Of a DNA stretch of 64,000 bases, positions 1 to 64,000 are shown one piece after another. Numbering within the stretch: the stretch's first letter is position 1; every line of letters starts with the position of its first letter. The translations under genes were made by a program, and so were the position numbers. Origin of the DNA: Singulisphaera sp. GP187. GTDB taxonomy: Bacteria > Planctomycetota > Phycisphaerae > Phycisphaerales > SM1A02. The stretch covers positions 124,001-188,000 of the forward strand of contig CAMBXO010000004.1 of the NCBI GenBank assembly GCA_945871915.1. The letters run 5' to 3'. A model generated the notes under the pieces. It was not told where the DNA came from. It saw only the letters and a program-made list of their open reading frames with translations, and searched no databases.

Positions 1-2
1 TC

Positions 3-392
3 ACCGCAGTCTTGAATGGCGAGACCATTCTGGCTCACCAGCAACTGGTGCGTCGCGTGCGCGTAGAACCCGTGGTGCAGGACTTTGCAGTACGGCTCAC
101 GCTTGCAACCCATCCCAAGAGCCAATTTGCAACTCCTCTTGTGAACCAGTATTTCCGCTTTGGCGCGAGCCCCCGTGCTGCACAAACCATTGTGCTCGCG
201 GCCAAAGTCAAGGCACTCTTGGCGGGTCGGTCGTTTGTGAACTCGGACGATCTCAAAACGGTGGCGCTGCCCGCCATGCGTCACAGGGTTCTTACCAACT
301 TCGAGGCGGAAGCTGAAGGCAGAACCACCGACGAGATTCTGCAGAACATTCTTGAGACCGTTCCGGCCACCGCTGATTTGGCAGTGCGCTAG
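3..392 (+). CDS. MoxR-family AAA+ ATPase, C-terminal fragment (5' end outside window)
   Basis: The reading frame is already open at the left edge, so only the last ~130 codons are present. The visible part is the C-terminal helical lid of MoxR ATPases: a GASPRAAQ motif (sensor-2 type arginine), an AGRSFVNSDDL segment matching the 'GR-x-V-x-x-DDv' signature, and RHRVLTNFEAE near the end. MoxR proteins act as chaperone-like ATPases that usually work with von Willebrand factor A-domain and DUF58 proteins; those partners would lie to the left and cannot be seen. Walker A and B are outside the window. The next gene begins 27 bases downstream on the same strand, so the two may be cotranscribed. Confidence 0.88.
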   Translation, partial: TAVLNGETILAHQQLVRRVRVEPVVQDFAVRLTLATHPKSQFATPLVNQYFRFGASPRAAQTIVLAAKVKALLAGRSFVNSDDLKTVALPAMRHRVLTNFEAEAEGRTTDEILQNILETVPATADLAVR

Positions 393-419
393 ACCTCGAT
401 GCTCACACGGAGACCCACC

Positions 420-1403
420 ATGCATGCCATCACCGTCGCCGCTGCCGCCATACTTTCATTGACACTGTCTGCCATGGCGCAGAATGTTGATGGCGGGCCT
501 GAAACAGCCCGCGAAGTGAAACTGCCAGCAACGCCTCCTGCGAACTCACCAGCCACACCGCCAGCGGCGAAATCGGAACCGGCTGACAAAAAATTTACGG
601 TCTCTGGCGGTTACCTCCACCAATTCAATACCTCGCTGAACACTGGGGGTAATTACGCGGCCGATCGTGCTTATGCGGCGTTTGCAAGCCGCTACCAATT
701 GTCCGAGACGCTGCGACTGGATGTCGACCTTGGATATGAGTTTGACCACTATCAATTTCATGGCACTGCACAGGGGCTTGGCAGCACCCTCAACACCGAG
801 ACTTTGAGCGTGGTGCCGCGATTCACTGTTTCACTGGACGATCACTGGACTGTCAGTGCGGCGCCAGTTCTTCAACTCTCAGGTGAATCGCAAGCCAACG
901 CTGGCGACACGATCACTGGTGGGGCCATCGGAAGTTTTCGCTACGCCTTCGATGACACGCATGTGCTTGGTCTTGGATTGCTTGTGAAAAACATGCTCGG
1001 CTCTGGCGTGCTTGTTGTGCCGGCGCCATTGGTGGATTGGGAAATTAAAAAAGGTCTTCGACTGAGCAACATTCGAAGCCCGGAAGCCAATCCATTTGTA
1101 AGTATTGAACTCGAACAAGAATTGTCAGAGCAATTCGACATCGCCCTTGGCGGTGCGTGGCAATTTAGGCAATCGCGTCTTGAAGACAGCGGCGCTAATC
1201 CCAATGGCGTGTTTCAGGAATCCAACACCGCCATCTATGGGCGATTCGAGTGGCACCCCATACCATCGCTGCGGATGGATCTGCTTGTTGGAACAGCGAT
1301 CTATAGCCGCGTTAAAACTCTGGACGGTGGCGGAAATACGCTTACCAGCACCGGCGGCGACCCTTCGTTGGTGCTTGGCGCGTTCATTTCATACAAATTC
1401 TGA
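420..1403 (+). CDS. Secreted beta-barrel-like protein (possibly DUF6268)
   Basis: A 327-residue protein with a cleavable-type signal peptide (hydrophobic AAAAILSLTLSAMA then Gln), a short Pro/Ala-rich linker at about residues 30-50, and then alternating polar/hydrophobic strands ending in a C-terminal phenylalanine (FISYKF). That ending is typical of outer-membrane beta-barrels recognised by BamA. I chose the ATG at 420 because GGAG sits 8 bases upstream and the signal peptide begins cleanly there; an in-frame ATG at 399 would add seven residues. The general pattern reminds me of DUF6268 barrels, but that is recall, not a search result. The substrate or role is unknown. Confidence 0.72.
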   Translation: MHAITVAAAAILSLTLSAMAQNVDGGPETAREVKLPATPPANSPATPPAAKSEPADKKFTVSGGYLHQFNTSLNTGGNYAADRAYAAFASRYQLSETLRLDVDLGYEFDHYQFHGTAQGLGSTLNTETLSVVPRFTVSLDDHWTVSAAPVLQLSGESQANAGDTITGGAIGSFRYAFDDTHVLGLGLLVKNMLGSGVLVVPAPLVDWEIKKGLRLSNIRSPEANPFVSIELEQELSEQFDIALGGAWQFRQSRLEDSGANPNGVFQESNTAIYGRFEWHPIPSLRMDLLVGTAIYSRVKTLDGGGNTLTSTGGDPSLVLGAFISYKF

Positions 1404-1415
1404 TTGGCTGCGTCC

Positions 1416-2663
1416 TCACACCGCCGCTGCGACCAGTGATCGCAGCCGCTTCCCCGCCTCAATCACATTGTCTTGAGAGTTGAATGCACTCACGCGAATA
1501 AATCCCTCCCCGCAGCGACCGAATCCTGCCCCTGGCGTGACAACAAGTTGAGACGCGTGCAGCAGCTGGTCAAAGGCCTGCCAACTTCCAAGTCCATCGG
1601 GGCATTTCAACCACACATAGGGTGCGTGCACACCGCCCCAACACTGCAACCCCAATTCTTCAACGGACGCTCGAAGAATGCGCGCGTTCTCAAGATAAAA
1701 ATCGGTCAGTTCTCGCATCTGGCGCCGACCCTCTGGAGTGCACAGCGCGGCAGCCGCCCGCTGCACCGGCCAACTCACGCCATTACTGCACGTGCCCCAG
1801 TGCCGCATCCACAATCCATGCAGTGGAATTCGTTTGCCATCTGGACAGGATCCCGTCACCTCTTTGGGCACAACCGTGTAGCCGCAACGCAGACCGGTAA
1901 ACCCGCCGTTCTTGGAGAAACTTCTAAATTCCACGGCGCAACTGCGCGCACCCGGTATTTCAAAAATGCTGCGAGGGATCGATTCGTCACGAATGAACGC
2001 CTCGTACGCAGCGTCAAAGAGCAGCAAGGCGTCGTTGGCCTGCGCCCAATCAACCCATGCCTGCAATTCACCACGCGAAATCGTGGCACCCGTCGGATTG
2101 TTTGGAAAGCACAAGTACACAACATCGGCTCGCTCACTCGGTGGCTTGGGAACGAATCCATTGGACGGCGTCCCATCCATATAGATCAATCCGGTGTAGC
2201 GATCTGACGCGTCACACGCGCCAGTACGCCCCGCCATCACATTGGTGTCGACATACACCGGATACACCGGGTCCGGAACGGCAACACGATTCTCGTTTCC
2301 AAGAATCCGAAGAAAGTTGCTGGCATCCGGCTTGCTTCCATCGGACAAAAAAATCTCGTCGTTGGCAATCTGCATGCCTCGATCTCGAAACTCGCTCTGC
2401 GCAATGGCCTCACGCACAAATTCGTGTCCAGTGGGTGGGCCATATCCGCGAAACCGCTTTCGATCCGCTAAATCGTTTGCCCCCTCATGCAGCGCCGCCA
2501 CGGCAACGGCTGGCAATGGCTCCGTGACATCGCCAATACCGCAGCGAATGATGTTGGCTGCTCGATCCGGGTGCGCCGATGCATACGCGTTCACACGACG
2601 AGCGATTTCGGGAAACAAATATCCCGCAGACAACTTGAGAAAGTTTTGATTGATGCTCGCCAT
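1416..2663 (-). CDS. dapL: LL-diaminopimelate aminotransferase
   Basis: A 415-residue fold-type I PLP aminotransferase converting tetrahydrodipicolinate directly to LL-diaminopimelate with glutamate as amino donor, for lysine and peptidoglycan synthesis. The start MASINQNFLKLSAGYLFPEIARR is the characteristic DapL N-terminus, with YLFPEIARRV followed by IIRCGIGDVTEPLP. The PLP lysine lies in SFSKNGGFTGLRCGYTVVP. Other visible elements are FLSDGSKPDASN, VPDPVYPVYVDTN and CFPNNPTGA. The open frame extends further upstream, but the ATG at 2663 fits family length and leaves a 7-base gap after the methyltransferase gene, implying an operon. DapL is the usual route in Chlamydiae and many planctomycetes. 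Confidence 0.95.
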   Translation of the reverse strand: MASINQNFLKLSAGYLFPEIARRVNAYASAHPDRAANIIRCGIGDVTEPLPAVAVAALHEGANDLADRKRFRGYGPPTGHEFVREAIAQSEFRDRGMQIANDEIFLSDGSKPDASNFLRILGNENRVAVPDPVYPVYVDTNVMAGRTGACDASDRYTGLIYMDGTPSNGFVPKPPSERADVVYLCFPNNPTGATISRGELQAWVDWAQANDALLLFDAAYEAFIRDESIPRSIFEIPGARSCAVEFRSFSKNGGFTGLRCGYTVVPKEVTGSCPDGKRIPLHGLWMRHWGTCSNGVSWPVQRAAAALCTPEGRRQMRELTDFYLENARILRASVEELGLQCWGGVHAPYVWLKCPDGLGSWQAFDQLLHASQLVVTPGAGFGRCGEGFIRVSAFNSQDNVIEAGKRLRSLVAAAV

Positions 2664-2670
2664 GGAACGA

Positions 2671-3354
2671 TCAGGAAATTGCGACAGGCTTTCTCTTGCT
2701 CTTGGTCCGTCGTTTTCGCTTGACCACCACTCCATTGGACTTACACAACCGTGTGGCCAAGGCTGGCGGAATGTTGGTGAGAACAAACTCTTGAACACCT
2801 TGATGCTGGCGGCGCAGACTCTTGCCCACCGTTGCAATACCTTTCAGTCGCTTGCGGCCACCAGAGCCCACCAGCGGTGCTTTGAGTGTGCGAACACCCG
2901 CGTATTCAAAATAGGCTAGTTCGCCACCTTCTCGAAGCAACGAGAGCATGGTTCGAAAAATGGAACGGACAAGCGAAGGCGGAAAATTGTTGAACGGAAG
3001 ACCGCACACAATCAGGTCGTACGGACCATCGAGTTGCGCCCGTTCAATTGAAGATTCATGCAAGACCACCGGAATACCACTACGCCGACTGCGAAAGGGT
3101 GCCAGAAGGCGCCGCTCAAGACTTGAGCAAAACGCTGCATTCATTTCCACAATGTCAAAGCGGTCGCCCGCCCGCAAGTGGCGAAGGATGCGTTCGGTAA
3201 AGGGCCCTGTGCCTGCGCCGATTTCTAAGACGCGACGGTGTCCGTCAATCTTTTTCAAGCCCTTGGTCATCGCCCTCGCTAGGGCGGGGCTGCTCGGCCA
3301 CACGCTTCCAGTGTTGCGGATATCTCGAAAGGCTTCGCGTACGAAACGGAACAT
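2671..3354 (-). CDS. PmtA-like SAM-dependent methyltransferase
   Basis: A 227-residue class I SAM methyltransferase. The SAM-binding loop is VLEIGAGTGPFT at about residues 42-53, the acidic ribose ligand is in DIVEMN, and the catalytic-region motif is GLPFNNFP. The N-terminal FRDIRNTGSVWPSSPALARAM resembles the phosphatidylethanolamine N-methyltransferase (PmtA) and KsgA-like group, in which residues just before the Rossmann fold bind membrane or RNA substrate. The C-terminus is very basic (KRKRRTKSKRKP), which might contact phospholipid headgroups or nucleic acid. It is the likely first gene of a two-gene unit with dapL. Phospholipid methylation is the more likely activity by similarity; the substrate cannot be proved from sequence. 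Confidence 0.72.
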   Translation of the reverse strand: MFRFVREAFRDIRNTGSVWPSSPALARAMTKGLKKIDGHRRVLEIGAGTGPFTERILRHLRAGDRFDIVEMNAAFCSSLERRLLAPFRSRRSGIPVVLHESSIERAQLDGPYDLIVCGLPFNNFPPSLVRSIFRTMLSLLREGGELAYFEYAGVRTLKAPLVGSGGRKRLKGIATVGKSLRRQHQGVQEFVLTNIPPALATRLCKSNGVVVKRKRRTKSKRKPVAIS

Positions 3355-3388
3355 GGCTCCAGTCTAACTGTTCAGCGCGCCCGTTCCG

Positions 3389-4489
3389 CTACATCGCTGG
3401 AACAAAACTCTCGTCACCCTTGAGGCCCAGACAGAAGCCCGCGAAAATTTCGCCGATCTGCTCAAGGTCTTTGATCGCTGTCATCTCAACGGTGGTGTGC
3501 ATGTAGCGAATCGGAAGACTGACCAGTCCGCTTGGAATGCCGCCGCGTTTCTGAAAGATGGCATCCGTGTCGGTGCCTGAACGCCCTGGGGTCGCGGCTC
3601 GCTGAATTGTGATGTCCCGCTTGGCAGCAACTTCGAGTAATCGAGCGGTCACTTCGGGCTGCGCGGGACCGCCGATTGCAATTTTTGGTCCCCCACCCAA
3701 TTTAAAGTGACCATGCTGTGCGTGATTAATGCCGGGACTATCCGTTGCATGTCCAACATCGGTGACCAATGCAACATCGGGGTGCAGTGCCTCAGCGATC
3801 ATCGAAGCGCCGTGCAAACCAACTTCCTCCTGCACGGTACTCACGGCCACCACGCGCACCTTCAAATCCTTACGCCGCTCGGCCACAAGGCGCAGACCCT
3901 CCGCAGCTGCAAATGTTCCAATTCGATTGTCCAAGCCGCGAGCAACGATCAACCCGTCCCCCATCAGCATGCTGGTGTCCATACAAACACCGGGATCACC
4001 AATGTTGACCATCGCCTGAGCCGCCGCCATGTCCTTGGCACCAAGGTCGATGTACAGCTCGTGCAACTTTCTTGGCTTCGCGTCACCGTTCTTCTCTTGC
4101 AGGTGGATCGCTGTTGCCCCAATGACACCATGCACCGGATTTTTCACTCCGGGAACCGAACTCTGAAATTGAATGCGCTTGCCCACAATGCTGCCCGCAT
4201 CGATACCGCCAATGCTCTTGCAATAGACATAGCCATTGGAGTCAAAGTGATTCACCATCAAACCGATCTCGTCGGCATGGCCGCACAGCGCCACCGTGAT
4301 CACCTTTGCGCCAGCCTTGGCTGGTTGAAGGTCGATCGACGCAAAACAATTTCCATAAGCGTCGTTCCACACCTTGTCCGCAAAGGGCCTCACATAACTC
4401 AGCCAGACTTGCTGGCCGGCTCGTTCAAAGCCACTTGGACTGGGGGTATCAAGCAGAGTCCGCAGGAAGGTCAGCGAGTCGGGGCGCAT
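3389..4489 (-). CDS. M42-family metallo-aminopeptidase
   Basis: A 366-residue cytosolic zinc/cobalt aminopeptidase of the M42 (tetrahedral TET-type) family. Expected metal ligands and catalytic residues are present: His in CGHADEIG, the bridging Asp in ARGLDNRIG, the catalytic and ligand Glu pair in VQEEVGLHG, Asp in VTDVGHA, and the last His in RYMHTTVE. The PA-like insert (IVGKRIQFQSS...VIGATAIHL) between the first ligand and GLDN is the usual oligomerisation domain. Family members form dodecamers that trim peptides released by larger proteases. A tricorn-type protease lies only 567 bases away, a suggestive partner, although it is on the opposite strand. Confidence 0.9.
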   Translation of the reverse strand: MRPDSLTFLRTLLDTPSPSGFERAGQQVWLSYVRPFADKVWNDAYGNCFASIDLQPAKAGAKVITVALCGHADEIGLMVNHFDSNGYVYCKSIGGIDAGSIVGKRIQFQSSVPGVKNPVHGVIGATAIHLQEKNGDAKPRKLHELYIDLGAKDMAAAQAMVNIGDPGVCMDTSMLMGDGLIVARGLDNRIGTFAAAEGLRLVAERRKDLKVRVVAVSTVQEEVGLHGASMIAEALHPDVALVTDVGHATDSPGINHAQHGHFKLGGGPKIAIGGPAQPEVTARLLEVAAKRDITIQRAATPGRSGTDTDAIFQKRGGIPSGLVSLPIRYMHTTVEMTAIKDLEQIGEIFAGFCLGLKGDESFVPAM

Positions 4490-4572
4490 GGGGAACGGAA
4501 TGTATCCGTTACAGCCTTCGCGAACCGCCTCGCCGACCCCCCAGACGGATAATCGGTGGTAGGCAGAATTGT

Positions 4573-4878
4573 TCAGCCAGCCTGGCGATCGGCAAGGCGA
4601 GCAAATGCCGCCTCAAAATCGCCCAGACTTCTGGCAATCGCCCTTGGCTTTCCAGTGACGCTGTTCATCTTTGCGGCAGCAATAGGAAACGATTCCGCAT
4701 GCGAGGCGGATGATGGTTCAACCATCACTCGACCCAGCCGGATGTTCCTTGCGATTTCCACATTGCTGTCCATGCGTCGCAACAGGTCGCGCAGATGTTC
4801 GAACTTCGACATCGAAGTCGCTGATCCACGGTTTTGACCGTTTGAATTGCCGTTCCCATTCCCTTGTAGTGCATCCAT
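4573..4878 (-). CDS. Small hypothetical protein, 101 aa
   Basis: No family recognised. The main support that it is real is a very strong ribosome binding site (AAAGGGAGGGAG) about 5 bases upstream of the ATG at 4878, and an open frame filling the gap between two genes. The N-terminus is Gly/Asn-rich (residues ~5-15), followed by an amphipathic basic helix (MSKFEHLRDLLRRMDSN) and a second helix at the C-terminus (ARSLGDFEAAFARLADRQ). No signal peptide, membrane segment or cysteine is present. It could be a small coiled-coil regulator, but nothing in the context shows this. It is divergent from the tricorn-type gene, with 177 bases between the start codons holding both promoters. Confidence 0.6.
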   Translation of the reverse strand: MDALQGNGNGNSNGQNRGSATSMSKFEHLRDLLRRMDSNVEIARNIRLGRVMVEPSSASHAESFPIAAAKMNSVTGKPRAIARSLGDFEAAFARLADRQAG

Positions 4879-5055
4879 AATGACTCCCTCCCTTTAAAGA
4901 ACCCTGTTCGGGCCATTCCCTGTCAACTCTCTACACAGTGCATTTCAATCCGGCGAAAAGCAAGAATCTCGGTCTTTGCCCGCCGTTTCAGTTCAACCCC
5001 ATCTACGCAGTTGGATACATTTTTGTGAATCGCCATTTGACAAGGAGAAAGACAT

Positions 5056-8000
5056 ATGCCAAAGGCCCTCGCTACGACCCTTTTTGCTCTGTTGACTTCA
5101 CATGCTGTGGGGGCTGTTGTTGATCTGCCCCGGTATCCAGCCGCAATGCCGGATGGATCAGCAGTGATTTTCAGCTGGCGGGGCGACCTCTGGAGGGTGG
5201 CGGCCACGGGCGGCGAAGCAACGCGGCTGACAACAAATCCGGGCGACGATCTTCGTTCGATTGTGACGCCCGATGGATCCACCATCATTTTTGAGAGTTC
5301 TCGCGAGGGTTCTCGAAATATCTGGTCGATGCCGATGCCTGGCGGAGAGCCGAAGCAAATCACTTTTGGCGATACCCCCGTATTGCTCGGCGGGATCAGC
5401 GTGGATGGAAACGGAAAACTTCTGGTGATGGTGGATTCTATGCGCGAGGGCGATCTGTATCGAGCGCCGAGGCCCTACACGGTTCCATTGGAAGGCGGCC
5501 CTCTCACGCGATTGAACGATGCGTTTGGTTCACGACCCACTGCCAATTCACAGGGCGCCGTTTTATTCGAGCGAGGCGGAAACAGTTGGCTTCGAAGGGG
5601 CTATCGTGGACCTGATGCTCGCGATGTGTGGCTGTTCACTGCTGGGGTGCCTGCTGAGCAAGCGTTTCGACGACTTACCAGTTGGCCTGGCAATGACGGC
5701 CAAGCCCAGTGGGTTGCACCCGATTCATATTTGTATCTCTCCGATCGTGACGGCGCGGTCAATTTGTATCGAAAGACGCTCGCCGACTCGCCCGACTCCG
5801 CTGGCCAGCAATTGACGCAGTTCGCAGATGATCTCACCGGATTTGACGTGAGTGCCGACGGTTCAACGGCGTTTCTCACTCGATGGAACCAATTATTCCG
5901 GCTCGATCTGTCCAAACCAGATGCAAAGCCTGAGGTTTTCGCCATTTCTGCAGCAGCAGACGAAACGGATCCGGTGGAAGTTCGCAAAGTGGACAAGGAC
6001 ATCACCGAAGCGCTTGCAAGCCCTGACGGAAAATCCATGGCCTTTGTTGCGTATGGCGACATCTTTGTTCGCAGCCTTGACGAGAAAGCCGCGGCCGTGC
6101 GTGTGACTTCGCCGCCATTCCATGAACGCGACATTGCGTGGAGTCCAGATGGCACTCGTCTTTTCTTTGTGTCAGATGCAAGCGGCAACGAAGACATTAT
6201 GGAAGCCGTGGTCTCGCGCACACGAAGTGAACTTCGAAAGCAAGCCAAAGCAGCGGCGGCACCGGCTGAGACGCCTACTGCACCGTCTGATGCAAATGCC
6301 GCAACGCCTCCGAGTGAAGTGGTTCCAACACCTCCGGCCCCGGTGGACCCTCGACTCGATCCATCTCGATGGACTGAAGCGATTGCGTTTGATCTTCGCC
6401 CGGTCGCCGCAACACCCAATTCCGAACGCGAGCCGCAGTGCAGTCCTGATGGAAAATCCCTTTCGTTTCGCAGGGGCGGCGACTTAGTTGTTTTGGACCT
6501 TGCTTCAGGAGCCGAGCGCGTTTTCCGCAAGGGATGGGATCAAGAAATCGAGTGGAGGTGGAGTCCAGACTCGAAGTGGCTTTGCTTTGCACAAGATGAT
6601 CGTGATTTCAACCGTGATCTTTGGATTGCTCCTGTGGATGGGTCGGCTGAACCCGTCAACCTTACGCGTCACCCAGACAATGATCGCGCACCCAGATTTA
6701 GTGCCGATGGAAAGTTGCTTGCTTTTCTTTCCAGTCGCGTGGACAACGAGGCTGATGTCTACACACTCACGCTTGATCCATCCGTGGACGCTTTCTCCAA
6801 GTCGGAACTCGAGGCGTACTTCAAGGATGGAACCGAGGCGGCGAAAAAGCGCAAACCACTTCCCGGCCCCAATGCCAAGAAGGTGGGAAAGAAAGATTCC
6901 AACGACAAGCCCGACGCGGTCGACAAGGCCGATTCCAGCGACAAGAAAGATGCTCCAGACAAGGAAGACGTTGTTCCTGAACCCCTCCGGTATCGCCTTG
7001 ACGATGCATATTTGAGAGCCAAGCGCATTTCGAAACTCCCCGGAGATGAGACCGGTCTTGATATCACCCCCGCCGGCGATCGCCTTGTGTTTTCGGGCAA
7101 TGACGGTGGAACGCCCGCCGTGCTGAGTGTGAAATGGGATGGCACCGAACAAAAGAAAGTGGCGCCGGGTGGACGGTCAACCCAAATGAATCTTGCTGGC
7201 GACAAAGTGACCATTTTGCAAACGGGCCGGGTGTCCATGTCACCGCCAGCCGGTGGTGGCGAACCCAAGGCGATCGACTTTACGGCAACAACTCAAATCG
7301 ATCGGCGACCCTGGGGTGATCACCGTTTTCGTGAAGCGGCCCGAACGCTCGGCGACGCGTTTTACGATCCAACAATGAAGGGGCTGGACTGGGCCGCACT
7401 CACCGAGCGGTACAACACGCTGGCCTCCGCTGCTCGAACCGACAATGAATTCGAGTGGTGCATGACTCGCTTGTTTGGCGAACTGAATGCAAGCCATCTT
7501 GGCGTGAACATCAAGCGCGACGAAGATATGCCCACGCGCAGGCCGGTCGGACGACTGGGCATTCGAACCAAACCCGTTCCCGATGGCTTTGAAGTGCTTG
7601 CTCTTCTACCTGAGGGCCCTGCCCTACGGAGCCAAACACCGCTGCAACTGGGTGATGTCATGACCAAGATTGCGGGAGCCCCAATTGCCGCCACCGATTC
7701 ACTTGAGTTGCGGCTGCGAGGGCGTGTCGCTGAGGAACTTGTCGTAACGGTTCGTCGCGCGTCGGCAGATGGCTCTGGCACCGTGGAGGTCGATTGTCTG
7801 ATTACGCCGATCTCCGCGGAGGAGGAAGCTCCGCTTTTGTATAAAGCGGCCGCGGCGCAGGCAGCGGAGTTGGTGCGTGTGTGGAGCAATGGACGGCTTG
7901 GGTACATCCACATTCAGTCGATGAGCCAATCCAGTTTGGAGGACTTTGAGCGTGACTTGTGCGCCGCGGCACAAGGCAAGGATGGATTGCTTGTGGATGT

Positions 8001-8511
8001 TCGGAACAATGGTGGCGGTAGCACTGCAGACCGCGTGCTGGCTAGTCTGATGACGCAGCCGCATGCGTACACCGTGCCGCGAGGAGCGGACGGCACTGAT
8101 CACAATGGCTATCCACAGGATCGTTTGTACATCCAGCGATGGACCTTGCCCGCGAACATGCTCTGCAATGAAAAAAGTTTTTCTAATGCAGAAATCGTGA
8201 GTCACGCCTTCAAACACTTGAAGCGAGGCTCGCTTGTTGGTGAACAAACCTATGGTGGCGTCATCAGCACGGGTGCCACATCACTTGTTGACGGTACGTC
8301 TGTTCGGCTCCCCGTTCGCGGTTGGTACACCCCCGATGGTCGCGACATGGAGAACAACGGCGCCACACCAGACATTCGAATTCCGGCAAACCCCGTCGAC
8401 GAGTCCGCCAATCACGATGCACAATTGAAGGCGGCCGTGGATGACTTGTTGCGGCGAACCGCGTCGCCATCGGCGGTCACGGCCAGCGTAATTCATGACT
8501 TGAAACACTGA
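5056..8511 (+). CDS. Tricorn-type S41 serine protease
   Basis: A 1151-residue exported protease of the tricorn family. After a signal peptide (ALATTLFALLTSHAVGA) come PD40/WD40-like beta-propeller repeats with DGSAVIFSW, DGSTIIFES and SPDGTRLFF motifs over roughly residues 25-590. A PDZ-like region follows at about 830-910. The C-terminal S41 core has LLVDVRNNGGGS and the nucleophile in KSFSNAEI (Ser1043 by count), then QTYGGVISTG. Two linkers are unusual: Ala/Pro-rich at ~395-435, and Lys/Asp-rich at ~598-645. The start has AAGGAGAAAG upstream. Tricorn enzymes degrade peptides from larger proteases, gated by the propellers. The signal peptide suggests periplasmic rather than cytosolic action. 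Confidence 0.92.
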   Translation: MPKALATTLFALLTSHAVGAVVDLPRYPAAMPDGSAVIFSWRGDLWRVAATGGEATRLTTNPGDDLRSIVTPDGSTIIFESSREGSRNIWSMPMPGGEPKQITFGDTPVLLGGISVDGNGKLLVMVDSMREGDLYRAPRPYTVPLEGGPLTRLNDAFGSRPTANSQGAVLFERGGNSWLRRGYRGPDARDVWLFTAGVPAEQAFRRLTSWPGNDGQAQWVAPDSYLYLSDRDGAVNLYRKTLADSPDSAGQQLTQFADDLTGFDVSADGSTAFLTRWNQLFRLDLSKPDAKPEVFAISAAADETDPVEVRKVDKDITEALASPDGKSMAFVAYGDIFVRSLDEKAAAVRVTSPPFHERDIAWSPDGTRLFFVSDASGNEDIMEAVVSRTRSELRKQAKAAAAPAETPTAPSDANAATPPSEVVPTPPAPVDPRLDPSRWTEAIAFDLRPVAATPNSEREPQCSPDGKSLSFRRGGDLVVLDLASGAERVFRKGWDQEIEWRWSPDSKWLCFAQDDRDFNRDLWIAPVDGSAEPVNLTRHPDNDRAPRFSADGKLLAFLSSRVDNEADVYTLTLDPSVDAFSKSELEAYFKDGTEAAKKRKPLPGPNAKKVGKKDSNDKPDAVDKADSSDKKDAPDKEDVVPEPLRYRLDDAYLRAKRISKLPGDETGLDITPAGDRLVFSGNDGGTPAVLSVKWDGTEQKKVAPGGRSTQMNLAGDKVTILQTGRVSMSPPAGGGEPKAIDFTATTQIDRRPWGDHRFREAARTLGDAFYDPTMKGLDWAALTERYNTLASAARTDNEFEWCMTRLFGELNASHLGVNIKRDEDMPTRRPVGRLGIRTKPVPDGFEVLALLPEGPALRSQTPLQLGDVMTKIAGAPIAATDSLELRLRGRVAEELVVTVRRASADGSGTVEVDCLITPISAEEEAPLLYKAAAAQAAELVRVWSNGRLGYIHIQSMSQSSLEDFERDLCAAAQGKDGLLVDVRNNGGGSTADRVLASLMTQPHAYTVPRGADGTDHNGYPQDRLYIQRWTLPANMLCNEKSFSNAEIVSHAFKHLKRGSLVGEQTYGGVISTGATSLVDGTSVRLPVRGWYTPDGRDMENNGATPDIRIPANPVDESANHDAQLKAAVDDLLRRTASPSAVTASVIHDLKH

Positions 8512-8524
8512 CGCGGCGGCGTAG

Positions 8525-9418
8525 TTACTTGCCAATGTCTTCGTTCAGTCGCCGCAAGTCTTTGGCGCCCTGTCGCAAACTGTCCTGCACACTGGCCAGC
8601 AAACCCAGTAATGGAAACTTGCCGCCAAGTGGGCTTGCACCTAACCGACGCAGCAAGGCGTGAGGCACATGGGCTTGCGCCGGCAACTCCTCAAACTCTG
8701 CAAGTTTGCGACCTGGTCTCCAAAAGTCATCAAGACATCCCTCCAGTGGAGGAAGCTGTGCTTTGTGTGCCGGAAGTTGTGGCGTTTTGTGACTCTGAGA
8801 CACCCCAGTCGCGTGCATGGCGCGGGCTTCTTGCAGTCTCTCGAGAAGAATTGTTCCTGAAAGACCTCGCAATGCAAAGACGGCGAGCGGATCCACTTCC
8901 AATCGCTCCGCCAGAAGGCTTGCCACCGCGACGGCGTGCTTGCAAGGCAATTTCTCTCCACATGTGCACTCGACTTGAAACTCGTCATTGAACTTTGGAA
9001 GCAATGCCGTACCACATGCAGCGAAAGGTTTTTCGATGTCTTGCGGCATCTCACCCACCAGCAGACGCGCCGCAAACACGGCTTCGCCCGCCATGGCTCG
9101 AACGACGCCCATCCATTGTTCCTGTGTGGTATGCGGAAGTGACAGACGAACGGAATACGGCCGCGCGGCTCGACCTTGCACCAACGCCTCCACAAACCCC
9201 TGCTCGATACTGAAACTCGCCACTTGGCCACTGAGTGCATATTCCATTCCGAGAACTCGTGCACCCAACGAGGCGCGACTTTCGATCGCGTCCATAAAGG
9301 CCTTGGCAAACCACGGCAGTCCGTTCACGCCGTCCTTGCGACGAAACTTGATTCCGTGACGCACGCGCCGCGGAACATCTTGCTTGTGAGGCTGATTCTG
9401 GGCTGGATTGGCGCTCAT
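8525..9418 (-). CDS. SWIM zinc-finger protein
   Basis: A 297-residue protein whose key feature is a SWIM-type zinc finger (CTCG....CKHAVAVASLL, pattern CxC...CxH) around residues 143-162. SWIM fingers bind nucleic acid or protein and accompany SWI2/SNF2 ATPases, MuDR transposases and MEK kinase-like proteins. The N-terminus is basic and polar; the C-terminal ~80 residues are helical without a known motif. Its ATG overlaps the stop of the upstream SNF2 helicase (ATGA at 9415-9418), so the two are translationally coupled and probably function as a pair. Such SNF2 plus SWIM pairs occur widely in actinobacteria, cyanobacteria and planctomycetes; their target is not established. Confidence 0.87.
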   Translation of the reverse strand: MSANPAQNQPHKQDVPRRVRHGIKFRRKDGVNGLPWFAKAFMDAIESRASLGARVLGMEYALSGQVASFSIEQGFVEALVQGRAARPYSVRLSLPHTTQEQWMGVVRAMAGEAVFAARLLVGEMPQDIEKPFAACGTALLPKFNDEFQVECTCGEKLPCKHAVAVASLLAERLEVDPLAVFALRGLSGTILLERLQEARAMHATGVSQSHKTPQLPAHKAQLPPLEGCLDDFWRPGRKLAEFEELPAQAHVPHALLRRLGASPLGGKFPLLGLLASVQDSLRQGAKDLRRLNEDIGK

Positions 9419-12400
9419 GCTTCCTCCAATGCGCCGCTGCGAAGCGTAAGAATGTCTCGCAACTGTCCGGTGCTCATCTCAGTCAGCCACTGCTCACCGC
9501 TTCCAATAATCTGCGTTGCAAGTTCAGTCTTCTGCTCGATCATTTGATCGATGCGCTCCTCAAGAGTTCCCACGCTGATCATCTTGTGCACATTGACGGT
9601 TCGCAATTGTCCGATTCGGTACGCCCGATCCGTGGCCTGATTTTCCACCGCAGGATTCCACCACCTGTCATAGTGAAACACATGATTGGCGGCCGTCAGA
9701 TTCAAACCAACGCCACCGGCCTTCAGGCTCAGAACAAAAATTCGGGCTGTGCTCTGTGGATCCTGGAATCGCGCCACCAACTGTTCTCGCTTGGCTTGCG
9801 GCGTTCCTCCATGGAGAAAGATTGCTTCGACATCCAGTTCGCGGTGAATCATGGCCATCAGAAGGTGCCCCATCTGCCGATACTGAGTGAAAAGCAACGC
9901 CCGGTCGCCGGACGCGATCACCTCGTCCATCATCTGCATCAATCGAATGCTCTTCCCGCTTCGCTCAGAGAGTGCGCGATCAGAATTCCCCGTATCGATC
10001 GCCACTTCGCCACCTGACTCCGCGGAGTCACTCATGGCATCAAGGCTGGAGGGCGGCTCTTGGGATTCGGGTGTTGCAAGTTCTCGCAAGTAATGCCCTG
10101 GGTGATTGCAGATCTGTTTCAGTTTCACCAGCGCGCTCAGGACAAGCCCGCGCCGCCGCAAACCTTCGGCTCGATCCACCTTCGCCAGCATCTCCTCCAC
10201 CACTCGGTCGTAAAGTGCCGCCTGCTCTCCGGTCAATGGAACATGCTGTCTGGTTTCTATCAACGGCGGAAGATCGCTAATCACATTGGAATCCGTTTTG
10301 AGCCGGCGCAAGATAAATGGCCGCACCAATCCTCGAAGCCGTTCGGCTCGGTCCTTATCACGATGTCGCTCAATCGGAACGGCAAATCGCCTTCGAAAAT
10401 CTGCAAGCGGCCCGAGATAGCCCGGTGTGCAGAATTCCATAATCGACCACAACTCAGTCAGGCGATTCTCAACCGGCGTGCCGGTGAGCGCGATGCGATG
10501 ACCTGACTTGAGTGCGCGGATCGCAGCAGTCTGCTTGGTCGGTGGGTTCTTGATGTGCTGAGCTTCATCAAGGGCAACCCGTCTCCAATCAATCTTCTGC
10601 AGACTCTCTTTGTCGCGAGCCACCAGCGCGTAGGTGGTCACCATGACATCAGTCTTTGCAACGACCGCTTCAAGCTTTTCGCCGGTGGGTCGGTCGAGAC
10701 CGTGATGCACATGCACCGTGAGTTCCGGTGCAAACCGAGTGAGTTCGCGATGCCAATTTCCAAGCACACTCATGGGACACACGAGCAGCGTTGGTCCAAT
10801 GCGGTCCCCTTCGGGGCAATTCTCCCGCTCGTGCTGAAGCAGAGCGATCAATTGAATAGTTTTTCCAAGGCCCATGTCATCTGCCAAGCATGCACCAAGG
10901 CCGTATCGATCGAGGAATGCCATCCAACTCAGACCAGCCAATTGATAGGGTCGCAACAAACCTTGGAACAACTTTGGTTGCGTCATCATTTTTAATTTGT
11001 CTGTGGAATCCGTCGGGCCAAACAATTCCGCCACCCATCCGCGAGCATCCATTCCAAGAATGGGAAGCCCCTTCGCGTCGTCCTCCGCACCATGCGCCAA
11101 CCGCAAGGCTTCAAGCAAGCTCATCTTGCCACCTGGATGCTGCTTCAGAAATTTGAGACCTTGCTCAAGATCTTCCTGTCGCACCTCGACCCATCGTCCA
11201 TTGAGCCGGATCAACGGGCTGCCCTTCTTGGCCATGGCTTCAAACGCCTCAATCGATAGCGGCTGATCACCCAAGGCAATCTGCCAGGCGTAATTCACAA
11301 CACTATGAAGGCCAAGACCGCCGCGACGCGCACCACCCTGTGATTGCAGGTCGTCCGGGTTCATTCCCTCGCCCTCGATAATGAGCCGTGCCCCAACCCG
11401 TGTACTGGCCTGCGACCACCAATCAGGAATGAGGCACTTCACGCCACTCTCCTCGATGACCGGGCTCATTTCTCGCAGGAAAACATACGCCTCGGCCGTC
11501 GTGAGATCCAGTCCAGTCGGCGTGGGCTCATCCATGGCATCTTCCAACTTGGTCCAAATGCGAGAGGCTCGCACAAGTTCGCTCAACAAAAGTTCGGCGG
11601 TTTTTTCGCCACCATTTTGTGCGCCGCCCTTTCCGGACGCCTGCTTCCAAACGGTTGCAGCATCAATCATGGTGGGCGGTTCATCCGTTGTCACCAAGTG
11701 AAATTCCAATCGCCAGATAACCGGCTCGTCGTCACTCTCTGTTGCACCACTTCGGAGAGGTGGCGGTTCGATCAACTCAAGCAGAAGGCGCATCGGACGA
11801 CCTTCACCAATGTCTTCTAATGCACCAAGCCATTGACGCGCGCCTCGCACAAGCGTTACATCGCCTGCCGCAAACTGAGGCACAAGCCGATTGACACCCA
11901 GCAATCCCTGAAGCCACGCCACATGCGTATCACTTCCGGCATCACGATCAGCAATCGCCTCAAAATAATTTTCTTGCACAAGAATGGTTCGCGAGAAAGC
12001 ATCGATCGACGTGCCTAAGAAGTCATCGAGCACGGCCCAACCATCGGCCTCATGACTGTCTGCGACTGCGCGACACAGCGGTGGCATCGCGGCAAGCAGT
12101 GTGCCCGCCCTTTCAGCCGTATCTAAATCGCTTAGCCATGGACGCCACTTCGCTTCCATGTGGCCCATTCGATCCTGCTGCACCGTAGGAACAACTCGCT
12201 GATCTTCAAGCAATTCAAGGGCGAATCGACCAGCGGCGCACCAAAATTTAAGTTCGTGTCCGCCCTCGTGATCCACATCGCCATGACGCGTTTCATAGGA
12301 AAGGAGCGCAGAAAGAACTTGATTGGCCGGAATCGCAAGCGTGGAAACCTCGCACGCTTCAAGACACAAGTCTCTGTCTGAATCAAGAACCAAACCAAGA

Positions 12401-12705
12401 TCGGCAATCAAGCGATCGCTTGGAGATGGGCGCTGACCACAAAATGGAAGCACCAACGGAAGCGCTGCTTCAACGGCGCCGTCCATTGTCATCCCGGCCT
12501 TGGATGCAGCGGCAGAAATCTGCGCCGCCGTTGCTGCGAATGGATGCTTCGCGAGTGCCTCGCCACCTGGACTTGGAGCAACAACTCCGCTTCGATATTT
12601 TTCTCCGCACTCTGCCCAGACATGCATGGCATTCCCGTGCCAATTTGCATGCAGGACAATTAATGTGGAGTGGTTCTCGGGAATCATTGCTTCAAAGAAA
12701 TTCAT
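9415..12705 (-). CDS. SNF2-family helicase/ATPase
   Basis: A 1096-residue SWI2/SNF2 ATPase, a double-stranded DNA translocase. Motif I is DDMGLGKT near residue 612, motif II is DEAQHIKN near 712, motif III is ALTGTPVENRLTELWSI. The second RecA domain has FLHGGTPQAKRE, LKAGGVGLNLTAANHV and QATDRAYRIGQ. The N-terminal ~580 residues hold the large accessory region typical of bacterial SNF2 proteins (DUF3670-like). The first ATG at 12705 overlaps the last base of the tRNA-Lys gene and has no ribosome binding site. The in-frame ATG at 12687 (MIPENHSTL) is a real alternative start that avoids the overlap. Coupled to the SWIM protein gene by ATGA. Confidence 0.92.
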   Translation of the reverse strand: MNFFEAMIPENHSTLIVLHANWHGNAMHVWAECGEKYRSGVVAPSPGGEALAKHPFAATAAQISAAASKAGMTMDGAVEAALPLVLPFCGQRPSPSDRLIADLGLVLDSDRDLCLEACEVSTLAIPANQVLSALLSYETRHGDVDHEGGHELKFWCAAGRFALELLEDQRVVPTVQQDRMGHMEAKWRPWLSDLDTAERAGTLLAAMPPLCRAVADSHEADGWAVLDDFLGTSIDAFSRTILVQENYFEAIADRDAGSDTHVAWLQGLLGVNRLVPQFAAGDVTLVRGARQWLGALEDIGEGRPMRLLLELIEPPPLRSGATESDDEPVIWRLEFHLVTTDEPPTMIDAATVWKQASGKGGAQNGGEKTAELLLSELVRASRIWTKLEDAMDEPTPTGLDLTTAEAYVFLREMSPVIEESGVKCLIPDWWSQASTRVGARLIIEGEGMNPDDLQSQGGARRGGLGLHSVVNYAWQIALGDQPLSIEAFEAMAKKGSPLIRLNGRWVEVRQEDLEQGLKFLKQHPGGKMSLLEALRLAHGAEDDAKGLPILGMDARGWVAELFGPTDSTDKLKMMTQPKLFQGLLRPYQLAGLSWMAFLDRYGLGACLADDMGLGKTIQLIALLQHERENCPEGDRIGPTLLVCPMSVLGNWHRELTRFAPELTVHVHHGLDRPTGEKLEAVVAKTDVMVTTYALVARDKESLQKIDWRRVALDEAQHIKNPPTKQTAAIRALKSGHRIALTGTPVENRLTELWSIMEFCTPGYLGPLADFRRRFAVPIERHRDKDRAERLRGLVRPFILRRLKTDSNVISDLPPLIETRQHVPLTGEQAALYDRVVEEMLAKVDRAEGLRRRGLVLSALVKLKQICNHPGHYLRELATPESQEPPSSLDAMSDSAESGGEVAIDTGNSDRALSERSGKSIRLMQMMDEVIASGDRALLFTQYRQMGHLLMAMIHRELDVEAIFLHGGTPQAKREQLVARFQDPQSTARIFVLSLKAGGVGLNLTAANHVFHYDRWWNPAVENQATDRAYRIGQLRTVNVHKMISVGTLEERIDQMIEQKTELATQIIGSGEQWLTEMSTGQLRDILTLRSGALEEA

Positions 12706-12777
12706 GATTGCGCTGGGACTCGAACCCAGGACCTGCCGGTTAAAAGCCGGCTGCTCTACCGACTGAGCTACGCAACC
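12705..12777 (-). tRNA. tRNA-Lys (anticodon UUU)
   Basis: A 73-nucleotide cloverleaf read from the minus strand. The acceptor stem GGTTGCG pairs with CGCAATC (one G-U), the discriminator is A, and CCA is not encoded. The D arm is GCTC-loop-GAGC, the anticodon arm is GCCGG-CTTTTAA-CCGGC with anticodon TTT, and the T arm is CTGGG-TTCGAGT-CCCAG. All stems are complete, so the gene should be functional. The 3' discriminator base is also the first base of the helicase ATG downstream. Confidence 0.97.
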
Positions 12778-12864
12778 GCGCGGACCGCATAGGATACAAA
12801 AATTCGGGATGCCCCCCTACAGGCCAATGAGAGAATTGGTATTATAGGACTATTGTCCGGCATG

Positions 12865-12893
12865 CGGTTCCCAGAACTCTTTTATAGGAACCG
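12865..12893. other. Inverted repeat in the intergenic region before the recombinase gene
   Basis: The 291 bases between tRNA-Lys and the recombinase gene are AT-richer than their surroundings. They contain a perfect 7-bp inverted repeat, CGGTTCC (12865-12871) and GGAACCG (12887-12893), around an AT-rich 15-base centre with TTTTATAGG. It could be an operator, a weak hairpin or chance. No dif-like site was recognised, and I see no further gene with good support here apart from a possible short leader frame (see findings). Confidence 0.3.
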
Positions 12894-13068
12894 TTTGCGA
12901 ATGGACGAATATGGGCATAGTCCGAAAAAATTTGCCTAATTCCAATAACTTTATTCACATCTTGCCGTCTTAAACAGAAATTAGTGGCTGATAAGGAGTG
13001 TTACTTGCCGCCTAGAGTCGTAATGGACGCCAATAACCACGGCAAACCCAAGGAAGAGAACTCGAATC

Positions 13069-14067
13069 ATGGAATCCAACCTCCCAATCGTCGATCGCTT
13101 TACCGCTTACCTGCTGGATGAGCGCCATTTCAGTCCCTACACCGGCCGTTGCTACGGTCTTGATTTGCACCAATTCATTGACTTTATTGCCAGTGAAAGT
13201 GGATTGGACATTTCACTTCCAAATGAAGCGGCTGCTTTGGCATCCGGCAAGGCCGATCCAAATGGAAAGACACTGACCGGTCGTCTTCTGGCGTGCCAAC
13301 CTGAACCCGTCCGCGGATTTCTTCAGCAGATGAGTGATCAAAAATATTCGCCAGCCACCATGGCACGAAAGATCGCCACGCTTCGCTCCTTTCACAGATG
13401 GATGGAGCGCGTTGGATTGACCACAAACAATCCAATGACGCTGATTCGTTCACCGAAACAACCCAAGCGATTGCCCAAGGCGATCACGGTGGATCAGATT
13501 GAACGGCTTCTGTTGGCGCCCAATTCCAATGACCTGCTTGGGGCCCGCGATCGAGCCATCCTTGAAGCCTTGTATTCAACCGGCATGCGTGTCAGCGAAG
13601 TGGTTGGTCTGAATCGTGGCGACTGGATCGTGGTCACCAATAATGAAAAGGAGTATGTGCAGATTCGCGGAAAAGGAAAACGCGAACGGACAGCTCCTCT
13701 TGGCGGTCCTGCCATTGCGGCCATTCACAACTATGTGAAATTGCTCGACACAGAAAAAGCTTCCATACACAACAAGCCAACGGCTCCGTTGTTTGTGAAC
13801 AAGAACGGAACTCGACTCAGCACACGATCTGTTCGCCGAAAGGTCGCAAAGTATCTGGTGCAAGTTGGATTGGATCCGGACATTAGTCCACACACAATCC
13901 GTCACAGCTTTGCAACCCACCTGCTCGCCAATGGTGCCGACCTTCGGAGTGTTCAGGAATTGCTCGGTCACCAAAGCCTGAGTAGCACACAGGTGTATAC
14001 CCACCTGACCTCTGGGCACATGCGAGAGTCCTATGACAAGGCTCATCCTCGCGCTGAAGCAGGCTGA
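13069..14067 (+). CDS. xerD: Tyrosine recombinase, XerC/XerD type
   Basis: A 332-residue site-specific recombinase that would resolve chromosome dimers at dif. The N-terminal SAM-like core-binding domain (ERHFSPYTGRCYGLDLHQFI) carries an insertion (about residues 45-75) not usual in Xer proteins. Catalytic residues by count: Arg174 in STGMRVSEV, Lys202 in RGKGKRER, His275 and Arg278 in HTIRHSFATH, His301 in LLGHQS and the nucleophile Tyr310 in STQVYTH. Length and ending fit XerC/D rather than phage integrases, and there are no mobile-element genes nearby. AGGAAGAG lies about 10 bases upstream of the ATG. Its last 25 bases overlap the convergent purK end. Confidence 0.92.
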   Translation: MESNLPIVDRFTAYLLDERHFSPYTGRCYGLDLHQFIDFIASESGLDISLPNEAAALASGKADPNGKTLTGRLLACQPEPVRGFLQQMSDQKYSPATMARKIATLRSFHRWMERVGLTTNNPMTLIRSPKQPKRLPKAITVDQIERLLLAPNSNDLLGARDRAILEALYSTGMRVSEVVGLNRGDWIVVTNNEKEYVQIRGKGKRERTAPLGGPAIAAIHNYVKLLDTEKASIHNKPTAPLFVNKNGTRLSTRSVRRKVAKYLVQVGLDPDISPHTIRHSFATHLLANGADLRSVQELLGHQSLSSTQVYTHLTSGHMRESYDKAHPRAEAG

Positions 14068-15164
14068 TTCACCAAAGCAGCGAGCGCCTCACTCGCTCGT
14101 TCCAAAGCAACCGACTCACGCTGGGCCACCGATGTCAGGTGGCCCAGTTTTCTTCCTGCACGAGGTGACTTGCCATAGAGGTGGAGTGACACCTCTGGTG
14201 GAAGAGCAGCGCGTGGATTGTGAACCTCGCCAATCAAGTTGCACATCACTGAAACACATGGCGAATCCGTAGAACCCAGAGGCCGGCGCGCGACAGCGAG
14301 AAGGTGGTTTTGAAACTGGCTCGTGCAGGCACCCTCAATCGTCCAATGGCCGCTGTTATGGACGCGCGGAGCCATTTCATTGGCAATCAATTGCCCTTGC
14401 TCTAGGAAAAACTCCACACACAACACGCCTTCGTGCCGCAGTCTTGACAAAACGGTGCGCACTCCCTGCTCAGCTTGGTGCAACACCACTTCGTCCACTC
14501 CACTTGCTGGCGAAACTGTCTTCTGCAGAATTCCATGCTGATGGAAATTCTTGCAGGGTTTCCAGAGGCGAATGTCCTCGTTTCCATGTGCATCTTCCCC
14601 GCGCACACCCAGAATGCTGATCTCGGATTCAAATGGAATCCATCGCTCAAAAATTGCGGGCACGCTTCCAAGTGCATTCCACGCCAATTCCAATTCGTGC
14701 GGCTTACACACCTTGGCCTGCCCCTTTCCGTCGTACCCCATTCGGCGTGTCTTAAGCATGGCTGGCAACGCAACCGCCTCCAGTGCCACTCGAAAGTCTT
14801 GTGGTCCATCAATCGGAGCAAATGCCTGCACTCGCAACCCACACCCATTGAGAAATTGTTTTTCAAGCACACGATCCTGCGCGCACGCAAGGGACTGGGA
14901 ACTCGGCCGCACCGGAAGGAGTTGTGCAAGACGATCCACGGCGGCGAGCGGAACATTTTCCCATTCAAATGTGACGGCATCGAGTCCCGCCGCGAATCGC
15001 TGAAGGAGTGACGAGTCGCACATGTCACCAACAAGGTGCTCGCCAAGCCCGCTGACACACGACTCAGACTCGGGCGAGAGAAACCGAAAGGTGAATCCCA
15101 TTGGACCACCCGCCTGCGCCAACATTCGACCCAGTTGACCGGCGCCGAGAACGCCAATGTTCAT
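14043..15164 (-). CDS. purK: N5-carboxyaminoimidazole ribonucleotide synthase
   Basis: A 373-residue ATP-grasp enzyme that carboxylates AIR to N5-CAIR using ATP and bicarbonate in purine synthesis. The N-terminus [19 protein letters not shown] is the PurK signature. ATP-grasp elements include [24 protein letters not shown], and the metal-binding ending [33 protein letters not shown]. It overlaps purE by ATGA (15161-15164), so the two consecutive reactions are encoded by translationally coupled genes. The C-terminal ~25 residues extend into the convergent recombinase gene. Confidence 0.96.
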
Positions 15165-15676
15165 GTGGACGCCCGAGATGGATCGGGATTTGAAAGCACC
15201 GCCTTGGCGCGCGAGGCGCGATCCTGAACGAGGGCTTGTGCAATCACTGGGTCATGGCGTGCAAGAATGGCGGCTGCAAACAATGCAGCATTTTCTGCTC
15301 CGGGCTTTCCGATGGCAAACGTTGCAACAGGAACTCCAGCAGGCATCTGCACAATGGATGCAAAGGAGTCGATCCCTTGCAGAGCTGATGAGAGCATCGG
15401 AACTCCGAGCACCGGAAGCATCGTCTTACTCGCACACATACCTGGCAGGTGCGCCGCACCACCAGCGCCAGCAATAATGACGCGAAGCCCGCGATGCTCG
15501 GCTGAAGATGCGTACTCAAAAAGTAAGTCGGGCGTGCGGTGAGCGCTCACAACTTTCGTTTCAAACGGAACACCAAGTTTCGACAGCATCGCCGCCGTGT
15601 GCTGCATCGTTTCCCAGTCGCTCTGGCTGCCCATGATCACGCCGACCAAAGGCGCGGCGTCAGAAGGGTGACTCAT
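15161..15676 (-). CDS. purE: N5-CAIR mutase (class I PurE)
   Basis: A 171-residue enzyme that moves the carboxylate of N5-CAIR to C4 to give CAIR. Visible motifs are [12 protein letters not shown] (phosphate loop), SAHRTPD with the catalytic His, and [13 protein letters not shown]. The presence of purK next door identifies it as the class I mutase rather than the AIR carboxylase. It is the first gene of a purEK operon and overlaps purK by ATGA. The last ~15 residues after QALVQDR are a variable tail. Confidence 0.96.
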
Positions 15677-15724
15677 GACAACATCCTAGTCCATGAAATT
15701 GCACCAGAGAGACGCCAGACTTGA

Positions 15725-17293
15725 CTAGTCGCAGAATCCGTGACGCTTGAGATGCTCCCGCATCCCCAGTGCAAAACGTCCGCGAGCGATGACGGCAATC
15801 GTGTCGTGCGTTGCATCGGGAATAATTTCGATGAATCCGGTTCCGACATGCGGCTGGGCTTCACCCGCCAAGGCGGAACGCAGAAGATCGATTTTGTCCT
15901 TGAATTTCTTCACCGCTCGCTCCAAATAAAAATTGTCGCGATCGCCAACCAGCACATGCACTTTGTTGGCGAGCACCGGGCTGAGTGTCTTCCATCGACT
16001 CTCGATCAGCCTGGAAATGTCATAGGCGCTCCAGGTTTCATTGACCACTCGGTGATTGATCACCCCTGACTCTGGGTCGGCAAGCCGCTTGGGCATTCCG
16101 GTTGCTGAATTCGGCATGCTGAACATGGCATTCCACGCATCCCATTGCTGCCCACTTCCGCCGTTTGGATCGATGGCATGCTCCATTCCAATCTCCTCCC
16201 CCACGGTCATCAGAACCCGCTCCATCGGTCCAACGGGGCGGCGGTAACTGCTTCGCTCCGCACCCTCGGGATCAACAAACAGATTGTCGTCGCGATAGAG
16301 ATTGCATTGTCCAAACGCAGAAAAATCCACTGGATCCGGCGCACTGGACCAGCATCCGCCAAAGACATCTGGATTGGTCAGCTGCAACCACAACGAACTC
16401 CACCCACCACTTGAATGACCCGTCAGCAGACGCGCCTCGGATTGACGAATGACTCGAAAGCGATCCTCAATCAATGGAATCAATTCCTGAACAAGTGCGG
16501 CACCCCGCGGCCCGTTGACAACGCTATCTGCAAATCCGTGGTGACCGAAGGGGCCTTCGGGATCAAGAACCACGTACACACCCTGGGGAACAGTTGTTTC
16601 ACTGTGCGGCATTGCCAACAGTCGCTCGGTGTCTGCCGCAATGGTCATGCGACCGCCGAAACCTGGAATAATGTAAATGGTGGGCCACATGCGGCGCGGA
16701 AAATCCGGATCGTGGTACCCGTGTGGCAGCACCACCGCAGCTCGATGGCGCACAACGCGTCCAATCGCGCGAGTCAACAATGGACTTGGTTCATCAATCT
16801 CGACCACGGTCTTGGACTTTGGAAGATTGAGAGGCTCAATGGCTTTTTGAAGCTCGATCTCCACGACATCATCGCGATCCGCCGAAAGTGTGATTTCGAT
16901 CGGCTTGGAAATTAGATTTCCAGCGGCATGAATGGCGCCCTCATCGCGGCTGCGCTTAAACACGGCCTGCGCCACAAATCCTCCCTGCAATGCGTCGATC
17001 CCAGAAGGCCATGCAACGGTCGATTGGTCAAACGACACTGCAACGCCAGGTTGCAAACCGGTCACCGCAACACTCATGATGGGTTGCGGATCACGAAAGA
17101 AGGGTCCATCCGCAGGGTCACCTCGTTCAGGCGACCGCTCGCTCTTCAGGAACACAATCATGCGGCCCGAGGTGGCACCGTTCTCCACCAATCCAGCCTT
17201 GTCGACTGGCAGTGTGACCACAACACGATCCGCCGCCATTGCGTGCGCGGAAACAGTGAGCGATATCACGCATCGCATAACACTGGCTCGCAT
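15725..17293 (-). CDS. Secreted alpha/beta-hydrolase esterase (esterase D/enterochelin esterase-like)
   Basis: A 522-residue exported hydrolase. The N-terminus carries a signal peptide (MRCVISLTVSAHAMAADR). About 170 residues of beta-rich domain follow, then an alpha/beta hydrolase of the putative-esterase type. The nucleophile elbow is LLTGHSSGGWSSLWLQ, the oxyanion segment is WPTIYIIPGFGG, and a C-terminal HDT(I) motif in PDATHDTIA supplies the likely catalytic His. Relatives hydrolyse formylglutathione, feruloyl or siderophore esters; the substrate here cannot be told. Its start lies only 9 bases from the divergent lipoprotein start. Confidence 0.82.
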   Translation of the reverse strand: MRASVMRCVISLTVSAHAMAADRVVVTLPVDKAGLVENGATSGRMIVFLKSERSPERGDPADGPFFRDPQPIMSVAVTGLQPGVAVSFDQSTVAWPSGIDALQGGFVAQAVFKRSRDEGAIHAAGNLISKPIEITLSADRDDVVEIELQKAIEPLNLPKSKTVVEIDEPSPLLTRAIGRVVRHRAAVVLPHGYHDPDFPRRMWPTIYIIPGFGGRMTIAADTERLLAMPHSETTVPQGVYVVLDPEGPFGHHGFADSVVNGPRGAALVQELIPLIEDRFRVIRQSEARLLTGHSSGGWSSLWLQLTNPDVFGGCWSSAPDPVDFSAFGQCNLYRDDNLFVDPEGAERSSYRRPVGPMERVLMTVGEEIGMEHAIDPNGGSGQQWDAWNAMFSMPNSATGMPKRLADPESGVINHRVVNETWSAYDISRLIESRWKTLSPVLANKVHVLVGDRDNFYLERAVKKFKDKIDLLRSALAGEAQPHVGTGFIEIIPDATHDTIAVIARGRFALGMREHLKRHGFCD

Positions 17294-17302
17294 GAGGATG
17301 GA

Positions 17303-18175
17303 ATGCTAATCGCTAGAATCGCCCCGCTCATGTGGTTCGCTCTTGCATCTCCACGCTGGCTCCTCCTAACGGCACTCCTTGTGGCAACGGTTGCCTGCGA
17401 AGGGGCTTCGCCGATCGAGCGACATGTCGACCGATTTTTGCGAGAAGGTGGCGACGGACTGTTCGGGCCAACCACACCTATTCAAGATTTGACCTTTCCG
17501 GAAGCGCCGGGATTGGTGCATGTGGTGGTGAAGAACGTGGAGGGTGATGTGCGCATCCGCGGCACACGAAAAGATGCGAGTGGCCCAACAACCGTACATC
17601 TTCGTCCGCATGCCATCATCGATTCCAATTTCAAGGGGACCGCGGCATTGGATGAGATGAAGTGGAGCGCGCACATGAAGCCGCAGCCGGATGGCTCACG
17701 CATTTTGGAGGTAACGATTGCGACCCCGGATCCATCCGCATGGTTTGTTCGCTGCGAAATCGAAATCGACACACCACGCCTCGGAGATTCGACGGTTGTA
17801 ACGGACCATGGTCGGGTGCTGGTGAGTGACAACCATGGGGGTGTGAGCGTGAAGACCACACGTGGAGATGTGCGTGTGCGAACAGCGTGGCCCATCACGC
17901 AGCCCTGTCGAATTGAGACCTCTGATGGCGATGTGGAGTGGATCGTGCGCGGAGAATCCAGCGGTGCTTTCGACTGCGAAACCATTGGTGGAGAAATGAA
18001 TGTGTTTGCACGTTATGGCCGCTGGGTTGCCGTTCATCCACGCAACGATCACAACTCGCTTGTGTCCACACTGAACTCGGGCACCAATCCCATTGTGATG
18101 CGAGTTACGGATGGCGACATCTATGTGGTCATTGTGGAAGATCCTCATGACACCGGAACCTTTATTCGCCCCTAA
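17303..18175 (+). CDS. Probable lipoprotein with DUF4097-like beta-helix domain
   Basis: About 290 residues. An N-terminal hydrophobic segment (WLLLTALLVATVAC) ends in Cys, consistent with a lipobox, so it is probably lipid-anchored. The body consists of short repeating beta-strands with V..VEGDVRIRGTR, TDHGRVLVSDNHGGVSVKTTRGDVRV and SDGDVEW, the pattern seen in DUF4097 putative adhesins. An ATG at 17330 (MWFALAS) is an equally good start. The frame is open much further upstream, but that part lies antisense to the esterase and is not typical coding sequence. Function unknown; DUF4097 proteins are often linked to envelope stress or anti-sigma systems, but nothing here supports that. Confidence 0.7.
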   Translation: MLIARIAPLMWFALASPRWLLLTALLVATVACEGASPIERHVDRFLREGGDGLFGPTTPIQDLTFPEAPGLVHVVVKNVEGDVRIRGTRKDASGPTTVHLRPHAIIDSNFKGTAALDEMKWSAHMKPQPDGSRILEVTIATPDPSAWFVRCEIEIDTPRLGDSTVVTDHGRVLVSDNHGGVSVKTTRGDVRVRTAWPITQPCRIETSDGDVEWIVRGESSGAFDCETIGGEMNVFARYGRWVAVHPRNDHNSLVSTLNSGTNPIVMRVTDGDIYVVIVEDPHDTGTFIRP

Positions 18176-18214
18176 CGCCTTCCAATGGTTGACTCGCCCC
18201 ACCGGTGAACCGCG

Positions 18215-18871
18215 ATGAAGGAAGTGCAAGACCACTGGTTTCGACTTGCCAAAGAACGGGGCTATCGCGCGCGAAGTGCCTTTAAGTTGCTGGAGCTTCA
18301 AGAACGACACAAACTCATTCATCGAGGCGATCGAATACTTGATGCGGGCGCCGCACCTGGCAGTTGGACACAGGTTGCCGCCGACATTGTTGGACAACGC
18401 GGACGCGTGGAGGCTGTCGACTTCAAGTTGATTGATCCACGTGGGCTTCCGCCCCACGTTGGTTTGCATCAGGCGGACCTTCGAACGATTTCTTCGGAAA
18501 CCTTGGGCGGCCACCTTTTTAACGCGATCATTTCCGATATGGCCCCCGATACATCTGGAGTTCCCATGGCTGATGCCGCGATCAGTTGCCGCCTGTGTAA
18601 CGAACTGCTTGACCGATGCCGTGCGCTCTTGCGACCTAGCGGCAACTTGCTCATGAAAGTTTTTGAGGGTGCCGACTATCCGGAGTTGCTTCGCCGCACC
18701 ACGGGGTTGTTCAACAAGGCCGGCGCATGCAAGCCCAAGGCAAGTCGGGCCGAAAGCGTGGAAATGTTTATTTGGGCAAAGGGCTTTCGTGGTGTGAATG
18801 ACGCCGATGTGGCGGACGCGCCCCACATTCGGCCACCACCGGGGGCGGGATGGAGTTCAAGTTCTAGGTAG
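18215..18871 (+). CDS. rlmE: 23S rRNA 2'-O-ribose methyltransferase RlmE (FtsJ)
   Basis: A 218-residue SAM methyltransferase for the 2'-O of a uridine in the 23S rRNA A-loop. The K-D-K-E tetrad is visible: Lys24 in RSAFKLLEL, Asp in IISDMAPDTSG, Lys in LLMKVFEG, and Glu in SRAESVEMF. The SAM loop is DAGAAPGSWTQ. The ending after EMFIWAKGFRG is a short variable tail. It stands between the DUF4097-like gene (39 bases upstream) and pdxA (20 bases downstream), so the three may share a transcript. Confidence 0.95.
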   Translation: MKEVQDHWFRLAKERGYRARSAFKLLELQERHKLIHRGDRILDAGAAPGSWTQVAADIVGQRGRVEAVDFKLIDPRGLPPHVGLHQADLRTISSETLGGHLFNAIISDMAPDTSGVPMADAAISCRLCNELLDRCRALLRPSGNLLMKVFEGADYPELLRRTTGLFNKAGACKPKASRAESVEMFIWAKGFRGVNDADVADAPHIRPPPGAGWSSSSR

Positions 18872-18891
18872 TCACCCACTAGAATCTTGGC

Positions 18892-20040
18892 GTGAACAAT
18901 CCAAGTTCAGCATCTGAATCGGACCGGCGCAACGCACCGCCCGTGATTGCCATCACGATGGGTGATCCAATGGGCATTGGCCCAGAAGTTGTCACCAAGG
19001 CCTTGTGTGATCCGGCCATTGCCAGGCTTGCAAGATTTGTTGTGTATGGGCAAAACCAATTATTGGTGGACGCTGCAGAGCGAGCCGGACTTCGAACCTT
19101 TTGGTTTCGTGTTGCCAAGGAAGGTCTAGCCAATCAGCGAGGTGTTGCTGCGGAGCCTGTTGTGATTGACTACGCACACGAAGATGCCTTACCAAGCCTG
19201 CATGCTCCAAGCCGCGCTGGCGGTGTCCTCAGCAAGGCTTTTGTCGAGGATGCAATTACCGATGCTCTGCGCCCAGCGGGTGATCCTCGCCGCGTAGATG
19301 CCGTCGTCACGGGGCCAATTTCGAAAGAGAGTTGGAACATGGCGGGGTTCCGCTGGCCCGGTCACACGGAACTTTTTGCGGCCCGATGCAAAGCAACGCA
19401 CTACACCATGCTGTTCGAGAGCCCACGTCTGCGTGTTGCCCTTGCAACCGCTCATGTTTCGCTGATGGACATTCGCAACTTGCTGACCATTGGTCGAGTG
19501 TTTGACCCCATTGATCTCGGCGCGGCGCATTGCAGGCGTTTAGGCATTGATCGACCGAAGATTGCCGTCTGCGGCCTGAATCCCCATGCGGGCGAACATG
19601 GATTGTTTGGCGACGAGGAACGTCGCGTGATTGCTCCAGCGATCGAGATGGCCCGCAATGCTGGGATTGATGCGCACGGACCATTTCCTGCCGACACCAT
19701 CTTTATAGATGCCGCGGCTGGCAAGTGGGACTTGGTGGTGGCGATGTATCACGACCAAGGATTGATTCCCGTAAAACTTCTTGGCTTTGACCGAGCTGTG
19801 AATGTGACGGTGGGGTTGAACATGGTGCGAACCAGTCCGGATCACGGAACAGCGTTTGACATTGCCAGTCGAAATGTGGCCAGCCCCAACAGCATGAAAG
19901 CTGCGATCGAGCTTGCGGTGAAACTCTGCCGTCAGCCTGAGGTTGCGCCCGAACGCCGAGCCGATCGCACGCGAGAGGGCTTGGGCGATGGAGCCTTGTC
20001 AGGCGGAGCAGCGGACGAGGACAACGGGCCTGCGGACTGA
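18892..20040 (+). CDS. pdxA: 4-hydroxythreonine-4-phosphate dehydrogenase
   Basis: A 382-residue NAD-dependent enzyme of the DXP-dependent vitamin B6 pathway. Visible motifs are ITMGDPMGIGPEVV at the N-terminus, VTGPISKESWN, the metal His in WPGHTELF, YHDQGLIPVKLLGF, and VRTSPDHGTAFDIA. The start is GTG at 18892. The conserved domain ends near AAIELAVKLC; the remaining ~35 residues form a polar, acidic tail that overlaps 109 bases of the convergent surface-protein gene. PdxA paralogues acting on four-carbon acid phosphates exist, but there is no such context here, so B6 synthesis is the best assignment. Confidence 0.93.
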   Translation: MNNPSSASESDRRNAPPVIAITMGDPMGIGPEVVTKALCDPAIARLARFVVYGQNQLLVDAAERAGLRTFWFRVAKEGLANQRGVAAEPVVIDYAHEDALPSLHAPSRAGGVLSKAFVEDAITDALRPAGDPRRVDAVVTGPISKESWNMAGFRWPGHTELFAARCKATHYTMLFESPRLRVALATAHVSLMDIRNLLTIGRVFDPIDLGAAHCRRLGIDRPKIAVCGLNPHAGEHGLFGDEERRVIAPAIEMARNAGIDAHGPFPADTIFIDAAAGKWDLVVAMYHDQGLIPVKLLGFDRAVNVTVGLNMVRTSPDHGTAFDIASRNVASPNSMKAAIELAVKLCRQPEVAPERRADRTREGLGDGALSGGAADEDNGPAD

Positions 20041-20729
20041 GCTGGTTCCGTGGTCTTGACCCCATCGCTTGTTTTCTGAGCCCGCGCACCACGACGACCG
20101 GTGGCAGCCATCGCTGCTGCCGCAATTGCCGCAGCGCCACCCGCTCCGGGTACCGCAGTGCCATCAACTCGCACATTGTCAAAGCGAATATTGCCGCTGC
20201 TACTTGTTGCACCGTCCACGCGAAGACGAATGCGAGCCTCGCCATGATTCAGAAATGCAAAACCGGCAAGACTGAACTGATGCTGCTGCCACTGCGTCGA
20301 ACTGGCATCAAAAGTTCCTGCACTCAGCCACGCGTTTCCGTTCCACACCTCAACCACGGTCTGTGCAAATCCGCTTGCGCTTCGCCGCGACGCAAGACTG
20401 ATGGAGAGTTGCGAAAACCCGGTGGTGGCCACTTCGACAACCACACTTTTTCCGTTTTGCCCAAGCCCCGTAAGGGCCAGAGCCATACCGGAGAGGTCGC
20501 CCGAGAGCGCATTGACATCGGTGCCAGCGAGTGTGGAAACACCACTGGTGAATTCAGCAAGATTGACGGTACCACTGCCGTTCTGCGCCGGCACAACGGC
20601 TGCAACGGTTGAGCCCAATGCATTGAAATTCCAACTTGCAACCACCGCCGCGTGAGTCGTCGCCGTGCAAAGCCACACACCCACCGCCGCCATGAGGCCT
20701 GCGGTCCAACCATGATTCGCTCGCTTCAT
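19932..20729 (-). CDS. Secreted protein with PEP-CTERM-like sorting region
   Basis: 265 residues starting at the ATG at 20729, preceded by AGGAGGAG; the frame is open further upstream but without support. The signal peptide (HGWTAGLMAAVGVWLCTATTHA) is followed by a beta-rich domain with VASWNFNALG, typical of planctomycete surface proteins of the choice-of-anchor kind. Near the end is GTAVPGAGGAAAIAAAAMAATGRRGARAQ, a hydrophobic stretch with an Arg cluster. Unlike its relatives it continues for ~45 Ser/Pro/Lys-rich residues, and this tail lies over the pdxA 3' end. It may have lost its original stop codon. Function unknown. Confidence 0.75.
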   Translation of the reverse strand: MKRANHGWTAGLMAAVGVWLCTATTHAAVVASWNFNALGSTVAAVVPAQNGSGTVNLAEFTSGVSTLAGTDVNALSGDLSGMALALTGLGQNGKSVVVEVATTGFSQLSISLASRRSASGFAQTVVEVWNGNAWLSAGTFDASSTQWQQHQFSLAGFAFLNHGEARIRLRVDGATSSSGNIRFDNVRVDGTAVPGAGGAAAIAAAAMAATGRRGARAQKTSDGVKTTEPAQSAGPLSSSAAPPDKAPSPKPSRVRSARRSGATSG

Positions 20730-20869
20730 GCTCTCCTCCTGTTGTTGAATAGGCGAAACACTTCGCCACGCGTGGTGTGTAGTGCACACAAACCACCTCG
20801 CGAGAAGTCGCTCCCTTTTTTCGAATACTTTTTTTGTCTGCCAACGATCGCACGCGGCGGAGGCAGAAC

Positions 20870-21880
20870 CTAACTCCGAAGATGGTTCGGATCGATCAAC
20901 CAAAGCCAATCATCAAAGAGAAACTCAAACCTGGCTGCAAGCAGGGCGATGCGGCCCATGACGGTGAATCCGAATGCCGCGCCAAAAGTAATCATGAGGT
21001 ACCACACGCCCACACGCGCGGCACCACCAATGACCCCCTTGTGCTGAACGCTAAACAAGAAATACACAAGCCCGCACACCACACCCACCAACACCAGTGC
21101 GTTCGCCAGCGTTGCCCATGTGGTGGCATACCAATCGGTTCCTCCGGTCGCAGACGGAACCACTTCAACGATCGGTTGCATGGTGGCGGCCGCTTGGGCC
21201 ATCAAATCGCTTTCAACATGGCTCACAATCTTGAGCCCTGCCGTAACACCAACAATAAAGGCGAGCGGCCACGCAGCAATCCACCCCCCACGCGGTGCCA
21301 ACCTCCACAGCATCATCACGCCCAGCACCAGGGCAACCCACATGCTGATTTGTTGCACCACGTCTGATGGTTGGAGCGATGGAAGCACCAATTTTGAAAC
21401 AAGGGTCGGTGTCAGTGCGCCAAAGAGTTTCGGCACAAGCGTCTCCCAAAACCCAATCACCATCCAGTACGCGGCGCTCACGCCAATCACCGTTGCTTCA
21501 GCAAGTTTGTATGCAATATTGTCGGCATACAGAAAGCTCATGATGGCCAGCGTAAAGAATGCGCCCAGCCACAAACCGATGGTGCGTGGCCATGAGAGAC
21601 TGATGGAGTCCTGTGCAGGATTTGCTGCGCGCGCCGCAAAGAATTCCTTCGGTGCCACCTGGTTCCACTCGACCCATTTCATGGTGGCCTTGTCAGCCGG
21701 AACTTCCTTCCAGATGGTCTGCGAAACACCCTGTGCGCCGGCCACCTGCTCTGAGCCAAGCGACACTTCAACTTTTTTGACATAGACGCGACCAAGGCCC
21801 TCGCCAGTCAACCCGCGGGCGATCAGCAACGCTGCCAGAACACCGCACATCACCAGCCATGTCTTGCCTTGCCGCGTCAT
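20870..21880 (-). CDS. Polytopic membrane protein, last gene of five-gene operon
   Basis: 336 residues. One N-terminal transmembrane helix is followed by a ~75-residue soluble part (EVSLGSEQVAGAQG...), then about seven further hydrophobic helices (for example LWLGAFFTLAIMSFLYA, ISMWVALVLGVMMLW, ALVLVGVVCGLVYFLF) and WYLMITFGAAFGFTVMG. The C-terminus is WLWLIDPNHLRS. No transport or enzymatic family recognised. Its ATG overlaps the stop of the preceding gene (ATGA 21877-21880), so it is translated as part of the operon running from 25591. The architecture suggests a membrane subunit of a complex with its partners. Confidence 0.8.
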   Translation of the reverse strand: MTRQGKTWLVMCGVLAALLIARGLTGEGLGRVYVKKVEVSLGSEQVAGAQGVSQTIWKEVPADKATMKWVEWNQVAPKEFFAARAANPAQDSISLSWPRTIGLWLGAFFTLAIMSFLYADNIAYKLAEATVIGVSAAYWMVIGFWETLVPKLFGALTPTLVSKLVLPSLQPSDVVQQISMWVALVLGVMMLWRLAPRGGWIAAWPLAFIVGVTAGLKIVSHVESDLMAQAAATMQPIVEVVPSATGGTDWYATTWATLANALVLVGVVCGLVYFLFSVQHKGVIGGAARVGVWYLMITFGAAFGFTVMGRIALLAARFEFLFDDWLWLIDPNHLRS

Positions 21881-22752
21881 CGCTGCGGCCTCCGCTTGCC
21901 GGCAAAATAAATTCCATTGCCCGCAAGAATCAGCGACACCATCAATAAGTGACCAAACAACTGCGGTGCCATGCGTCGCTGCGCTTCCAGATATTTTGGA
22001 GCCGGCACGCCACCCATCGCCTCATTCACAAGCGATTCATATTCAGCGGCTCCCTTGATCGCGCCAAGAAGACCTGCCAGTTGAACGGGGTAATAGGGAT
22101 ACAGTTGCGGCGCGCTCACCCCGGTGCATCCGGCCACCATCTTCACTTTGCCTTGGCAAGCGCTGATGACATACTGAATCCATTCCTTGTTCCCTGGATA
22201 TCCGGCCCCAACATTCACGATAAGCGGAAAGTCCGACACGGTTTTGACATCTTTCAAAATTTCAATGTCATTCGATGGCTGCCCACGACTGTCCACCGGA
22301 AATGCTTTTTTGAAATCCGTCAGCACCACTTTCATGACACCTTCGTTGCCCGCCTGATATCCAAGATTGACAAAGTCAACACCTTCACGCATGGTGGGAA
22401 AATCACTGCGAACAACTTCCGCAAGCGTTTCTTGTGCCAGATTGCCTCCAAGCGGCCACAGTGCGATGCACACGATGCGAAGTTTCTTCGCAGCGCATTG
22501 CCGCATAAGACTGGTGGCCATCGGCTGCAACTCACCAGAACTTGCGGGGTCATAATCAAAACCAAAGAGCACGCGACTGCCCTCTGGAAGTGAGTCGATC
22601 GCTCGGAAGACATCCCTTGCCGCGGGCGTCGCGGTTTCCGGAAATGTTCGCCCTGTGATGCCGATCCACAAAATTGGAATCGCTACTGCAAGTCCCATCA
22701 TCAGAAACACCCATCGCCGATCCATGGAATCCAGACGGAGCCAGAAGTTCAT
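21877..22752 (-). CDS. Membrane-anchored protein with extracytoplasmic domain
   Basis: 291 residues. An N-terminal membrane helix (WVFLMMGLAVAIPILWIGI) and a C-terminal one (LFGHLLMVSLILAGNGIYFAG) flank a ~220-residue soluble alpha/beta domain with SRVLFGFDYDPASSGELQPMA, LRIVCIALWPLG and PLIVNVGAGYPG. That layout is reminiscent of auxiliary domains in ABC-type gliding or export systems (GldG-like), but no ATPase is encoded here and the likeness is only impressionistic. The start at 22752 was chosen because it forms ATGA with the preceding stop. A polar CTGVSAP region may be functional. Function unknown. Confidence 0.8.
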   Translation of the reverse strand: MNFWLRLDSMDRRWVFLMMGLAVAIPILWIGITGRTFPETATPAARDVFRAIDSLPEGSRVLFGFDYDPASSGELQPMATSLMRQCAAKKLRIVCIALWPLGGNLAQETLAEVVRSDFPTMREGVDFVNLGYQAGNEGVMKVVLTDFKKAFPVDSRGQPSNDIEILKDVKTVSDFPLIVNVGAGYPGNKEWIQYVISACQGKVKMVAGCTGVSAPQLYPYYPVQLAGLLGAIKGAAEYESLVNEAMGGVPAPKYLEAQRRMAPQLFGHLLMVSLILAGNGIYFAGKRRPQR

Positions 22753-23456
22753 CGGTCTCCTCCTGTTCCCATCCAACTTCGATCCACGCCAAGCAAAATC
22801 CGAAGGCTGGTGGCCGCAACGCCCAGAGCAATGCCCACAATGATTGCGCGGTTGCCAGCGGTGTTGAAGACCTGCATCACATACACGCTTAGGTTTTCCA
22901 ATCTCAATCCGCTGGCCCACTCCGGCAGCCAGCCGGTCAGGATGACGCCGGCAAATGTTCGACCCAGCAGAACAATGAACGCGGTTCCCAGCAACAGTCC
23001 AGCCTCCAGATTTTTGGCGCGAAAGGCCCGGAAGGCGGCGCTGGCGACATAAAAGGCCAGCAATGCAAACATGGTGCTGGTGAGCGGCACCATCGCGTAT
23101 TCATAAAGCCAACCAAATGGCGATTCGGGCGTGGTCTGCTTGCCGCTGAAAGTCGCCAACGGAAAGTCGCGGCTTGGATTCACGCCAACTTTGAAAATGC
23201 CGGCAATCAACGTGACGGCAAATGTGGACAGCGTGACAATCGCAAAGCCCCACCCCGCGTCGCGTCGGCTGATCTTGGTGAGGTTGGCTTTCAAAAGGCT
23301 GCCCGCACCAAGCACAAACGCGATCGCGGCAATCACATTGAACACCTCTGCAAAGGATTCACCCATGCCTTCGATCGGTTTTCCAAACGCACTAATCAGC
23401 ATCACGAAACCGCCAAGCGTTGCGATCCAAATTGGAATGGTTCGCCGCAGAATCAT
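22749..23456 (-). CDS. Polytopic membrane protein, third gene of five-gene operon
   Basis: 235 residues with about six hydrophobic helices (IPIWIATLGGFVMLISAF, FNVIAAIAFVLGAGSLL, WGFAIVTLSTFAVTLIAGIF, STMFALLAFYVASAAF, LLGTAFIVLLGRTFAGVIL and AIIVGIALGVAATSLRILLG). The loop GVNPSRDFPLATFSGKQTTPESPFGWLYEYAMVPL is conserved-looking and may face the periplasm. The protein ends with LGVDRSWMGTGGDR. It overlaps both neighbours by ATGA, a sign of stoichiometric translation within one complex. No family name can be given with confidence. Confidence 0.8.
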   Translation of the reverse strand: MILRRTIPIWIATLGGFVMLISAFGKPIEGMGESFAEVFNVIAAIAFVLGAGSLLKANLTKISRRDAGWGFAIVTLSTFAVTLIAGIFKVGVNPSRDFPLATFSGKQTTPESPFGWLYEYAMVPLTSTMFALLAFYVASAAFRAFRAKNLEAGLLLGTAFIVLLGRTFAGVILTGWLPEWASGLRLENLSVYVMQVFNTAGNRAIIVGIALGVAATSLRILLGVDRSWMGTGGDR

Positions 23457-24445
23457 GGGGAAACTCCCAAGGCGCGCTGGAGCAAGTGATAGGCCTCAAC
23501 CAGAAACGATGGTGATCCGCAAATGGCCGAGACCGTGGCCACGGCGGAACCAATCACAATGAACGCCAGCACCGCAATCTTGGCCGAATCCTGTGCCTGA
23601 AGCGTTCCAAGTTGATCTGGCTCGCCGCTCAGATACGCGCTGGCCGCAAAGAATTCCTCGCCGATCAAGGTGTAGTCGCACGCGGCAACAAAGAATGGCA
23701 ACTGGCTGCTCTCGGCTGTCCCGGCGATCTGAATGGCGCCAATCGAGTTTCCGATTTCGGAAAAGATAAGACTCTCTGCGAAAAAACATCCCATATAAAA
23801 ACAAGCCGCTGGCTTCTCTCGCAACATTTTTCCACCGACATAGGCCGCGTAGCCAAACTGCTCGTCGGTGATGTAATTGATTCGATCGGGCTGAAAGGAC
23901 TCCGGCCGACCCGCTGCAAGGCAACTGGCCTGCACTGCATCTCGCGCCGCCTCCATCACCAGTGAACGACTGGTTGGGGCTTCGATCACGGCGTCGTAGT
24001 GCGCTGCCGTGGTGGCCACGCGACTGAGCATGGTGATGCCCGCCACCGTCTGAATGTTGTCCATGTCCTGAATGCCCGGAATAAACAACACCGGCCGACC
24101 CATTTCCGTGGCGCGACCAATGGCTTCGTCTACGGCTTCAAGGGCGGCAATCCTGCGAATGGTCGGCAATTTCCCGCTTCGAGCACGCGACACAAAAATG
24201 GTGGTCGCAACTCCAATCCCCAAGATCCACATGCCAAGTGGAAGACGATGTTCATTGAAGAGTGCAGTCGCTTCAATCGGCGCCGTTGTTGCACTCGGCG
24301 CACCTTGGGCTGATTCGACTGGCACTTGGGTAATGAATTCGGCAGCCGCAACGCGAACGAACACCAGCATGGCTACCAGCAATACGGCACTCCGCAATCG
24401 ATTCTGAAATCTCCGGCGCAAAACTGCGCGGGCGGTTGAGTGCAT
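23453..24445 (-). CDS. DUF6754-like membrane protein
   Basis: 330 residues. The first hydrophobic segment (SAVLLVAMLVFVRVAAA) is signal-like; a second helix follows (MWILGIGVATTIFVS). A ~200-residue alpha/beta domain with GRPVLFIPGIQDMDNIQTVAGI, YDAVIEAPTSRSLVMEAARDAV and INYITDEQFGYAAYVGGKM comes next. Then FFAESLIFSEIGNSIGAIQIAG and a C-terminal membrane helix (IAVLAFIVIGSAVATVSAI). I recall this pattern as DUF6754, which is uncharacterised. The ATG at 24445 was chosen over an upstream TTG at 24454; neither has a clear ribosome binding site. Second gene of the operon, overlapping the next by ATGA. Confidence 0.75.
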   Translation of the reverse strand: MHSTARAVLRRRFQNRLRSAVLLVAMLVFVRVAAAEFITQVPVESAQGAPSATTAPIEATALFNEHRLPLGMWILGIGVATTIFVSRARSGKLPTIRRIAALEAVDEAIGRATEMGRPVLFIPGIQDMDNIQTVAGITMLSRVATTAAHYDAVIEAPTSRSLVMEAARDAVQASCLAAGRPESFQPDRINYITDEQFGYAAYVGGKMLREKPAACFYMGCFFAESLIFSEIGNSIGAIQIAGTAESSQLPFFVAACDYTLIGEEFFAASAYLSGEPDQLGTLQAQDSAKIAVLAFIVIGSAVATVSAICGSPSFLVEAYHLLQRALGVSP

Positions 24446-24466
24446 GGGTTGCAATGTATCGAGAAG

Positions 24467-25591
24467 TCAGCCCTCGATGCGTTCCACATTGGCGCGCGGC
24501 ACCACAACGGTACCGCCACGCTCCAGCGACACTTCGAGCACCCGCGCTCGACTGCCGCTCTCAAGCGTCGCGGGCCGCTCAGGCAAGGCCGCCACCCGAC
24601 CAATCAATCCAAAGTGCGGGTCGCGAATAATGCGAATCCAGGAACCCGCCACCAACTCGCCATCCACCGGTGCATCGGCTGGTGTGCTGTCAGCCGATGG
24701 TTCCGTGGGGATGATGATCTCCGGGCGCATCACACCTGCTCGAATTTGCGTGGCGCCATGCACGCACGCCAACTGTCCCTGATGACTTTCAAACAATTCA
24801 AAAGTGCGGCGAGCCATTGCAATTTCACCAAAGCCCTCGGTGATGATGAGTGTCACACCACACTTCTCACTACCGGTGATGGCCACGCCAAGGTCATACC
24901 CAAGAAAGTCGCGCAAGTCAGAGTCGTCAATGCCGCCGCTGACCACCGCCACCGCTCCAATTTGTTTCGCGCGCGCGATCGCCGACGCCGTCATGCGGGC
25001 TCCACCAATCACCACGCATCCCTTCATCTGAGGATGAATCGAATCTGCATGCAGTTCCTCCTGTGGCGATTTGCACGCCATCACCACCTTGCCGCGAGCT
25101 TCACCGCCCACGCCAAAAATCCCCTGCACCAGCGCCGCATGGCTCTCGATCACCGCACCTTCCCCGGCCAAGACCTCGATCACGCGACCCGGCATGTGCG
25201 CCACAACTTGCACCGGTTGCATGGGCCCGCGAATCAGAACCAACCCACTGGAGTCACTCACGCTCTCAATCGTCCCCGCGGCGCTGGCCTTGACCTCTGT
25301 CTTCATCAGACCAAAAATTCCTTTGCTGCGAGCAAACACTTCATCCTTGGCCACCTGTTCGCCAATGTGTTTCAGCATGAGTTCAGGAAGGTCACGCGGC
25401 TGACACGCCAGAAGATTGGCCACCTTCATTGGCGTGACATCGCCTTCTAGGTGGGTGTGCGCCACCACCGTGTCGCCCGCAATGCAATCACCAACGGCAA
25501 CCAGAACGCTTCCGTGTGTGGGCAACACCCGTCGCATGCGATGCACGCAATGCGACGTCACTTTGAGTCCTGGGGTGTAGGCCCTTGCCAT
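24467..25591 (-). CDS. Barrel-sandwich-like and KOW-like domain protein, first gene of operon
   Basis: 374 residues, soluble, with no signal peptide. The N-terminal half has paired motifs typical of lipoyl/RnfC-like barrel-sandwich folds: LVAVGDCIAGDTVVA near residues 38-50 and VIEVLAGEGAVIESHAALVQG near 145-165. The middle (CVVIGGARMTASAIARAKQIGAVAVVSGGIDD, LIITEGFGEIAM) looks like an alpha/beta domain. The last ~60 residues (WIRIIRDPHFGLIGRVAALP...VVVPRANVERIEG) resemble a KOW motif as in NusG or ribosomal L24. The start at 25591 gives a plausible N-terminus. It is likely the cytoplasmic partner of the membrane proteins that follow. Function unknown. Confidence 0.75.
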   Translation of the reverse strand: MARAYTPGLKVTSHCVHRMRRVLPTHGSVLVAVGDCIAGDTVVAHTHLEGDVTPMKVANLLACQPRDLPELMLKHIGEQVAKDEVFARSKGIFGLMKTEVKASAAGTIESVSDSSGLVLIRGPMQPVQVVAHMPGRVIEVLAGEGAVIESHAALVQGIFGVGGEARGKVVMACKSPQEELHADSIHPQMKGCVVIGGARMTASAIARAKQIGAVAVVSGGIDDSDLRDFLGYDLGVAITGSEKCGVTLIITEGFGEIAMARRTFELFESHQGQLACVHGATQIRAGVMRPEIIIPTEPSADSTPADAPVDGELVAGSWIRIIRDPHFGLIGRVAALPERPATLESGSRARVLEVSLERGGTVVVPRANVERIEG

Positions 25592-25663
25592 CCGAGGAAG
25601 GTAGCGGGGTTGCACCCGGCCAATGTGGTTCCCGAGTTCTCGGAATCAACTGAGTTTGATGGT

Positions 25664-25693
25664 GGTCAAAACGAAGAAAATTGGGTCAAAACG
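25664..25693. promoter_or_regulatory. Two exact direct repeats upstream of the secreted protease gene
   Basis: GGTCAAAACG occurs exactly at 25664-25673 and again at 25684-25693, a 20-base period that puts both copies on the same DNA face. Thirteen bases further on, TTGACT (25706-25711) resembles a -35 box, with TAAGTT (25727-25732) as a weak -10 at only 15 bases spacing. This arrangement fits an activator or response-regulator site in front of the protease promoter. It is inferred from sequence only. Confidence 0.4.
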
Positions 25694-25770
25694 GCATTAT
25701 TCCCTTTGACTGGCCCGCAGAGGTGGTAAGTTACGGTGTCAACTCTGGTTTCTAAGAAGAGAAGGATATT

Positions 25771-28080
25771 ATGGCCACCTTGATGCCACCTCATTTCATC
25801 TCCGTGTTCGTGCTCACCGCCACGTCATGTGTGGCTGGTGTTGCTTTGGCTGCCACGGCTCCTGCAGCAAGTGGACCTGCTGCAAAGACTTCCAGTCGCA
25901 ATGTCATGGGTCATGGCGCTATCGCTGGTCCATTGAATCAACAGGAAGTCACGGCCAGTTACACCCGCCGATATGCCCTGGAGTTTGCGGCCGCGCCAGT
26001 CACCCTGCTGCCGCCCATTGATGAAGTGGACATGATGCTTGAGGATGACAACATGCCGCAACCGGCGCCGCTGCGGTTTGCTGTGCAGCGACCGATCGAC
26101 GTTTCGATTTCGGATGGTCAATGGATCAATGTTCCTGGCGGACGCATCTGGCGTTTGGATGTCGAAGGCATTGGATCACTGAACACTCGCATGCACCTAA
26201 GCGGCCTAGACCTTGGTGAAGGTCAGGAAATTTTCCTTGACTCCGCAAGTGATGCCAATGATTCGGTCGGACCGTTGACTGGCAAGGGCGATTTTTCAAA
26301 TGGTGAAGCGTGGGGTGCTTTCACTCCGGGTGCCGTGGCTCGCATCGAATGGTTCGTGCCCGAAGGCTCCAATCCAACCACACTTCCGTTTGAAACGGCT
26401 GAGTATTCGCAGGGCTATCGAGACATCTTTGGCATATTTGCCGATGAGGTTTCCATGTTGGCTCAGTGCCACAACGATCCTGTGTGCTACGCATCGTGGA
26501 CCAACCAGTCGAATGCCGCAGCCAAGATGACTTTCACAAGCGGCGGCGGCAGTTACCTCTGCTCTGGTCAGCTCATGGCGACCACCGCCGCAGATGAGAC
26601 CCCATATTTCAGCACGGCCTACCACTGCATTAGCACACAGACGGAAGCCAACAGTTTGAATGCGCGGTTCTTCTACCGAGCCAGCACCTGCAACGGATCC
26701 AACAACGCAGGAACCAATGTGGTGGGTGCCGATCTTGTCTCGACTTATTCCGCGAGTGATGCAACGCTGCTCATGATTCGAGGGGCACTGCCATCGTCGG
26801 TCTACTGGGTGGGATCGTTGACCACCAACCCCGCCACCACCACGCCCATCGTCAGCATTCACCACCCCGGTGGCGCCGAACAGGACATCAGTTTTGGAAC
26901 CAAGACGTACACCACCGCCAATTGCGGATCGCCCTCCTCCAACTGGCATCGAGTTGGATGGACGACCGGGATTACCGAGGGTGGCAGCAGCGGATCGGCA
27001 CTGTATGTGGAGAGTTCGCAATTGCTTTGTGGATTGCTGACTTGCGGAACCAGCAGTTGCACCATTACCGCTGGTTGGGACGGTTACAGCCGCTGGGATC
27101 TCGCGATGGGAACCGGTGGGTTCTCTTCCTTTATCGCAGCAGGCACTGACGATACGCAGGAGCCAAATGACAGTTGCGCTGCGGCTCGCCTACTCACGCC
27201 GGCCACCTATTCCGCTCTTGTTGTGAAGCGCCTCGACAGCGATTGGTACGCGATCGATGTACCCATTGGCAGCACGCTTGTGTTGAGCAGTACCTACACC
27301 CACACCAATGGCGATGTGGACTTTCGATTGTGGAGCGGTTGCGGCGGCACCCTGCTGCAAGATCGCACCGGCAATGTGAACAATGAAGGCTTTACCTATG
27401 TGAATACCAGCAGTTCCACGCGACTTCTGTTGGAGGCCTATCTGAGCACGGACACACGAAATGATTACTCGATGATCTTTAGCGTGACCACGCCAGCGCC
27501 AGCCAACAACGAGTGCAGCGGAGCAACCACATGCACCGATGGCACTGTTGGATTCAGTACGGCAGGCGCTACCAACTCTAGTTACACCATCCCAGCAAGT
27601 TGCAATGTTGGCGGTGGAACGGCCATCAATAAAGATGTGTGGTTTGGATACACCGCCAGTTGCACTGGCACCGCCACCGCGAGCACCTGTGGGCAGGCTG
27701 GCTTTGATACCAACATTGCGGTCTACAGCGGTCCGTCGTGCCCTGGAGCTTCATCGACGGTGCTTGCATGTAATGACAATGGAAGCGGTTGCTCCGGAAG
27801 CACCAGTTCGGTGTATTGGGATGCGGTCGCTGGACAAACCTATTTCATCCGAGTCGGCAGCCCCGGAACCGGCAGCGGCAGCGGCAGCCTGACGATGAGT
27901 TGCGTCAATCTTTGCCCAGCCGATCTTGATGGCGACAGTGCGGTGGGCGGAAGCGATGTGGCACTCTTGCTGCTTGACTTTGGTCCGTGCGCCGGTTGCA
28001 GCGCTGATCTCGATGGAGATAACGATGTGACCGGTTCCGATCTGGCGTACTTGCTGCTTGATTTCGGCAACTGCCCCTAA
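25771..28080 (+). CDS. Secreted trypsin-like serine protease with dockerin-like repeats
   Basis: 769 residues. A signal peptide is followed by a ~200-residue N-terminal beta domain, then a chymotrypsin-fold protease with the triad visible: His in STAYHCIS, Asp in SASDATLLMI, Ser in TEGGSSGSALY. Cys-rich pairs suggest disulphides, and the layout resembles lysyl endopeptidase-type proteases. Next come a pre-peptidase C-terminal-like domain (DDTQEPNDSC...DWYAIDVP...RLWSGCG), a second beta domain (WFGYTASCTG...NIAVYSG) and two calcium-loop repeats (ADLDGDSAVGGSDVALLLLDFG and DLDGDNDVTGSDLAYLLLDFG). AGAAGGA precedes the ATG. Exported, probably calcium-stabilised; the repeats are characteristic of Phycisphaerales surface proteins. 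Confidence 0.9.
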   Translation: MATLMPPHFISVFVLTATSCVAGVALAATAPAASGPAAKTSSRNVMGHGAIAGPLNQQEVTASYTRRYALEFAAAPVTLLPPIDEVDMMLEDDNMPQPAPLRFAVQRPIDVSISDGQWINVPGGRIWRLDVEGIGSLNTRMHLSGLDLGEGQEIFLDSASDANDSVGPLTGKGDFSNGEAWGAFTPGAVARIEWFVPEGSNPTTLPFETAEYSQGYRDIFGIFADEVSMLAQCHNDPVCYASWTNQSNAAAKMTFTSGGGSYLCSGQLMATTAADETPYFSTAYHCISTQTEANSLNARFFYRASTCNGSNNAGTNVVGADLVSTYSASDATLLMIRGALPSSVYWVGSLTTNPATTTPIVSIHHPGGAEQDISFGTKTYTTANCGSPSSNWHRVGWTTGITEGGSSGSALYVESSQLLCGLLTCGTSSCTITAGWDGYSRWDLAMGTGGFSSFIAAGTDDTQEPNDSCAAARLLTPATYSALVVKRLDSDWYAIDVPIGSTLVLSSTYTHTNGDVDFRLWSGCGGTLLQDRTGNVNNEGFTYVNTSSSTRLLLEAYLSTDTRNDYSMIFSVTTPAPANNECSGATTCTDGTVGFSTAGATNSSYTIPASCNVGGGTAINKDVWFGYTASCTGTATASTCGQAGFDTNIAVYSGPSCPGASSTVLACNDNGSGCSGSTSSVYWDAVAGQTYFIRVGSPGTGSGSGSLTMSCVNLCPADLDGDSAVGGSDVALLLLDFGPCAGCSADLDGDNDVTGSDLAYLLLDFGNCP

Positions 28081-28114
28081 GTCCGTCGGCTACGCAAGCG
28101 ATTGCACGATCTGT

Positions 28115-28132
28115 GCACGATTCACGTCGTGC
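28115..28132. terminator. Possible hairpin between convergent genes
   Basis: GCACGA (28115-28120) and TCGTGC (28127-28132) form a perfect 6-bp stem with a 6-base loop, in the 51-base gap between the protease gene and the convergent RNA helicase gene. The T-rich tract after it (TATTTG) is weak, so if it terminates at all it is not a canonical intrinsic terminator. Confidence 0.25.
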
Positions 28133-29937
28133 TATTTGCGGATTCCAAGGTCTCGATTCACCTTCACCTTGCGGCCCCGAATCGTGGCACCTCGCAATGC
28201 CTTGATCACGCGGGCCACATCCGGTTCCGGCAATTCCACAATGGAGTAACTCTCGGCAATTTCAATGCCGCCGATCCCACGCGGATTGACATCGGCCTCA
28301 TTGGCGATCGCACCCACAAGGTCGGCGGGCCGAATACCCATACGGGTTCCCGCTCCGATGTAAATGCGAGTCATGGCGCCTGCCGCCTGCTTTTCGCCGG
28401 AGTCGCGGCCCGCAAACTTGCCTCCACGCGGGGCGTCCCATCCACGAGTTTTTTTCTCTGGACGGCCTTCGCCACCATCAAACTTTTTCTTGCTGGGCTT
28501 GCCGTCAGACTTTTTCTCTCGTCGAGCACCATCTCGCGGCGCGGACTCTGAATAGCCCTCTCGTTGAAATGTTCGGGGCTTCGAAAAATTCTCGGTGGAA
28601 GGAATATCCAACTCATCTTCCTGCGCGGCATCCCCTGCTTCCGCTTCATGCGCCATTCGCACGGCGGCGGCGGCGACTTCTAATGGATCAAATTCTGTCG
28701 CCAATGAATCCACGACAGTACGAAATCCCTCCAGACCTCCGGCGGTCAGCACTGCACGGAGTGCGTCCTTGGTTCCGTCAAGGCGACGCGCCTTCACATC
28801 TCGTGGAGACGGAACTGATGCAATGAGAATCTTTTGCTTGGTGAGCGATTCAATGTTGCGCAGCAATCGTTGTTCGCGAGGTGATGCAAAGGTGATCGCC
28901 GCCCCTTCTCGACCGGCTCGACCCGTGCGACCAATGCGATGCACATAACTTTCTGGTGAGGCCGGAACATCAAAGTTGAACACATGCGTGATGTGGTCGA
29001 TATCAATGCCGCGAGCTGCGACATCTGTTGCCACAAGTAGGTCCACCGTCGCCCCGCGAGCTTTTTTCATCACCCGATCACGCTCTCGCTGCGACATGCC
29101 GCCGTGCAAGGCCTCCACTCGATATCCGCGACCCGCAAGCCGCCCAGCCAATTCGTCAACCTCCAGCCGAGTTCGGCAGAAAATAAGTGCCAGCGTCGGG
29201 GACTCAAGGTCCAACACGCGGCCAAGTGCCGCAACCTTGTGCGCGCGCGGAACGATATACGCCGTTTGCTTGACATTGGGCATGGAACCCTTGGTTGCCT
29301 TGTCACGCGGAATCAGAATGCGAGCAGGATTTTTTAGATGTCGCTCAGCAATCGAGGCAATGCGAGGTGGAAGTGTGGCGGAGAACAATGCCGTCTGCCG
29401 TGTCGTGGGCGTGGCTTTCAGAATGGCTTCAAGGTCTTCTGCAAAACCCATGTCCAACATTTCGTCTGCTTCGTCAAGCACCACGGATTGCAGTGAGCTC
29501 AGGTCGAGGGTTCCTCGCCGAAGATGATCCAGTGCGCGGCCCGGTGTAGCCACCACAACATGCGCGCCGCGTTTCAGGCCCATGATTTGTCTGTGAAACT
29601 CTTGCCCACCGTAAATCGGAACCACCGTGGCACGAAGTCCCTTGCCGTATTTGTGAAAAGCCTCCGAAACCTGAACCGCCAGTTCGCGAGTGGGCACCAG
29701 AATCAAGACAAACGGTTTCAGTGGCGGTGGCTTTGTTCCCGCGACCCGCTGTAACAATGGCAAAGCGAACGCGGCGGTTTTTCCAGTTCCCGTAGCCGCC
29801 TGTCCAAGAAGATCACGACCCTCCAACAATGGCGGAATGGCGGACTTTTGAATTGGTGTTGGCTCCTCGTAGCCAAGCGCCGCGAGCTCTGCAAGAAGTT
29901 CTGGGCCAAGACCAAGTTCGGCGAACGGTGCGTTCAT
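28132..29937 (-). CDS. DEAD-box RNA helicase (DeaD/CsdA-like)
   Basis: 601 residues. The RecA1 domain shows the Q motif (GYEEPTPIQKSAIPPLL), motif I AATGTGKT, PTRELA, GGQEF, TPGRALDH, DEAD in VLDEADEMLDMGF, and SATLPP. RecA2 has IFCRTRLEVDEL, ATDVAARGIDI and HRIGRTGRAGREG. After a ~100-residue Lys/Glu/Gly-rich linker the C-terminus carries a DbpA-type RNA-binding domain (RIYIGAGTRMGIRPADLVGAI...SYSIVELPE), as in cold-shock helicases involved in ribosome assembly and mRNA decay. No neighbour shares an operon. Confidence 0.95.
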   Translation of the reverse strand: MNAPFAELGLGPELLAELAALGYEEPTPIQKSAIPPLLEGRDLLGQAATGTGKTAAFALPLLQRVAGTKPPPLKPFVLILVPTRELAVQVSEAFHKYGKGLRATVVPIYGGQEFHRQIMGLKRGAHVVVATPGRALDHLRRGTLDLSSLQSVVLDEADEMLDMGFAEDLEAILKATPTTRQTALFSATLPPRIASIAERHLKNPARILIPRDKATKGSMPNVKQTAYIVPRAHKVAALGRVLDLESPTLALIFCRTRLEVDELAGRLAGRGYRVEALHGGMSQRERDRVMKKARGATVDLLVATDVAARGIDIDHITHVFNFDVPASPESYVHRIGRTGRAGREGAAITFASPREQRLLRNIESLTKQKILIASVPSPRDVKARRLDGTKDALRAVLTAGGLEGFRTVVDSLATEFDPLEVAAAAVRMAHEAEAGDAAQEDELDIPSTENFSKPRTFQREGYSESAPRDGARREKKSDGKPSKKKFDGGEGRPEKKTRGWDAPRGGKFAGRDSGEKQAAGAMTRIYIGAGTRMGIRPADLVGAIANEADVNPRGIGGIEIAESYSIVELPEPDVARVIKALRGATIRGRKVKVNRDLGIRK

Positions 29938-30013
29938 TGCGAAAGGTTAGCCGCGCGTCGGCAGGCGCGGGACTGATTCCATCAACTTCCTTTCACTTGC
30001 GATCCAACACCAA

Positions 30014-30523
30014 CTACCAATGCACATCGCTGTTGTCATCAACAATCGCGTAGAAGCCATCCCCTTCACGGCGCAACTTGCCTGCATCCGCAAGAGCCTC
30101 CCAGACTTCGATGGGAATTTCCCGTGGTGGAACCATGGATTGAATCCGATGGTTGGCTCCGCCGCTCATCGGACCGACACCGAGTTTGGATTCTGCATCC
30201 AGTTGAGCAAACTTGACACGGCGCCGAAAGATTTTCATGGCGTGGTGCATCGCAGCGGGGTCGACCGCCTTTCGTGTTGCCGCGGGCGGTGCGTCAATGG
30301 TCGCTGGTGGCTCTTCGCCTCGTACCAGCGACAGCGTGCGATGCAGATCAGCAAGATCTCGCGAGGCAACGAGCCGCATGATGGCCTTCGGATCCACCTT
30401 GGCTTTCAGAAGCAATTTGTGCAGGGCTCCCCAATGCGGGCCCGCGGTGGCGGCATCACTTGTTTCAATGGCCTGTGCCTTGGCGGCAATTTCGGCGAGC
30501 AAAGATTCTGGGGGCGGTGCCAT
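30014..30523 (-). CDS. Hypothetical protein, 169 aa
   Basis: No family recognised. The protein is soluble, with an Ala-rich helical N-terminal half (SLLAEIAAKAQAIETSDA, LLLKAKVDPKAIMRLVASRDL), a basic stretch (HHAMKIFRRRVKFAQLDAESK) and a C-terminal region (IPIEVWEALADAGKLRREGDGFYAIVDD) that looks like a small winged-helix or structural tail. The start codon ATG at 30523 has no strong ribosome binding site. It is 33 bases from the ACT-domain gene on the same strand, so it may be the last member of that short operon. Confidence 0.65.
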   Translation of the reverse strand: MAPPPESLLAEIAAKAQAIETSDAATAGPHWGALHKLLLKAKVDPKAIMRLVASRDLADLHRTLSLVRGEEPPATIDAPPAATRKAVDPAAMHHAMKIFRRRVKFAQLDAESKLGVGPMSGGANHRIQSMVPPREIPIEVWEALADAGKLRREGDGFYAIVDDNSDVHW

Positions 30524-30555
30524 GGACGGTCACTCTATCAATGTCAGCGGACACA

Positions 30556-30990
30556 TCACATCTGTGGCTGGAATCCTGCCGCGTCAAGGATGGCTGCCGC
30601 GCGATGAACATCTGCTGCCTTCACAAAAACAAGGTCTCGAGTGAAAGTCGATACCAGCAGAATGTCGATGTCGGCGTCACGCATCGGGACAGCAATCGCA
30701 GCAAGAAACCCAACGCAATAAACGGGATTCGAACAGGTGATCGAAAACATGCGCCAACGCTCGGGATTCCTCGAAATAATGGTGAGATCGGCCAGTCCTT
30801 CGTCGGTGGTGGCCACGGTGATTTCAAATGCATCCTGACACACAAAGTGGTGCCGCTCGGGGTGACCAACATGCGATGCCTTGACATAGTGCAGCGTCTC
30901 TGGCTCTAAACGACAGGGACTACCGTCAATAATTTTCTGCGTGCTTTTCGGAGTCTCTCGGTGCGCTCCGACACGCGTCTGGTCATCCAT
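30556..30990 (-). CDS. ACT-domain protein
   Basis: 144 residues. The last ~75 residues (ITCSNPVYCVGFLAAIAVPMRDADIDILLVSTFTRDLVFVKAADVHRAAAILDAAGF) match an ACT-type ligand-binding fold of the CASTOR/ACT_7 kind: beta-alpha-beta with 'GFLAAIA.PM..A.I.I...STF..D...V'. Such small proteins probably sense amino acids. The N-terminal 65 residues look like a second, degenerate ACT module. Its ATG shares one base with the stop of the OsmC gene (TGATG), so translation is coupled. Ligand unknown. Confidence 0.75.
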   Translation of the reverse strand: MDDQTRVGAHRETPKSTQKIIDGSPCRLEPETLHYVKASHVGHPERHHFVCQDAFEITVATTDEGLADLTIISRNPERWRMFSITCSNPVYCVGFLAAIAVPMRDADIDILLVSTFTRDLVFVKAADVHRAAAILDAAGFQPQM

Positions 30991-31400
30991 CAGCCACTCC
31001 AGACAAATTCAATTGGAGCGTCGATTTCCGCCGCCAGACTCTTGTGGACCGGGCACGACTTCGCTGCGGTTTCCAACACGGATCGCTTCGGATGATCCGG
31101 AGGCAATGGAACAACGACCCGCGTGATCAATTTGGCAATGCGGCGAGGCGGGGCCGCGGACATTTCCTTTTGCGTTGTTGCGGTCACACCCTCCATCGGC
31201 ACCCCGTGAGCCTTCGCGGCAATCGCCATGATGGTGAGGGCGCACGAGGATAAAGCCGCACCGACAAGATCCGTCGGAGAAAAGTATTCCCCCTTGCCAT
31301 GATTGTCCTTGGGCGCGTCGGTCACAAGCGTTGCACCAGATGGGTCGTGCGTCACCGTGCATCGGAGATTGCCGTCATAGCGTGCGGAGACATTAAGCAT
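30990..31400 (-). CDS. OsmC-family protein (putative peroxiredoxin)
   Basis: 136 residues from the ATG at 31400, which has a textbook AAGGAGGA 8 bases upstream; an upstream in-frame GTG is less likely. The fold signature is complete: FSPTDLVGAALSSCALTIMA with the first reactive Cys, then AKSCPVHKSL with the second. OsmC/Ohr proteins reduce organic hydroperoxides with the paired cysteines. This member looks closer to the YhfA-like group than to Ohr by length and spacing, but that is a judgement from motifs. It is coupled to an ACT-domain gene, an unusual pairing. Confidence 0.9.
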   Translation of the reverse strand: MLNVSARYDGNLRCTVTHDPSGATLVTDAPKDNHGKGEYFSPTDLVGAALSSCALTIMAIAAKAHGVPMEGVTATTQKEMSAAPPRRIAKLITRVVVPLPPDHPKRSVLETAAKSCPVHKSLAAEIDAPIEFVWSG

Positions 31401-31486
31401 GTGTGTTCCTCCTTGTGTCAATGGACTCACATCGAGGGTTGAAGTCAGTCACGTCTAAACCATTCAGCGTACTCTCTTGAACTGCG

Positions 31487-33052
31487 ATGCAGCCACGATG
31501 TGATGTAGGCGACGGCCATCCAAGCATATTTTCCGCGATCCTGGGGGTCGGGGCGGTGGTGGCATGTGCCTTCATTCTGGCTTGGCCTTTGTTTGGAGGC
31601 ATGATCGCAATCAACGATGACATCAAATTTATCCGGGTTCCAGCACATTCCCAACCCATCACCAAACAGATCGCAACGGCGTGGACAAGCTCACCTAGTT
31701 TCCGTCCATTGGAAATTCTGGTGGCCGCGGGCTGCGATGAGCGAACGCTCGCGTGCCCTACGGTGATGCCAGTGCAAGCAATCGGAATGGCACTGCTGAT
31801 CGCGGCCGTTTTTGCCATAGCCAGAATCACTCTCCCGAATCGACCATGGGTTGCGCCCATTGCCCTCATGTGGATTTCGATTTCACCCTCCACCACTTTT
31901 TCTCTTTGGCAAATGGATGCGTGTTCGCAAACATGGTCCGCCGCACTCGGTTCGTGGGCGTTTGTGCTGTGTTGGCGATCGTTGCTCGCCGCGAAGTCTG
32001 GCCGCATTGCGTGGCGGTTCCTCGCGCTGCTCACACTGGTGATGTTGATCGGCGTGAATATCAAGGAAACTTTTTACGGCTGGAGCGCGGGGATCGGAAT
32101 TGTTTTCATCGGCGCTCTGCTTCGGCTTTTGGTGACCGATCGCAATGCAGCCTTGCGAGGTGCAATTGCATTGCTGCCGGTTGTTGCACTTCCATTGGCC
32201 CACGCGTTCTTGCGATGGCGTTTCGGCGGGCTGCTTCACGCCCCTGATTCGGCAGTGGACTCTCGCTACACCATGGAACTGGGAATGAATCTGTTCAACA
32301 ATGCCGTCCATTCGATCGCGGGATCCATCGGTACTGGTTCGTTCGCGCTCCTTGTGGATGACCATGCGCCGTGGGTGCTGCGAGGCCTACCCATTCTTGC
32401 GGCGCTCGCCGAACTCGCGTTACTGGTGGCATTCGTGGAATTTTGCGTGCTTCACCATGGTCGCCAAGCGTGGCTTCGCTACGGGCCGGTCGCCGCCTTT
32501 CTTGCCGCTGCATTCATTTCGCTCGGTGTCACGCTTCCGATGAGTTCTGTCTCAGAACTCTATAGCTTCGGTGCAAATGTAAGTTTTGGAGTCCTGCTCG
32601 GCGTCGTCATCACCGAATTATGGAATGAGCCTTCTGTAGAGGCACATCGCATCACCCGCGCTGTAGCGGTGATCTGCGGGAGCATGGTGCTTTCCATCGG
32701 CCTGTACGGATTGGTTTGTCGCGCACAACAGAGCCATCATCTGTGGAAGTGCGCAGCAGCAGCCAATGAACAAATCATTTCCTTTATGGATTCACGGCCA
32801 GATCCAAAGCCCTATCAAGCGGCTCCGATGTCCATTCTGTTATTTGAAGAACCCTATCGAATGGAACGCTCGTACGGCGCGTTCATCATGCCCACAGCGC
32901 AAGCCCTTGCCATGATTCACACCATGGAGTGGATGAACCAACTGCATCCACGGCACATCACAACCATGTCGTATGAGCTGCCCAGCGCAACGCCGACACC
33001 GTACGAGTTACTGATTGATTGCAATTCCATGTCTAAAGCGAATAGCTGGTAG
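31487..33052 (+). CDS. Polytopic membrane protein, possibly GT-C glycosyltransferase-like
   Basis: 521 residues with about ten hydrophobic helices (for example IFSAILGVGAVVACAFILAWPLFGG, AIGMALLIAAVFAIARI, WVAPIALMWISISP, FLALLTLVMLIGV). The first luminal loop has an acidic NDDIKF motif, as in GT-C transferases that use lipid-linked sugars, but no conserved catalytic set can be confirmed. The C-terminal ~130 residues are soluble, with SILLFEEPYRMERSYGAF. The start at 31487 is the first ATG; the hydrophilic first ten residues make it plausible. It is alone between divergent OsmC and the pyrimidine operon. Confidence 0.65.
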   Translation: MQPRCDVGDGHPSIFSAILGVGAVVACAFILAWPLFGGMIAINDDIKFIRVPAHSQPITKQIATAWTSSPSFRPLEILVAAGCDERTLACPTVMPVQAIGMALLIAAVFAIARITLPNRPWVAPIALMWISISPSTTFSLWQMDACSQTWSAALGSWAFVLCWRSLLAAKSGRIAWRFLALLTLVMLIGVNIKETFYGWSAGIGIVFIGALLRLLVTDRNAALRGAIALLPVVALPLAHAFLRWRFGGLLHAPDSAVDSRYTMELGMNLFNNAVHSIAGSIGTGSFALLVDDHAPWVLRGLPILAALAELALLVAFVEFCVLHHGRQAWLRYGPVAAFLAAAFISLGVTLPMSSVSELYSFGANVSFGVLLGVVITELWNEPSVEAHRITRAVAVICGSMVLSIGLYGLVCRAQQSHHLWKCAAAANEQIISFMDSRPDPKPYQAAPMSILLFEEPYRMERSYGAFIMPTAQALAMIHTMEWMNQLHPRHITTMSYELPSATPTPYELLIDCNSMSKANSW

Positions 33053-33200
33053 GTCGCTCTGACAACTTGGTAAGAAAGAGCGTCTCGTGCACCACACGAA
33101 ATAGTCTTTCGTCGATCACCGGGTTTCAGAAGTGGCTGACTGCGTGTACGCTTTCAATTCACTGCATTTCTATGCAGTTTGCAGCACGCCAACGCATTCC

Positions 33201-34517
33201 ATGACCGCACCGCTTTCAACGCAACGCTCTGAGACTGTCTTTCAGGACTTCAAACTTCCCCTGCACCGGGATGCCGCGGTTGCCGAAGCCAATCGGTGCT
33301 TGTTTTGCAGCGATGCTCCGTGCATTCAAGCCTGTCCAACTGCCATCGACATTCCTCAGTTCATCCGCAAGATCGCCACAGACAATGTGCATGGCTCCGC
33401 GGCGACCATTTTTGATTCCAATATTCTTGGAATGAGTTGCTCGCGCGTGTGCCCGGTGGAAGTGCTCTGCGTTGGCTCGTGTGTCTACAACCACCTTGAA
33501 CAACCGCCCATTGCCATCGGCAAGTTGCAGCGGTACGCCACCGACCTTGCCTTTGAAAACGGGTGGAAGTTTTTTACGGCTGGCCCATCCACCGGCAAGC
33601 GTGTGGCGCTGATTGGTTCTGGTCCAGCAAGTCTTGCGGCGGCGCATCAGCTGCGACGCTTCGGTCACGCCTGCACCATTTTTGAGAAACGATCGACGGT
33701 TGGCGGCCTGAACAGCACCGGCGTGGCCCCCTACAAAATGAAAGCGGATCGAAGTTTGGACGAGGTGGAGTGGATTCTTTCGATCGGTGGCATTGAAGTG
33801 AAGACCGACGTCAGTGTGGGCACCGACATTTCGCTGACGTCATTGGAAAAAGATTTTGATGCAATCTTTGTTGGCGTTGGCCTAGGTGCCGACACGGCTT
33901 TGGGTGTTCCCGGTGAGTCGCTCGCGGGTGTTCATGGGGCCGTGAGCTGGATTGAATCCATGAAACTGGGTTCCGTTGGAATGGCCGCCGTGCAACGAGC
34001 CGTTGTGATTGGTGGTGGAAATACCGCGATTGATGCTGTGCGGGAAACCTTGGGGCTTGGAATTCCAAGTGTGACCATGCTGTATCGCGGAACGCACTCT
34101 GGCATGAGCGGCTATTCCCATGAATGGAAGGCCGCCATGGAACAGGGCGCGCAGGCAGTGTGGCAATCGGTCGCAACAGCAATTGAAGGAAACGGGCGCG
34201 CTCAGCGTGTGAAATGTGTGCAAGTGGACGACCACAAAGCACCGATTGCTGCAAGCGACTTCACACTGCAGGCCGATTTGGTGCTGATTGCAATTGGTCA
34301 ATCCAAACTTGCGTCCATGCTCTCCAGCCTCTCGGGGATCTGTATCGACAAGGGTTGCATTCGTGTGGACACAAACGGATTCACCGGCCGCGACAAGTGG
34401 TTTGCCGGAGGCGACTGCGCAAACGGTGGTAAAGAAGTCGTGAACGCAGCAGCCGAAGGAAAGGCTGCCGCCATGTCGATCAATCATCACCTGATGGGAC
34501 ACCACGCTCATGCCTGA
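33201..34517 (+). CDS. preT: Dihydropyrimidine dehydrogenase (NAD+) subunit PreT
   Basis: 438 residues from the ATG at 33201. An N-terminal double iron-sulfur domain shows Cys clusters (CLFCSDAPCIQACP and CSRVCPVEVLCVGSC). Next come two Rossmann folds: FAD site VALIGSGPASLAAAHQLRR and NAD(P) site AVVIGGGNTAIDAVRE, ending in GGDCANGGKEVVNAAAEGKAAA. This is the flavin subunit that passes electrons between NADH and PreA. PreTA catalyses reversible reduction of uracil or thymine to the dihydro form. It is the first gene of a catabolic run and overlaps preA by 8 bases. Confidence 0.93.
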   Translation: MTAPLSTQRSETVFQDFKLPLHRDAAVAEANRCLFCSDAPCIQACPTAIDIPQFIRKIATDNVHGSAATIFDSNILGMSCSRVCPVEVLCVGSCVYNHLEQPPIAIGKLQRYATDLAFENGWKFFTAGPSTGKRVALIGSGPASLAAAHQLRRFGHACTIFEKRSTVGGLNSTGVAPYKMKADRSLDEVEWILSIGGIEVKTDVSVGTDISLTSLEKDFDAIFVGVGLGADTALGVPGESLAGVHGAVSWIESMKLGSVGMAAVQRAVVIGGGNTAIDAVRETLGLGIPSVTMLYRGTHSGMSGYSHEWKAAMEQGAQAVWQSVATAIEGNGRAQRVKCVQVDDHKAPIAASDFTLQADLVLIAIGQSKLASMLSSLSGICIDKGCIRVDTNGFTGRDKWFAGGDCANGGKEVVNAAAEGKAAAMSINHHLMGHHAHA

Positions 34518-35778
34518 TCTCTCCACCAGCACCGGCGGAATCCATTCGCCAAATCCATTCTGGCTTGCAAGCGCCCCACCCGCGAACAGTGGCCTTCAAA
34601 TCCAGCGAGCCTTTGAAGCCGGCTGGGGTGGCGCGGTATGGAAAACACTTGGTGTTCCCATTCAGAATGTCAGCAGTCGGTTCGGCGGTCACACCATTCG
34701 AGGTGTGCAGGGAGCGGGATTCAGCAACATTGAACTCATCACGGACCGAACCCTGGAAGCGAATCTGCGAGAAATCGCAGAAACCAAGCGGCTTTTCCCT
34801 AAGAATCCGATCATCGTTTCGCTGATGGAGGAAACGGAGGCATCGTGGCGCGATCTGATCAAGCAAAGCATTGATGCTGGCGCCGATGGATTGGAACTGA
34901 ACTTTGGTTGTCCACACGGCATGTGTGAGCGCGGCATGGGCAGTGCAGTCGGACAAGAACCGGCGATCAACGAGCGCATCACATCGTGGGCGGTGAAATA
35001 CAGCACCGTTCCGGTTCTGGTGAAGCTCACTCCAAATGTCAGCGACATCGTTCCGCACGGCTTGGCCGCCAAGCGAGGCGGTGCGAAGGGTGTAAGTCTG
35101 ATCAACACCATCAAGAGCATCATCGGTGTGGACATTGACACTTTTGTTCCGCAGCCCGTCGTTCGAAATCAGAGCACCAACGGCGGATACTGCGGTGCCG
35201 CCGTGAAGCCCATCGCCTTGCACATGGTGGCAGCACTCGCTCGAGAGAAAGACTTTGGCCTTCCGATCAGCGGCATCGGCGGCATCACCAATTGGCGCGA
35301 CGCCGTGGAATTCATTTTGCTCGGCAGCAGCACGGTGCAAGTGTGCACCGAAGTGATGTTGCGCGGCTACCCCATCGTTCAGGACATGATTGATGGTCTG
35401 CAGCAGTACATGCGAACGCACCATTTTTCGCGTATCGATCAAATGATCGGTAAAGCCATTCCTGCTTACAGCGAATGGGGCGATCTTGACATGAACTATG
35501 AGACGGTGGCCAAGATCAATGCTGACAAGTGCATTGGCTGTCAGGTGTGTGTGGCGGCGTGCCACGATGGTGCCCATCAGTGCATCCATCCGCAGGAAGG
35601 CACGCGCGTTCCACGCATCGACGAAAGCGAATGCGTCGGCTGCAATCTTTGTCAGATTGTGTGTCCGGTTCCTGACTGCATCTCCATGGTGAGTGTTGAC
35701 AATGGACAGAAGCCGGCAAGCTGGAACGATCATGTCACTCACGGAACACAGTTGAGACCCAAGAAGGGCGTTCACTGA
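34510..35778 (+). CDS. preA: Dihydropyrimidine dehydrogenase (NAD+) subunit PreA
   Basis: 422 residues. A dihydroorotate-dehydrogenase-like FMN barrel occupies residues 1-330, with NPFWLASAPPANSG at the start, LNFGCPHGMCERGMGSAVGQ holding the active-site Cys loop, and GIGGITNWRDAVEFILLGSS binding FMN phosphate. Two 4Fe-4S ferredoxin motifs follow: CIGCQVCVAACHDGA and CVGCNLCQIVCPVPD. This is the catalytic subunit of the PreTA dihydropyrimidine dehydrogenase. It is followed after 20 bases by the beta-ureidopropionase gene, which has its own AAGGA site. Confidence 0.95.
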   Translation: MPDLSTSTGGIHSPNPFWLASAPPANSGLQIQRAFEAGWGGAVWKTLGVPIQNVSSRFGGHTIRGVQGAGFSNIELITDRTLEANLREIAETKRLFPKNPIIVSLMEETEASWRDLIKQSIDAGADGLELNFGCPHGMCERGMGSAVGQEPAINERITSWAVKYSTVPVLVKLTPNVSDIVPHGLAAKRGGAKGVSLINTIKSIIGVDIDTFVPQPVVRNQSTNGGYCGAAVKPIALHMVAALAREKDFGLPISGIGGITNWRDAVEFILLGSSTVQVCTEVMLRGYPIVQDMIDGLQQYMRTHHFSRIDQMIGKAIPAYSEWGDLDMNYETVAKINADKCIGCQVCVAACHDGAHQCIHPQEGTRVPRIDESECVGCNLCQIVCPVPDCISMVSVDNGQKPASWNDHVTHGTQLRPKKGVH

Positions 35779-35798
35779 TCTAAGACAAGGACCCGATC

Positions 35799-36677
35799 AT
35801 GACCACCAAGAGCAAAATTATTCGCTGCGGACTGATTCAATGCAGCAACCCACTCAATGACGAGAAGCGGCCTGTTGCAGAAATTCAAAAGGCGATGGTG
35901 GATAAGCACATCCCCATGATTGAGGAGGCCGGGAAGAAAGGCGTGCAGATTCTTTGCCTTCAAGAGATCTTCAATGGCCCCTACTTTTGCCCAAGCCAAG
36001 ATCCGCGCTGGTACGAAGGTGCCGAGGCGGTGCCTGGCCCAACAACCAATCTGATCGCCAGCATTGCAAAGAAATATTCCATGGTGGTCATCGTGCCGGT
36101 GTACGAACGCGAGATGAGCGGAGTTTTCTACAACACCGCTGCGGTCTACGACGCGGACGGTAGTTATCTTGGCAAGTACCGCAAGCAGCATCTTCCACAA
36201 GTCAATCCGGGTTTCTGGGAAAAGTTTTTCTTCAGGCCTGGCAACGGTGGTTACCCCGTCTTCAACACGCGCTATGCCAAGGTGGGCGTCTACATCTGTT
36301 ACGACCGACACTTTCCGGAAGGTGCTCGCTGCCTTGGACTGAATGGCGCCGAAATTGTTTTTAATCCATCCGCTACGGTCGCCGGGCTTTCTCAATACCT
36401 CTGGAAGATCGAGCAGCCTGCCCACGCAGTAGCCAACGGTTATTTCATGGGCTGCATCAATCGGGTCGGAACCGAAGCGCCGTGGAACATCGGAAAGTTT
36501 TATGGCAGCAGTTACTTTGTCAATCCACGCGGCGAAACGGTGGTGCAGGCAAGCGAGGACAAAGATGAACTGGTGGTGGCCGATCTTGATTTCGGCTTGA
36601 TCGAACAGGTTCGCAATGTCTGGCAGTTTTACCGGGATCGACGGCCCGAGGCGTACCCCGAGATTGTGCAACAATAG
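35799..36677 (+). CDS. Beta-ureidopropionase (nitrilase superfamily)
   Basis: 292 residues of the carbon-nitrogen hydrolase superfamily, hydrolysing N-carbamoyl-beta-alanine to beta-alanine, CO2 and ammonia (thymine derivative to 3-aminoisobutyrate). The Glu-Lys-Cys triad is seen in CLQEIFNGPYF, KYRKQHLPQV and VYICYDRHFPEGAR. The spacing and the FNGPYFCP and WEKFFFRPG signatures match beta-ureidopropionase/N-carbamoylputrescine amidase; position between preA and a dihydropyrimidinase settles the pyrimidine role. AAGGA lies 7 bases before the ATG. The next gene begins 5 bases after its stop. Confidence 0.9.
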   Translation: MTTKSKIIRCGLIQCSNPLNDEKRPVAEIQKAMVDKHIPMIEEAGKKGVQILCLQEIFNGPYFCPSQDPRWYEGAEAVPGPTTNLIASIAKKYSMVVIVPVYEREMSGVFYNTAAVYDADGSYLGKYRKQHLPQVNPGFWEKFFFRPGNGGYPVFNTRYAKVGVYICYDRHFPEGARCLGLNGAEIVFNPSATVAGLSQYLWKIEQPAHAVANGYFMGCINRVGTEAPWNIGKFYGSSYFVNPRGETVVQASEDKDELVVADLDFGLIEQVRNVWQFYRDRRPEAYPEIVQQ

Positions 36678-36682
36678 AGGCC

Positions 36683-38140
36683 ATGAGCGAGACCACACTG
36701 ATTCGCGGTGGAACGGTTGTGACGGCAGATCGCCAATGGCGCGCCGATGTGCTCGTTGCGGGCGAACGAGTTGCGGCTGTTGCCGAGAGTCTGCAGGCTC
36801 CAAGCGGCTGCACAGTTATTGATGCGGATGGCGCCTTTGTGCTTCCGGGTGGGATTGATCCGCACACGCACATGGAACTTCCATTTATGGATACGGTGAC
36901 CGCCGATGATTTCTTCACCGGCACTGCTGCTGCAGCATCAGGCGGCACCACCATGATCATTGACTTCTGCATTCCGTCTCCAAAGCAGAGTTTGCTTGAA
37001 GCCCTCAAGACATGGCACGCCCGCGCCAAAAAGGCTGCGACGGACTTTTCATTTCATATGGCCATCACGTGGTGGAGCGATCAAGTTCACGCAGAAATGG
37101 CTGAGGTGGTGAGATCGGGCGTGACAAGTTTTAAGCACTTTATGGCTTATAAAGGCGCCATCATGGTGGATGATGCCGTGCTGGTGCAGAGTTTCCTGCG
37201 AGCACGCGATCTTGGTGCTCTGTGCACGGTGCATGCCGAACATGGTGATCTGGTGGTTCATTTGCAGAATGAGTTGTTTCAGCGAGGAGTGACTGGGCCA
37301 GAGGGTCATCCGCTCTCGCGTCCACCTGCTGTGGAGGGTGAGGCAGCCAACCGAGCACTGGCCATTGCCAATGTTGTTGGCGTGCCGCTGTATGTGGTGC
37401 ACACCTCGTGCAGTGACGCACTGGATCCAATCATTCGCGCGCGTGGTGCTGGCCAGTGCGCCTTTGGCGAGGCGCTGGTGCAGCACCTTGTGGTCAATGA
37501 CAGCGTGTATCAAAATCCAAATTGGGATCAGGCCGCGCACCATGTCATGAGTCCGCCATTTCGGTCACCGGAACATCAAGCGGCGCTGTGGCGAGGATTG
37601 CAGGGCGGTGGAATTCAGGTGATTGGCACCGACCACTGCGTCTTTACTACAGAGCAGAGGCGAGCCGGGCGAGATGACTTTCGCAAAATTCCTAATGGCA
37701 CCGGCGGCGTTGAAGATCGCATGAGCGTCTTGTGGCATCACGGCGTCGGAACCGGGCGGCTGACGCCCAGCGAATTTGTCGCCCTCACCAGCACGAATGC
37801 GGCTCGCATTTTTAATTGTCATCCTCGCAAGGGAACCATTTCTGTGGGAAGCGATGCCGATCTTGTGGTGTGGGATCCCAAGGCAACCCGCACAATCCGC
37901 GCCGCAACGCACATGCAGAAAAATGACTTCAATGTGTTTGAAGGAATGCAGGTCACTGGAAACGCAGTCGTCACACTTTGCCGCGGCAAGGTTCTGTGGC
38001 AGAATGGAACCCTTCGCGCTGAACGCGGATGGGGACAGTTTGTTCCGCGAGCCAGTTTCCCGGATTATTCGCAAGCACTTGCCCGACGCACTTCACTGGC
38101 TCAACCAACCGCTGTCAAGCGATCAAGGAGTCCTTCATGA
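36683..38140 (+). CDS. Dihydropyrimidinase
   Basis: 485 residues, an amidohydrolase-fold cyclic amidase opening dihydrouracil or dihydrothymine. Ligands of the binuclear zinc centre are visible: GGIDPHTHMELP (two His), the carboxylated Lys in FKHFMAYKGAI, His in TVHAEHGDLV, His in YVVHTSCSDAL, and Asp in IGTDHCVF. D-hydantoinases have the same architecture, but the flanking genes favour dihydropyrimidinase. Its last four bases overlap the following dehydrogenase gene (ATGA), whose AAGGAG site lies inside this gene. Confidence 0.93.
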   Translation: MSETTLIRGGTVVTADRQWRADVLVAGERVAAVAESLQAPSGCTVIDADGAFVLPGGIDPHTHMELPFMDTVTADDFFTGTAAAASGGTTMIIDFCIPSPKQSLLEALKTWHARAKKAATDFSFHMAITWWSDQVHAEMAEVVRSGVTSFKHFMAYKGAIMVDDAVLVQSFLRARDLGALCTVHAEHGDLVVHLQNELFQRGVTGPEGHPLSRPPAVEGEAANRALAIANVVGVPLYVVHTSCSDALDPIIRARGAGQCAFGEALVQHLVVNDSVYQNPNWDQAAHHVMSPPFRSPEHQAALWRGLQGGGIQVIGTDHCVFTTEQRRAGRDDFRKIPNGTGGVEDRMSVLWHHGVGTGRLTPSEFVALTSTNAARIFNCHPRKGTISVGSDADLVVWDPKATRTIRAATHMQKNDFNVFEGMQVTGNAVVTLCRGKVLWQNGTLRAERGWGQFVPRASFPDYSQALARRTSLAQPTAVKRSRSPS

Positions 38141-39654
38141 CCGCCGTTTCACCCTCCTCCACTTTGGTCGGCCCCTTCTCTGGACGCAGCGACGACTTTG
38201 TTACCTATGCCACGGCTCGCAACTGGATTGGTGGCCTGTGGTGCGACCCCAAGAGCAACAAGAGCATTCACGATGTTCTGAATCCGCGTTTCGGAAAAGC
38301 GATTGCACAAGTCAAGCATGGCGGAACTGATGATGTGGATTCTGCTGCGAACACCGCTGCCAAGGCGGCACTGGAGTGGTCGCGCTGGCCGATTCGTGAT
38401 CGCGCGCATGTGTTGTACCGGCTGCGTGAACTCATGCTCAAGAACATCGACGAACTCAGTTGGCTGGTCAGCCATGAGAACGGGAAAGTGTTTGCAGAAG
38501 CGAAAGCGGAGGTTGAAAAAGGAATCGAGTGCGTGGAATTTGGTTGCTCGCTTCCAAATCTTGCCGCGGGAAATCATCTAGAAGTCAGCCGCGGCGTTGC
38601 GTGCGAGGTTGCGTATGCACCGCTTGGAGTTGTAGCGGGTGTGACACCCTTCAATTTTCCAATCATGGTGCCGCTGTGGATGCTTCCGCAGGCGCTGGTT
38701 GGTGGAAATGCGTTTGTGCTCAAACCGAGCGAACGTGTTCCGCTGTCAACGATGCGGCTTGCGGAACTTCTCAAGGATGCGGGGCTTCCGGCGGGCGTTC
38801 TGAACATTGTGCAAGGTGGAAAAGAGGTGGTGGAAGCGCTCTGCGATCATCCGCTAGTCAAGGCGATCGGATTCGTTGGTAGCACCAAGGTGGCCAAAGC
38901 TGTGTATGGCCGAGCCAGCATGCATGGAAAGCGTGCGCTCTGTTTGGGTGGAGCAAAGAATCATCTGATTGTGGTTCCCGATGCCGATCTTGAGATGACC
39001 GCCGAAAATGTGGTTGCGTCGTTTACGGGTTGTGCTGGCCAACGCTGCATGGCCGCAAGCGTGCTGCTGGCGGTTGGTGATGTTGATCACATTCTGAAAG
39101 CTGTACGAGATCGCGCGGCCAAAATCCAGATTGGCAAAGACCTTGGTCCAGTGACTTCACAAGCTGCTCGTGATCGAATCACGGGCTTCATTGATGCCGC
39201 TGAAAAGCAAGGCGCACGCATTGTGCTTGATGGCCGCAAGAGCAGCGCAACTTCCGGTGGTTTCTGGGTTGGCCCAACGATCGTGGACGGAGTCACGCCC
39301 GATATGCCCGTTGCGCGAGAAGAAATCTTTGGTCCAGTTCTTAGCGTGATGCGTGTGCCCAATTTGGATAAGGCCCTTGAGATTGAAAATTCCAATCCCT
39401 ACGGCAATGCAAGCAGCGTGTACACCAGCAGTGGCGACATTGCCCGGCGGGTCATGGCTCATGTCGAAGCAGGCATGTGTGGTGTCAACATTGGCGTGCC
39501 TGTTCCTCGTGAACCATTCGGTTTCGGCGGATGGAACGACAGTTGCTTTGGTGCGGGCAACATCACGGGGTGGGATGGCTACCGCTTCTGGACGCGACAG
39601 CGCAAGATCACTAGCAAATGGGCTCTCCAGCGTGATCAGAATTGGATGAGCTAG
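38137..39654 (+). CDS. mmsA: CoA-acylating methylmalonate-semialdehyde dehydrogenase
   Basis: 505 residues from the ATG at 38137, with AAGGAG 6 bases upstream and ATGA overlap. This aldehyde dehydrogenase converts methylmalonate semialdehyde to propionyl-CoA, or malonate semialdehyde to acetyl-CoA, with CO2 release and NADH. The CoA-acylating subgroup is shown by LGGAKNHLIV (Asn where other ALDHs keep the general-base Glu) and the nucleophile in CAGQRCMAAS. TPFNFPIMVPLWMLP is also typical. It finishes the pyrimidine route after transamination of beta-alanine. No further gene follows directly; a 265-base gap comes next. Confidence 0.93.
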   Translation: MTAVSPSSTLVGPFSGRSDDFVTYATARNWIGGLWCDPKSNKSIHDVLNPRFGKAIAQVKHGGTDDVDSAANTAAKAALEWSRWPIRDRAHVLYRLRELMLKNIDELSWLVSHENGKVFAEAKAEVEKGIECVEFGCSLPNLAAGNHLEVSRGVACEVAYAPLGVVAGVTPFNFPIMVPLWMLPQALVGGNAFVLKPSERVPLSTMRLAELLKDAGLPAGVLNIVQGGKEVVEALCDHPLVKAIGFVGSTKVAKAVYGRASMHGKRALCLGGAKNHLIVVPDADLEMTAENVVASFTGCAGQRCMAASVLLAVGDVDHILKAVRDRAAKIQIGKDLGPVTSQAARDRITGFIDAAEKQGARIVLDGRKSSATSGGFWVGPTIVDGVTPDMPVAREEIFGPVLSVMRVPNLDKALEIENSNPYGNASSVYTSSGDIARRVMAHVEAGMCGVNIGVPVPREPFGFGGWNDSCFGAGNITGWDGYRFWTRQRKITSKWALQRDQNWMS

Positions 39655-39919
39655 GGTCAGGCAGGCGTCCGAGGGTCGTTTACCTGCGTTGACGCATCTA
39701 GATCCCACTGCACATTTGATTTCGGGACTTGGCTTGGCACTCATGCCACCCAAAAGTGTCCAATAATTGACTTCGGATGTGGTTGTTTCCAAAAAAGAGA
39801 CGTATTTTTCAAACTAAATCAGTTTGATTGTTTGCGTTTTGAACATCTTGGTGTATGGTGCGGCGACCTCTTTTGGCGTTGTTCTCCACGTTCCTCACTT
39901 GAAGTTCTCAGGAAGTCCC

Positions 39920-40510
39920 ATGAATCGGAAATTAGTTGGCTGTTGTGTTTTCGCAGCGTTGTGCGCCGCATCGAATGCGAGTGCCGGTCTGTTTGTATCC
40001 ACTGGCAAGACCGGTGATCAAGTGCAATGCGACGTAAACCACACGCAGCATTGGACCTACTCGGTGTCGACCGATGTGTCTGGTATCGATGGTGCCCTCT
40101 TGACCATGAAGCGTGGTTCCCAGACCTCGAGTCAGATTTCCTTTGTGATTTTCGAGGGCACCTTTGATGCCTTTGGTAGTGCCACAAATCTGCTGAGCGT
40201 CACGCTGGCATCCAACAAGTTCACCCAATCATTCAATGGGGTTCAATTCAAGGCCACGGCAATATCACTCTTGGCTGGGCATGTTTACACCGCGGTCCTC
40301 TCCTCCAATGCAACGGATTCACAAAACAAGGCCTATTTCATTAAGGGTGGCAGCACAGTGCCGCTTCAATTTGTCAATAGTTCTGGCGACCCTGTTTTGG
40401 GTGGTTCAATCATTACGCCTCCAGTAACGCCTCCAGTACCAGCCCCTGGCACAGCCGTCCTTCTTGCAGCGGCAGGGCTTTGCGTACGCCGACGGCGAAT
40501 CGCTGGATAA
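39920..40510 (+). CDS. Secreted protein with PEP-CTERM-like anchor, copy 1
   Basis: 196 residues from the ATG at 39920 (the frame is open further upstream but the signal peptide MNRKLVGCCVFAALCAASNASA begins here). A ~130-residue beta domain with VQCDVNHTQHWTYSVS, ISFVIFEGTF and VYTAVLSSNA follows. The tail is VPAPGTAVLLAAAGLCVRRRR, a sorting signal of the planctomycete PEP-CTERM type processed by exosortase-like enzymes. It is a tandem paralogue of the next gene. The 265-base gap before it holds a small palindrome (CAAACT/AGTTTG at 39810-39826) that may be regulatory. Function unknown. Confidence 0.85.
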   Translation: MNRKLVGCCVFAALCAASNASAGLFVSTGKTGDQVQCDVNHTQHWTYSVSTDVSGIDGALLTMKRGSQTSSQISFVIFEGTFDAFGSATNLLSVTLASNKFTQSFNGVQFKATAISLLAGHVYTAVLSSNATDSQNKAYFIKGGSTVPLQFVNSSGDPVLGGSIITPPVTPPVPAPGTAVLLAAAGLCVRRRRIAG

Positions 40511-40735
40511 TTTGGCCTCACTGCGTTTCTGCTGAAACTTACGGTGGTTTCGTGATCGACCCGTCCTGTTTTTCTGCCGCGCGGGCAATAACAACACCGG
40601 TTTGAGCCAAATATCTGGGGTCCTTGGATTTGTGCTTCAACTTTCCTTGCAATTGATTGCTCGCCTCTGATTTCGGGTCACATTGCAGTCTGCGGGTCAG
40701 CCGCGTTTTGCCCGGAACTTTTGGAGGGAAAAGGA

Positions 40736-41305
40736 ATGAAATCAAAATTAATCGTTTGTGCCGGAGTTGTGGCATTTGGTGTGGCATCAGCCGCACGAGC
40801 CGCACTCTTTGTTTCAACTGACCAGACCGGTGCCAATGTGCAATGCGATGTCAAAAACACGCAGCACTGGACCTACTCGGTTTCTCAGGATGTGTCAGAC
40901 ATTGTTGGCGGTCTCTTCTCCATGAAGCGCGGACCGGCAACCTTCAGCACAATCTCGTTCGTCATCTTTGAGGGGACATTTGCCGACTACGGAACAAGTT
41001 CAAACTTGCTTTCCGTAACGCTTGGACCAAGCGACTTTACACAGCAATTTTCTCTTGTCGCGTTCTCGTCGACGCCGATTGAATTGGATGCAGGCAAGGT
41101 CTACACAGCGGTGCTCTCATCCAATGCTCCCGATCCGCAGAGCAGTGCCTATTTCATTAAAACAGGCAGCCTCATGTTCGTCGATGACACAGGCACTCCA
41201 GTCGGTGGAGGACCAAGCATCATTCCTCCCGTTCCTGCACCAGGTGCTGCGCTCCTTCTTGCGGCAGCAGGACTTGCTGCACGCAGGCGGCGGCTAAGAC
41301 GATAA
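40736..41305 (+). CDS. Secreted protein with PEP-CTERM-like anchor, copy 2
   Basis: 189 residues from the ATG at 40736, preceded by GGAGGGAAAAGGA. It aligns along its whole length with the gene before it: FVSTDQTGANVQCDVKNTQHWTYSVS, ISFVIFEGTF, LLSVTL, VYTAVLSSNAPDPQSSAYFIK. It ends in VPAPGAALLLAAAGLAARRRRLRR. So the two genes are a tandem duplication that has diverged considerably while keeping the anchor. Predicted to be cell-surface or exported. No known domain recognised. Confidence 0.88.
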   Translation: MKSKLIVCAGVVAFGVASAARAALFVSTDQTGANVQCDVKNTQHWTYSVSQDVSDIVGGLFSMKRGPATFSTISFVIFEGTFADYGTSSNLLSVTLGPSDFTQQFSLVAFSSTPIELDAGKVYTAVLSSNAPDPQSSAYFIKTGSLMFVDDTGTPVGGGPSIIPPVPAPGAALLLAAAGLAARRRRLRR

Positions 41306-41555
41306 GTCGCGGACCCCGGCGGGATTTTCTTCGGCTTCTTCGTTTGCAACCGAAGTCGTGGGAGACATTTTTATTGTGATACCTTGACACTCGATGCCTG
41401 TTGAGGTGCGAGAGCGAGAATGTGCCAGTGATGTGATTGCGGTATCGCTTCCCCAATTTCAATCAACGAACCGTGCCGCGTCTCAACAACGCATTCGCCT
41501 CACTGCATCAGCACATGTACCCGCCGCTCCTCAAAAGGTCCGCGATGGCGGACGC

Positions 41556-42539
41556 ATGTTGGACTCACACGGGCGAACGATTTTAGATCTGCGCATCAGC
41601 ATCACCGATCGGTGCAATTTTCGCTGCGTGTATTGCATGGATCCCGATGTGCAGTTTCAACGACCCGAAAACCTGCTGACACCCGCCGAAATCATCCGCG
41701 TGGCGCGTGTGGCTGAGACACTTGGTGTGCGCAAAATTCGCCTCACGGGCGGCGAGCCAACACTGCACCCGCAACTCACAGAGATTATTGCTGGCATTCG
41801 AGCCGAAACACAGGTGGAGATCGCCATGATCAGTAATGGGTCGCTGCTGACCCGCCACAAGCTGGCCCAATGGAAGCGAGCGGGGCTGAATCGAATGACG
41901 CTCAGCCTGGATTCCCTGCGAGCAGAGCGCTTTGCACGCCTGACCCGTTCAACCGTGACACCGGATGATGTTCTTGCGGCAATTGAACTGTGCCTCGCCG
42001 AGGGATTGACCCCGTTGAAGGTGAACGCGGTGCTTGTGCGCGATCAAAATGATGATGAAGCCGTTGAGTTGGCCCGATTGGCTCGAACCTTTGGCATTGA
42101 AGTGCGATTCATTGAGTTCATGCCGCTGGACTCTGCGCATGCATGGGACCGCTCGCGTGTAGTCACCGCCAAAGAGACCCGCGAAGCGATTGAAAGTGTT
42201 TTTCCATTGACGCCAACCGATGCCGACGAACCCCACAGCACCGCACGCACATTTTCTTTTGCGGATGGTTCGCCCGGACACATTGGATTTATTGCGCCGG
42301 TGAGCAATCCGTTTTGCGGTGCCTGTAGCCGGCTGCGTTTAACAGCGGACGGCCATGTGCGGCCCTGTCTCTTTAGCACACAGGAGTGGAGCGTGATGAG
42401 TGTGCTGCGAGGCGGCGGGAGTGATCAAGACCTGTCGAACTTTCTGATGGATGTGACGTGGACCAAACTTGCGGGGCACAACATTTCATCGCCGGCGTTT
42501 GTGCAGCCCGCTCGACCCATGTCTGCTGTAGGTGGCTGA
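41556..42539 (+). CDS. moaA: GTP 3',8-cyclase MoaA
   Basis: 327 residues from the ATG at 41556 (MLDSHGRTILDLRISITDRC, the usual MoaA beginning). It is a radical SAM enzyme starting molybdenum cofactor synthesis from GTP. The N-terminal cluster is C20-x3-C24-x2-C27 (CNFRCVYC), the SAM motif is TGGEPT, and the C-terminal second cluster is FCGACSRLRLTADGHVRPCLF. The protein ends in two Gly (SAVGG), the catalytic GG tail. The frame is open back to an ATG at 41394, which would add 54 residues of no recognised fold. It sits next to moeA. Confidence 0.94.
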   Translation: MLDSHGRTILDLRISITDRCNFRCVYCMDPDVQFQRPENLLTPAEIIRVARVAETLGVRKIRLTGGEPTLHPQLTEIIAGIRAETQVEIAMISNGSLLTRHKLAQWKRAGLNRMTLSLDSLRAERFARLTRSTVTPDDVLAAIELCLAEGLTPLKVNAVLVRDQNDDEAVELARLARTFGIEVRFIEFMPLDSAHAWDRSRVVTAKETREAIESVFPLTPTDADEPHSTARTFSFADGSPGHIGFIAPVSNPFCGACSRLRLTADGHVRPCLFSTQEWSVMSVLRGGGSDQDLSNFLMDVTWTKLAGHNISSPAFVQPARPMSAVGG

Positions 42540-42548
42540 GGCACACGC

Positions 42549-43820
42549 ATGACCGCGCCGCCGTCAATCGTTTCACTTTCTCCGCCTGCCTCGCCGCACG
42601 AAGCCTTGAAAGCAGTGTGTGACCGAGTTTCGACTGTGCCTACGGAACTGGTTCCGCTTGCCATGAGTCGTGGCCGCGTTGTGGCACAAACGATTTGTGC
42701 GGACCGTGACAGCCCACCGTTGCATGTGAGCGCCATGGATGGATACGCAATCCGCATGCAGGACCTCAAAGACATGGCCAGTGCGCATGGGCTTCCGATC
42801 GAAGCTGTTCACTCCGCCATCATTGGCCAACCCCCCGCCGCGATGCAGCCGGGATGTGCTCTGCACATTGCAACCGGTGCACCTGTTCCGATCGGGGCGG
42901 AGGCTGTCGTGCGCTATGAAGATGTGGCGATCACAAACCAACGCGTTCGTCTGACGGTGGACACATGCTCTGTCGCGCACGGTGCCAACATTCGCAAGCG
43001 AGGCGAGAACGCGCAACGCGGCGACACCATTGCACAGGCTGGCCAGCTCATTGGGCCGGGGCTCATTGGTGCCATGGCTTCATTTGGCGTTTCGCAGGTG
43101 TGCGTGAACCGTCGCGTTCGCGTGGCTTTGTTGACAACAGGCGATGAACTTGTGGGTGCGCATGAGCCAGTTCAGCCCTGGCACATCCGCGACAGTAACG
43201 GCCCAGTTCTCCAGTCGCTGCTTGGATCACATGCATGGATCGAAGTGGTCTCACACATTCGAGAACAAGATGATGCTGCCTCGCTCACCCACGCGCTCAA
43301 CCGAGCGTTGGACGATGCAGATGCGGTCATTGTGACCGGCGGCGTTTCGATGGGCCACAAGGATTTTGTGCCGCATGTCGTCAGCAAGGTGGGTGCTGAA
43401 ACTATTTTTCACAAGCTTCCGCAGAGGCCCGGGCGACCGATGCTTGCGGCAATTCGACCGTCTGTTGGAACCGAACCACCGCGATTGATCTTGGGGCTAC
43501 CTGGAAATCCTGTTTCCGTGATGGTGACCGCACGCAGACTTGGTCTAGGAATGCTTGGCGCCATGGCGGGGCTTTCCACTTTGCACTTTACGGGTCGCGC
43601 TCGCAACGTGGCCAACGCTGACGGCGCTTCAATTGCCATGTGGTGGTATCGACTGGTGACAGAGGGCGTAAACACCAGCGGGCACAGTGAACTTCGATTG
43701 CTTGGTGGCAAGGGCTCTGGCGACATCGCCTCGGCCGCATTAAGTATTGGGTTTATCGAGGTCGCGCCGAGGGAACCAACAACCAGCACGCACAACTTTT
43801 TCGCTTGGACCACTTCATAG
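42549..43820 (+). CDS. moeA: Molybdopterin molybdenumtransferase MoeA
   Basis: 423 residues. It inserts molybdate into adenylylated molybdopterin. Visible motifs are SAMDGYAIRMQDL, ATGAPVPIGAEAVVRYED, VRVALLTTGDELVG, ADAVIVTGGVSMGHKDFV and LILGLPGNPVSVMVT. The last ~60 residues correspond to domain IV. The start is 9 bases after the moaA stop, so the two are cotranscribed. No molybdoenzyme is encoded in the window, and moaC/moaE are not here, so the remaining steps must be encoded elsewhere. Confidence 0.94.
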   Translation: MTAPPSIVSLSPPASPHEALKAVCDRVSTVPTELVPLAMSRGRVVAQTICADRDSPPLHVSAMDGYAIRMQDLKDMASAHGLPIEAVHSAIIGQPPAAMQPGCALHIATGAPVPIGAEAVVRYEDVAITNQRVRLTVDTCSVAHGANIRKRGENAQRGDTIAQAGQLIGPGLIGAMASFGVSQVCVNRRVRVALLTTGDELVGAHEPVQPWHIRDSNGPVLQSLLGSHAWIEVVSHIREQDDAASLTHALNRALDDADAVIVTGGVSMGHKDFVPHVVSKVGAETIFHKLPQRPGRPMLAAIRPSVGTEPPRLILGLPGNPVSVMVTARRLGLGMLGAMAGLSTLHFTGRARNVANADGASIAMWWYRLVTEGVNTSGHSELRLLGGKGSGDIASAALSIGFIEVAPREPTTSTHNFFAWTTS

Positions 43821-43919
43821 CAACTCGACTCATGCGAAGCGATGGAAGCCTGCGGCTTGGTGGCCCAGATTAGGTACGCTGACTTTCATTCGCGGCGTCT
43901 TGAACCACGAACACACTTC

Positions 43920-45263
43920 ATGCACACTCCTCCTCAATCTTCGATGTCTTCCGCAGACATGATCTCTGCGTGCACCAAACACAGTCTCTTTTCGTGGAGC
44001 GCCACCGGCAAAGTTGACCCATTGCCGATCCACCGCGCCGAGGGAATTTATCTCTACGGACCCGAGGGACAGCGATGGCTTGACTGGAACAGTCAATTGA
44101 TGAGCGTCAACATTGGCCATGGCCACCCCAAAGTGATCAAGGCCATTCAAGATCAAGCCGCCCAATTGGCCTACGCCTACCCCGGCATGGCCACAGAGAT
44201 TCGAGCCAAACTCTCGCTGCGGCTAGCCGAATTGGTGCCGGGTGATCTGAACACTTTCTTCTACACACTTGGCGGCGCCGAGGCAAATGAAAATGCGATC
44301 AAGGCTGCGAGACTTTTCACAGGCCGCAACAAAATTTTGGTGCGGTACCGCAGTTACCACGGCGCGACGCATGGTGCGATTTCTCTCACAGGCGATCCTC
44401 GCCGCTGGCCCACCGAGCCGGGCATGCCGGGTGTGGTGCGCGTCATGGATCCCAAACCGTACGACTACAGTTTCGGCAACACCGACGAAGACATTGTTCG
44501 CAACAATCTCACCTATCTGGAAGAAGTGATTCAGTACGAGGGGCCCAAGAACATCGCCGCTATGTTCATTGAAACGGTGACCGGCACCAACGGAATCCTT
44601 CCTCCGCCAAAGGGCTACCTGAAGGGGCTGAAGTCGCTGCTTGAAAAGCATGGAATTTTGCTGGTGACGGATGAGGTCATGTGCGGATGGGGTCGCACCG
44701 GCAAATTGTTCGCGTTTCAACATGGCGACATCGTGCCTGATATTTGCACCATGGCGAAGGGATTGACCAGCAGTTACTTGCCGCTCGGCGTGATGGCGGT
44801 GAGCGATCGCATTGCCAACCACTTTCGTGAAAATGTTTTCTGGGGTGGCCTCACCTATAACGCGCACCCGCTTTGCCTCGCCTGCGCGCTGGCCGCCGTG
44901 AATGTGCTGGTGGATGAGGGCATGGTGGAGAACGCTGCTCGCATGGGAACGGTGATGCGTGGACACATGGAGCGACTGGCCACGAAGCATCGTTGCATTA
45001 AAGAACACCGAAACATCGGGCTGTTTGGAACGATTGAACTGTGTAAAAACTCCAAAGGTGATCGCTTGGTGCCCTACGCCGGATCGCATCCGGTCATGGC
45101 ACACCTTGGAAAGTTTTTCAAGGACAACGGACTCTTTACCGTGCTGCAATGGAGCACGGTGATGTGCAATCCGCCACTGTGTATCAACGAGTCGCAGATG
45201 GCCGAGGGCTTTGGAATTATCGACCGCGGGCTTGATCTTGTGGACGCGGTGTTTGAGGGCTAG
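43920..45263 (+). CDS. Class III aminotransferase, likely beta-alanine/3-aminoisobutyrate transaminase
   Basis: 447 residues from the ATG at 43920 (the frame is open from 43842). A fold-type I PLP aminotransferase with TLGGAEANENAIKAARLFTGR, YRSYHGATHGA, VTDEVMCGWGRTGK and the PLP lysine in CTMAKGLTSSYLPLG. The WGGLTYNAHPL motif and length match omega-amino-acid:pyruvate transaminases including taurine-pyruvate enzymes. I infer a role in turning beta-alanine into malonate semialdehyde because the rest of the route lies just upstream and the transporter just downstream. The 3' end overlaps the NCS1 transporter gene by 47 bases (convergent). Substrate is not provable from sequence. Confidence 0.85.
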   Translation: MHTPPQSSMSSADMISACTKHSLFSWSATGKVDPLPIHRAEGIYLYGPEGQRWLDWNSQLMSVNIGHGHPKVIKAIQDQAAQLAYAYPGMATEIRAKLSLRLAELVPGDLNTFFYTLGGAEANENAIKAARLFTGRNKILVRYRSYHGATHGAISLTGDPRRWPTEPGMPGVVRVMDPKPYDYSFGNTDEDIVRNNLTYLEEVIQYEGPKNIAAMFIETVTGTNGILPPPKGYLKGLKSLLEKHGILLVTDEVMCGWGRTGKLFAFQHGDIVPDICTMAKGLTSSYLPLGVMAVSDRIANHFRENVFWGGLTYNAHPLCLACALAAVNVLVDEGMVENAARMGTVMRGHMERLATKHRCIKEHRNIGLFGTIELCKNSKGDRLVPYAGSHPVMAHLGKFFKDNGLFTVLQWSTVMCNPPLCINESQMAEGFGIIDRGLDLVDAVFEG

Positions 45264-46818
45264 GAGAATTGGACACCATTCCAAACTGACTGCCTCGCAT
45301 TCCTTGTCGATACACCACCGCCGCGACCGCGAATCCGATGAACCATGAGTAGGGATAGATCGCGTCCCACATGTCGGGTCCGCCTGAAACCACTTTGACA
45401 CTCCGCAGGAATCCAATCACATTGGGCGCCACACCTGCGCACAGCGCAAACAGAGCGACCGCGTTGACTCCCGCGTAACGACCGTTGGTGCGGTACAGGT
45501 CGGGCACATCCAATTGGCGGTGCCGAATCATCCAGTAGTCCACAATCATGATGCCAGCAATCGGGCCAAGCAGTGCGCTATACCCCACCAACCATGTAAA
45601 GATGTATGCATCTGCACTGGCGAGCAATTTCCAGGGCATGATCAGAATTCCCAACACGCCCGTGATCACACCGCCGGTCTTGAAACTGATGAGTCGCGGC
45701 GCGCAGTTGGCAAAGTCGTTGGCTGGGCTAATCACATTGGCTGCAATGTTGGTGCTGATCGTTGCTACAGCCACGCCAAAAAGGCTGAGAACCGCAACCA
45801 GAAGGCGCGATGACTCGCTCGCTAAGAGCGGCACATCCATCCCCGGTGGCGGCGTGCTGCTGGTGATATGTGCAAGCACCACAACTGGATCCCACAGAGT
45901 TTTTGGATCGACTCCCTTGAGAAGTGCCGAAGCCGCACTGGTAATGACCACAGCCATGGCACTAAACGCGATCATGGTGGCAGGTAGTCCGAGCGTTTGC
46001 CCCAACATTTGTTCCCGCTGACCTCGGCCAAAGCGTGTGAAGTCGGGAATGTTCAAACTAAGCGTGGCCCAAAATCCAATCATGCCTGTCAGGCTTGGCA
46101 CAAACACTTTCCAAAAGTCTGCATTGGTTGCAAACGACGAGGGCTGATCGAACATGGTCCCCAGTCCGCCTGCTCGCGACACCATCCAACCCAGCAGCCA
46201 CAGACCCATCAACAAGATCAACGGTGCCGACCAGTTCTCAAACACGCGCACGGCATTCATGCCGAACAGAATGATGCCGATGTTGATCACCCAAAAGATG
46301 CTGAAAGTGATCGCGCTGGGAATACTAAGACCCATGATGATGGCGCCGCCGCCAAAGTGATCAAACGCGGGCCACGCCGCAACAAGAAATGTGCGAACGG
46401 CTTCGCCACCGATATAGGTTTGAATTCCAAACCATCCACACGCCACAATGGCTCGCAGAATGGCCGGAACATTGGCACCTACGGTTCCAAAACTGCTGCG
46501 TGCAAGCACCGGAAACGGGATTCCATACTTGGTGCCCGGATGCGCGTTGAGCAAAATGGGAACAAGCACAATCAGGTTTCCAAGTCCGATCGTGAGCAAT
46601 GCCTGCCACCAATTCATTCCAACTGCAATCAATCCACCCGCAAGCAGATAGGTGGGAATGCAATGGGCCATGGCAATCCACAGCGCTGCAAAGTTATACG
46701 TGGTCCACGTGCGGCGGCCTGTGGGGGTGGGCGCAAGATCGCCATTGAACAATGGACTGGTGGCAATATCGGCAGGGAGTTCCGCCAAGGCTTCGCGCGT
46801 AAGGGCTGGATCGTGCAT
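45217..46818 (-). CDS. NCS1-family nucleobase/hydantoin:cation symporter
   Basis: 533 residues and about 12 transmembrane helices of the LeuT-like NCS1 family (cytosine, uracil, allantoin and hydantoin carriers such as Mhp1). The start MHDPALTREALAELPADI...RTWTTYNFAALWIAMAHCIPTYLLA is the family hallmark, and CGWFGIQTYIGG corresponds to the substrate-site helix with Trp and Gln. Together with the adjacent catabolic genes it is probably the uptake permease for uracil, thymine or dihydropyrimidines. It is convergent with the aminotransferase gene, so it would have its own promoter near 46820-46910. Confidence 0.9.
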   Translation of the reverse strand: MHDPALTREALAELPADIATSPLFNGDLAPTPTGRRTWTTYNFAALWIAMAHCIPTYLLAGGLIAVGMNWWQALLTIGLGNLIVLVPILLNAHPGTKYGIPFPVLARSSFGTVGANVPAILRAIVACGWFGIQTYIGGEAVRTFLVAAWPAFDHFGGGAIIMGLSIPSAITFSIFWVINIGIILFGMNAVRVFENWSAPLILLMGLWLLGWMVSRAGGLGTMFDQPSSFATNADFWKVFVPSLTGMIGFWATLSLNIPDFTRFGRGQREQMLGQTLGLPATMIAFSAMAVVITSAASALLKGVDPKTLWDPVVVLAHITSSTPPPGMDVPLLASESSRLLVAVLSLFGVAVATISTNIAANVISPANDFANCAPRLISFKTGGVITGVLGILIMPWKLLASADAYIFTWLVGYSALLGPIAGIMIVDYWMIRHRQLDVPDLYRTNGRYAGVNAVALFALCAGVAPNVIGFLRSVKVVSGGPDMWDAIYPYSWFIGFAVAAVVYRQGMRGSQFGMVSNSPSPQTPRPQDQARGR

Positions 46819-46911
46819 CGGTGAAAGTTACGCTGCCGCCGCTCGAAATATTGGCGCGTCACCGCTGACACCGGACATAATTTCGATCGACCCCGGCGGT
46901 ACGCTTCGACT

Positions 46912-48384
46912 GTGCTTCCACGAATCAATCCTTGCCTACGGCGGATGGTCGTTGCAGCCTTGTTCGGAATCACCACCCGTGCAGGTGCGCAGACGCAGGT
47001 GGGTCCAACCCTGCAGCGCGCAGGTGTCGTCAAGGAATACATGCTTCCCGACAAGAGCGGATTGATGCCGCCAGTTTTTTACGAACCCTGGGACAGCATG
47101 GACGGATTTCGTCGCGCCCAGTTTGGTGCCGACATCCTGAGTCCTCGCACCTTTCTGCCACTACTTGAGCCTCGGCCGGTGGAGAGCGATCTTGACTTGT
47201 CCCACTCAATTGACGCCCCCTTTGACTTTGCTCCAAGTAGTCCTTCGTTTCCTGATCCATTGGAGTTACCGCTTCGACCGCTGCGAGCCGCGTCCGCACA
47301 GTTGTACGAGCGTTGCAGCACGCTGGCCAACATCTATTACACGCTCGCGCTGCAAAGCGTTTCGCGCACCCTGCCCGGACAGGGCAATCTTGCCGGTATC
47401 GGGCGGCTTGATGTCAACTTTCTTACCGTGCTTGCAGACACACCGGGCCTTGGAACGAGTGCCATCCAAATTCTTTTTCGGCAAGGCAATGTGATCGGGC
47501 AGCCCAGCAGTTGGACACCACAGGGCGCAAGCGGAACATTCTTCAACATGAACGCGCTGGATATGGGCAACATGAGCACGCTGAATATTTTGTCTTTCCA
47601 GCAGGGGTTCGCGGACAATCGCTTGGTGCTCAACATTGGAAAGATGCACCCCAACCAGTATTTCATGCTGAATTTTTACGCCAACGATGAATCGAGACAG
47701 TTCATGAATCTGTCCTTTGACGGCAACAGTGTCTTTATGCCGGCTCAGGCCACCTACTCGCCTGGTTTCGTGATGCAGTCCGTTCCCGTGGAAGACATGT
47801 ATGTGAACGCCGCCATCTTCGACATCGCTGACTATCCCGGCAATTCATTTCAGAACATTGGCGAAGGGTTGTATTGGGCTGGTGTCGAGGTGGGCTGGAC
47901 ACCCAACTGGCTTGGAACTTTTTCGCGCTACAACATGACCTTTGCCACCACCAATGCGGGCACGGAGTCGTACGACGGATACTGGAATGTCACCGGAATC
48001 AAGCAGACAAATTCCATGATCGGCTTCCTTGCACAGCAGCAATTCGGGGATTGGCTTGGCGCGTTTGTTGAGTATGGCCTTGGTCAAAGCACCGGCGCGG
48101 TGGCGCAGCAGGAATTGAGCGTGGGCCTTTCGATTGTTCGACCCTTTGGTCGCCCCGATGATGACTTTGGGATCGCGTATGCGTGGACCAAACCCAATCA
48201 GGTGTATGGCGATCTGCCAGTTGGCAGCGACCCGCCGAGCGCGGCGATTCTGGAAACTTTTTATCGCTGGCAGATCACCAACAGCATGCAGTTGTCGCCC
48301 GATTTACAGATTTCATTCGACCCTGCAAGTGGGGACGGCAGCCCGGTGGTGTCGTTGGCTCTACGACTGCGAACGCAATTCTGA
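46912..48384 (+). CDS. OprB-like carbohydrate-selective porin
   Basis: 490 residues starting at GTG 46912 (an ATG at 46945 is also possible). Signal peptide MVVAALFGITTRAGAQ, then a ~100-residue Pro-rich N-terminal region and a beta-barrel with FLTVLADTPGLG, GNVIGQPSSW, LDMGNMSTLNILSFQQGF and LVLNIGKMHPN. These are the OprB pattern (glucose- or sugar-selective porins). It ends in an aromatic residue (LALRLRTQF), as outer-membrane barrels do. It lies between two minus-strand blocks and is probably monocistronic. Confidence 0.85.
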   Translation: MLPRINPCLRRMVVAALFGITTRAGAQTQVGPTLQRAGVVKEYMLPDKSGLMPPVFYEPWDSMDGFRRAQFGADILSPRTFLPLLEPRPVESDLDLSHSIDAPFDFAPSSPSFPDPLELPLRPLRAASAQLYERCSTLANIYYTLALQSVSRTLPGQGNLAGIGRLDVNFLTVLADTPGLGTSAIQILFRQGNVIGQPSSWTPQGASGTFFNMNALDMGNMSTLNILSFQQGFADNRLVLNIGKMHPNQYFMLNFYANDESRQFMNLSFDGNSVFMPAQATYSPGFVMQSVPVEDMYVNAAIFDIADYPGNSFQNIGEGLYWAGVEVGWTPNWLGTFSRYNMTFATTNAGTESYDGYWNVTGIKQTNSMIGFLAQQQFGDWLGAFVEYGLGQSTGAVAQQELSVGLSIVRPFGRPDDDFGIAYAWTKPNQVYGDLPVGSDPPSAAILETFYRWQITNSMQLSPDLQISFDPASGDGSPVVSLALRLRTQF

Positions 48385-48392
48385 GTTTCCGA

Positions 48393-48998
48393 TTACGAGG
48401 GGTCTTCGTCTTCCTTGCCGAGTTCTCGGAAACGAAAGTTCTCCATGCCGACCATGCCGCCAGCCATCAAGCCCTTCTCGGCAGCGACATACAACGCGAT
48501 ACCGTCCTGAAATGGTGCGACACCGGTTGCGGCCTCATCGCCCGCAACTGCCATGCCTTCGGCCTTGCCTGTGAGCAAGCCCTTCTGAAATTGCTTTAGC
48601 ACATCAACATTTGCAAAGACCAGAAGCATTTTCTTTCCCTGCCCACCGAGTTGAAGGCCAAGATTGAAATTGTTCACCGCGGCCCAACCGAGTTGCTTGC
48701 CTTTGGCGTTAAAGACGGCTCCGCGCCCAAAACTGCCACCGGTAAAGATGATGCCCCACTGCCCCGTGCCGGGAAACACTGCGTAGCCCGCAGAATCCTG
48801 AATTTGTTTGCGCAGGTCTGGGATTTGCGTTTCAAAGAACTTCAAACCGTCCTTTGCCTCCACAACAAAACTCGCACGATCATCCGTGGATGGGGCGACA
48901 TTACATGCGGTGAGTTGCGAGAGCGAAACTGAAAGGGCGATCAGGAGGACGCGGTATCTCAATTTGAAAGTTCCTTTCACAAGTTCGCTCAGTGACAT
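48393..48998 (-). CDS. SYLF/Ysc84-like lipoprotein
   Basis: About 201 residues. The lipobox is SQLTAC, so it is probably an anchored lipoprotein. The rest matches SYLF domain proteins (DSAGYAVFPGTGQWGIIFTGGSFGRGAVF, GWAAVNNFNLGLQLGGQG, LLVFANVDVLKQFQKG, GLMAGGMVGME), which bind lipid in bacteria and phosphoinositides in eukaryotic Ysc84. Start is uncertain: ATG at 48998 gives a 16-residue polar lead, while a TTG at 48962 with AAAGGA nine bases upstream gives the tidy signal MRYRVLLIALSVSLS. Both give the same mature protein. Confidence 0.85.
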   Translation of the reverse strand: MSLSELVKGTFKLRYRVLLIALSVSLSQLTACNVAPSTDDRASFVVEAKDGLKFFETQIPDLRKQIQDSAGYAVFPGTGQWGIIFTGGSFGRGAVFNAKGKQLGWAAVNNFNLGLQLGGQGKKMLLVFANVDVLKQFQKGLLTGKAEGMAVAGDEAATGVAPFQDGIALYVAAEKGLMAGGMVGMENFRFRELGKEDEDPS

Positions 48999-49019
48999 CT
49001 CGCGGGATCCTATCGGCAA

Positions 49020-50852
49020 TCAGGCAAAGAGACCGACCGCCGCATTCCATTCAGCAAGCACGGCGCGACGCGTGAGGTCATCTTCTGGAAGGTGGAACGG
49101 TCGCCCCCGAGCGTCGAGCAAGAGTCCAATCGCGCCGCCACGCACGGTCCGAGTGACTGGTTTCCCTGGCCCCTCGCCCACATCGATGCTTCGCTCCGGT
49201 TTGACCTCCACGCGAGCGGTGCAATCACTGCCGAGTGCCACGCGAAGAATGGTTCCACCATTCACGACACCCGAGGCGTTGGCGGCGTTTCCACTTACCA
49301 CAGTCATGTTCCATGCGAAACACGGCTTGCCGCGCTTGCCTTCACCCTTGGCACTGACCGCCGTCCCAAGTACCACAAGGCAATCTTTTTCGAACACTTC
49401 CATCGCGGCCTGTTTGTGAACGCTGGCCAGCACGCCGAGGTGCGGCATCATGAAAATGCTGTCCTTGGCCAGTTCGGTAAATCCTTCGGGTTCAAAACTG
49501 TCCAGCAGCATGAGCGCGGTCTGTTCCATTCGAGGCGCATGGCTGAGCACGCCACCCGAGGCCACCAGCAAGTCCATGCGCATGCGATCAACCACACTTG
49601 CACCACTCTCTTGCTGCAGGAAAGCGTCGCCCACCGTGCGCTGTTGCTGCACCCCCTTGAGCGTTGTTGCAAAACTGCGATGTTGCTCAAATGCAAGTCG
49701 CAGCGCCTCGCGCGCCACCGCTTGCTCGAACACCAAGGCCTCATGCGTCTGAGGAATGGTGGTCGGTCGAATCATTTTGTTCTTCACCCGATTGCGAAGT
49801 TCACGCTCATCCATTTCGAGATACACCCATCGCAGCACATTTTTCATGCCAGCCTCGGCGCACACATTGCTGATGCTGTAACTCATCCCAAGATTGGCGC
49901 TGACCGTGCGATTGAACACTCCGCCGTACACACTGAACACATCCGTGGTGGCTCCGCCGATATCCACACACACAGCATTGATTCCGCGTCGCCGAGCAAT
50001 CTCTTGAAGAATGTCGCCCACCGCACCAGGTGTCGGCATGATGGGCGCATCGGTCCATTCAATCAGTCGGTCATAGCCGGGAGCATGCGCCATGACATGT
50101 TCCAGAAACACATCGTGAATCCGCTCCCGTGCCGGGCCAAGGTTTTCTCGCTCCAATGTGGGGCGAAGATTGTCCACCACGCTTAAGTCGAACGCCGGGC
50201 CAGCAAAGACACTGCTGACTGCGTTCGCGGCGTCCTTGTTGCCGGCAAAAATCACCGGCAATCGATAGGCGCCACCAAACCGAGGTCGCGGCTTGGCGGG
50301 CGCAATCAGTTCGGCAATCTCAACCACCTTGCGCTGATCGCCTCCGTCGGTTCCACCGCTGACAAGCACCATGTCTGGACGCAATTCGCGAATGCGCTGA
50401 ATTTGCTCATGCGGCTTGCGGCGATCATTTCCGGCGATCGTGTCCATCACGATGGCGCCGGCACCCAGCGCCGCGCGTTTGGCACTTTCGGCTGTCATCT
50501 CTCGCACCACTCCAGCCACCATCATTTGAAGTCCGCCGCCCGCGCTACTGGTGCTGACATACATGTCACACCCATCCGGATCATCTGTTGAGGTTCGACG
50601 AAGAATGGTTCCGTCGGCTCGCACCAACTTACGACCGCTGAGTTCCTGTAATTCCGTCACTGAATTGGTGACGCCCAGCGTGACATCGGCCAGCGGTTCT
50701 TCGACCGTGGTTGGCGCTTCGCCACGATGTGTCTGACGAAAGGCGCCATCCCGCTTCTCAATCAAAATGGCTTTGGTTGTGGTGCTTCCGCAATCGGTCG
50801 CGACCACGATTTCAATTCGAGTTGGATCAACGGATGACGATGCGGCACACAC
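49020..50852 (-). CDS. GlmL/MutL-family (glutamate mutase accessory) ASKHA ATPase
   Basis: 610 residues starting at GTG 50852. The family is recognised by ATDCGSTTTKAILIE (phosphate-1 motif), STSSAGGGLQMMVAGVV, VLVSGGTDGGDQRK, VIFAGNKDAA, VCVDIGGATTDVFSVYGG and DLLVASGGVLSHAPRMEQTALMLLDSFEPEGFTELAKDSIFMMPHLG. These proteins accompany adenosylcobalamin-dependent glutamate mutase and probably act as repair or chaperone ATPases. No mutase or B12 gene is nearby. It is followed on the same strand by the SYLF lipoprotein gene. Confidence 0.88.
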   Translation of the reverse strand: MCAASSSVDPTRIEIVVATDCGSTTTKAILIEKRDGAFRQTHRGEAPTTVEEPLADVTLGVTNSVTELQELSGRKLVRADGTILRRTSTDDPDGCDMYVSTSSAGGGLQMMVAGVVREMTAESAKRAALGAGAIVMDTIAGNDRRKPHEQIQRIRELRPDMVLVSGGTDGGDQRKVVEIAELIAPAKPRPRFGGAYRLPVIFAGNKDAANAVSSVFAGPAFDLSVVDNLRPTLERENLGPARERIHDVFLEHVMAHAPGYDRLIEWTDAPIMPTPGAVGDILQEIARRRGINAVCVDIGGATTDVFSVYGGVFNRTVSANLGMSYSISNVCAEAGMKNVLRWVYLEMDERELRNRVKNKMIRPTTIPQTHEALVFEQAVAREALRLAFEQHRSFATTLKGVQQQRTVGDAFLQQESGASVVDRMRMDLLVASGGVLSHAPRMEQTALMLLDSFEPEGFTELAKDSIFMMPHLGVLASVHKQAAMEVFEKDCLVVLGTAVSAKGEGKRGKPCFAWNMTVVSGNAANASGVVNGGTILRVALGSDCTARVEVKPERSIDVGEGPGKPVTRTVRGGAIGLLLDARGRPFHLPEDDLTRRAVLAEWNAAVGLFA

Positions 50853-50888
50853 ACTCAGAGCATACGCATGCCTGAAAAGCGTGACACG

Positions 50889-51254
50889 CTACGGTTGCGT
50901 TGGAGGTTGCGCCGCACTCTGAAGTTCTTCAAGTCTTTGCACCATCCACGGAATCGCCCCTCGCTTTTCCATGTAACGAGCCAGCCCCTCCCATGCATCG
51001 GGCTCCATCACCACTCCTACGAAGGGCGTGAGTGTGTGCATGCTTTGCCCCGTGATCGCACCAAGTGGTTTCCAACTCTCCAAAAACAGAATGGCCGGTC
51101 CCGCCATCTCGCGCTTCACAATTCGTTCAAGAATGTGCTCGATGCGTTGTCGCTCCGCAGTGTGCGGCGCCACCGCCCCATCGGCTTCAACGGCAAATGC
51201 GTGGCGCATGTTGGCGAGCCACCCGCGTGTTGCACGATCGTTGCCTTTGGTCAC
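50889..51254 (-). CDS. Small hypothetical protein, 121 aa
   Basis: Not recognised. I place the start at GTG 51254, one base after the stop of the upstream gene, giving MTKGNDRATRGWLANMRHAFAVE. The frame is open further upstream into the neighbouring gene but has no coding character there. The body has an amphipathic helix (AERQRIEHILERIVKREMAGPAILFLE) and a GITGQSMHTLTPFV-like loop. It ends with a Gln/Pro tail. Soluble, without signal. It is probably coupled to the preceding membrane protein gene by the near-zero spacing. Confidence 0.55.
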   Translation of the reverse strand: MTKGNDRATRGWLANMRHAFAVEADGAVAPHTAERQRIEHILERIVKREMAGPAILFLESWKPLGAITGQSMHTLTPFVGVVMEPDAWEGLARYMEKRGAIPWMVQRLEELQSAAQPPTQP

Positions 51255-51255
51255 T

Positions 51256-51759
51256 CTACGACCCGTGTTGCCGAAGGAATGAATCGACTGCACGCCGCCG
51301 GACCTCGGCCGAAGCGGGGTCGAATCCCAAAAGAATTTCCACGCCGCAAACACCGCCAATGCGAGAAAGCCTTCTGCCTGATCCATCGCGCGAGGCTCGA
51401 AGAAGTCCACGAGTTTCTTGCCACATGACGCCATGCACATCATTCCATCGCAGCATGCGTACCCGCAGCGGTTCGTGAACCGTTAGGCCATCTGCGTTCA
51501 ACACATAGTCCGTCGGAAGGAGAAAGCGTTGCAAGGAAATCACAAGGGCAAGCCCCGCGACTCCACCAATCCAACTGTCGTTCATAACGCTTCCAACCAT
51601 CCACCCGAGAGACACCATGGCAAGCACTGCAAACACCGTTCGAGACGGTCGTTCACGCGCCGGCCACACCGTCCAGGCGAACGCCTGCTGCGGAACCTCG
51701 CGTTCAATGGACGCGACGACTCCTTGGCGAATGAATTCCACGGGAGCAAGCGTGGTCAT
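51256..51759 (-). CDS. Small membrane protein with possible PH-like domain
   Basis: 167 residues from the ATG at 51759. After ~45 polar residues come two adjacent transmembrane helices (RTVFAVLAMVSLGWMVGSVM and GGVAGLALVISLQRFLLP). A C-terminal ~90-residue domain with YVLNADGLTVHEPLRVRMLRWNDVHGV is reminiscent of bacterial PH-like membrane proteins. The rest has several Arg-Arg pairs. It is divergent from kynureninase, with 82 bases between the starts. No function assigned. Confidence 0.6.
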   Translation of the reverse strand: MTTLAPVEFIRQGVVASIEREVPQQAFAWTVWPARERPSRTVFAVLAMVSLGWMVGSVMNDSWIGGVAGLALVISLQRFLLPTDYVLNADGLTVHEPLRVRMLRWNDVHGVMWQETRGLLRASRDGSGRRLSRIGGVCGVEILLGFDPASAEVRRRAVDSFLRQHGS

Positions 51760-51841
51760 GAATCGCAGAATAGCCGGATCAAGCCGATTTTCGAAACAAA
51801 ATCTTTCTAGTATGCGCTGCATGAGCGGCTTTCCGACCACC

Positions 51842-53131
51842 ATGGCTCTTTCGTTTCGAGATTTCTCGGCCGAAAAGGCGTGTGCCGAGCATCTGGATTC
51901 CATCGACCCACTCTCGCGATTTCGGGATCGATTTGAATTGCCGCGCGATGCAAGCGGAAACCCGGTGACTTATTTGGTTGGAAACTCGCTCGGACCCATG
52001 CCCAAAGCCGCCCGCGCGTTGGTGATGCAGGAATTGGACGCATGGGGCGGCATGGCCAGCGAAGCACGATTTCGAGGTGCGCGACCGTGGTACCGCTATC
52101 ACGAAATGTTTCGTGAGCCGCTGGCTCGATTGGTTGGGGCGCAGCCTGACGAGATTGTTGCCATGAATGGCCTGACCGTGAATCTGCATTTGCTGTTGGC
52201 AAGTTTCTGGAGACCGCAGGGTCAACGCTCGCGCATTCTTATGGAGTCTGGGGCTTTCCCAAGCGACACCTATGCCATTGAGAGTCATGTGCGCGTGCGC
52301 AGTCACGACCCAGCCACCGAGGTTGTGAAGGTGTCGCCGCAGACTGGTGAGGCGTGCTTCACCACTTCGGATTTTGTGGACGCGATCGAGCGTGAAGGCG
52401 ATCGGCTTGCGTTGGTTCTTGTTGGTGGTGTGAATTATTTTTCGGGACAAGTTCTCGATATGGCGGCAATCACTGCCGCGGCGCACAAGGTTGGCGCACT
52501 GTGTGGCTTTGACCTTGCACACGCTGTCGGCAATGTGCCGATGCAACTGCATGACTGGAACTGCGACTTTGCAGCGTGGTGCAGTTACAAATATCTCAAC
52601 GCGGGATCCGGGAGTGTTGCCGGATGCTTTGTTCATAGTCGACACGCCAATGATTTGCAGCGGCCACGCTTGTGTGGCTGGTGGGGAAGCGATCCGCAGG
52701 AGCGTCTTCGCATGCTTGATGCGTTTGTACCCGCACTGGGTGCTGATGGCTGGCAAGTCACCAATCCACCAATTCTCTCAAGCGCGCCATTGAAGGCGAG
52801 CTTGGATCTTTTTGATGAGGCCACGCTGCCGATGCTGCGGCAGAAGAGCAAGGCCCTCACTGGCTATCTGGAATTCATGTTGCGGAATGCTGCGCCGAAA
52901 GGCTGTTCCGTCATCACGCCTGTTGGTTCCAATGAACGCGGTTGCCAGTTGTCCATTCGTATTGGCGGAGATGCTCGCGCCGCATCGCACGCACTCCACG
53001 ACCTCGGATTCTGGTGTGACTTTCGCGAGCCAGATGTGGTGCGAGCGAGCCCGACACCTTTCTTCAATACCTTCTCCGAGGTTCATTCGTTTGCACATGC
53101 ACTGGCAAGCATTGTGCGAACAGGTTCGTGA
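51842..53131 (+). CDS. kynU: Kynureninase
   Basis: 429 residues. A PLP enzyme cleaving kynurenine to anthranilate and alanine. The N-terminus (DFSAEKACAEHLDSIDPLSRFRDRFELP) is followed by YLVGNSLGPMPKAAR, the classic kynureninase signature. The PLP lysine lies in AAWCSYKYLNAGSG, and GFDLAHAVGN carries the PLP-ring Asp. I chose the ATG at 51842 to fit family starts; upstream ATGs at 51812 and 51821 are in frame. No other tryptophan-degradation gene is in the window. Confidence 0.94.
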   Translation: MALSFRDFSAEKACAEHLDSIDPLSRFRDRFELPRDASGNPVTYLVGNSLGPMPKAARALVMQELDAWGGMASEARFRGARPWYRYHEMFREPLARLVGAQPDEIVAMNGLTVNLHLLLASFWRPQGQRSRILMESGAFPSDTYAIESHVRVRSHDPATEVVKVSPQTGEACFTTSDFVDAIEREGDRLALVLVGGVNYFSGQVLDMAAITAAAHKVGALCGFDLAHAVGNVPMQLHDWNCDFAAWCSYKYLNAGSGSVAGCFVHSRHANDLQRPRLCGWWGSDPQERLRMLDAFVPALGADGWQVTNPPILSSAPLKASLDLFDEATLPMLRQKSKALTGYLEFMLRNAAPKGCSVITPVGSNERGCQLSIRIGGDARAASHALHDLGFWCDFREPDVVRASPTPFFNTFSEVHSFAHALASIVRTGS

Positions 53132-53183
53132 GTTCTCACAACGCTCTCAGGCTTGCCTGCGGACCGTTCGTGACCGTTTCGGT

Positions 53184-54017
53184 TCACTTCACTTTCAATT
53201 TTCCATTCATCAATCGCCAATGGCCCGGGTAGGTGCACACCAGCGGATAGGTACCTGGTTTCTGTGGGGCAAAGAACCACATCTCGCCTGTGTGACCGGG
53301 TGCAACCAATCCCATGACTTGCAGAACCTTTGGATTGTCAGGCACAAACTGCCGACGCTTGCCCAAAAGACCCTCGCCCATTTTTTCGGCCGCGACACCG
53401 ATCTCGCTGATGGAGTTTGGCGCAACAAGCAACATGTTGTGCTGCATGGTGTCTGGGTTTTCCATTTTCATGCACACCAACGACGCTGGCGCCACGGTGA
53501 ATTCCTTGGGGTCCCACGCCATACGGCCAACAACCGAAATGGTTTTCAAACGGATGGGCTGCAACGCCTTCACTTCCGCCGGTTGTTGATCGATTGGCAA
53601 TGCGAGCAGCGCCCGTGCTGCCGCGGCACGAGGACGCGGTGTTGTTTCACTCTGCATCTTGGCGAGCAGCGAACCAATCAGTGGCTGCAACTCCGTGGCC
53701 GGTCGAGATGCAAGCACTTCTGCTAAATCGTTGGCCGCCAAACAGGTGTCGCATGCCTGAATGGCCTTCCATGCAGCCGCTGCCACGGACTCGTGCGCAG
53801 TCTTTGCCTGCACTTCCAAAGCCTGCACTCGATCCGCCGCGCTCACGCCGGCATCTTGAAGTGGATCCAGATCAGCCGGAATTGGTTTGCCGTCGGTGAC
53901 CGCATCAACCGTATTGGTGTGCCCGCTGTGAGTCGCCTGTGGGTCGGTCGGTGGCTGTTGCGTTCCGTGCTGCAACGCCGCAAGAAATAAAATCGAAAGG
54001 ACAACGAGAGTCTGCAT
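53184..54017 (-). CDS. Secreted protein with C-terminal cupredoxin (blue copper) domain
   Basis: 277 residues with a signal peptide (LVVLSILFLAALQ). The first ~150 residues are Ala-rich and helical with one Cys-x-x-Cys (ACDTCLA). The C-terminal ~115 residues are a plastocyanin/azurin-like domain. Type-1 copper ligands are apparent: His in DTMQHNMLL, then Cys and His in PLVCTYPGHW, and Met in LMNGKLKV as the axial ligand. It may carry electrons in the periplasm. In planctomycetes such domains occur fused to many partners; here the N-terminal half is not recognised. Confidence 0.82.
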   Translation of the reverse strand: MQTLVVLSILFLAALQHGTQQPPTDPQATHSGHTNTVDAVTDGKPIPADLDPLQDAGVSAADRVQALEVQAKTAHESVAAAAWKAIQACDTCLAANDLAEVLASRPATELQPLIGSLLAKMQSETTPRPRAAAARALLALPIDQQPAEVKALQPIRLKTISVVGRMAWDPKEFTVAPASLVCMKMENPDTMQHNMLLVAPNSISEIGVAAEKMGEGLLGKRRQFVPDNPKVLQVMGLVAPGHTGEMWFFAPQKPGTYPLVCTYPGHWRLMNGKLKVK

Positions 54018-54129
54018 CCCTTCAATCTATCGCTTCACTCTCTTAAACGAGGTGGCTGATGGGCGGGGCGGCCAATTGCGATGCCATTGCGAGGTTCATT
54101 GAAAACGGCTCTCCGTATGATTCGATTCT

Positions 54130-55293
54130 GTGCCTGAACTCAATTGGCAAAGCCCGTTGTCCATTTCAGCATCCCACCGAGTCTGGTGGACGCACGATGC
54201 ACTCTCAAACAACGGTGATTTTTGGCGCGAGGTGCTTGCCGGGCTTGAAGGTCACTGTCTTGCATTTGTGGATTCCGGCGTGGCGGCGGCGTGGCCCAAC
54301 TTGCCTCAACGCCTGCATGAACTTTTTCAAAAGAGTGGTGCATCGCTTCACCTGCACGCAATCGAATCCATGCCCGGTGGTGAAATGTGCAAAGACGGAT
54401 TGCAGCATGCGGAGCGCGTTGCCAGAGCGTGCTTTGAACACGGTGTCAGTCGCCGCGGATGCGTGATCGCGATTGGCGGCGGCGCGGTGCTTGACACCGT
54501 TGGCTTTGGCGCGGCCATGGCCCACCGAGGTGTTCCAGTTATTCGCGTTGCGACTTCAACACTCTCGCAAGGTGACTCGGCGATGGGGGTCAAGTGCGGC
54601 GTCAACCAATTCGGCCACAAGAATGCTCTTGGCACCTTCTGCGCACCACACGCGGTGATTTGCTGCGAACGCCTGCTCAGCACGCTTCCCTTTGAGCATT
54701 GGCTCGGCGGATTCAGTGAGGCTGTGAAGATTGCTCTGTTGAAAGACGAATCTCTTTTTTCAGACATTGAATCTGCTGCACCGGCCCTTGTGGCTAGAAA
54801 CATGGATGCCGCTCGACCAATCCTGCGGCGAAGTGGTCAATTGCATCGCGACCACATTCTTAAGAGCGGCGATCCATTTGAGCAAGGCTCGTCGCGACCG
54901 CTCGATCATGGACACTGGGCGGCGCATCGCCTTGAGGCGTTGAGTCACTGGCAGTTACCGCATGGGCAAGCTGTGGCCATCGGCATGGCGCTTGATAGTT
55001 GCATCGCCGCGCATCTTGGACTGTGCTCCGAACAGCACTGCAATCGCCTGCTCCACTTGTTGCAGTCTGTTGGGTTGCCTTGTTGGAATCCGCTTCTCAA
55101 TCCCCTCTCTCGATTGCACGAAGGACTGGAACACTTTCGACAGCATCTTGGCGGACAACTCGCTTTGGCGCTGGTCACTGCACCCGGAGCGTTTGTGGAA
55201 GTGAATGATCTTTCACTTCCGGCACTTCAGGCCGCTGTGAATCGACTTGAGGCGATGCAACGACAAACGACCGGGCGACATGATGGGACCTGA
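54130..55293 (+). CDS. eboD: EboD, 3-dehydroquinate synthase-like
   Basis: 387 residues starting at GTG 54130; an in-frame stop lies just upstream. Sugar-phosphate cyclase fold: NAD site with IAIGGGAVLDTVGFGAAM, RVATSTLSQGDSAMGVKCGVN, metal ligands Glu in GGFSEAVKIALLKD, His in RPLDHGHWAAHRLE, and His in LPHGQAVAIGMAL. This set matches the EboD branch (2-epi-5-epi-valiolone-synthase-like) rather than AroB, and the neighbours EboB, E, C and F confirm the ebo context. It probably makes a cyclitol used by the cluster. The next gene starts 36 bases downstream. Confidence 0.88.
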   Translation: MPELNWQSPLSISASHRVWWTHDALSNNGDFWREVLAGLEGHCLAFVDSGVAAAWPNLPQRLHELFQKSGASLHLHAIESMPGGEMCKDGLQHAERVARACFEHGVSRRGCVIAIGGGAVLDTVGFGAAMAHRGVPVIRVATSTLSQGDSAMGVKCGVNQFGHKNALGTFCAPHAVICCERLLSTLPFEHWLGGFSEAVKIALLKDESLFSDIESAAPALVARNMDAARPILRRSGQLHRDHILKSGDPFEQGSSRPLDHGHWAAHRLEALSHWQLPHGQAVAIGMALDSCIAAHLGLCSEQHCNRLLHLLQSVGLPCWNPLLNPLSRLHEGLEHFRQHLGGQLALALVTAPGAFVEVNDLSLPALQAAVNRLEAMQRQTTGRHDGT

Positions 55294-55329
55294 CCCATCT
55301 CGCCGTGCCCGCACTCATACACTGCATGG

Positions 55330-55641
55330 ATGAACGCGCCGGACAAGCCACCGCTTTCAAGCGAACAGCTGATCCAACTCGGATTCATTCAGGCCCGAAG
55401 TCGCCTGGTGGATGTGGCAGCCTTTCTTGATCGCGTGCAGCGGGCTGACTCTGGAAGTGGTGGATCCCGCAGCGCACTGGAAGATGAACGAGTCGCCGCC
55501 ATCCTTGCAGCCATGCGGCTTGCATTGGATGGTCAGCCTGAGCGAGCCCGGCGCATCCTTGAATCCTTCAGCGATCTTTCCACTGATCCCGTCGCGCACG
55601 CCGATGGCAAGGCCGCGCGTGGAATTCCCAACAAGCCGTAG
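55330..55641 (+). CDS. Small hypothetical protein in ebo cluster
   Basis: 103 residues. It occupies the place between EboD and EboB but is too short and too different in appearance to be called EboA. It has a central amphipathic helix (IQARSRLVDVAAFLDRVQRAD), a second helix (DERVAAILAAMRLALDGQPERARRILESF) and a polar C-terminal tail. The spacing to EboB is 3 bases, so it belongs to the transcript. Function unknown; it may be a subunit or chaperone specific to the planctomycete version of this cluster. Confidence 0.75.
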   Translation: MNAPDKPPLSSEQLIQLGFIQARSRLVDVAAFLDRVQRADSGSGGSRSALEDERVAAILAAMRLALDGQPERARRILESFSDLSTDPVAHADGKAARGIPNKP

Positions 55642-55644
55642 ACC

Positions 55645-56478
55645 ATGTTCATTGATCCACATGTGCACATGGTCAGCCGAACGACCGACGATTACGCCCG
55701 CATGGCGGTGGCGGGTTGCATTGCCGTCACAGAGCCCGCATTTTGGGCTGGCTACGACCGCAGCAGTCCGCAGGGATTTGTTGATTACTTTCGGCAACTC
55801 ACCGAGAGTGAACCGCTTCGCGCCGCCGCCTATGGAATTCGTCACCACGCGTGGATTTGTCTAAATCCAAAGGAGGCGGAGGATCATGCGTTTGCGAAGG
55901 ACGTGATGGCGCTCATTCCAGATTTTCTGAAGTGTCCGACAGTTCTTGGCATCGGTGAGATTGGACTGAATCGAAACAGTCGGACGGAACTTGCGGTCTT
56001 CGAAGAACATTTGGAACTCGCTGCAAAGTTTGACACGCTGGTGCTGGTGCACACTCCGCACCTTGAAGACAAACACAAGGGAACAAAACTGATCCTTGAT
56101 GCCATTCGAAATCAGGGATCCTTGAAACCCGGTCGCGTGTTGATTGATCATGTGGAGGAACACACCGTTCGTTGCGTGCTTGACGCGGGATTTTGGGCGG
56201 GCATGACGCTGTATCCGGACACCAAGTGCACCGCCGAACGCGCGGTGGACATTATGGAAACGCACGGCACCGAGCGATTGTGGATCAACAGTGCTGGAGA
56301 TTGGGGTCACAGTGATCCACTTGCGGTTCCAAAGGCGGGAGTCACCATGCGAGCGCGCGGTCATGGCCCAGATGCAGTGCGCCGCATCACGCTTGAAAAC
56401 CCTCGCACATTTCTAAGCCAGAGTCCTCGCTTTAGCGACCAACCACTGCGACCAACTGCACCCGATGCCATCCGCTGA
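55645..56478 (+). CDS. eboB: EboB, TatD-family metal-dependent hydrolase
   Basis: 277 residues of the TatD/amidohydrolase group. Metal ligands appear in FIDPHVHM (HxH), GIGEIGLNRN (Glu), LVLVHTPHLED (His), VLIDHVEEHTV (His) and NSAGDWGHSD (Asp). In ebo clusters this gene is called eboB and is proposed to act on a precursor metabolite. It starts just after the small unknown gene and its last 14 bases overlap the transporter-amidotransferase fusion gene, which argues for tight co-expression. Confidence 0.88.
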   Translation: MFIDPHVHMVSRTTDDYARMAVAGCIAVTEPAFWAGYDRSSPQGFVDYFRQLTESEPLRAAAYGIRHHAWICLNPKEAEDHAFAKDVMALIPDFLKCPTVLGIGEIGLNRNSRTELAVFEEHLELAAKFDTLVLVHTPHLEDKHKGTKLILDAIRNQGSLKPGRVLIDHVEEHTVRCVLDAGFWAGMTLYPDTKCTAERAVDIMETHGTERLWINSAGDWGHSDPLAVPKAGVTMRARGHGPDAVRRITLENPRTFLSQSPRFSDQPLRPTAPDAIR

Positions 56479-58687
56479 ACACGGCGCTCCCCGCAAGTGG
56501 CTCACGCTTCTGGCAATGACCGGAAGCCTGTGCATGATTCTGCTGGATGTCACGGTGGTGGGCGTGTCGCTTCCTGCCATGCAGTCCGATTTGCATCTCA
56601 CAGATGTTCAAACGCAATGGGTGGTGAATGCCTATGTCTTGGCGATGGCAAGTCTGGTTGCACTGGGCGGTCGATCCGCGGATGTGTTTGGAAAAGTTCC
56701 AACATTCCTTTTCGGTGTGACACTCTTTGCCGGTGCAAGCATTGGATGTGCACTGGCAAGTGGCGCCGTGTCGTTGGTGGGTTGGCGTGTGGTGCAGGGC
56801 GTTGCCGCGGCCATCATGCAGCCGGCAAGTGCCAGTTTGGTGGTGGATAGTTTCGCACCAGGCGAGCGCGGCAAAGCCATGGCGGTGTACGCGGGCATTC
56901 CGATGGTTTTTCTAGCGGCTGGTCCACCCATCGGCGGCGCGCTCACGCAATTTGCTGATTGGACTTGGAACTTTTGGATCAATGTTCCGATCGCTGGGGC
57001 GGCATTGGTGATGACTTCGATTGCCAGACCCATTCAAAAGCCTCGGCCGCGTCAGGGTCGCGATCCAATCGGCACGATCATGCTGCTTGTTGGTCTTCCC
57101 TGTTTCATTTATGGACTTATGCAGGCGCATTCGCAAGGATGGGGCAACCCCGTGGTGTTGGCGACGATTGGTACGGGCGTTGTCATGCTTCCTGTTTTTA
57201 TCTCATGGGAGCGTCGCCATCCCACGCCACTACTTGCTGTGCAATTATTTGCGGACACCGGACTATTGGTGAATGGGTTCATTCTCTTTGCTGTGCAATT
57301 TGCAATGAACGGGCTGGTGATTTTTGGAAGTTCATACCTGCAGGTCGTGCTTGAGTTCGATCCGTTTCATGCCGGGCTTGCGCTGCTTCCGCTGCTGCTG
57401 CCAATTCTTGTCGTGATTCACATTGCTGGTCGCATGTATGACCGCGTGGGCATTCGAAAGCCAGCCTTGATTGGTACCGGCCTCGCCACACTTGGCATGG
57501 CCTTGCAAACGATTGTGGCGCCGATGGAAAATTATCCGCTGCTTGCGCTTGGCATGGTGATTCTTGGAACTGGGATCGGCTTCGTGATGAGCCCAACGAA
57601 TGTGGACACCATGAGTCGCGCCGGCGCTGCTTATCGCGCTCAAGCATCTGGCCTTGCGCAAACTTGTCGACAAGTGGGTGGAACACTTGGCATTGCGGTG
57701 GTCGGTGCGGCGATCTTGATGACGGAACACTCCATGATTGATTCGCATGTGCAAAGCGAAATTGTTCCAGCGCAGGCCGACGCAACGAGGGACTTGATGC
57801 AACATGCGGCGAGAGGTGACACCGCCGCACTGAATCGCATGAAACTTGAATCCAAGTCGCTTCAGGCAACCGAGCATCGCATCGTCGGTCAAGCGGTGGC
57901 GGTGGGTTGGGGCATTTCGACTGCCGCCTTGGCGATGGCATTTGTTGCGTCGTGGCGTGGCTTTCCAAGGAACGCTGGCCTTACACTTCAAACCATGCCT
58001 CGACCGATCATTGGAATTTCATGCGATCTATCGGAGGCGAACGCGTTGGTGAGTTACCGCGTCAATCGACAATATGTCAAGACCGTGCATGAAGCGGGCG
58101 GTGTCGCGGTGCTTCTGACACACGAACCCGGTGACGCTCTTGAGTTGATTGATGCCGTTGATGGCGTCTTGCTAACGGGCGGTCGCGATATTGATGTTCG
58201 AAAGTTTGGCCAAGAACTGCATCCGAAGGCTGAAGTGATGGACGCGGACCGGCAGGCCGGTGAGTGGGCTCTGCTTGATGCGCTCGATCAGCGGCCAGAC
58301 AAACCGGTGCTCGGGATTTGCCTTGGCATGCAAATGATGGGAGTGCATCGAGGGTGTCCATTGGTCCAGCACATAGCTGATGTGATTCCTGGTGGCGAGC
58401 GGCATCAGGGAAATCAGCAACACGAGATTGAAGGCACGATTGGCAAGGGGACAATCACCAGCAGTCATCATCAGATGCTTGGCGCTGCCGGCCCGTTCAC
58501 GGTGCTTGCCAGAAGTTCGGATGGATGTGTTGAGGCGATTGAGTTGCCAGGGCGAGCTTTGTATTTCGGTGTGCAGTGGCATCCGGAGCGCACCAAAGAT
58601 GCGGCGCTTGGTGTGGGTATTGTCAAGAAACTTGTCGATGCTGCTGCAATCGCTCGTGCGGCACGCCAACAGAAAGTGAATTCATGA
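56465..58687 (+). CDS. Fusion: MFS (DHA2-type) exporter and class I glutamine amidotransferase-like C26 peptidase
   Basis: 740 residues in one frame. Residues 1-510 are a 14-helix major facilitator exporter of the EmrB/QacA kind (WLTLLAMTGSLCMILLDVTVVGVSLPAMQ, motif A-like LGGRSADVFGK, VVQGVAAAIMQPASASLV, AGPPIGGALTQ). Residues 511-740 are a gamma-glutamyl-gamma-aminobutyrate hydrolase-like domain with GVLLTGGRDI, nucleophile Cys619 in LGICLGMQMMG, and His706/Glu708 in VQWHPE. The second part begins at an internal Met (57995) that looks like a natural start codon, so it may be two genes joined by loss of a stop. It sits inside the ebo cluster, overlapping both neighbours. Confidence 0.85.
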   Translation: MPSAEHGAPRKWLTLLAMTGSLCMILLDVTVVGVSLPAMQSDLHLTDVQTQWVVNAYVLAMASLVALGGRSADVFGKVPTFLFGVTLFAGASIGCALASGAVSLVGWRVVQGVAAAIMQPASASLVVDSFAPGERGKAMAVYAGIPMVFLAAGPPIGGALTQFADWTWNFWINVPIAGAALVMTSIARPIQKPRPRQGRDPIGTIMLLVGLPCFIYGLMQAHSQGWGNPVVLATIGTGVVMLPVFISWERRHPTPLLAVQLFADTGLLVNGFILFAVQFAMNGLVIFGSSYLQVVLEFDPFHAGLALLPLLLPILVVIHIAGRMYDRVGIRKPALIGTGLATLGMALQTIVAPMENYPLLALGMVILGTGIGFVMSPTNVDTMSRAGAAYRAQASGLAQTCRQVGGTLGIAVVGAAILMTEHSMIDSHVQSEIVPAQADATRDLMQHAARGDTAALNRMKLESKSLQATEHRIVGQAVAVGWGISTAALAMAFVASWRGFPRNAGLTLQTMPRPIIGISCDLSEANALVSYRVNRQYVKTVHEAGGVAVLLTHEPGDALELIDAVDGVLLTGGRDIDVRKFGQELHPKAEVMDADRQAGEWALLDALDQRPDKPVLGICLGMQMMGVHRGCPLVQHIADVIPGGERHQGNQQHEIEGTIGKGTITSSHHQMLGAAGPFTVLARSSDGCVEAIELPGRALYFGVQWHPERTKDAALGVGIVKKLVDAAAIARAARQQKVNS

Positions 58688-59397
58688 TTGTGTTGCCAGT
58701 GGTCGTGTTTCTTGCGTTGCAATCCGTTCCCGCACCTACGCCACCTAGCGCGCCCGAGCCGCCGGTGACTCCTGCGGTGGCGCCTCCATTGCCAACTTCG
58801 CCGGCTGCGCAGCCAATTTCGACCTCATCCGGAAATGCTTCGGCTCGACAAGTTCTGCTCGTAGGCGGTCGTGCTCCACCGCTGTCGGTGGATTCATGGG
58901 TGAAGGGCGATCCCGTCGGGCAATTTGAAACCGGCAAGGTGTACGTGGTCGAATTTTGGGCAACTTGGTGCGGCCCATGCATTGGGCAGATTCCACATCT
59001 TGCGGCTCTGCAGAAAAAACATCCGGACATTTCTGTGATCAGTGTTGCCGGACTGGAACGCGGTATTCGACCAGTTGCTGGTGCCGAGGTCCCCGCCGTG
59101 GATCCACGGCTTCAACAGGTGCGCACATTTGTTCAAGCACGCGATGGTGACTTTGCATATCGCGTTGCCTTTGATGGTGACGCGTCCATGGCTCAACAGT
59201 GGATGGGTGCGGCGCGGCAACGCTCGATTCCATGGGCGGTCGTCGTTGGCAAGAACCAGCGCATCGCGTGGATGGGACATCCTCGAGAGTTGGATGCGGC
59301 GGTTGAAGCGGCGATTGCCAAACCCTTGCCACCACAGACTGATCTCGCACCTGCGCCGCCTTCCCCTCCGACTTCCTCGCCACCTTCATCACCATAA
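58684..59397 (+). CDS. TlpA-like thioredoxin-fold protein
   Basis: 237 residues from the ATG at 58684, which forms ATGA with the fusion gene. A hydrophobic N-terminal segment (VLPVVVFLALQSVP) is followed by a ~40-residue Pro/Ala-rich spacer. Then comes a thioredoxin fold with VYVVEFWATWCGPCIGQIPHLAAL (active-site WCGPC), a cis-Pro in RSIPWAVVVG, and a Pro/Ser-rich tail. TlpA-type proteins reduce disulphides or deliver electrons outside the cytoplasm. It is an uncommon guest in an ebo cluster and may protect a thiol-sensitive step. Confidence 0.85.
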   Translation: MIVLPVVVFLALQSVPAPTPPSAPEPPVTPAVAPPLPTSPAAQPISTSSGNASARQVLLVGGRAPPLSVDSWVKGDPVGQFETGKVYVVEFWATWCGPCIGQIPHLAALQKKHPDISVISVAGLERGIRPVAGAEVPAVDPRLQQVRTFVQARDGDFAYRVAFDGDASMAQQWMGAARQRSIPWAVVVGKNQRIAWMGHPRELDAAVEAAIAKPLPPQTDLAPAPPSPPTSSPPSSP

Positions 59398-59406
59398 GTC
59401 CGACCC

Positions 59407-60564
59407 ATGGCAGCCATCGGTTACTGCACCAATGTTCATGCCGGTCGCAATCTGAAGCAACTTCGCGAGAGTTTGTTTGGCCCCGTCTGCCGCGTGAGGG
59501 AGTTACTCGGTTCCGATCCACTTCCTATCGGATTGTGGTTGAGCGCCGAGTCGGTCCGGCAATTGACCGATGAACCCGAACAAGCAGACCGACTGCGAGA
59601 TGATTTACTTGACCGGGGCGTGCATGTCGCGGCACTGAATGCCTTTCCGTATGGGGATTTTTCTTCGGCGCAGGTAAAAACTCGCGTGTATGAACCCAAC
59701 TGGGCCAATACCAGCCGCGCCCTGTTCACGCTTGCGGCCGCCGAGATTCTGCCACGGCTGGTACCGCCTGGCACCACGCACGCCAGTATTTCCACGCTTC
59801 CGCTTGGGTGGCGAAAAAGTTTTACAACCGAGGGCTGCGGTGCCAGTGTTGGGCTGGCGGCTGCTCAACTTGAGCAGGTCGCCCGCGCACTCTCTCGGCT
59901 TGAACAGCGGACGGGCGTGTGCGTGACATTAGACATTGAGCCGGAGCCTGGCTGCGCGATTCAAACATTCCAAGAACTCACCGACTTTTTCTCCCACTGC
60001 CTCCGCCCGCGCGCACATGAACGCATCTTGCACCGCCACCTTGGAGCATGTGTGGATGCATGTCATGCGGCGGTGATGGGTGAATCGCCAGAACACATTT
60101 TCAATCTCTGTCATGCAGCGGATCTTGGTGTGCATCGCGTGCAACTTTCTTCGGCTCTCTGTGGCACATCGACTGCGGAAGATCTTGCATCGCTCCAACA
60201 ATTTGACGAACCTCGCTATTTGCATCAGGTGGTCGTCGGGTCGTGCACCGAGCCGACTGGTTGGCCCGACATTCCAGACTTTCTTGCAAGCCATCCAATG
60301 CAACCGTGGCGATGTCACTTTCATGTGCCCATTTTTCTCGGTCAAGTTGGGTCGCTTGGAACCACCACGGCAAATCTGCAGCCGTTGTTGGACTGCGTGG
60401 CGCGAGACGGTGGTCGCCCATTCATTGAGGTGGAGACCTACGCATGGAGTCAACTCCCACATCCTGCCGCATCCACCCTTGAAGAGGGCTTGGCACAGGA
60501 GATTCGCCATGCGCGATGCCTGCTTGCGAAAGCGGCCGATTCCGTAGAGCCTTCCACACGATGA
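59407..60564 (+). CDS. eboE: EboE, xylose isomerase-like metabolite traffic protein
   Basis: 385 residues of the xylose isomerase/AP endonuclease-2 TIM-barrel group. The hallmark N-terminus is IGYCTNVHAGRNL. Candidate metal or catalytic residues are Glu in TLDIEPEPG, Asp/His in GACVDACHAAV, His in CHFHVPIF and Glu in IEVETYAW. EboE proteins are named for cyanobacterial scytonemin-monomer export; the exact reaction is undetermined. Its last bases overlap eboC by ATGA. It follows the TlpA-like gene after 9 bases. Confidence 0.9.
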   Translation: MAAIGYCTNVHAGRNLKQLRESLFGPVCRVRELLGSDPLPIGLWLSAESVRQLTDEPEQADRLRDDLLDRGVHVAALNAFPYGDFSSAQVKTRVYEPNWANTSRALFTLAAAEILPRLVPPGTTHASISTLPLGWRKSFTTEGCGASVGLAAAQLEQVARALSRLEQRTGVCVTLDIEPEPGCAIQTFQELTDFFSHCLRPRAHERILHRHLGACVDACHAAVMGESPEHIFNLCHAADLGVHRVQLSSALCGTSTAEDLASLQQFDEPRYLHQVVVGSCTEPTGWPDIPDFLASHPMQPWRCHFHVPIFLGQVGSLGTTTANLQPLLDCVARDGGRPFIEVETYAWSQLPHPAASTLEEGLAQEIRHARCLLAKAADSVEPSTR

Positions 60565-61514
60565 CGCACGCAGCCACGGTTTCCCAACGCACCGGCGGAC
60601 TTGACTCGTGGCTACGGCTCGCCCGCGTCAGCAACGCTCCAACCGTGATGAGCAGTGCGATGGTTGGTGCGGCTATTGGCAGTGCACATGGTCTCGATGT
60701 GCTTCCACCGATGGTGCCCATGGTTCTTACCGCGATCGGATGCACGCTGTTGTACATGTGCGGAATGGTGATGAACGATTACTTTGATCAACCGCTCGAT
60801 CGACGCGAGCGACCACTTCGCCCGCTGGTGTCGGGTTCCATTTCAGAGAACGCGGCATTGATGTTCGCCATGATTCTGCTTGCGAGTGGCATAACGCTGC
60901 TCACCCTTGCCAGTGCAGCATCCATTCCGTGGTCGCTGCTTCTGGTTTCTTGCATGCTGGCGTACAACCTGCTGCACCGCAGCGCGGTGATTGGGCCACT
61001 TCTGATGGCCGCGTGCAGGGCGTTGGTTCCCACCATCGCCGCAATCGCGTGTGCGCCGGACCAACATCCCGATTGGAATATCATTGGGTTTTTCGCGCTG
61101 CCGCTCGCTGCCTACACCGCCGCAATTTCAATTACCGCTCGCCACGAAATGCTTCAGACTCCGGAGACGGATTCGACGCACTCGGTTCGCATTGCAACCG
61201 CTGCAGCCGTTGCAAGTGTGTGTGCCCTCCTGCCGTTTGGTGCGATCGCTTTCCATGTTGTGCGAATGCCGCAAGCGGGGTCGATCACCACCTATGTCTG
61301 CTGCATTCTTGTTGCCAACTGGATGTTGCTGCGTGGTATTCGCTGGATGGTGCTGCCCCGTGGTGTTCCACGAGGTGTCATGAAGTGGATCGCGGCGATT
61401 TGTGTGATTGATGCGGGTTCTCTTCTGCTGCTCAGCCAACCTCTCTTGGCTGGTGTTGCCGCTCTTGCCGCAGTGATGACGGTCGGAATGCAACGACGCA
61501 TCATGGGTTCCTAA
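60561..61514 (+). CDS. eboC: EboC, UbiA-family prenyltransferase-like membrane protein
   Basis: 317 residues from the ATG at 60561 (ATGA with eboE). About eight hydrophobic helices. The UbiA signature is the Asp-rich loop MVMNDYFDQPLDRRERPLRPLVSG, for prenyl-diphosphate and Mg binding. The second, C-terminal Asp-rich motif is not clear. UbiA enzymes transfer prenyl groups to aromatic or polyol acceptors within the membrane, so a prenylated cyclitol is an inferred product. It ends three bases before the eboF start. Confidence 0.88.
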   Translation: MTHAATVSQRTGGLDSWLRLARVSNAPTVMSSAMVGAAIGSAHGLDVLPPMVPMVLTAIGCTLLYMCGMVMNDYFDQPLDRRERPLRPLVSGSISENAALMFAMILLASGITLLTLASAASIPWSLLLVSCMLAYNLLHRSAVIGPLLMAACRALVPTIAAIACAPDQHPDWNIIGFFALPLAAYTAAISITARHEMLQTPETDSTHSVRIATAAAVASVCALLPFGAIAFHVVRMPQAGSITTYVCCILVANWMLLRGIRWMVLPRGVPRGVMKWIAAICVIDAGSLLLLSQPLLAGVAALAAVMTVGMQRRIMGS

Positions 61515-61517
61515 GTG

Positions 61518-62927
61518 ATGTCGGCTGTTCATCCATCGGGAGCGCAACGCACCGTTGTCATTCTTGCGGCAGGTCTGTCTCCGCGCCATCTGAACTCACA
61601 CATGCCAAGCGTGCGCGAGTTTGTTCAGTTGCAGGGTGGTGCGCGAACGCTACGGCCCAGCTTTCCTGCGGTCACCTGCACCAGTCAAGCCGATCTTCTC
61701 ACCGGTCAGCCGCCGCGGCATCATGGCGTTGTTGCCAACGGGTGGATGGATCGGCAGGCAGGCGAAGTTCGGTTGTGGCGGCAATCCAATCAACTTGTGC
61801 GCGGTCCCATGGTGTGGGAGCGTGCTCGCGAGCGATTTCCCGGGATGACGGTTGCAAATTTGTTCGGCTGGTTCAACATGTGCAGTAGCGCCGATTTCAT
61901 GGTGACTCCGCGACCGCAGTACGGAGCGGATGGCCGCAAGGTGCCGGACATTCTCACTACGCCCGCTTCGCTGAGGGATCGGCTGCAGGCAGAACTTGGC
62001 GCGTTTCCGCTTTTTCATTTTTGGGGGCCGCGAGCAGATATTCGAAGCAGCGAATGGATTGCTCAAGCAACGCAACGTGTGATGAAGTGGCACGACCCGG
62101 CACTCACCATCACCTATGTGCCGCATTTGGATTACATGCTGCAACGAGAGGGACCCGATGGGTCGCATGTGCCGCAAGAATTACGAGAATTGGATCGCGT
62201 GCTCGCAACGCTGCTGCGTGCGTGTAGCGATCGTGGTGCCAAGGTGATTCTGTGTAGTGAATATGGAGTCACGGCTGCTACGCAGGTGGTGTATCCAAAT
62301 CGGGCGCTGCAACAGGCGGGGTTGCTTGCCACGCGCCGTGAGTTTGGTGGAGACGCGCTGGATCTTCAGAACAGTACGGCCTTCGCCATGTGCGATCACC
62401 AGATTTCGCATGTGTACACGCAGCATGATCGTGCGACCGCGGCGGCAAAGGAAGTCTTGCAGTCATTGCCCGGTGTTCAGAGGGTTCTTGAACAGCACGA
62501 ACTTGCTTCCGTGGAACTTGACCATGCTCGCAGCGGTGATCTTGTTCTTGTGCCCAAGCCGGGCGCGTGGTTTGCCTATCCCTGGTGGAGTCATGAATCC
62601 GATGCGCCGGATTTTGCACAGACGGTTGACATTCATCGCAAGCCTGGATTCGATCCTTGTGAGTTGCTGACTGACTGCACCGGCAGCCAAGCGGTCATGC
62701 GAGTAGCGATGTTTCGGCTTCGCAAGGTTCTTGGATTTCGATCCATGCTTCGATTAACACCTCTCGATGCAACGCTGGTCAAGGGAACGCACGGGCTCGC
62801 GGAAACGGAGTCCGGATTGGAGCCGCTCCTTGTGGCCGACGGATCGTTGCTTCCGGATCACACGCATTTTCCACTGCGATCGGTGCATGATGTGATCCTG
62901 CGGCATCTTTCGGGGGCGCACTATTGA
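61518..62927 (+). CDS. eboF: EboF, alkaline phosphatase-superfamily-like protein
   Basis: 469 residues (ATG at 61518; GTG at 61515 possible). It shows the nucleotide pyrophosphatase/phosphodiesterase-like fold, with PSFPAVTCTSQADLLTGQPP carrying the presumed Thr nucleophile, followed by LRDRLQAELGAFPLFHFWGPRADI and DIHRKPGFDPCELL. Several expected metal ligands differ: ILAAGLSP instead of an Asp at the first site, LDYMLQREGP without the usual His, and SEYGVT instead of SDHGM. Only some ligands (KGTHGL and D in LDY) remain. It completes the ebo set and ends within a TTGA overlap. Confidence 0.88.
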   Translation: MSAVHPSGAQRTVVILAAGLSPRHLNSHMPSVREFVQLQGGARTLRPSFPAVTCTSQADLLTGQPPRHHGVVANGWMDRQAGEVRLWRQSNQLVRGPMVWERARERFPGMTVANLFGWFNMCSSADFMVTPRPQYGADGRKVPDILTTPASLRDRLQAELGAFPLFHFWGPRADIRSSEWIAQATQRVMKWHDPALTITYVPHLDYMLQREGPDGSHVPQELRELDRVLATLLRACSDRGAKVILCSEYGVTAATQVVYPNRALQQAGLLATRREFGGDALDLQNSTAFAMCDHQISHVYTQHDRATAAAKEVLQSLPGVQRVLEQHELASVELDHARSGDLVLVPKPGAWFAYPWWSHESDAPDFAQTVDIHRKPGFDPCELLTDCTGSQAVMRVAMFRLRKVLGFRSMLRLTPLDATLVKGTHGLAETESGLEPLLVADGSLLPDHTHFPLRSVHDVILRHLSGAHY

Positions 62928-63622
62928 AAGTGGTGTGGAGCATGCTGGTGCTGGTCGTGGCAAGCGCCGTTGCGGCGTGGTTGTGGCCTGCACCAGCGAA
63001 GGTTTCTGAAACCAGCGAACCGGACTTGCAACCGGCGCCCGTATCGGCGCCTGCGCCCGCAGTCGCATCCGCACCGACGCCAACACCGGTGCCAGCATCC
63101 GCGCCAGTTCCGGCATCTGTGCCCGCGCCGGCACCCTCCGCGCCCGCTGAAGAACTCCCGCACCTTGCCACAAAACAAATTGACTTGGCTGATCGCTTCA
63201 CCGTGGGCGGATCCGGAACAGAGATGGATCCATTTCGCATTCCATGGAGTCTTCTCAAGAGCGCAGACGAAAACATGGATCTCAATGGACCTCGCGCTAC
63301 GCCTCCGGATCGGCTGCAGTTGTTTCATGATGCGTGGATCCAGATCAGCGGCTACTTGGCGCCGCCGCTTTGGGGCGAGGAAACCAGCGAACTCCTCGTC
63401 ATGTTCAATCGCTGGGATGGTTGTTGCATCGGCCTGCCGCCCACTCCATTTGATTGCATTGAGGCACAATTGGCGCAGCCGATCAAACTTGGTGCTCAAC
63501 ACAGCATTCGGTACGGAACCATTCAAGGCAAACTGGTGGTGCAGCCGTTCAAGGCGGGCAGTTTCTTGATCGGTCTTTACCGTCTTGAGAGTGCGCGCAC
63601 CGACGAGATGCAGACGAGATGA
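62924..63622 (+). CDS. Membrane-anchored DUF3299-like protein
   Basis: 232 residues starting at TTG 62924, which overlaps the eboF stop; an ATG at 62942 is an alternative. An N-terminal membrane helix (MLVLVVASAVAAWLWP) is followed by a ~60-residue Pro/Ala repeat region (PAP, VPAP). The globular part has RFTVGGSGTEMDPFRIPWSLL, WIQISGYLAPP and FNRWDGCCIGLPPTP, which I recall as common in planctomycetes under DUF3299. The Cys-Cys pair could bind metal or form a disulphide. Function unknown; cotranscription with ebo is likely. Confidence 0.7.
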   Translation: MKVVWSMLVLVVASAVAAWLWPAPAKVSETSEPDLQPAPVSAPAPAVASAPTPTPVPASAPVPASVPAPAPSAPAEELPHLATKQIDLADRFTVGGSGTEMDPFRIPWSLLKSADENMDLNGPRATPPDRLQLFHDAWIQISGYLAPPLWGEETSELLVMFNRWDGCCIGLPPTPFDCIEAQLAQPIKLGAQHSIRYGTIQGKLVVQPFKAGSFLIGLYRLESARTDEMQTR

Positions 63623-63674
63623 TGCTCGGGCTTGTCGCGGTGACCATCACACACTGATCCTCGCGTCCGATACG

Positions 63675-63707
63675 TACCCCCGTCCCTTGTTTTGGGACGC
63701 GTGGGTA
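63675..63707 (+). other. Hairpin in the leader of the dihydrouridine synthase gene
   Basis: TACCCCCGTCCC, loop TTGTTTT, then GGGACG-CG-TGGGTA forms a long GC-rich stem with a two-base bulge. There is no T tract after it, so it is not a classical terminator. It could reduce read-through from the ebo transcript or affect expression of the next gene. Confidence 0.35.
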
Positions 63708-63721
63708 GGGACAATGCCCAC

Positions 63722-64000
63722 ATGCTTCAAATCGGCGCCCTCACGCTGCAGACTCCTTTGCTGCTGGCCCCCATGGCTGGCCATTGTGACTTGGCGTTTC
63801 GAATTCTTTGCCGCGAACTCGGCGGCGTCGGGCTAGCAAGCACTGATTTACTCAACAGCCACGCGCTCTTGCGTGGGGCCAAGCGCTCACTGGAATTGGC
63901 CGCCACCAACGAATTCGATCGACCATGCGGAATGCAGTTGTACGGAAACTGGAGCGATCCACTTCCGGAAGCCGCCGTGTGGGCGGTCGATCACGGCGCA
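63722..64000 (+). CDS. tRNA-dihydrouridine synthase (N-terminal part, truncated by window edge)
   Basis: 93 codons are visible from the ATG at 63722. The sequence [21 protein letters not shown] (FMN-binding start) and [15 protein letters not shown] match the DusB-type TIM barrel. The catalytic Cys expected near residue 100 is beyond the window. Dus enzymes reduce uridines in tRNA D-loops using FMN and NADPH. It follows the ebo cluster after 99 bases with a hairpin between, so it is probably not part of it. Confidence 0.88.

Follow-up and report, generated by a model that had tools for sequence, protein, structure and literature searches.

A conserved DUF6754 membrane cassette and a predicted MutL/GlmL-type ATPase are probable parts of one bacterial system

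A row of five genes lies in a 64,000-nucleotide stretch of DNA from Singulisphaera sp. GP187 (here, the window), and it raises the question of what such a set, rich in membrane proteins, does and what might drive it. A preliminary description took the genes for subunits of one complex of unclear type. All five open reading frames are intact within 20870-25591, and the last four are linked, as had been described, by ATGA overlaps at three junctions (P2/P3, P3/P4, and P4/P5); P1 and P2 are spaced 21 nt apart. The genes are as follows.

24467-25591, minus strand: P1, 374 amino acids, predicted cytosolic adaptor
23453-24445, minus strand: P2, 330 amino acids, DUF6754 protein
22749-23456, minus strand: P3, 235 amino acids, polytopic membrane protein with about 6 transmembrane segments (TM; 34-homologue alignment)
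21877-22752, minus strand: P4, 291 amino acids, TM-anchored extracytoplasmic domain (35-homologue alignment)
20870-21880, minus strand: P5, 336 amino acids, polytopic membrane protein (29-homologue alignment)

The earlier assignment of P2 holds, with a match to DUF6754 (PF20539) at E 3.3e-109 and 364 bits against a curated cut-off of 27. We confirmed at least 575 DUF6754 loci, many of them from candidate phyla. Among the 122 P2 genes at 101 loci, 99 head a full P2-P3-P4-P5 run on one strand, 8 run into the end of the sequence, and 15 are otherwise incomplete. One locus (L072) is the same place as another (L069); it was kept in the stretch mapping, in the run count, and in the survey of neighbors and co-occurrence, and without it the complete runs number 98 of 121. 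Gap and overlap counts at relatives' loci are rough because starts were taken as the first codon in each frame. The conserved cassette occurs in many candidate phyla, and its arrangement is far beyond chance. The runs bear out the proposal that these genes act as one unit, and the co-occurrence in the same order among relatives, which had been suggested as a check and whose absence was to count as a refutation, is found across phyla.

Three further genes often stand ahead of P1-P5 in relatives; they encode S0, which has 2 TM, S1, which is small and soluble, and ML, which is about 610 amino acids long. The same three genes lie about 23 kb from P1-P5 in the window, at 49020-51903.

51256-51903, minus strand: S0, 2-TM protein, profile match to relatives' S0
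50889-51254, minus strand: S1, small soluble protein, profile match to relatives' S1
49020-50852, minus strand: ML, predicted MutL/GlmL-family (ASKHA-type) ATPase, PF13941 E 4.9e-131

The preliminary description had stated that the complex lacks an ATPase, a known transporter, or an enzyme. None of the five proteins is indeed a known transporter or enzyme, but a predicted ATPase belongs with them, encoded within 49020-51903, and half of the system (ML, S1, and S0) had been missed. ML carries a 450-position MutL domain (437 bits to PF13941, curated cut-off 27), and its three nucleotide-site motifs, which we take to be the phosphate-1, phosphate-2, and adenosine motifs of the ASKHA superfamily, are invariant across 14 homologues, two fused forms included. 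ML is thus predicted from its sequence to be an ATPase of the ASKHA type. It shares the domain and the invariant motifs with the GlmL/MutL protein of glutamate mutase, but it falls below the NCBIfam GlmL cut-offs (239 bits versus 475 for the equivalog model and 172 versus 204 for the family model; NF040745, TIGR01319), and its proposed partner is the membrane quartet P2-P5. A search of ML against the PDB by sequence gave one match, at E 0.49, which is not credible. The S1 profile finds its target in the source genome at E 6.1e-43; the GTG start of S1 was chosen by its 1-nt spacing after S0 and by homologue length, while the open frame reaches 51443. S0 contains a weak bacterial-PH-like domain (bPH_6 at E 0.0014 in a relative, below the cut-off).

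We assessed the co-occurrence of the two halves over genomes. The scans for DUF6754, MutL, and the glutamate mutase subunit GlmE (PF06368) in 149 genomes of the window's phylum were taken as one set because the listed genome handles agree. Matches over the cut-off to both DUF6754 and MutL are present in 36 genomes, to DUF6754 only in 5, to MutL only in 6, and to neither in 102 (p 6.5e-23 by Fisher's test, without correction for shared ancestry). MutL is present in 23 of 24 DUF6754 genomes among relatives, and neither family exceeds the cut-off in 14 control genomes. In 39 DUF6754 genomes reached via loci outside the window's phylum, MutL exceeds the cut-off in 35, P1 is present in 35, and S1 is present in 36; MutL was found in 28 of the 32 such genomes whose examined stretch showed no ML. 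P4 is present in all 10 DUF6754 genomes tested, dispersed arrangements included, and is absent from one DUF6754-negative genome. GlmE exceeds the cut-off in only 3 of the 149 genomes, all MutL positive and without DUF6754, P1, or S1, and it has no match in the source genome (G000, 98% complete). Of the 42 genomes of the phylum with MutL over the cut-off, DUF6754 is encoded by 36 and glutamate mutase by 3. We dismissed a glutamate mutase context for the system, as all three GlmE-bearing genomes are DUF6754 negative.

The physical arrangement links the same parts. ML lies upstream of P1 or P2 on 16 of 20 mapped stretches of the window's phylum, and where the halves are apart, P1 stands beside ML at four loci (L156, L157, L158, and L168) and beside P2 at two (L160 and L165). 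ML and P1 are fused in ten proteins, one at L129 and the others at nine places in seven more genomes; all ten stop before the C-terminal barrel of P1, and constant neighbor genes were not seen around them. A further 961-residue candidate (L067) was dropped as a shadow frame. We consider it very probable that P1-P5, ML, S1, and S0 form one functional system, although 5 of the 41 DUF6754 genomes of the phylum give no MutL match (in two of them, G075 and G088, both 90% complete or better, P1 is missing as well), two of the 39 outside genomes (G184 and G187) lack MutL, P1, and S1, and one genome (G135) has S0-S1-ML and DUF6754 with P1 not found.

The quartets often outnumber the ATPase. Over the cut-off, the 39 outside genomes give 100 matches to DUF6754 and 52 to MutL, the MutL counts taking in contig fragments, and per genome DUF6754 is more numerous in 24, equal in 11, and less numerous in 4. 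This pattern is found mainly outside the window's phylum, since 30 of the 41 DUF6754 genomes there have a single DUF6754. Distances among the quartet families correlate at 0.71-0.84, which partly reflects shared species history. For quartets sharing a stretch, the closer relative is at another locus in 115 of 116 comparisons, a result that dismisses recent local duplication as their source; judged by these sequences, neighboring quartets on one stretch appear to be old units.

The predicted structures and topologies suggest how the parts may be laid out. P2 consists of a TM, a cytoplasmic Rossmann-like core, and a second TM (by positive-inside count; model pLDDT 87.0). The core model resembles Sir2 (Z 12.0, 3.4 A over 139 residues) and GmhA, RCK, and CODH epsilon (Z about 9-10), with sequence identities of 6-18% among the matches listed. 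Nothing reached E < 0.001 among the Foldseek matches listed, and the two PDB matches by sequence (E 1.4 and 3.2) are not credible; on the models, these likenesses appear to reflect a common fold only. The extracytoplasmic N-terminus is short or absent in the window's P2. P3 has 5 or 6 predicted TM in all 98 quartets and P5 has 4-6 in 89 of 98, while charge counts place both ends of P4 inside, with K+R averaging 3.2 before and 1.1 after its first TM and 1.3 before and 3.7 after its last (97 proteins; L072 was left out of TM and charge counts as a duplicate of L069). The extracytoplasmic domain of P4 looks to be of the alpha/beta type by eye. Up to E 1, Pfam gives no family for P3, P4, or P5, and their sequences have no credible PDB match, the one for P5 being a 69-residue TrwL protein at E 0.039. 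Paralogy between P3 and P5 and between P2 and P4 was dismissed (hhalign probabilities of 0.3 and 1.2, respectively).

P1 was modeled with AlphaFold2 (mean pLDDT 86.8, pTM 0.66) as a barrel-sandwich-like N-terminus, a swiveling beta/beta/alpha domain, and a C-terminal SH3/KOW-like barrel; a fold search matched RraA at Z 8.8. Roles for P1 as a biotin/lipoyl carrier or a phosphohistidine swivel carrier were rejected because the invariant and 90% columns of 24 aligned P1 sequences contain neither the acceptor lysine nor a histidine, and the Pfam Biotin_lipoyl match is below the cut-off (E 0.086). The N-terminus recalls RnfC and NqrA of the RNF/NQR complexes (RnfC_N at E 0.1 and, in a fused form, NqrA at E 0.0029, both below cut-offs), but P2-P5 have no Pfam Rnf/Nqr match, and cysteine is absent from the invariant and 90% columns of P3 and of P5.

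We propose that up to eight proteins form a system spanning the envelope, in which ML and S1, perhaps with the membrane protein S0, would be tied in the cytosol via the adaptor P1 to the quartet P2-P5. The P2 core would face the cytosol, the P4 domain would lie outside, and P3 and P5 would form the core within the membrane. When ML binds or hydrolyzes ATP, the effect may be relayed by way of P1 and P2 to the quartet; the quartet would then do work across the membrane, and a single ATPase-adaptor unit (ML, S1, and P1) may serve several interchangeable quartets. Of the readings considered, transport is the likeliest, and we put the probability that the ML unit energizes the quartet for transport of a substrate at roughly 40%. 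ECF transporters and ExbBD/TonB likewise pair one energizer with several membrane partners, as in the 24 of 39 genomes where membrane units outnumber the ATPase, but the ATPase here is of the MutL type, and Pfam scans found no ABC family in P1-P5 or in homologues of S0, S1, ML, P1, P3, P4, and P5; the likeness is one of logic, not of membership. Against transport, neither Pfam nor a sequence search of the PDB gives a credible match for P3, P4, or P5, and no Pfam-recognized transporter component was found among the system proteins scanned. A role in anti-phage defense was dismissed, as PADLOC models gave no match to the eight proteins (E <= 0.01).

An excerpt of PMC4682846 describes GlmL as a reactivating chaperone, a role that would fit enzyme activation equally well. 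P2-P5 would then be a membrane-bound enzyme with its active site in the P2 core, which is rich in invariant polar residues, and ML and P1 would reactivate or load it in the manner of GlmL. One activator for several enzymes would equally explain the excess of quartets over ATPases. We regard this as unlikely, if a serious competitor: Pfam recognizes no enzyme family in P2-P5, no enzyme gene is common to the neighborhoods of most loci, and two polytopic subunits with an outward domain would seem to exceed the usual needs of an enzyme.

The ectodomains of relatives' P2 invite a different explanation. Their N-termini are Fn3-like (weak fn3 matches) or form a beta-propeller (one PQQ match among relatives, at L113, E 9.7e-18), followed by a TM and the cytoplasmic core, a receptor-like layout. 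Actin-like proteins, PilM for one, belong to the ASKHA superfamily, and an ASKHA-type protein that docks on the quartet as a switch or a polymer could serve envelope sensing, scaffolding, or polarity, with the outward domains binding envelope components. This is improbable, as ML belongs to the MutL/GlmL family, its other weak matches are only to hydantoinase/oxoprolinase and B12-binding models, none actin-like, and no regulator gene is prominent among neighbor clusters common to at least 4 loci.

Neighboring genes at some loci point to support for glycine cleavage or one-carbon metabolism, such as glycine or serine supply. At 14 of 46 ML loci, gcvPB lies no more than 2.5 kb upstream in the same orientation (at four the distance is 4-58 nt, at one there is an overlap, and at nine the distance is 1.3-1.5 kb), lplA follows a P5 at 7 of 46, and a D-2-hydroxyacid dehydrogenase gene (by Pfam on L122) stands just before P2 at five loci; the identities of GcvPB, GcvH, and LplA were confirmed on one protein each. 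However, gcvPB was not seen at 32 of the 46 ML loci, 39 of the 46 offering more than 1.5 kb of room, nor at any planctomycete locus among those surveyed, which makes this role quite improbable.

The KOW-like part of P1 had been stressed as a nucleic-acid or ribosome motif, which would imply a ribosome- or RNA-coupled device for membrane insertion or secretion. The SH3/KOW-like barrel is present in the model and fits the Spt5 KOW domain (Z 8.9, 1.0 A over 51 residues), and Thermotoga NusG is the sole match with E < 0.001 among the Foldseek matches listed for P1 (E 2.2e-5, TM 0.15; Z 8.9 but 13.1 A over 111 residues). However, the barrel fits an SH3-like photosystem I subunit (7y7b chain E, Z 8.0) and Ssl0352 (Z 8.1) nearly as well, the KOW-like and barrel-sandwich-like parts are both below Pfam cut-offs (KOW at E 0.042, 14.1 bits versus 22.3), and the Pfam scan of P1 does not list the NusG N-terminal domain. 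P1 differs from NusG/Spt5 proteins also in its membrane-cassette context, and the ML-P1 fusions omit the barrel. The stress on this motif is therefore weak, and a ribosome- or RNA-coupled device is very unlikely. That five unrelated membrane genes became adjacent by accident is scarcely credible: some genomes have the two halves apart, but order and content are kept across many phyla, P4 is retained even when dispersed, and P1, S1, and MutL co-occur with P2.

A description of the system was not found in open-licence PMC text. Returning to ML-driven transport, we tentatively suggest a new class of membrane machine powered by ATP, in which the ATPase would be an ASKHA protein of the MutL/GlmL type instead of an ABC, P-type, or AAA ATPase and would drive interchangeable four-subunit units via a shared adaptor in many bacterial phyla. 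The cassette has a stable gene order, its paralogous units are old, and a predicted ATPase is dedicated to it. There are few kinds of ATP-driven membrane system, and if the ATPase drives or remodels the quartet, this would be a new kind of energized membrane complex, and the MutL/GlmL family would gain a new partner.

The five genes at 20870-25591 on the minus strand are all intact. They encode a proposed cytosolic adaptor (P1), a DUF6754 (PF20539) protein (P2), two polytopic membrane proteins (P3 and P5) and a TM-anchored extracytoplasmic domain (P4); for the sake of brevity, we refer to P2-P5 as the quartet. The preliminary description had recognized P2 as DUF6754-like and reported ATGA coupling; the Pfam match (E 3.3e-109) and overlaps at three junctions bear out both, and P2 starts 21 nt downstream of P1. 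P1, P3, P4 and P5 matched no Pfam or NCBIfam family above cut-off. Divergent from P1, a gene at 25771-28080 (plus strand) encodes a large secreted protein; PF13365 marks a trypsin-like domain in it (E 3.9e-7), and two dockerin-like repeats are recognizable by eye at its end.

Of 20 stretches examined in relatives and in other members of the phylum, 16 keep the order P1-P2-P3-P4-P5, and a MutL/GlmL-family (PF13941) predicted ATPase of about 610 aa, here ML, likewise precedes the cluster in 16. Among the exceptions, L062 holds only ML-P1-P2, and L054 holds P1-P5 without ML. Upstream of ML, many of these stretches encode two more products: S1, a small soluble protein, and S0, a protein with 2 TM segments. 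The preliminary description saw no ATPase among the five genes; the window's own genome does encode one MutL protein, matched at 49380-50807 within the first of these features:

49020-51903: S0-S1-ML set
48393-49019, minus strand: lipoprotein-like gene immediately downstream of ML

The lipoprotein-like product had no match in a Pfam scan to E 0.001; we take it to be reminiscent of SYLF/Ysc84 proteins. Within the genus, the S0-S1-ML and P1-P5 halves are adjacent in L055 and L058, 1.3 kb apart in L167, 3.3 kb apart in L166, and on separate contigs in L164 and L165. Given the S0-S1-ML set and this variable spacing, the system in the window is split in two, and its ATPase is present.

To survey gene order, we combined the window and the 20 stretches with the best 80 of at least 575 DUF6754 loci confirmed in a scan in which a single genome stood for each species, ranked by match to a planctomycete query with P2 as the sole selection criterion. 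By record title, these 80 include Eisenbacteria, Fermentibacteria, Zixibacteria, WOR-3/Stahlbacteria, Cloacimonadota, Latescibacterota, Poribacteria, Sumerlaeota, Acidobacteria, Deltaproteobacteria and others. The neighborhood survey that the preliminary description had proposed recovers the quartet in this order across many phyla: 99 of 122 P2 genes begin a complete P2-P3-P4-P5 run (8 others are truncated by a sequence end and 15 are otherwise incomplete), and 84 of the 101 loci hold at least one full quartet. The quartet genes are generally packed closely, but the overlaps in the window are not general, since 4-nt overlaps, counted with first-in-frame start codons, occur at 5/108 P2-P3, 18/103 P3-P4 and 41/99 P4-P5 junctions.

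MutL and DUF6754 also co-occur across genomes. Among 149 genomes of the phylum, DUF6754 is present in 41 and MutL above cut-off in 42 (both 36, DUF6754 only 5, MutL only 6, neither 102; p 6.5e-23, ignoring shared ancestry). Three MutL-only genomes (G049, G078 and G134) are the only ones of the 149 with glutamate mutase (GlmE, PF06368) above cut-off, and searches for P1 and S1 there gave no match. The other three are G091 (73% complete), which has S0-S1-ML; G105 (72% complete), which has S0-S1-ML and P1; and G111 (79% complete). In two DUF6754-only genomes, G075 and G088 (each at least 90% complete), P1 was not found either. Among 41 near-relative genomes, MutL accompanies DUF6754 in 23 of 24, and four have MutL without DUF6754, one match being weak. 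Loci whose record titles do not name Planctomycetota led to 39 DUF6754 genomes, of which 35 have MutL above cut-off, 35 P1 and 36 S1; where the examined stretch showed no ML, MutL was found elsewhere in 28 of 32.

Quartets outnumber ATPases in many genomes. These 39 genomes hold 100 DUF6754 versus 52 MutL matches over cut-off, fragments counted, with DUF6754 more numerous in 24, equal in 11 and fewer in 4; G208 has seven against one. In the phylum of the window, 11 of 41 DUF6754 genomes carry more than one copy. Two or three complete quartets occur in 14 of the 101 loci, and in 115 of 116 family-by-quartet comparisons within such loci the nearest quartet lies in another locus, which indicates from sequence comparison that neighboring quartets are old paralogues. 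For 14 of the 29 quartets in these loci, all four families point to one nearest quartet; in the others, the number of families pointing to the shared nearest quartet was three (6 quartets), two (7) or one (2).

P1 links the two halves. Where they are separated, P1 stays with ML in L156, L157, L158 and L168 and with P2 in L160 and L165; ML lacks an adjoining P1 in other genomes (e.g., L159, L161, L162 and L206). ML and P1 are also naturally fused in a divergent branch, at L129 and nine places in seven further genomes:

L129:17462-20224 and L192-L200: MutL-P1 fusions, 895-993 aa, without the C-terminal SH3/KOW-like barrel

All ten end near P1 position 294-298 of 375, upstream of that barrel, and no constant neighbors were seen around them. 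Two fused forms retain the nucleotide motifs in the ML alignment. In G063, G124, G141 and G172, planctomycete genomes that belong to a single family, P4 lies apart from P2; P3 and P5 adjoin it in G124 and G141. The G063 copy (L180, C1:3526199-3527056) has one TAG stop inside the P4 match. P4 was present in 10 of 10 DUF6754 genomes searched and was not found in the single DUF6754-negative genome searched.

In the P1 model (pLDDT 86.8), the N terminus is barrel-sandwich-like, its sequence matches being only weak; a swivelling domain similar to that of RraA follows (Z 8.8, 3.1 A over 124), and the C terminus forms an SH3/KOW barrel. Carrier roles for P1 are disfavored because its alignment has no Lys or His conserved at 90%. 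Lys/Arg counts before and after the P2 TM (1.6 and 4.3; 90 proteins) place the DUF6754 core in the cytoplasm, and Lys/Arg counts in 97 proteins place the P4 domain outside. The P2 model (pLDDT 87.0) is Rossmann-like (Sir2, Z 12.0). P2 of relatives has an extracytoplasmic N terminus with weak fn3 matches in 2/8 and 2/5 proteins scanned; the window's P2 lacks most of this N terminus. Long ectodomains occur in 974-aa DUF6754 proteins (L107:7847-10771, with a weak fn3 match, and L131:7847-10771), and L113:954-3632 has an N-terminal PQQ/BamB-type beta-propeller (PQQ, E 9.7e-18).

ATP-dependent activation of a membrane enzyme by the ML unit is a possible role, somewhat less likely than action on the quartets in transport. 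There is also a hint of a glycine-cleavage link: glycine-cleavage genes lie ahead of the module in 14 of 46 ML loci, but are absent from the planctomycete loci examined.

L074, L075, L076, L078, L082, L085, L090: gcvPB at most 2.5 kb upstream of S0-S1-ML, same strand
L091, L093, L096, L098, L102, L110, L111: the same arrangement, further loci
L074, L075, L093, L096, L110, L123, L124: lplA after a P5

ML differs from known GlmL in scoring below the cut-offs of GlmL models. No paper on DUF6754 or PF13941 was found in open-licence PMC text, nor did wider searching there find a description of the whole system. ML is predicted to bind ATP from its nucleotide motifs and to bind P1 from the fusions and gene linkage, and P1 may bind P2, to which it is linked. 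The ATPase-adaptor unit of ML, S1 and P1 would thus be cytosolic and would act, perhaps in transport as the leading reading, on membrane quartets bearing an outward domain.
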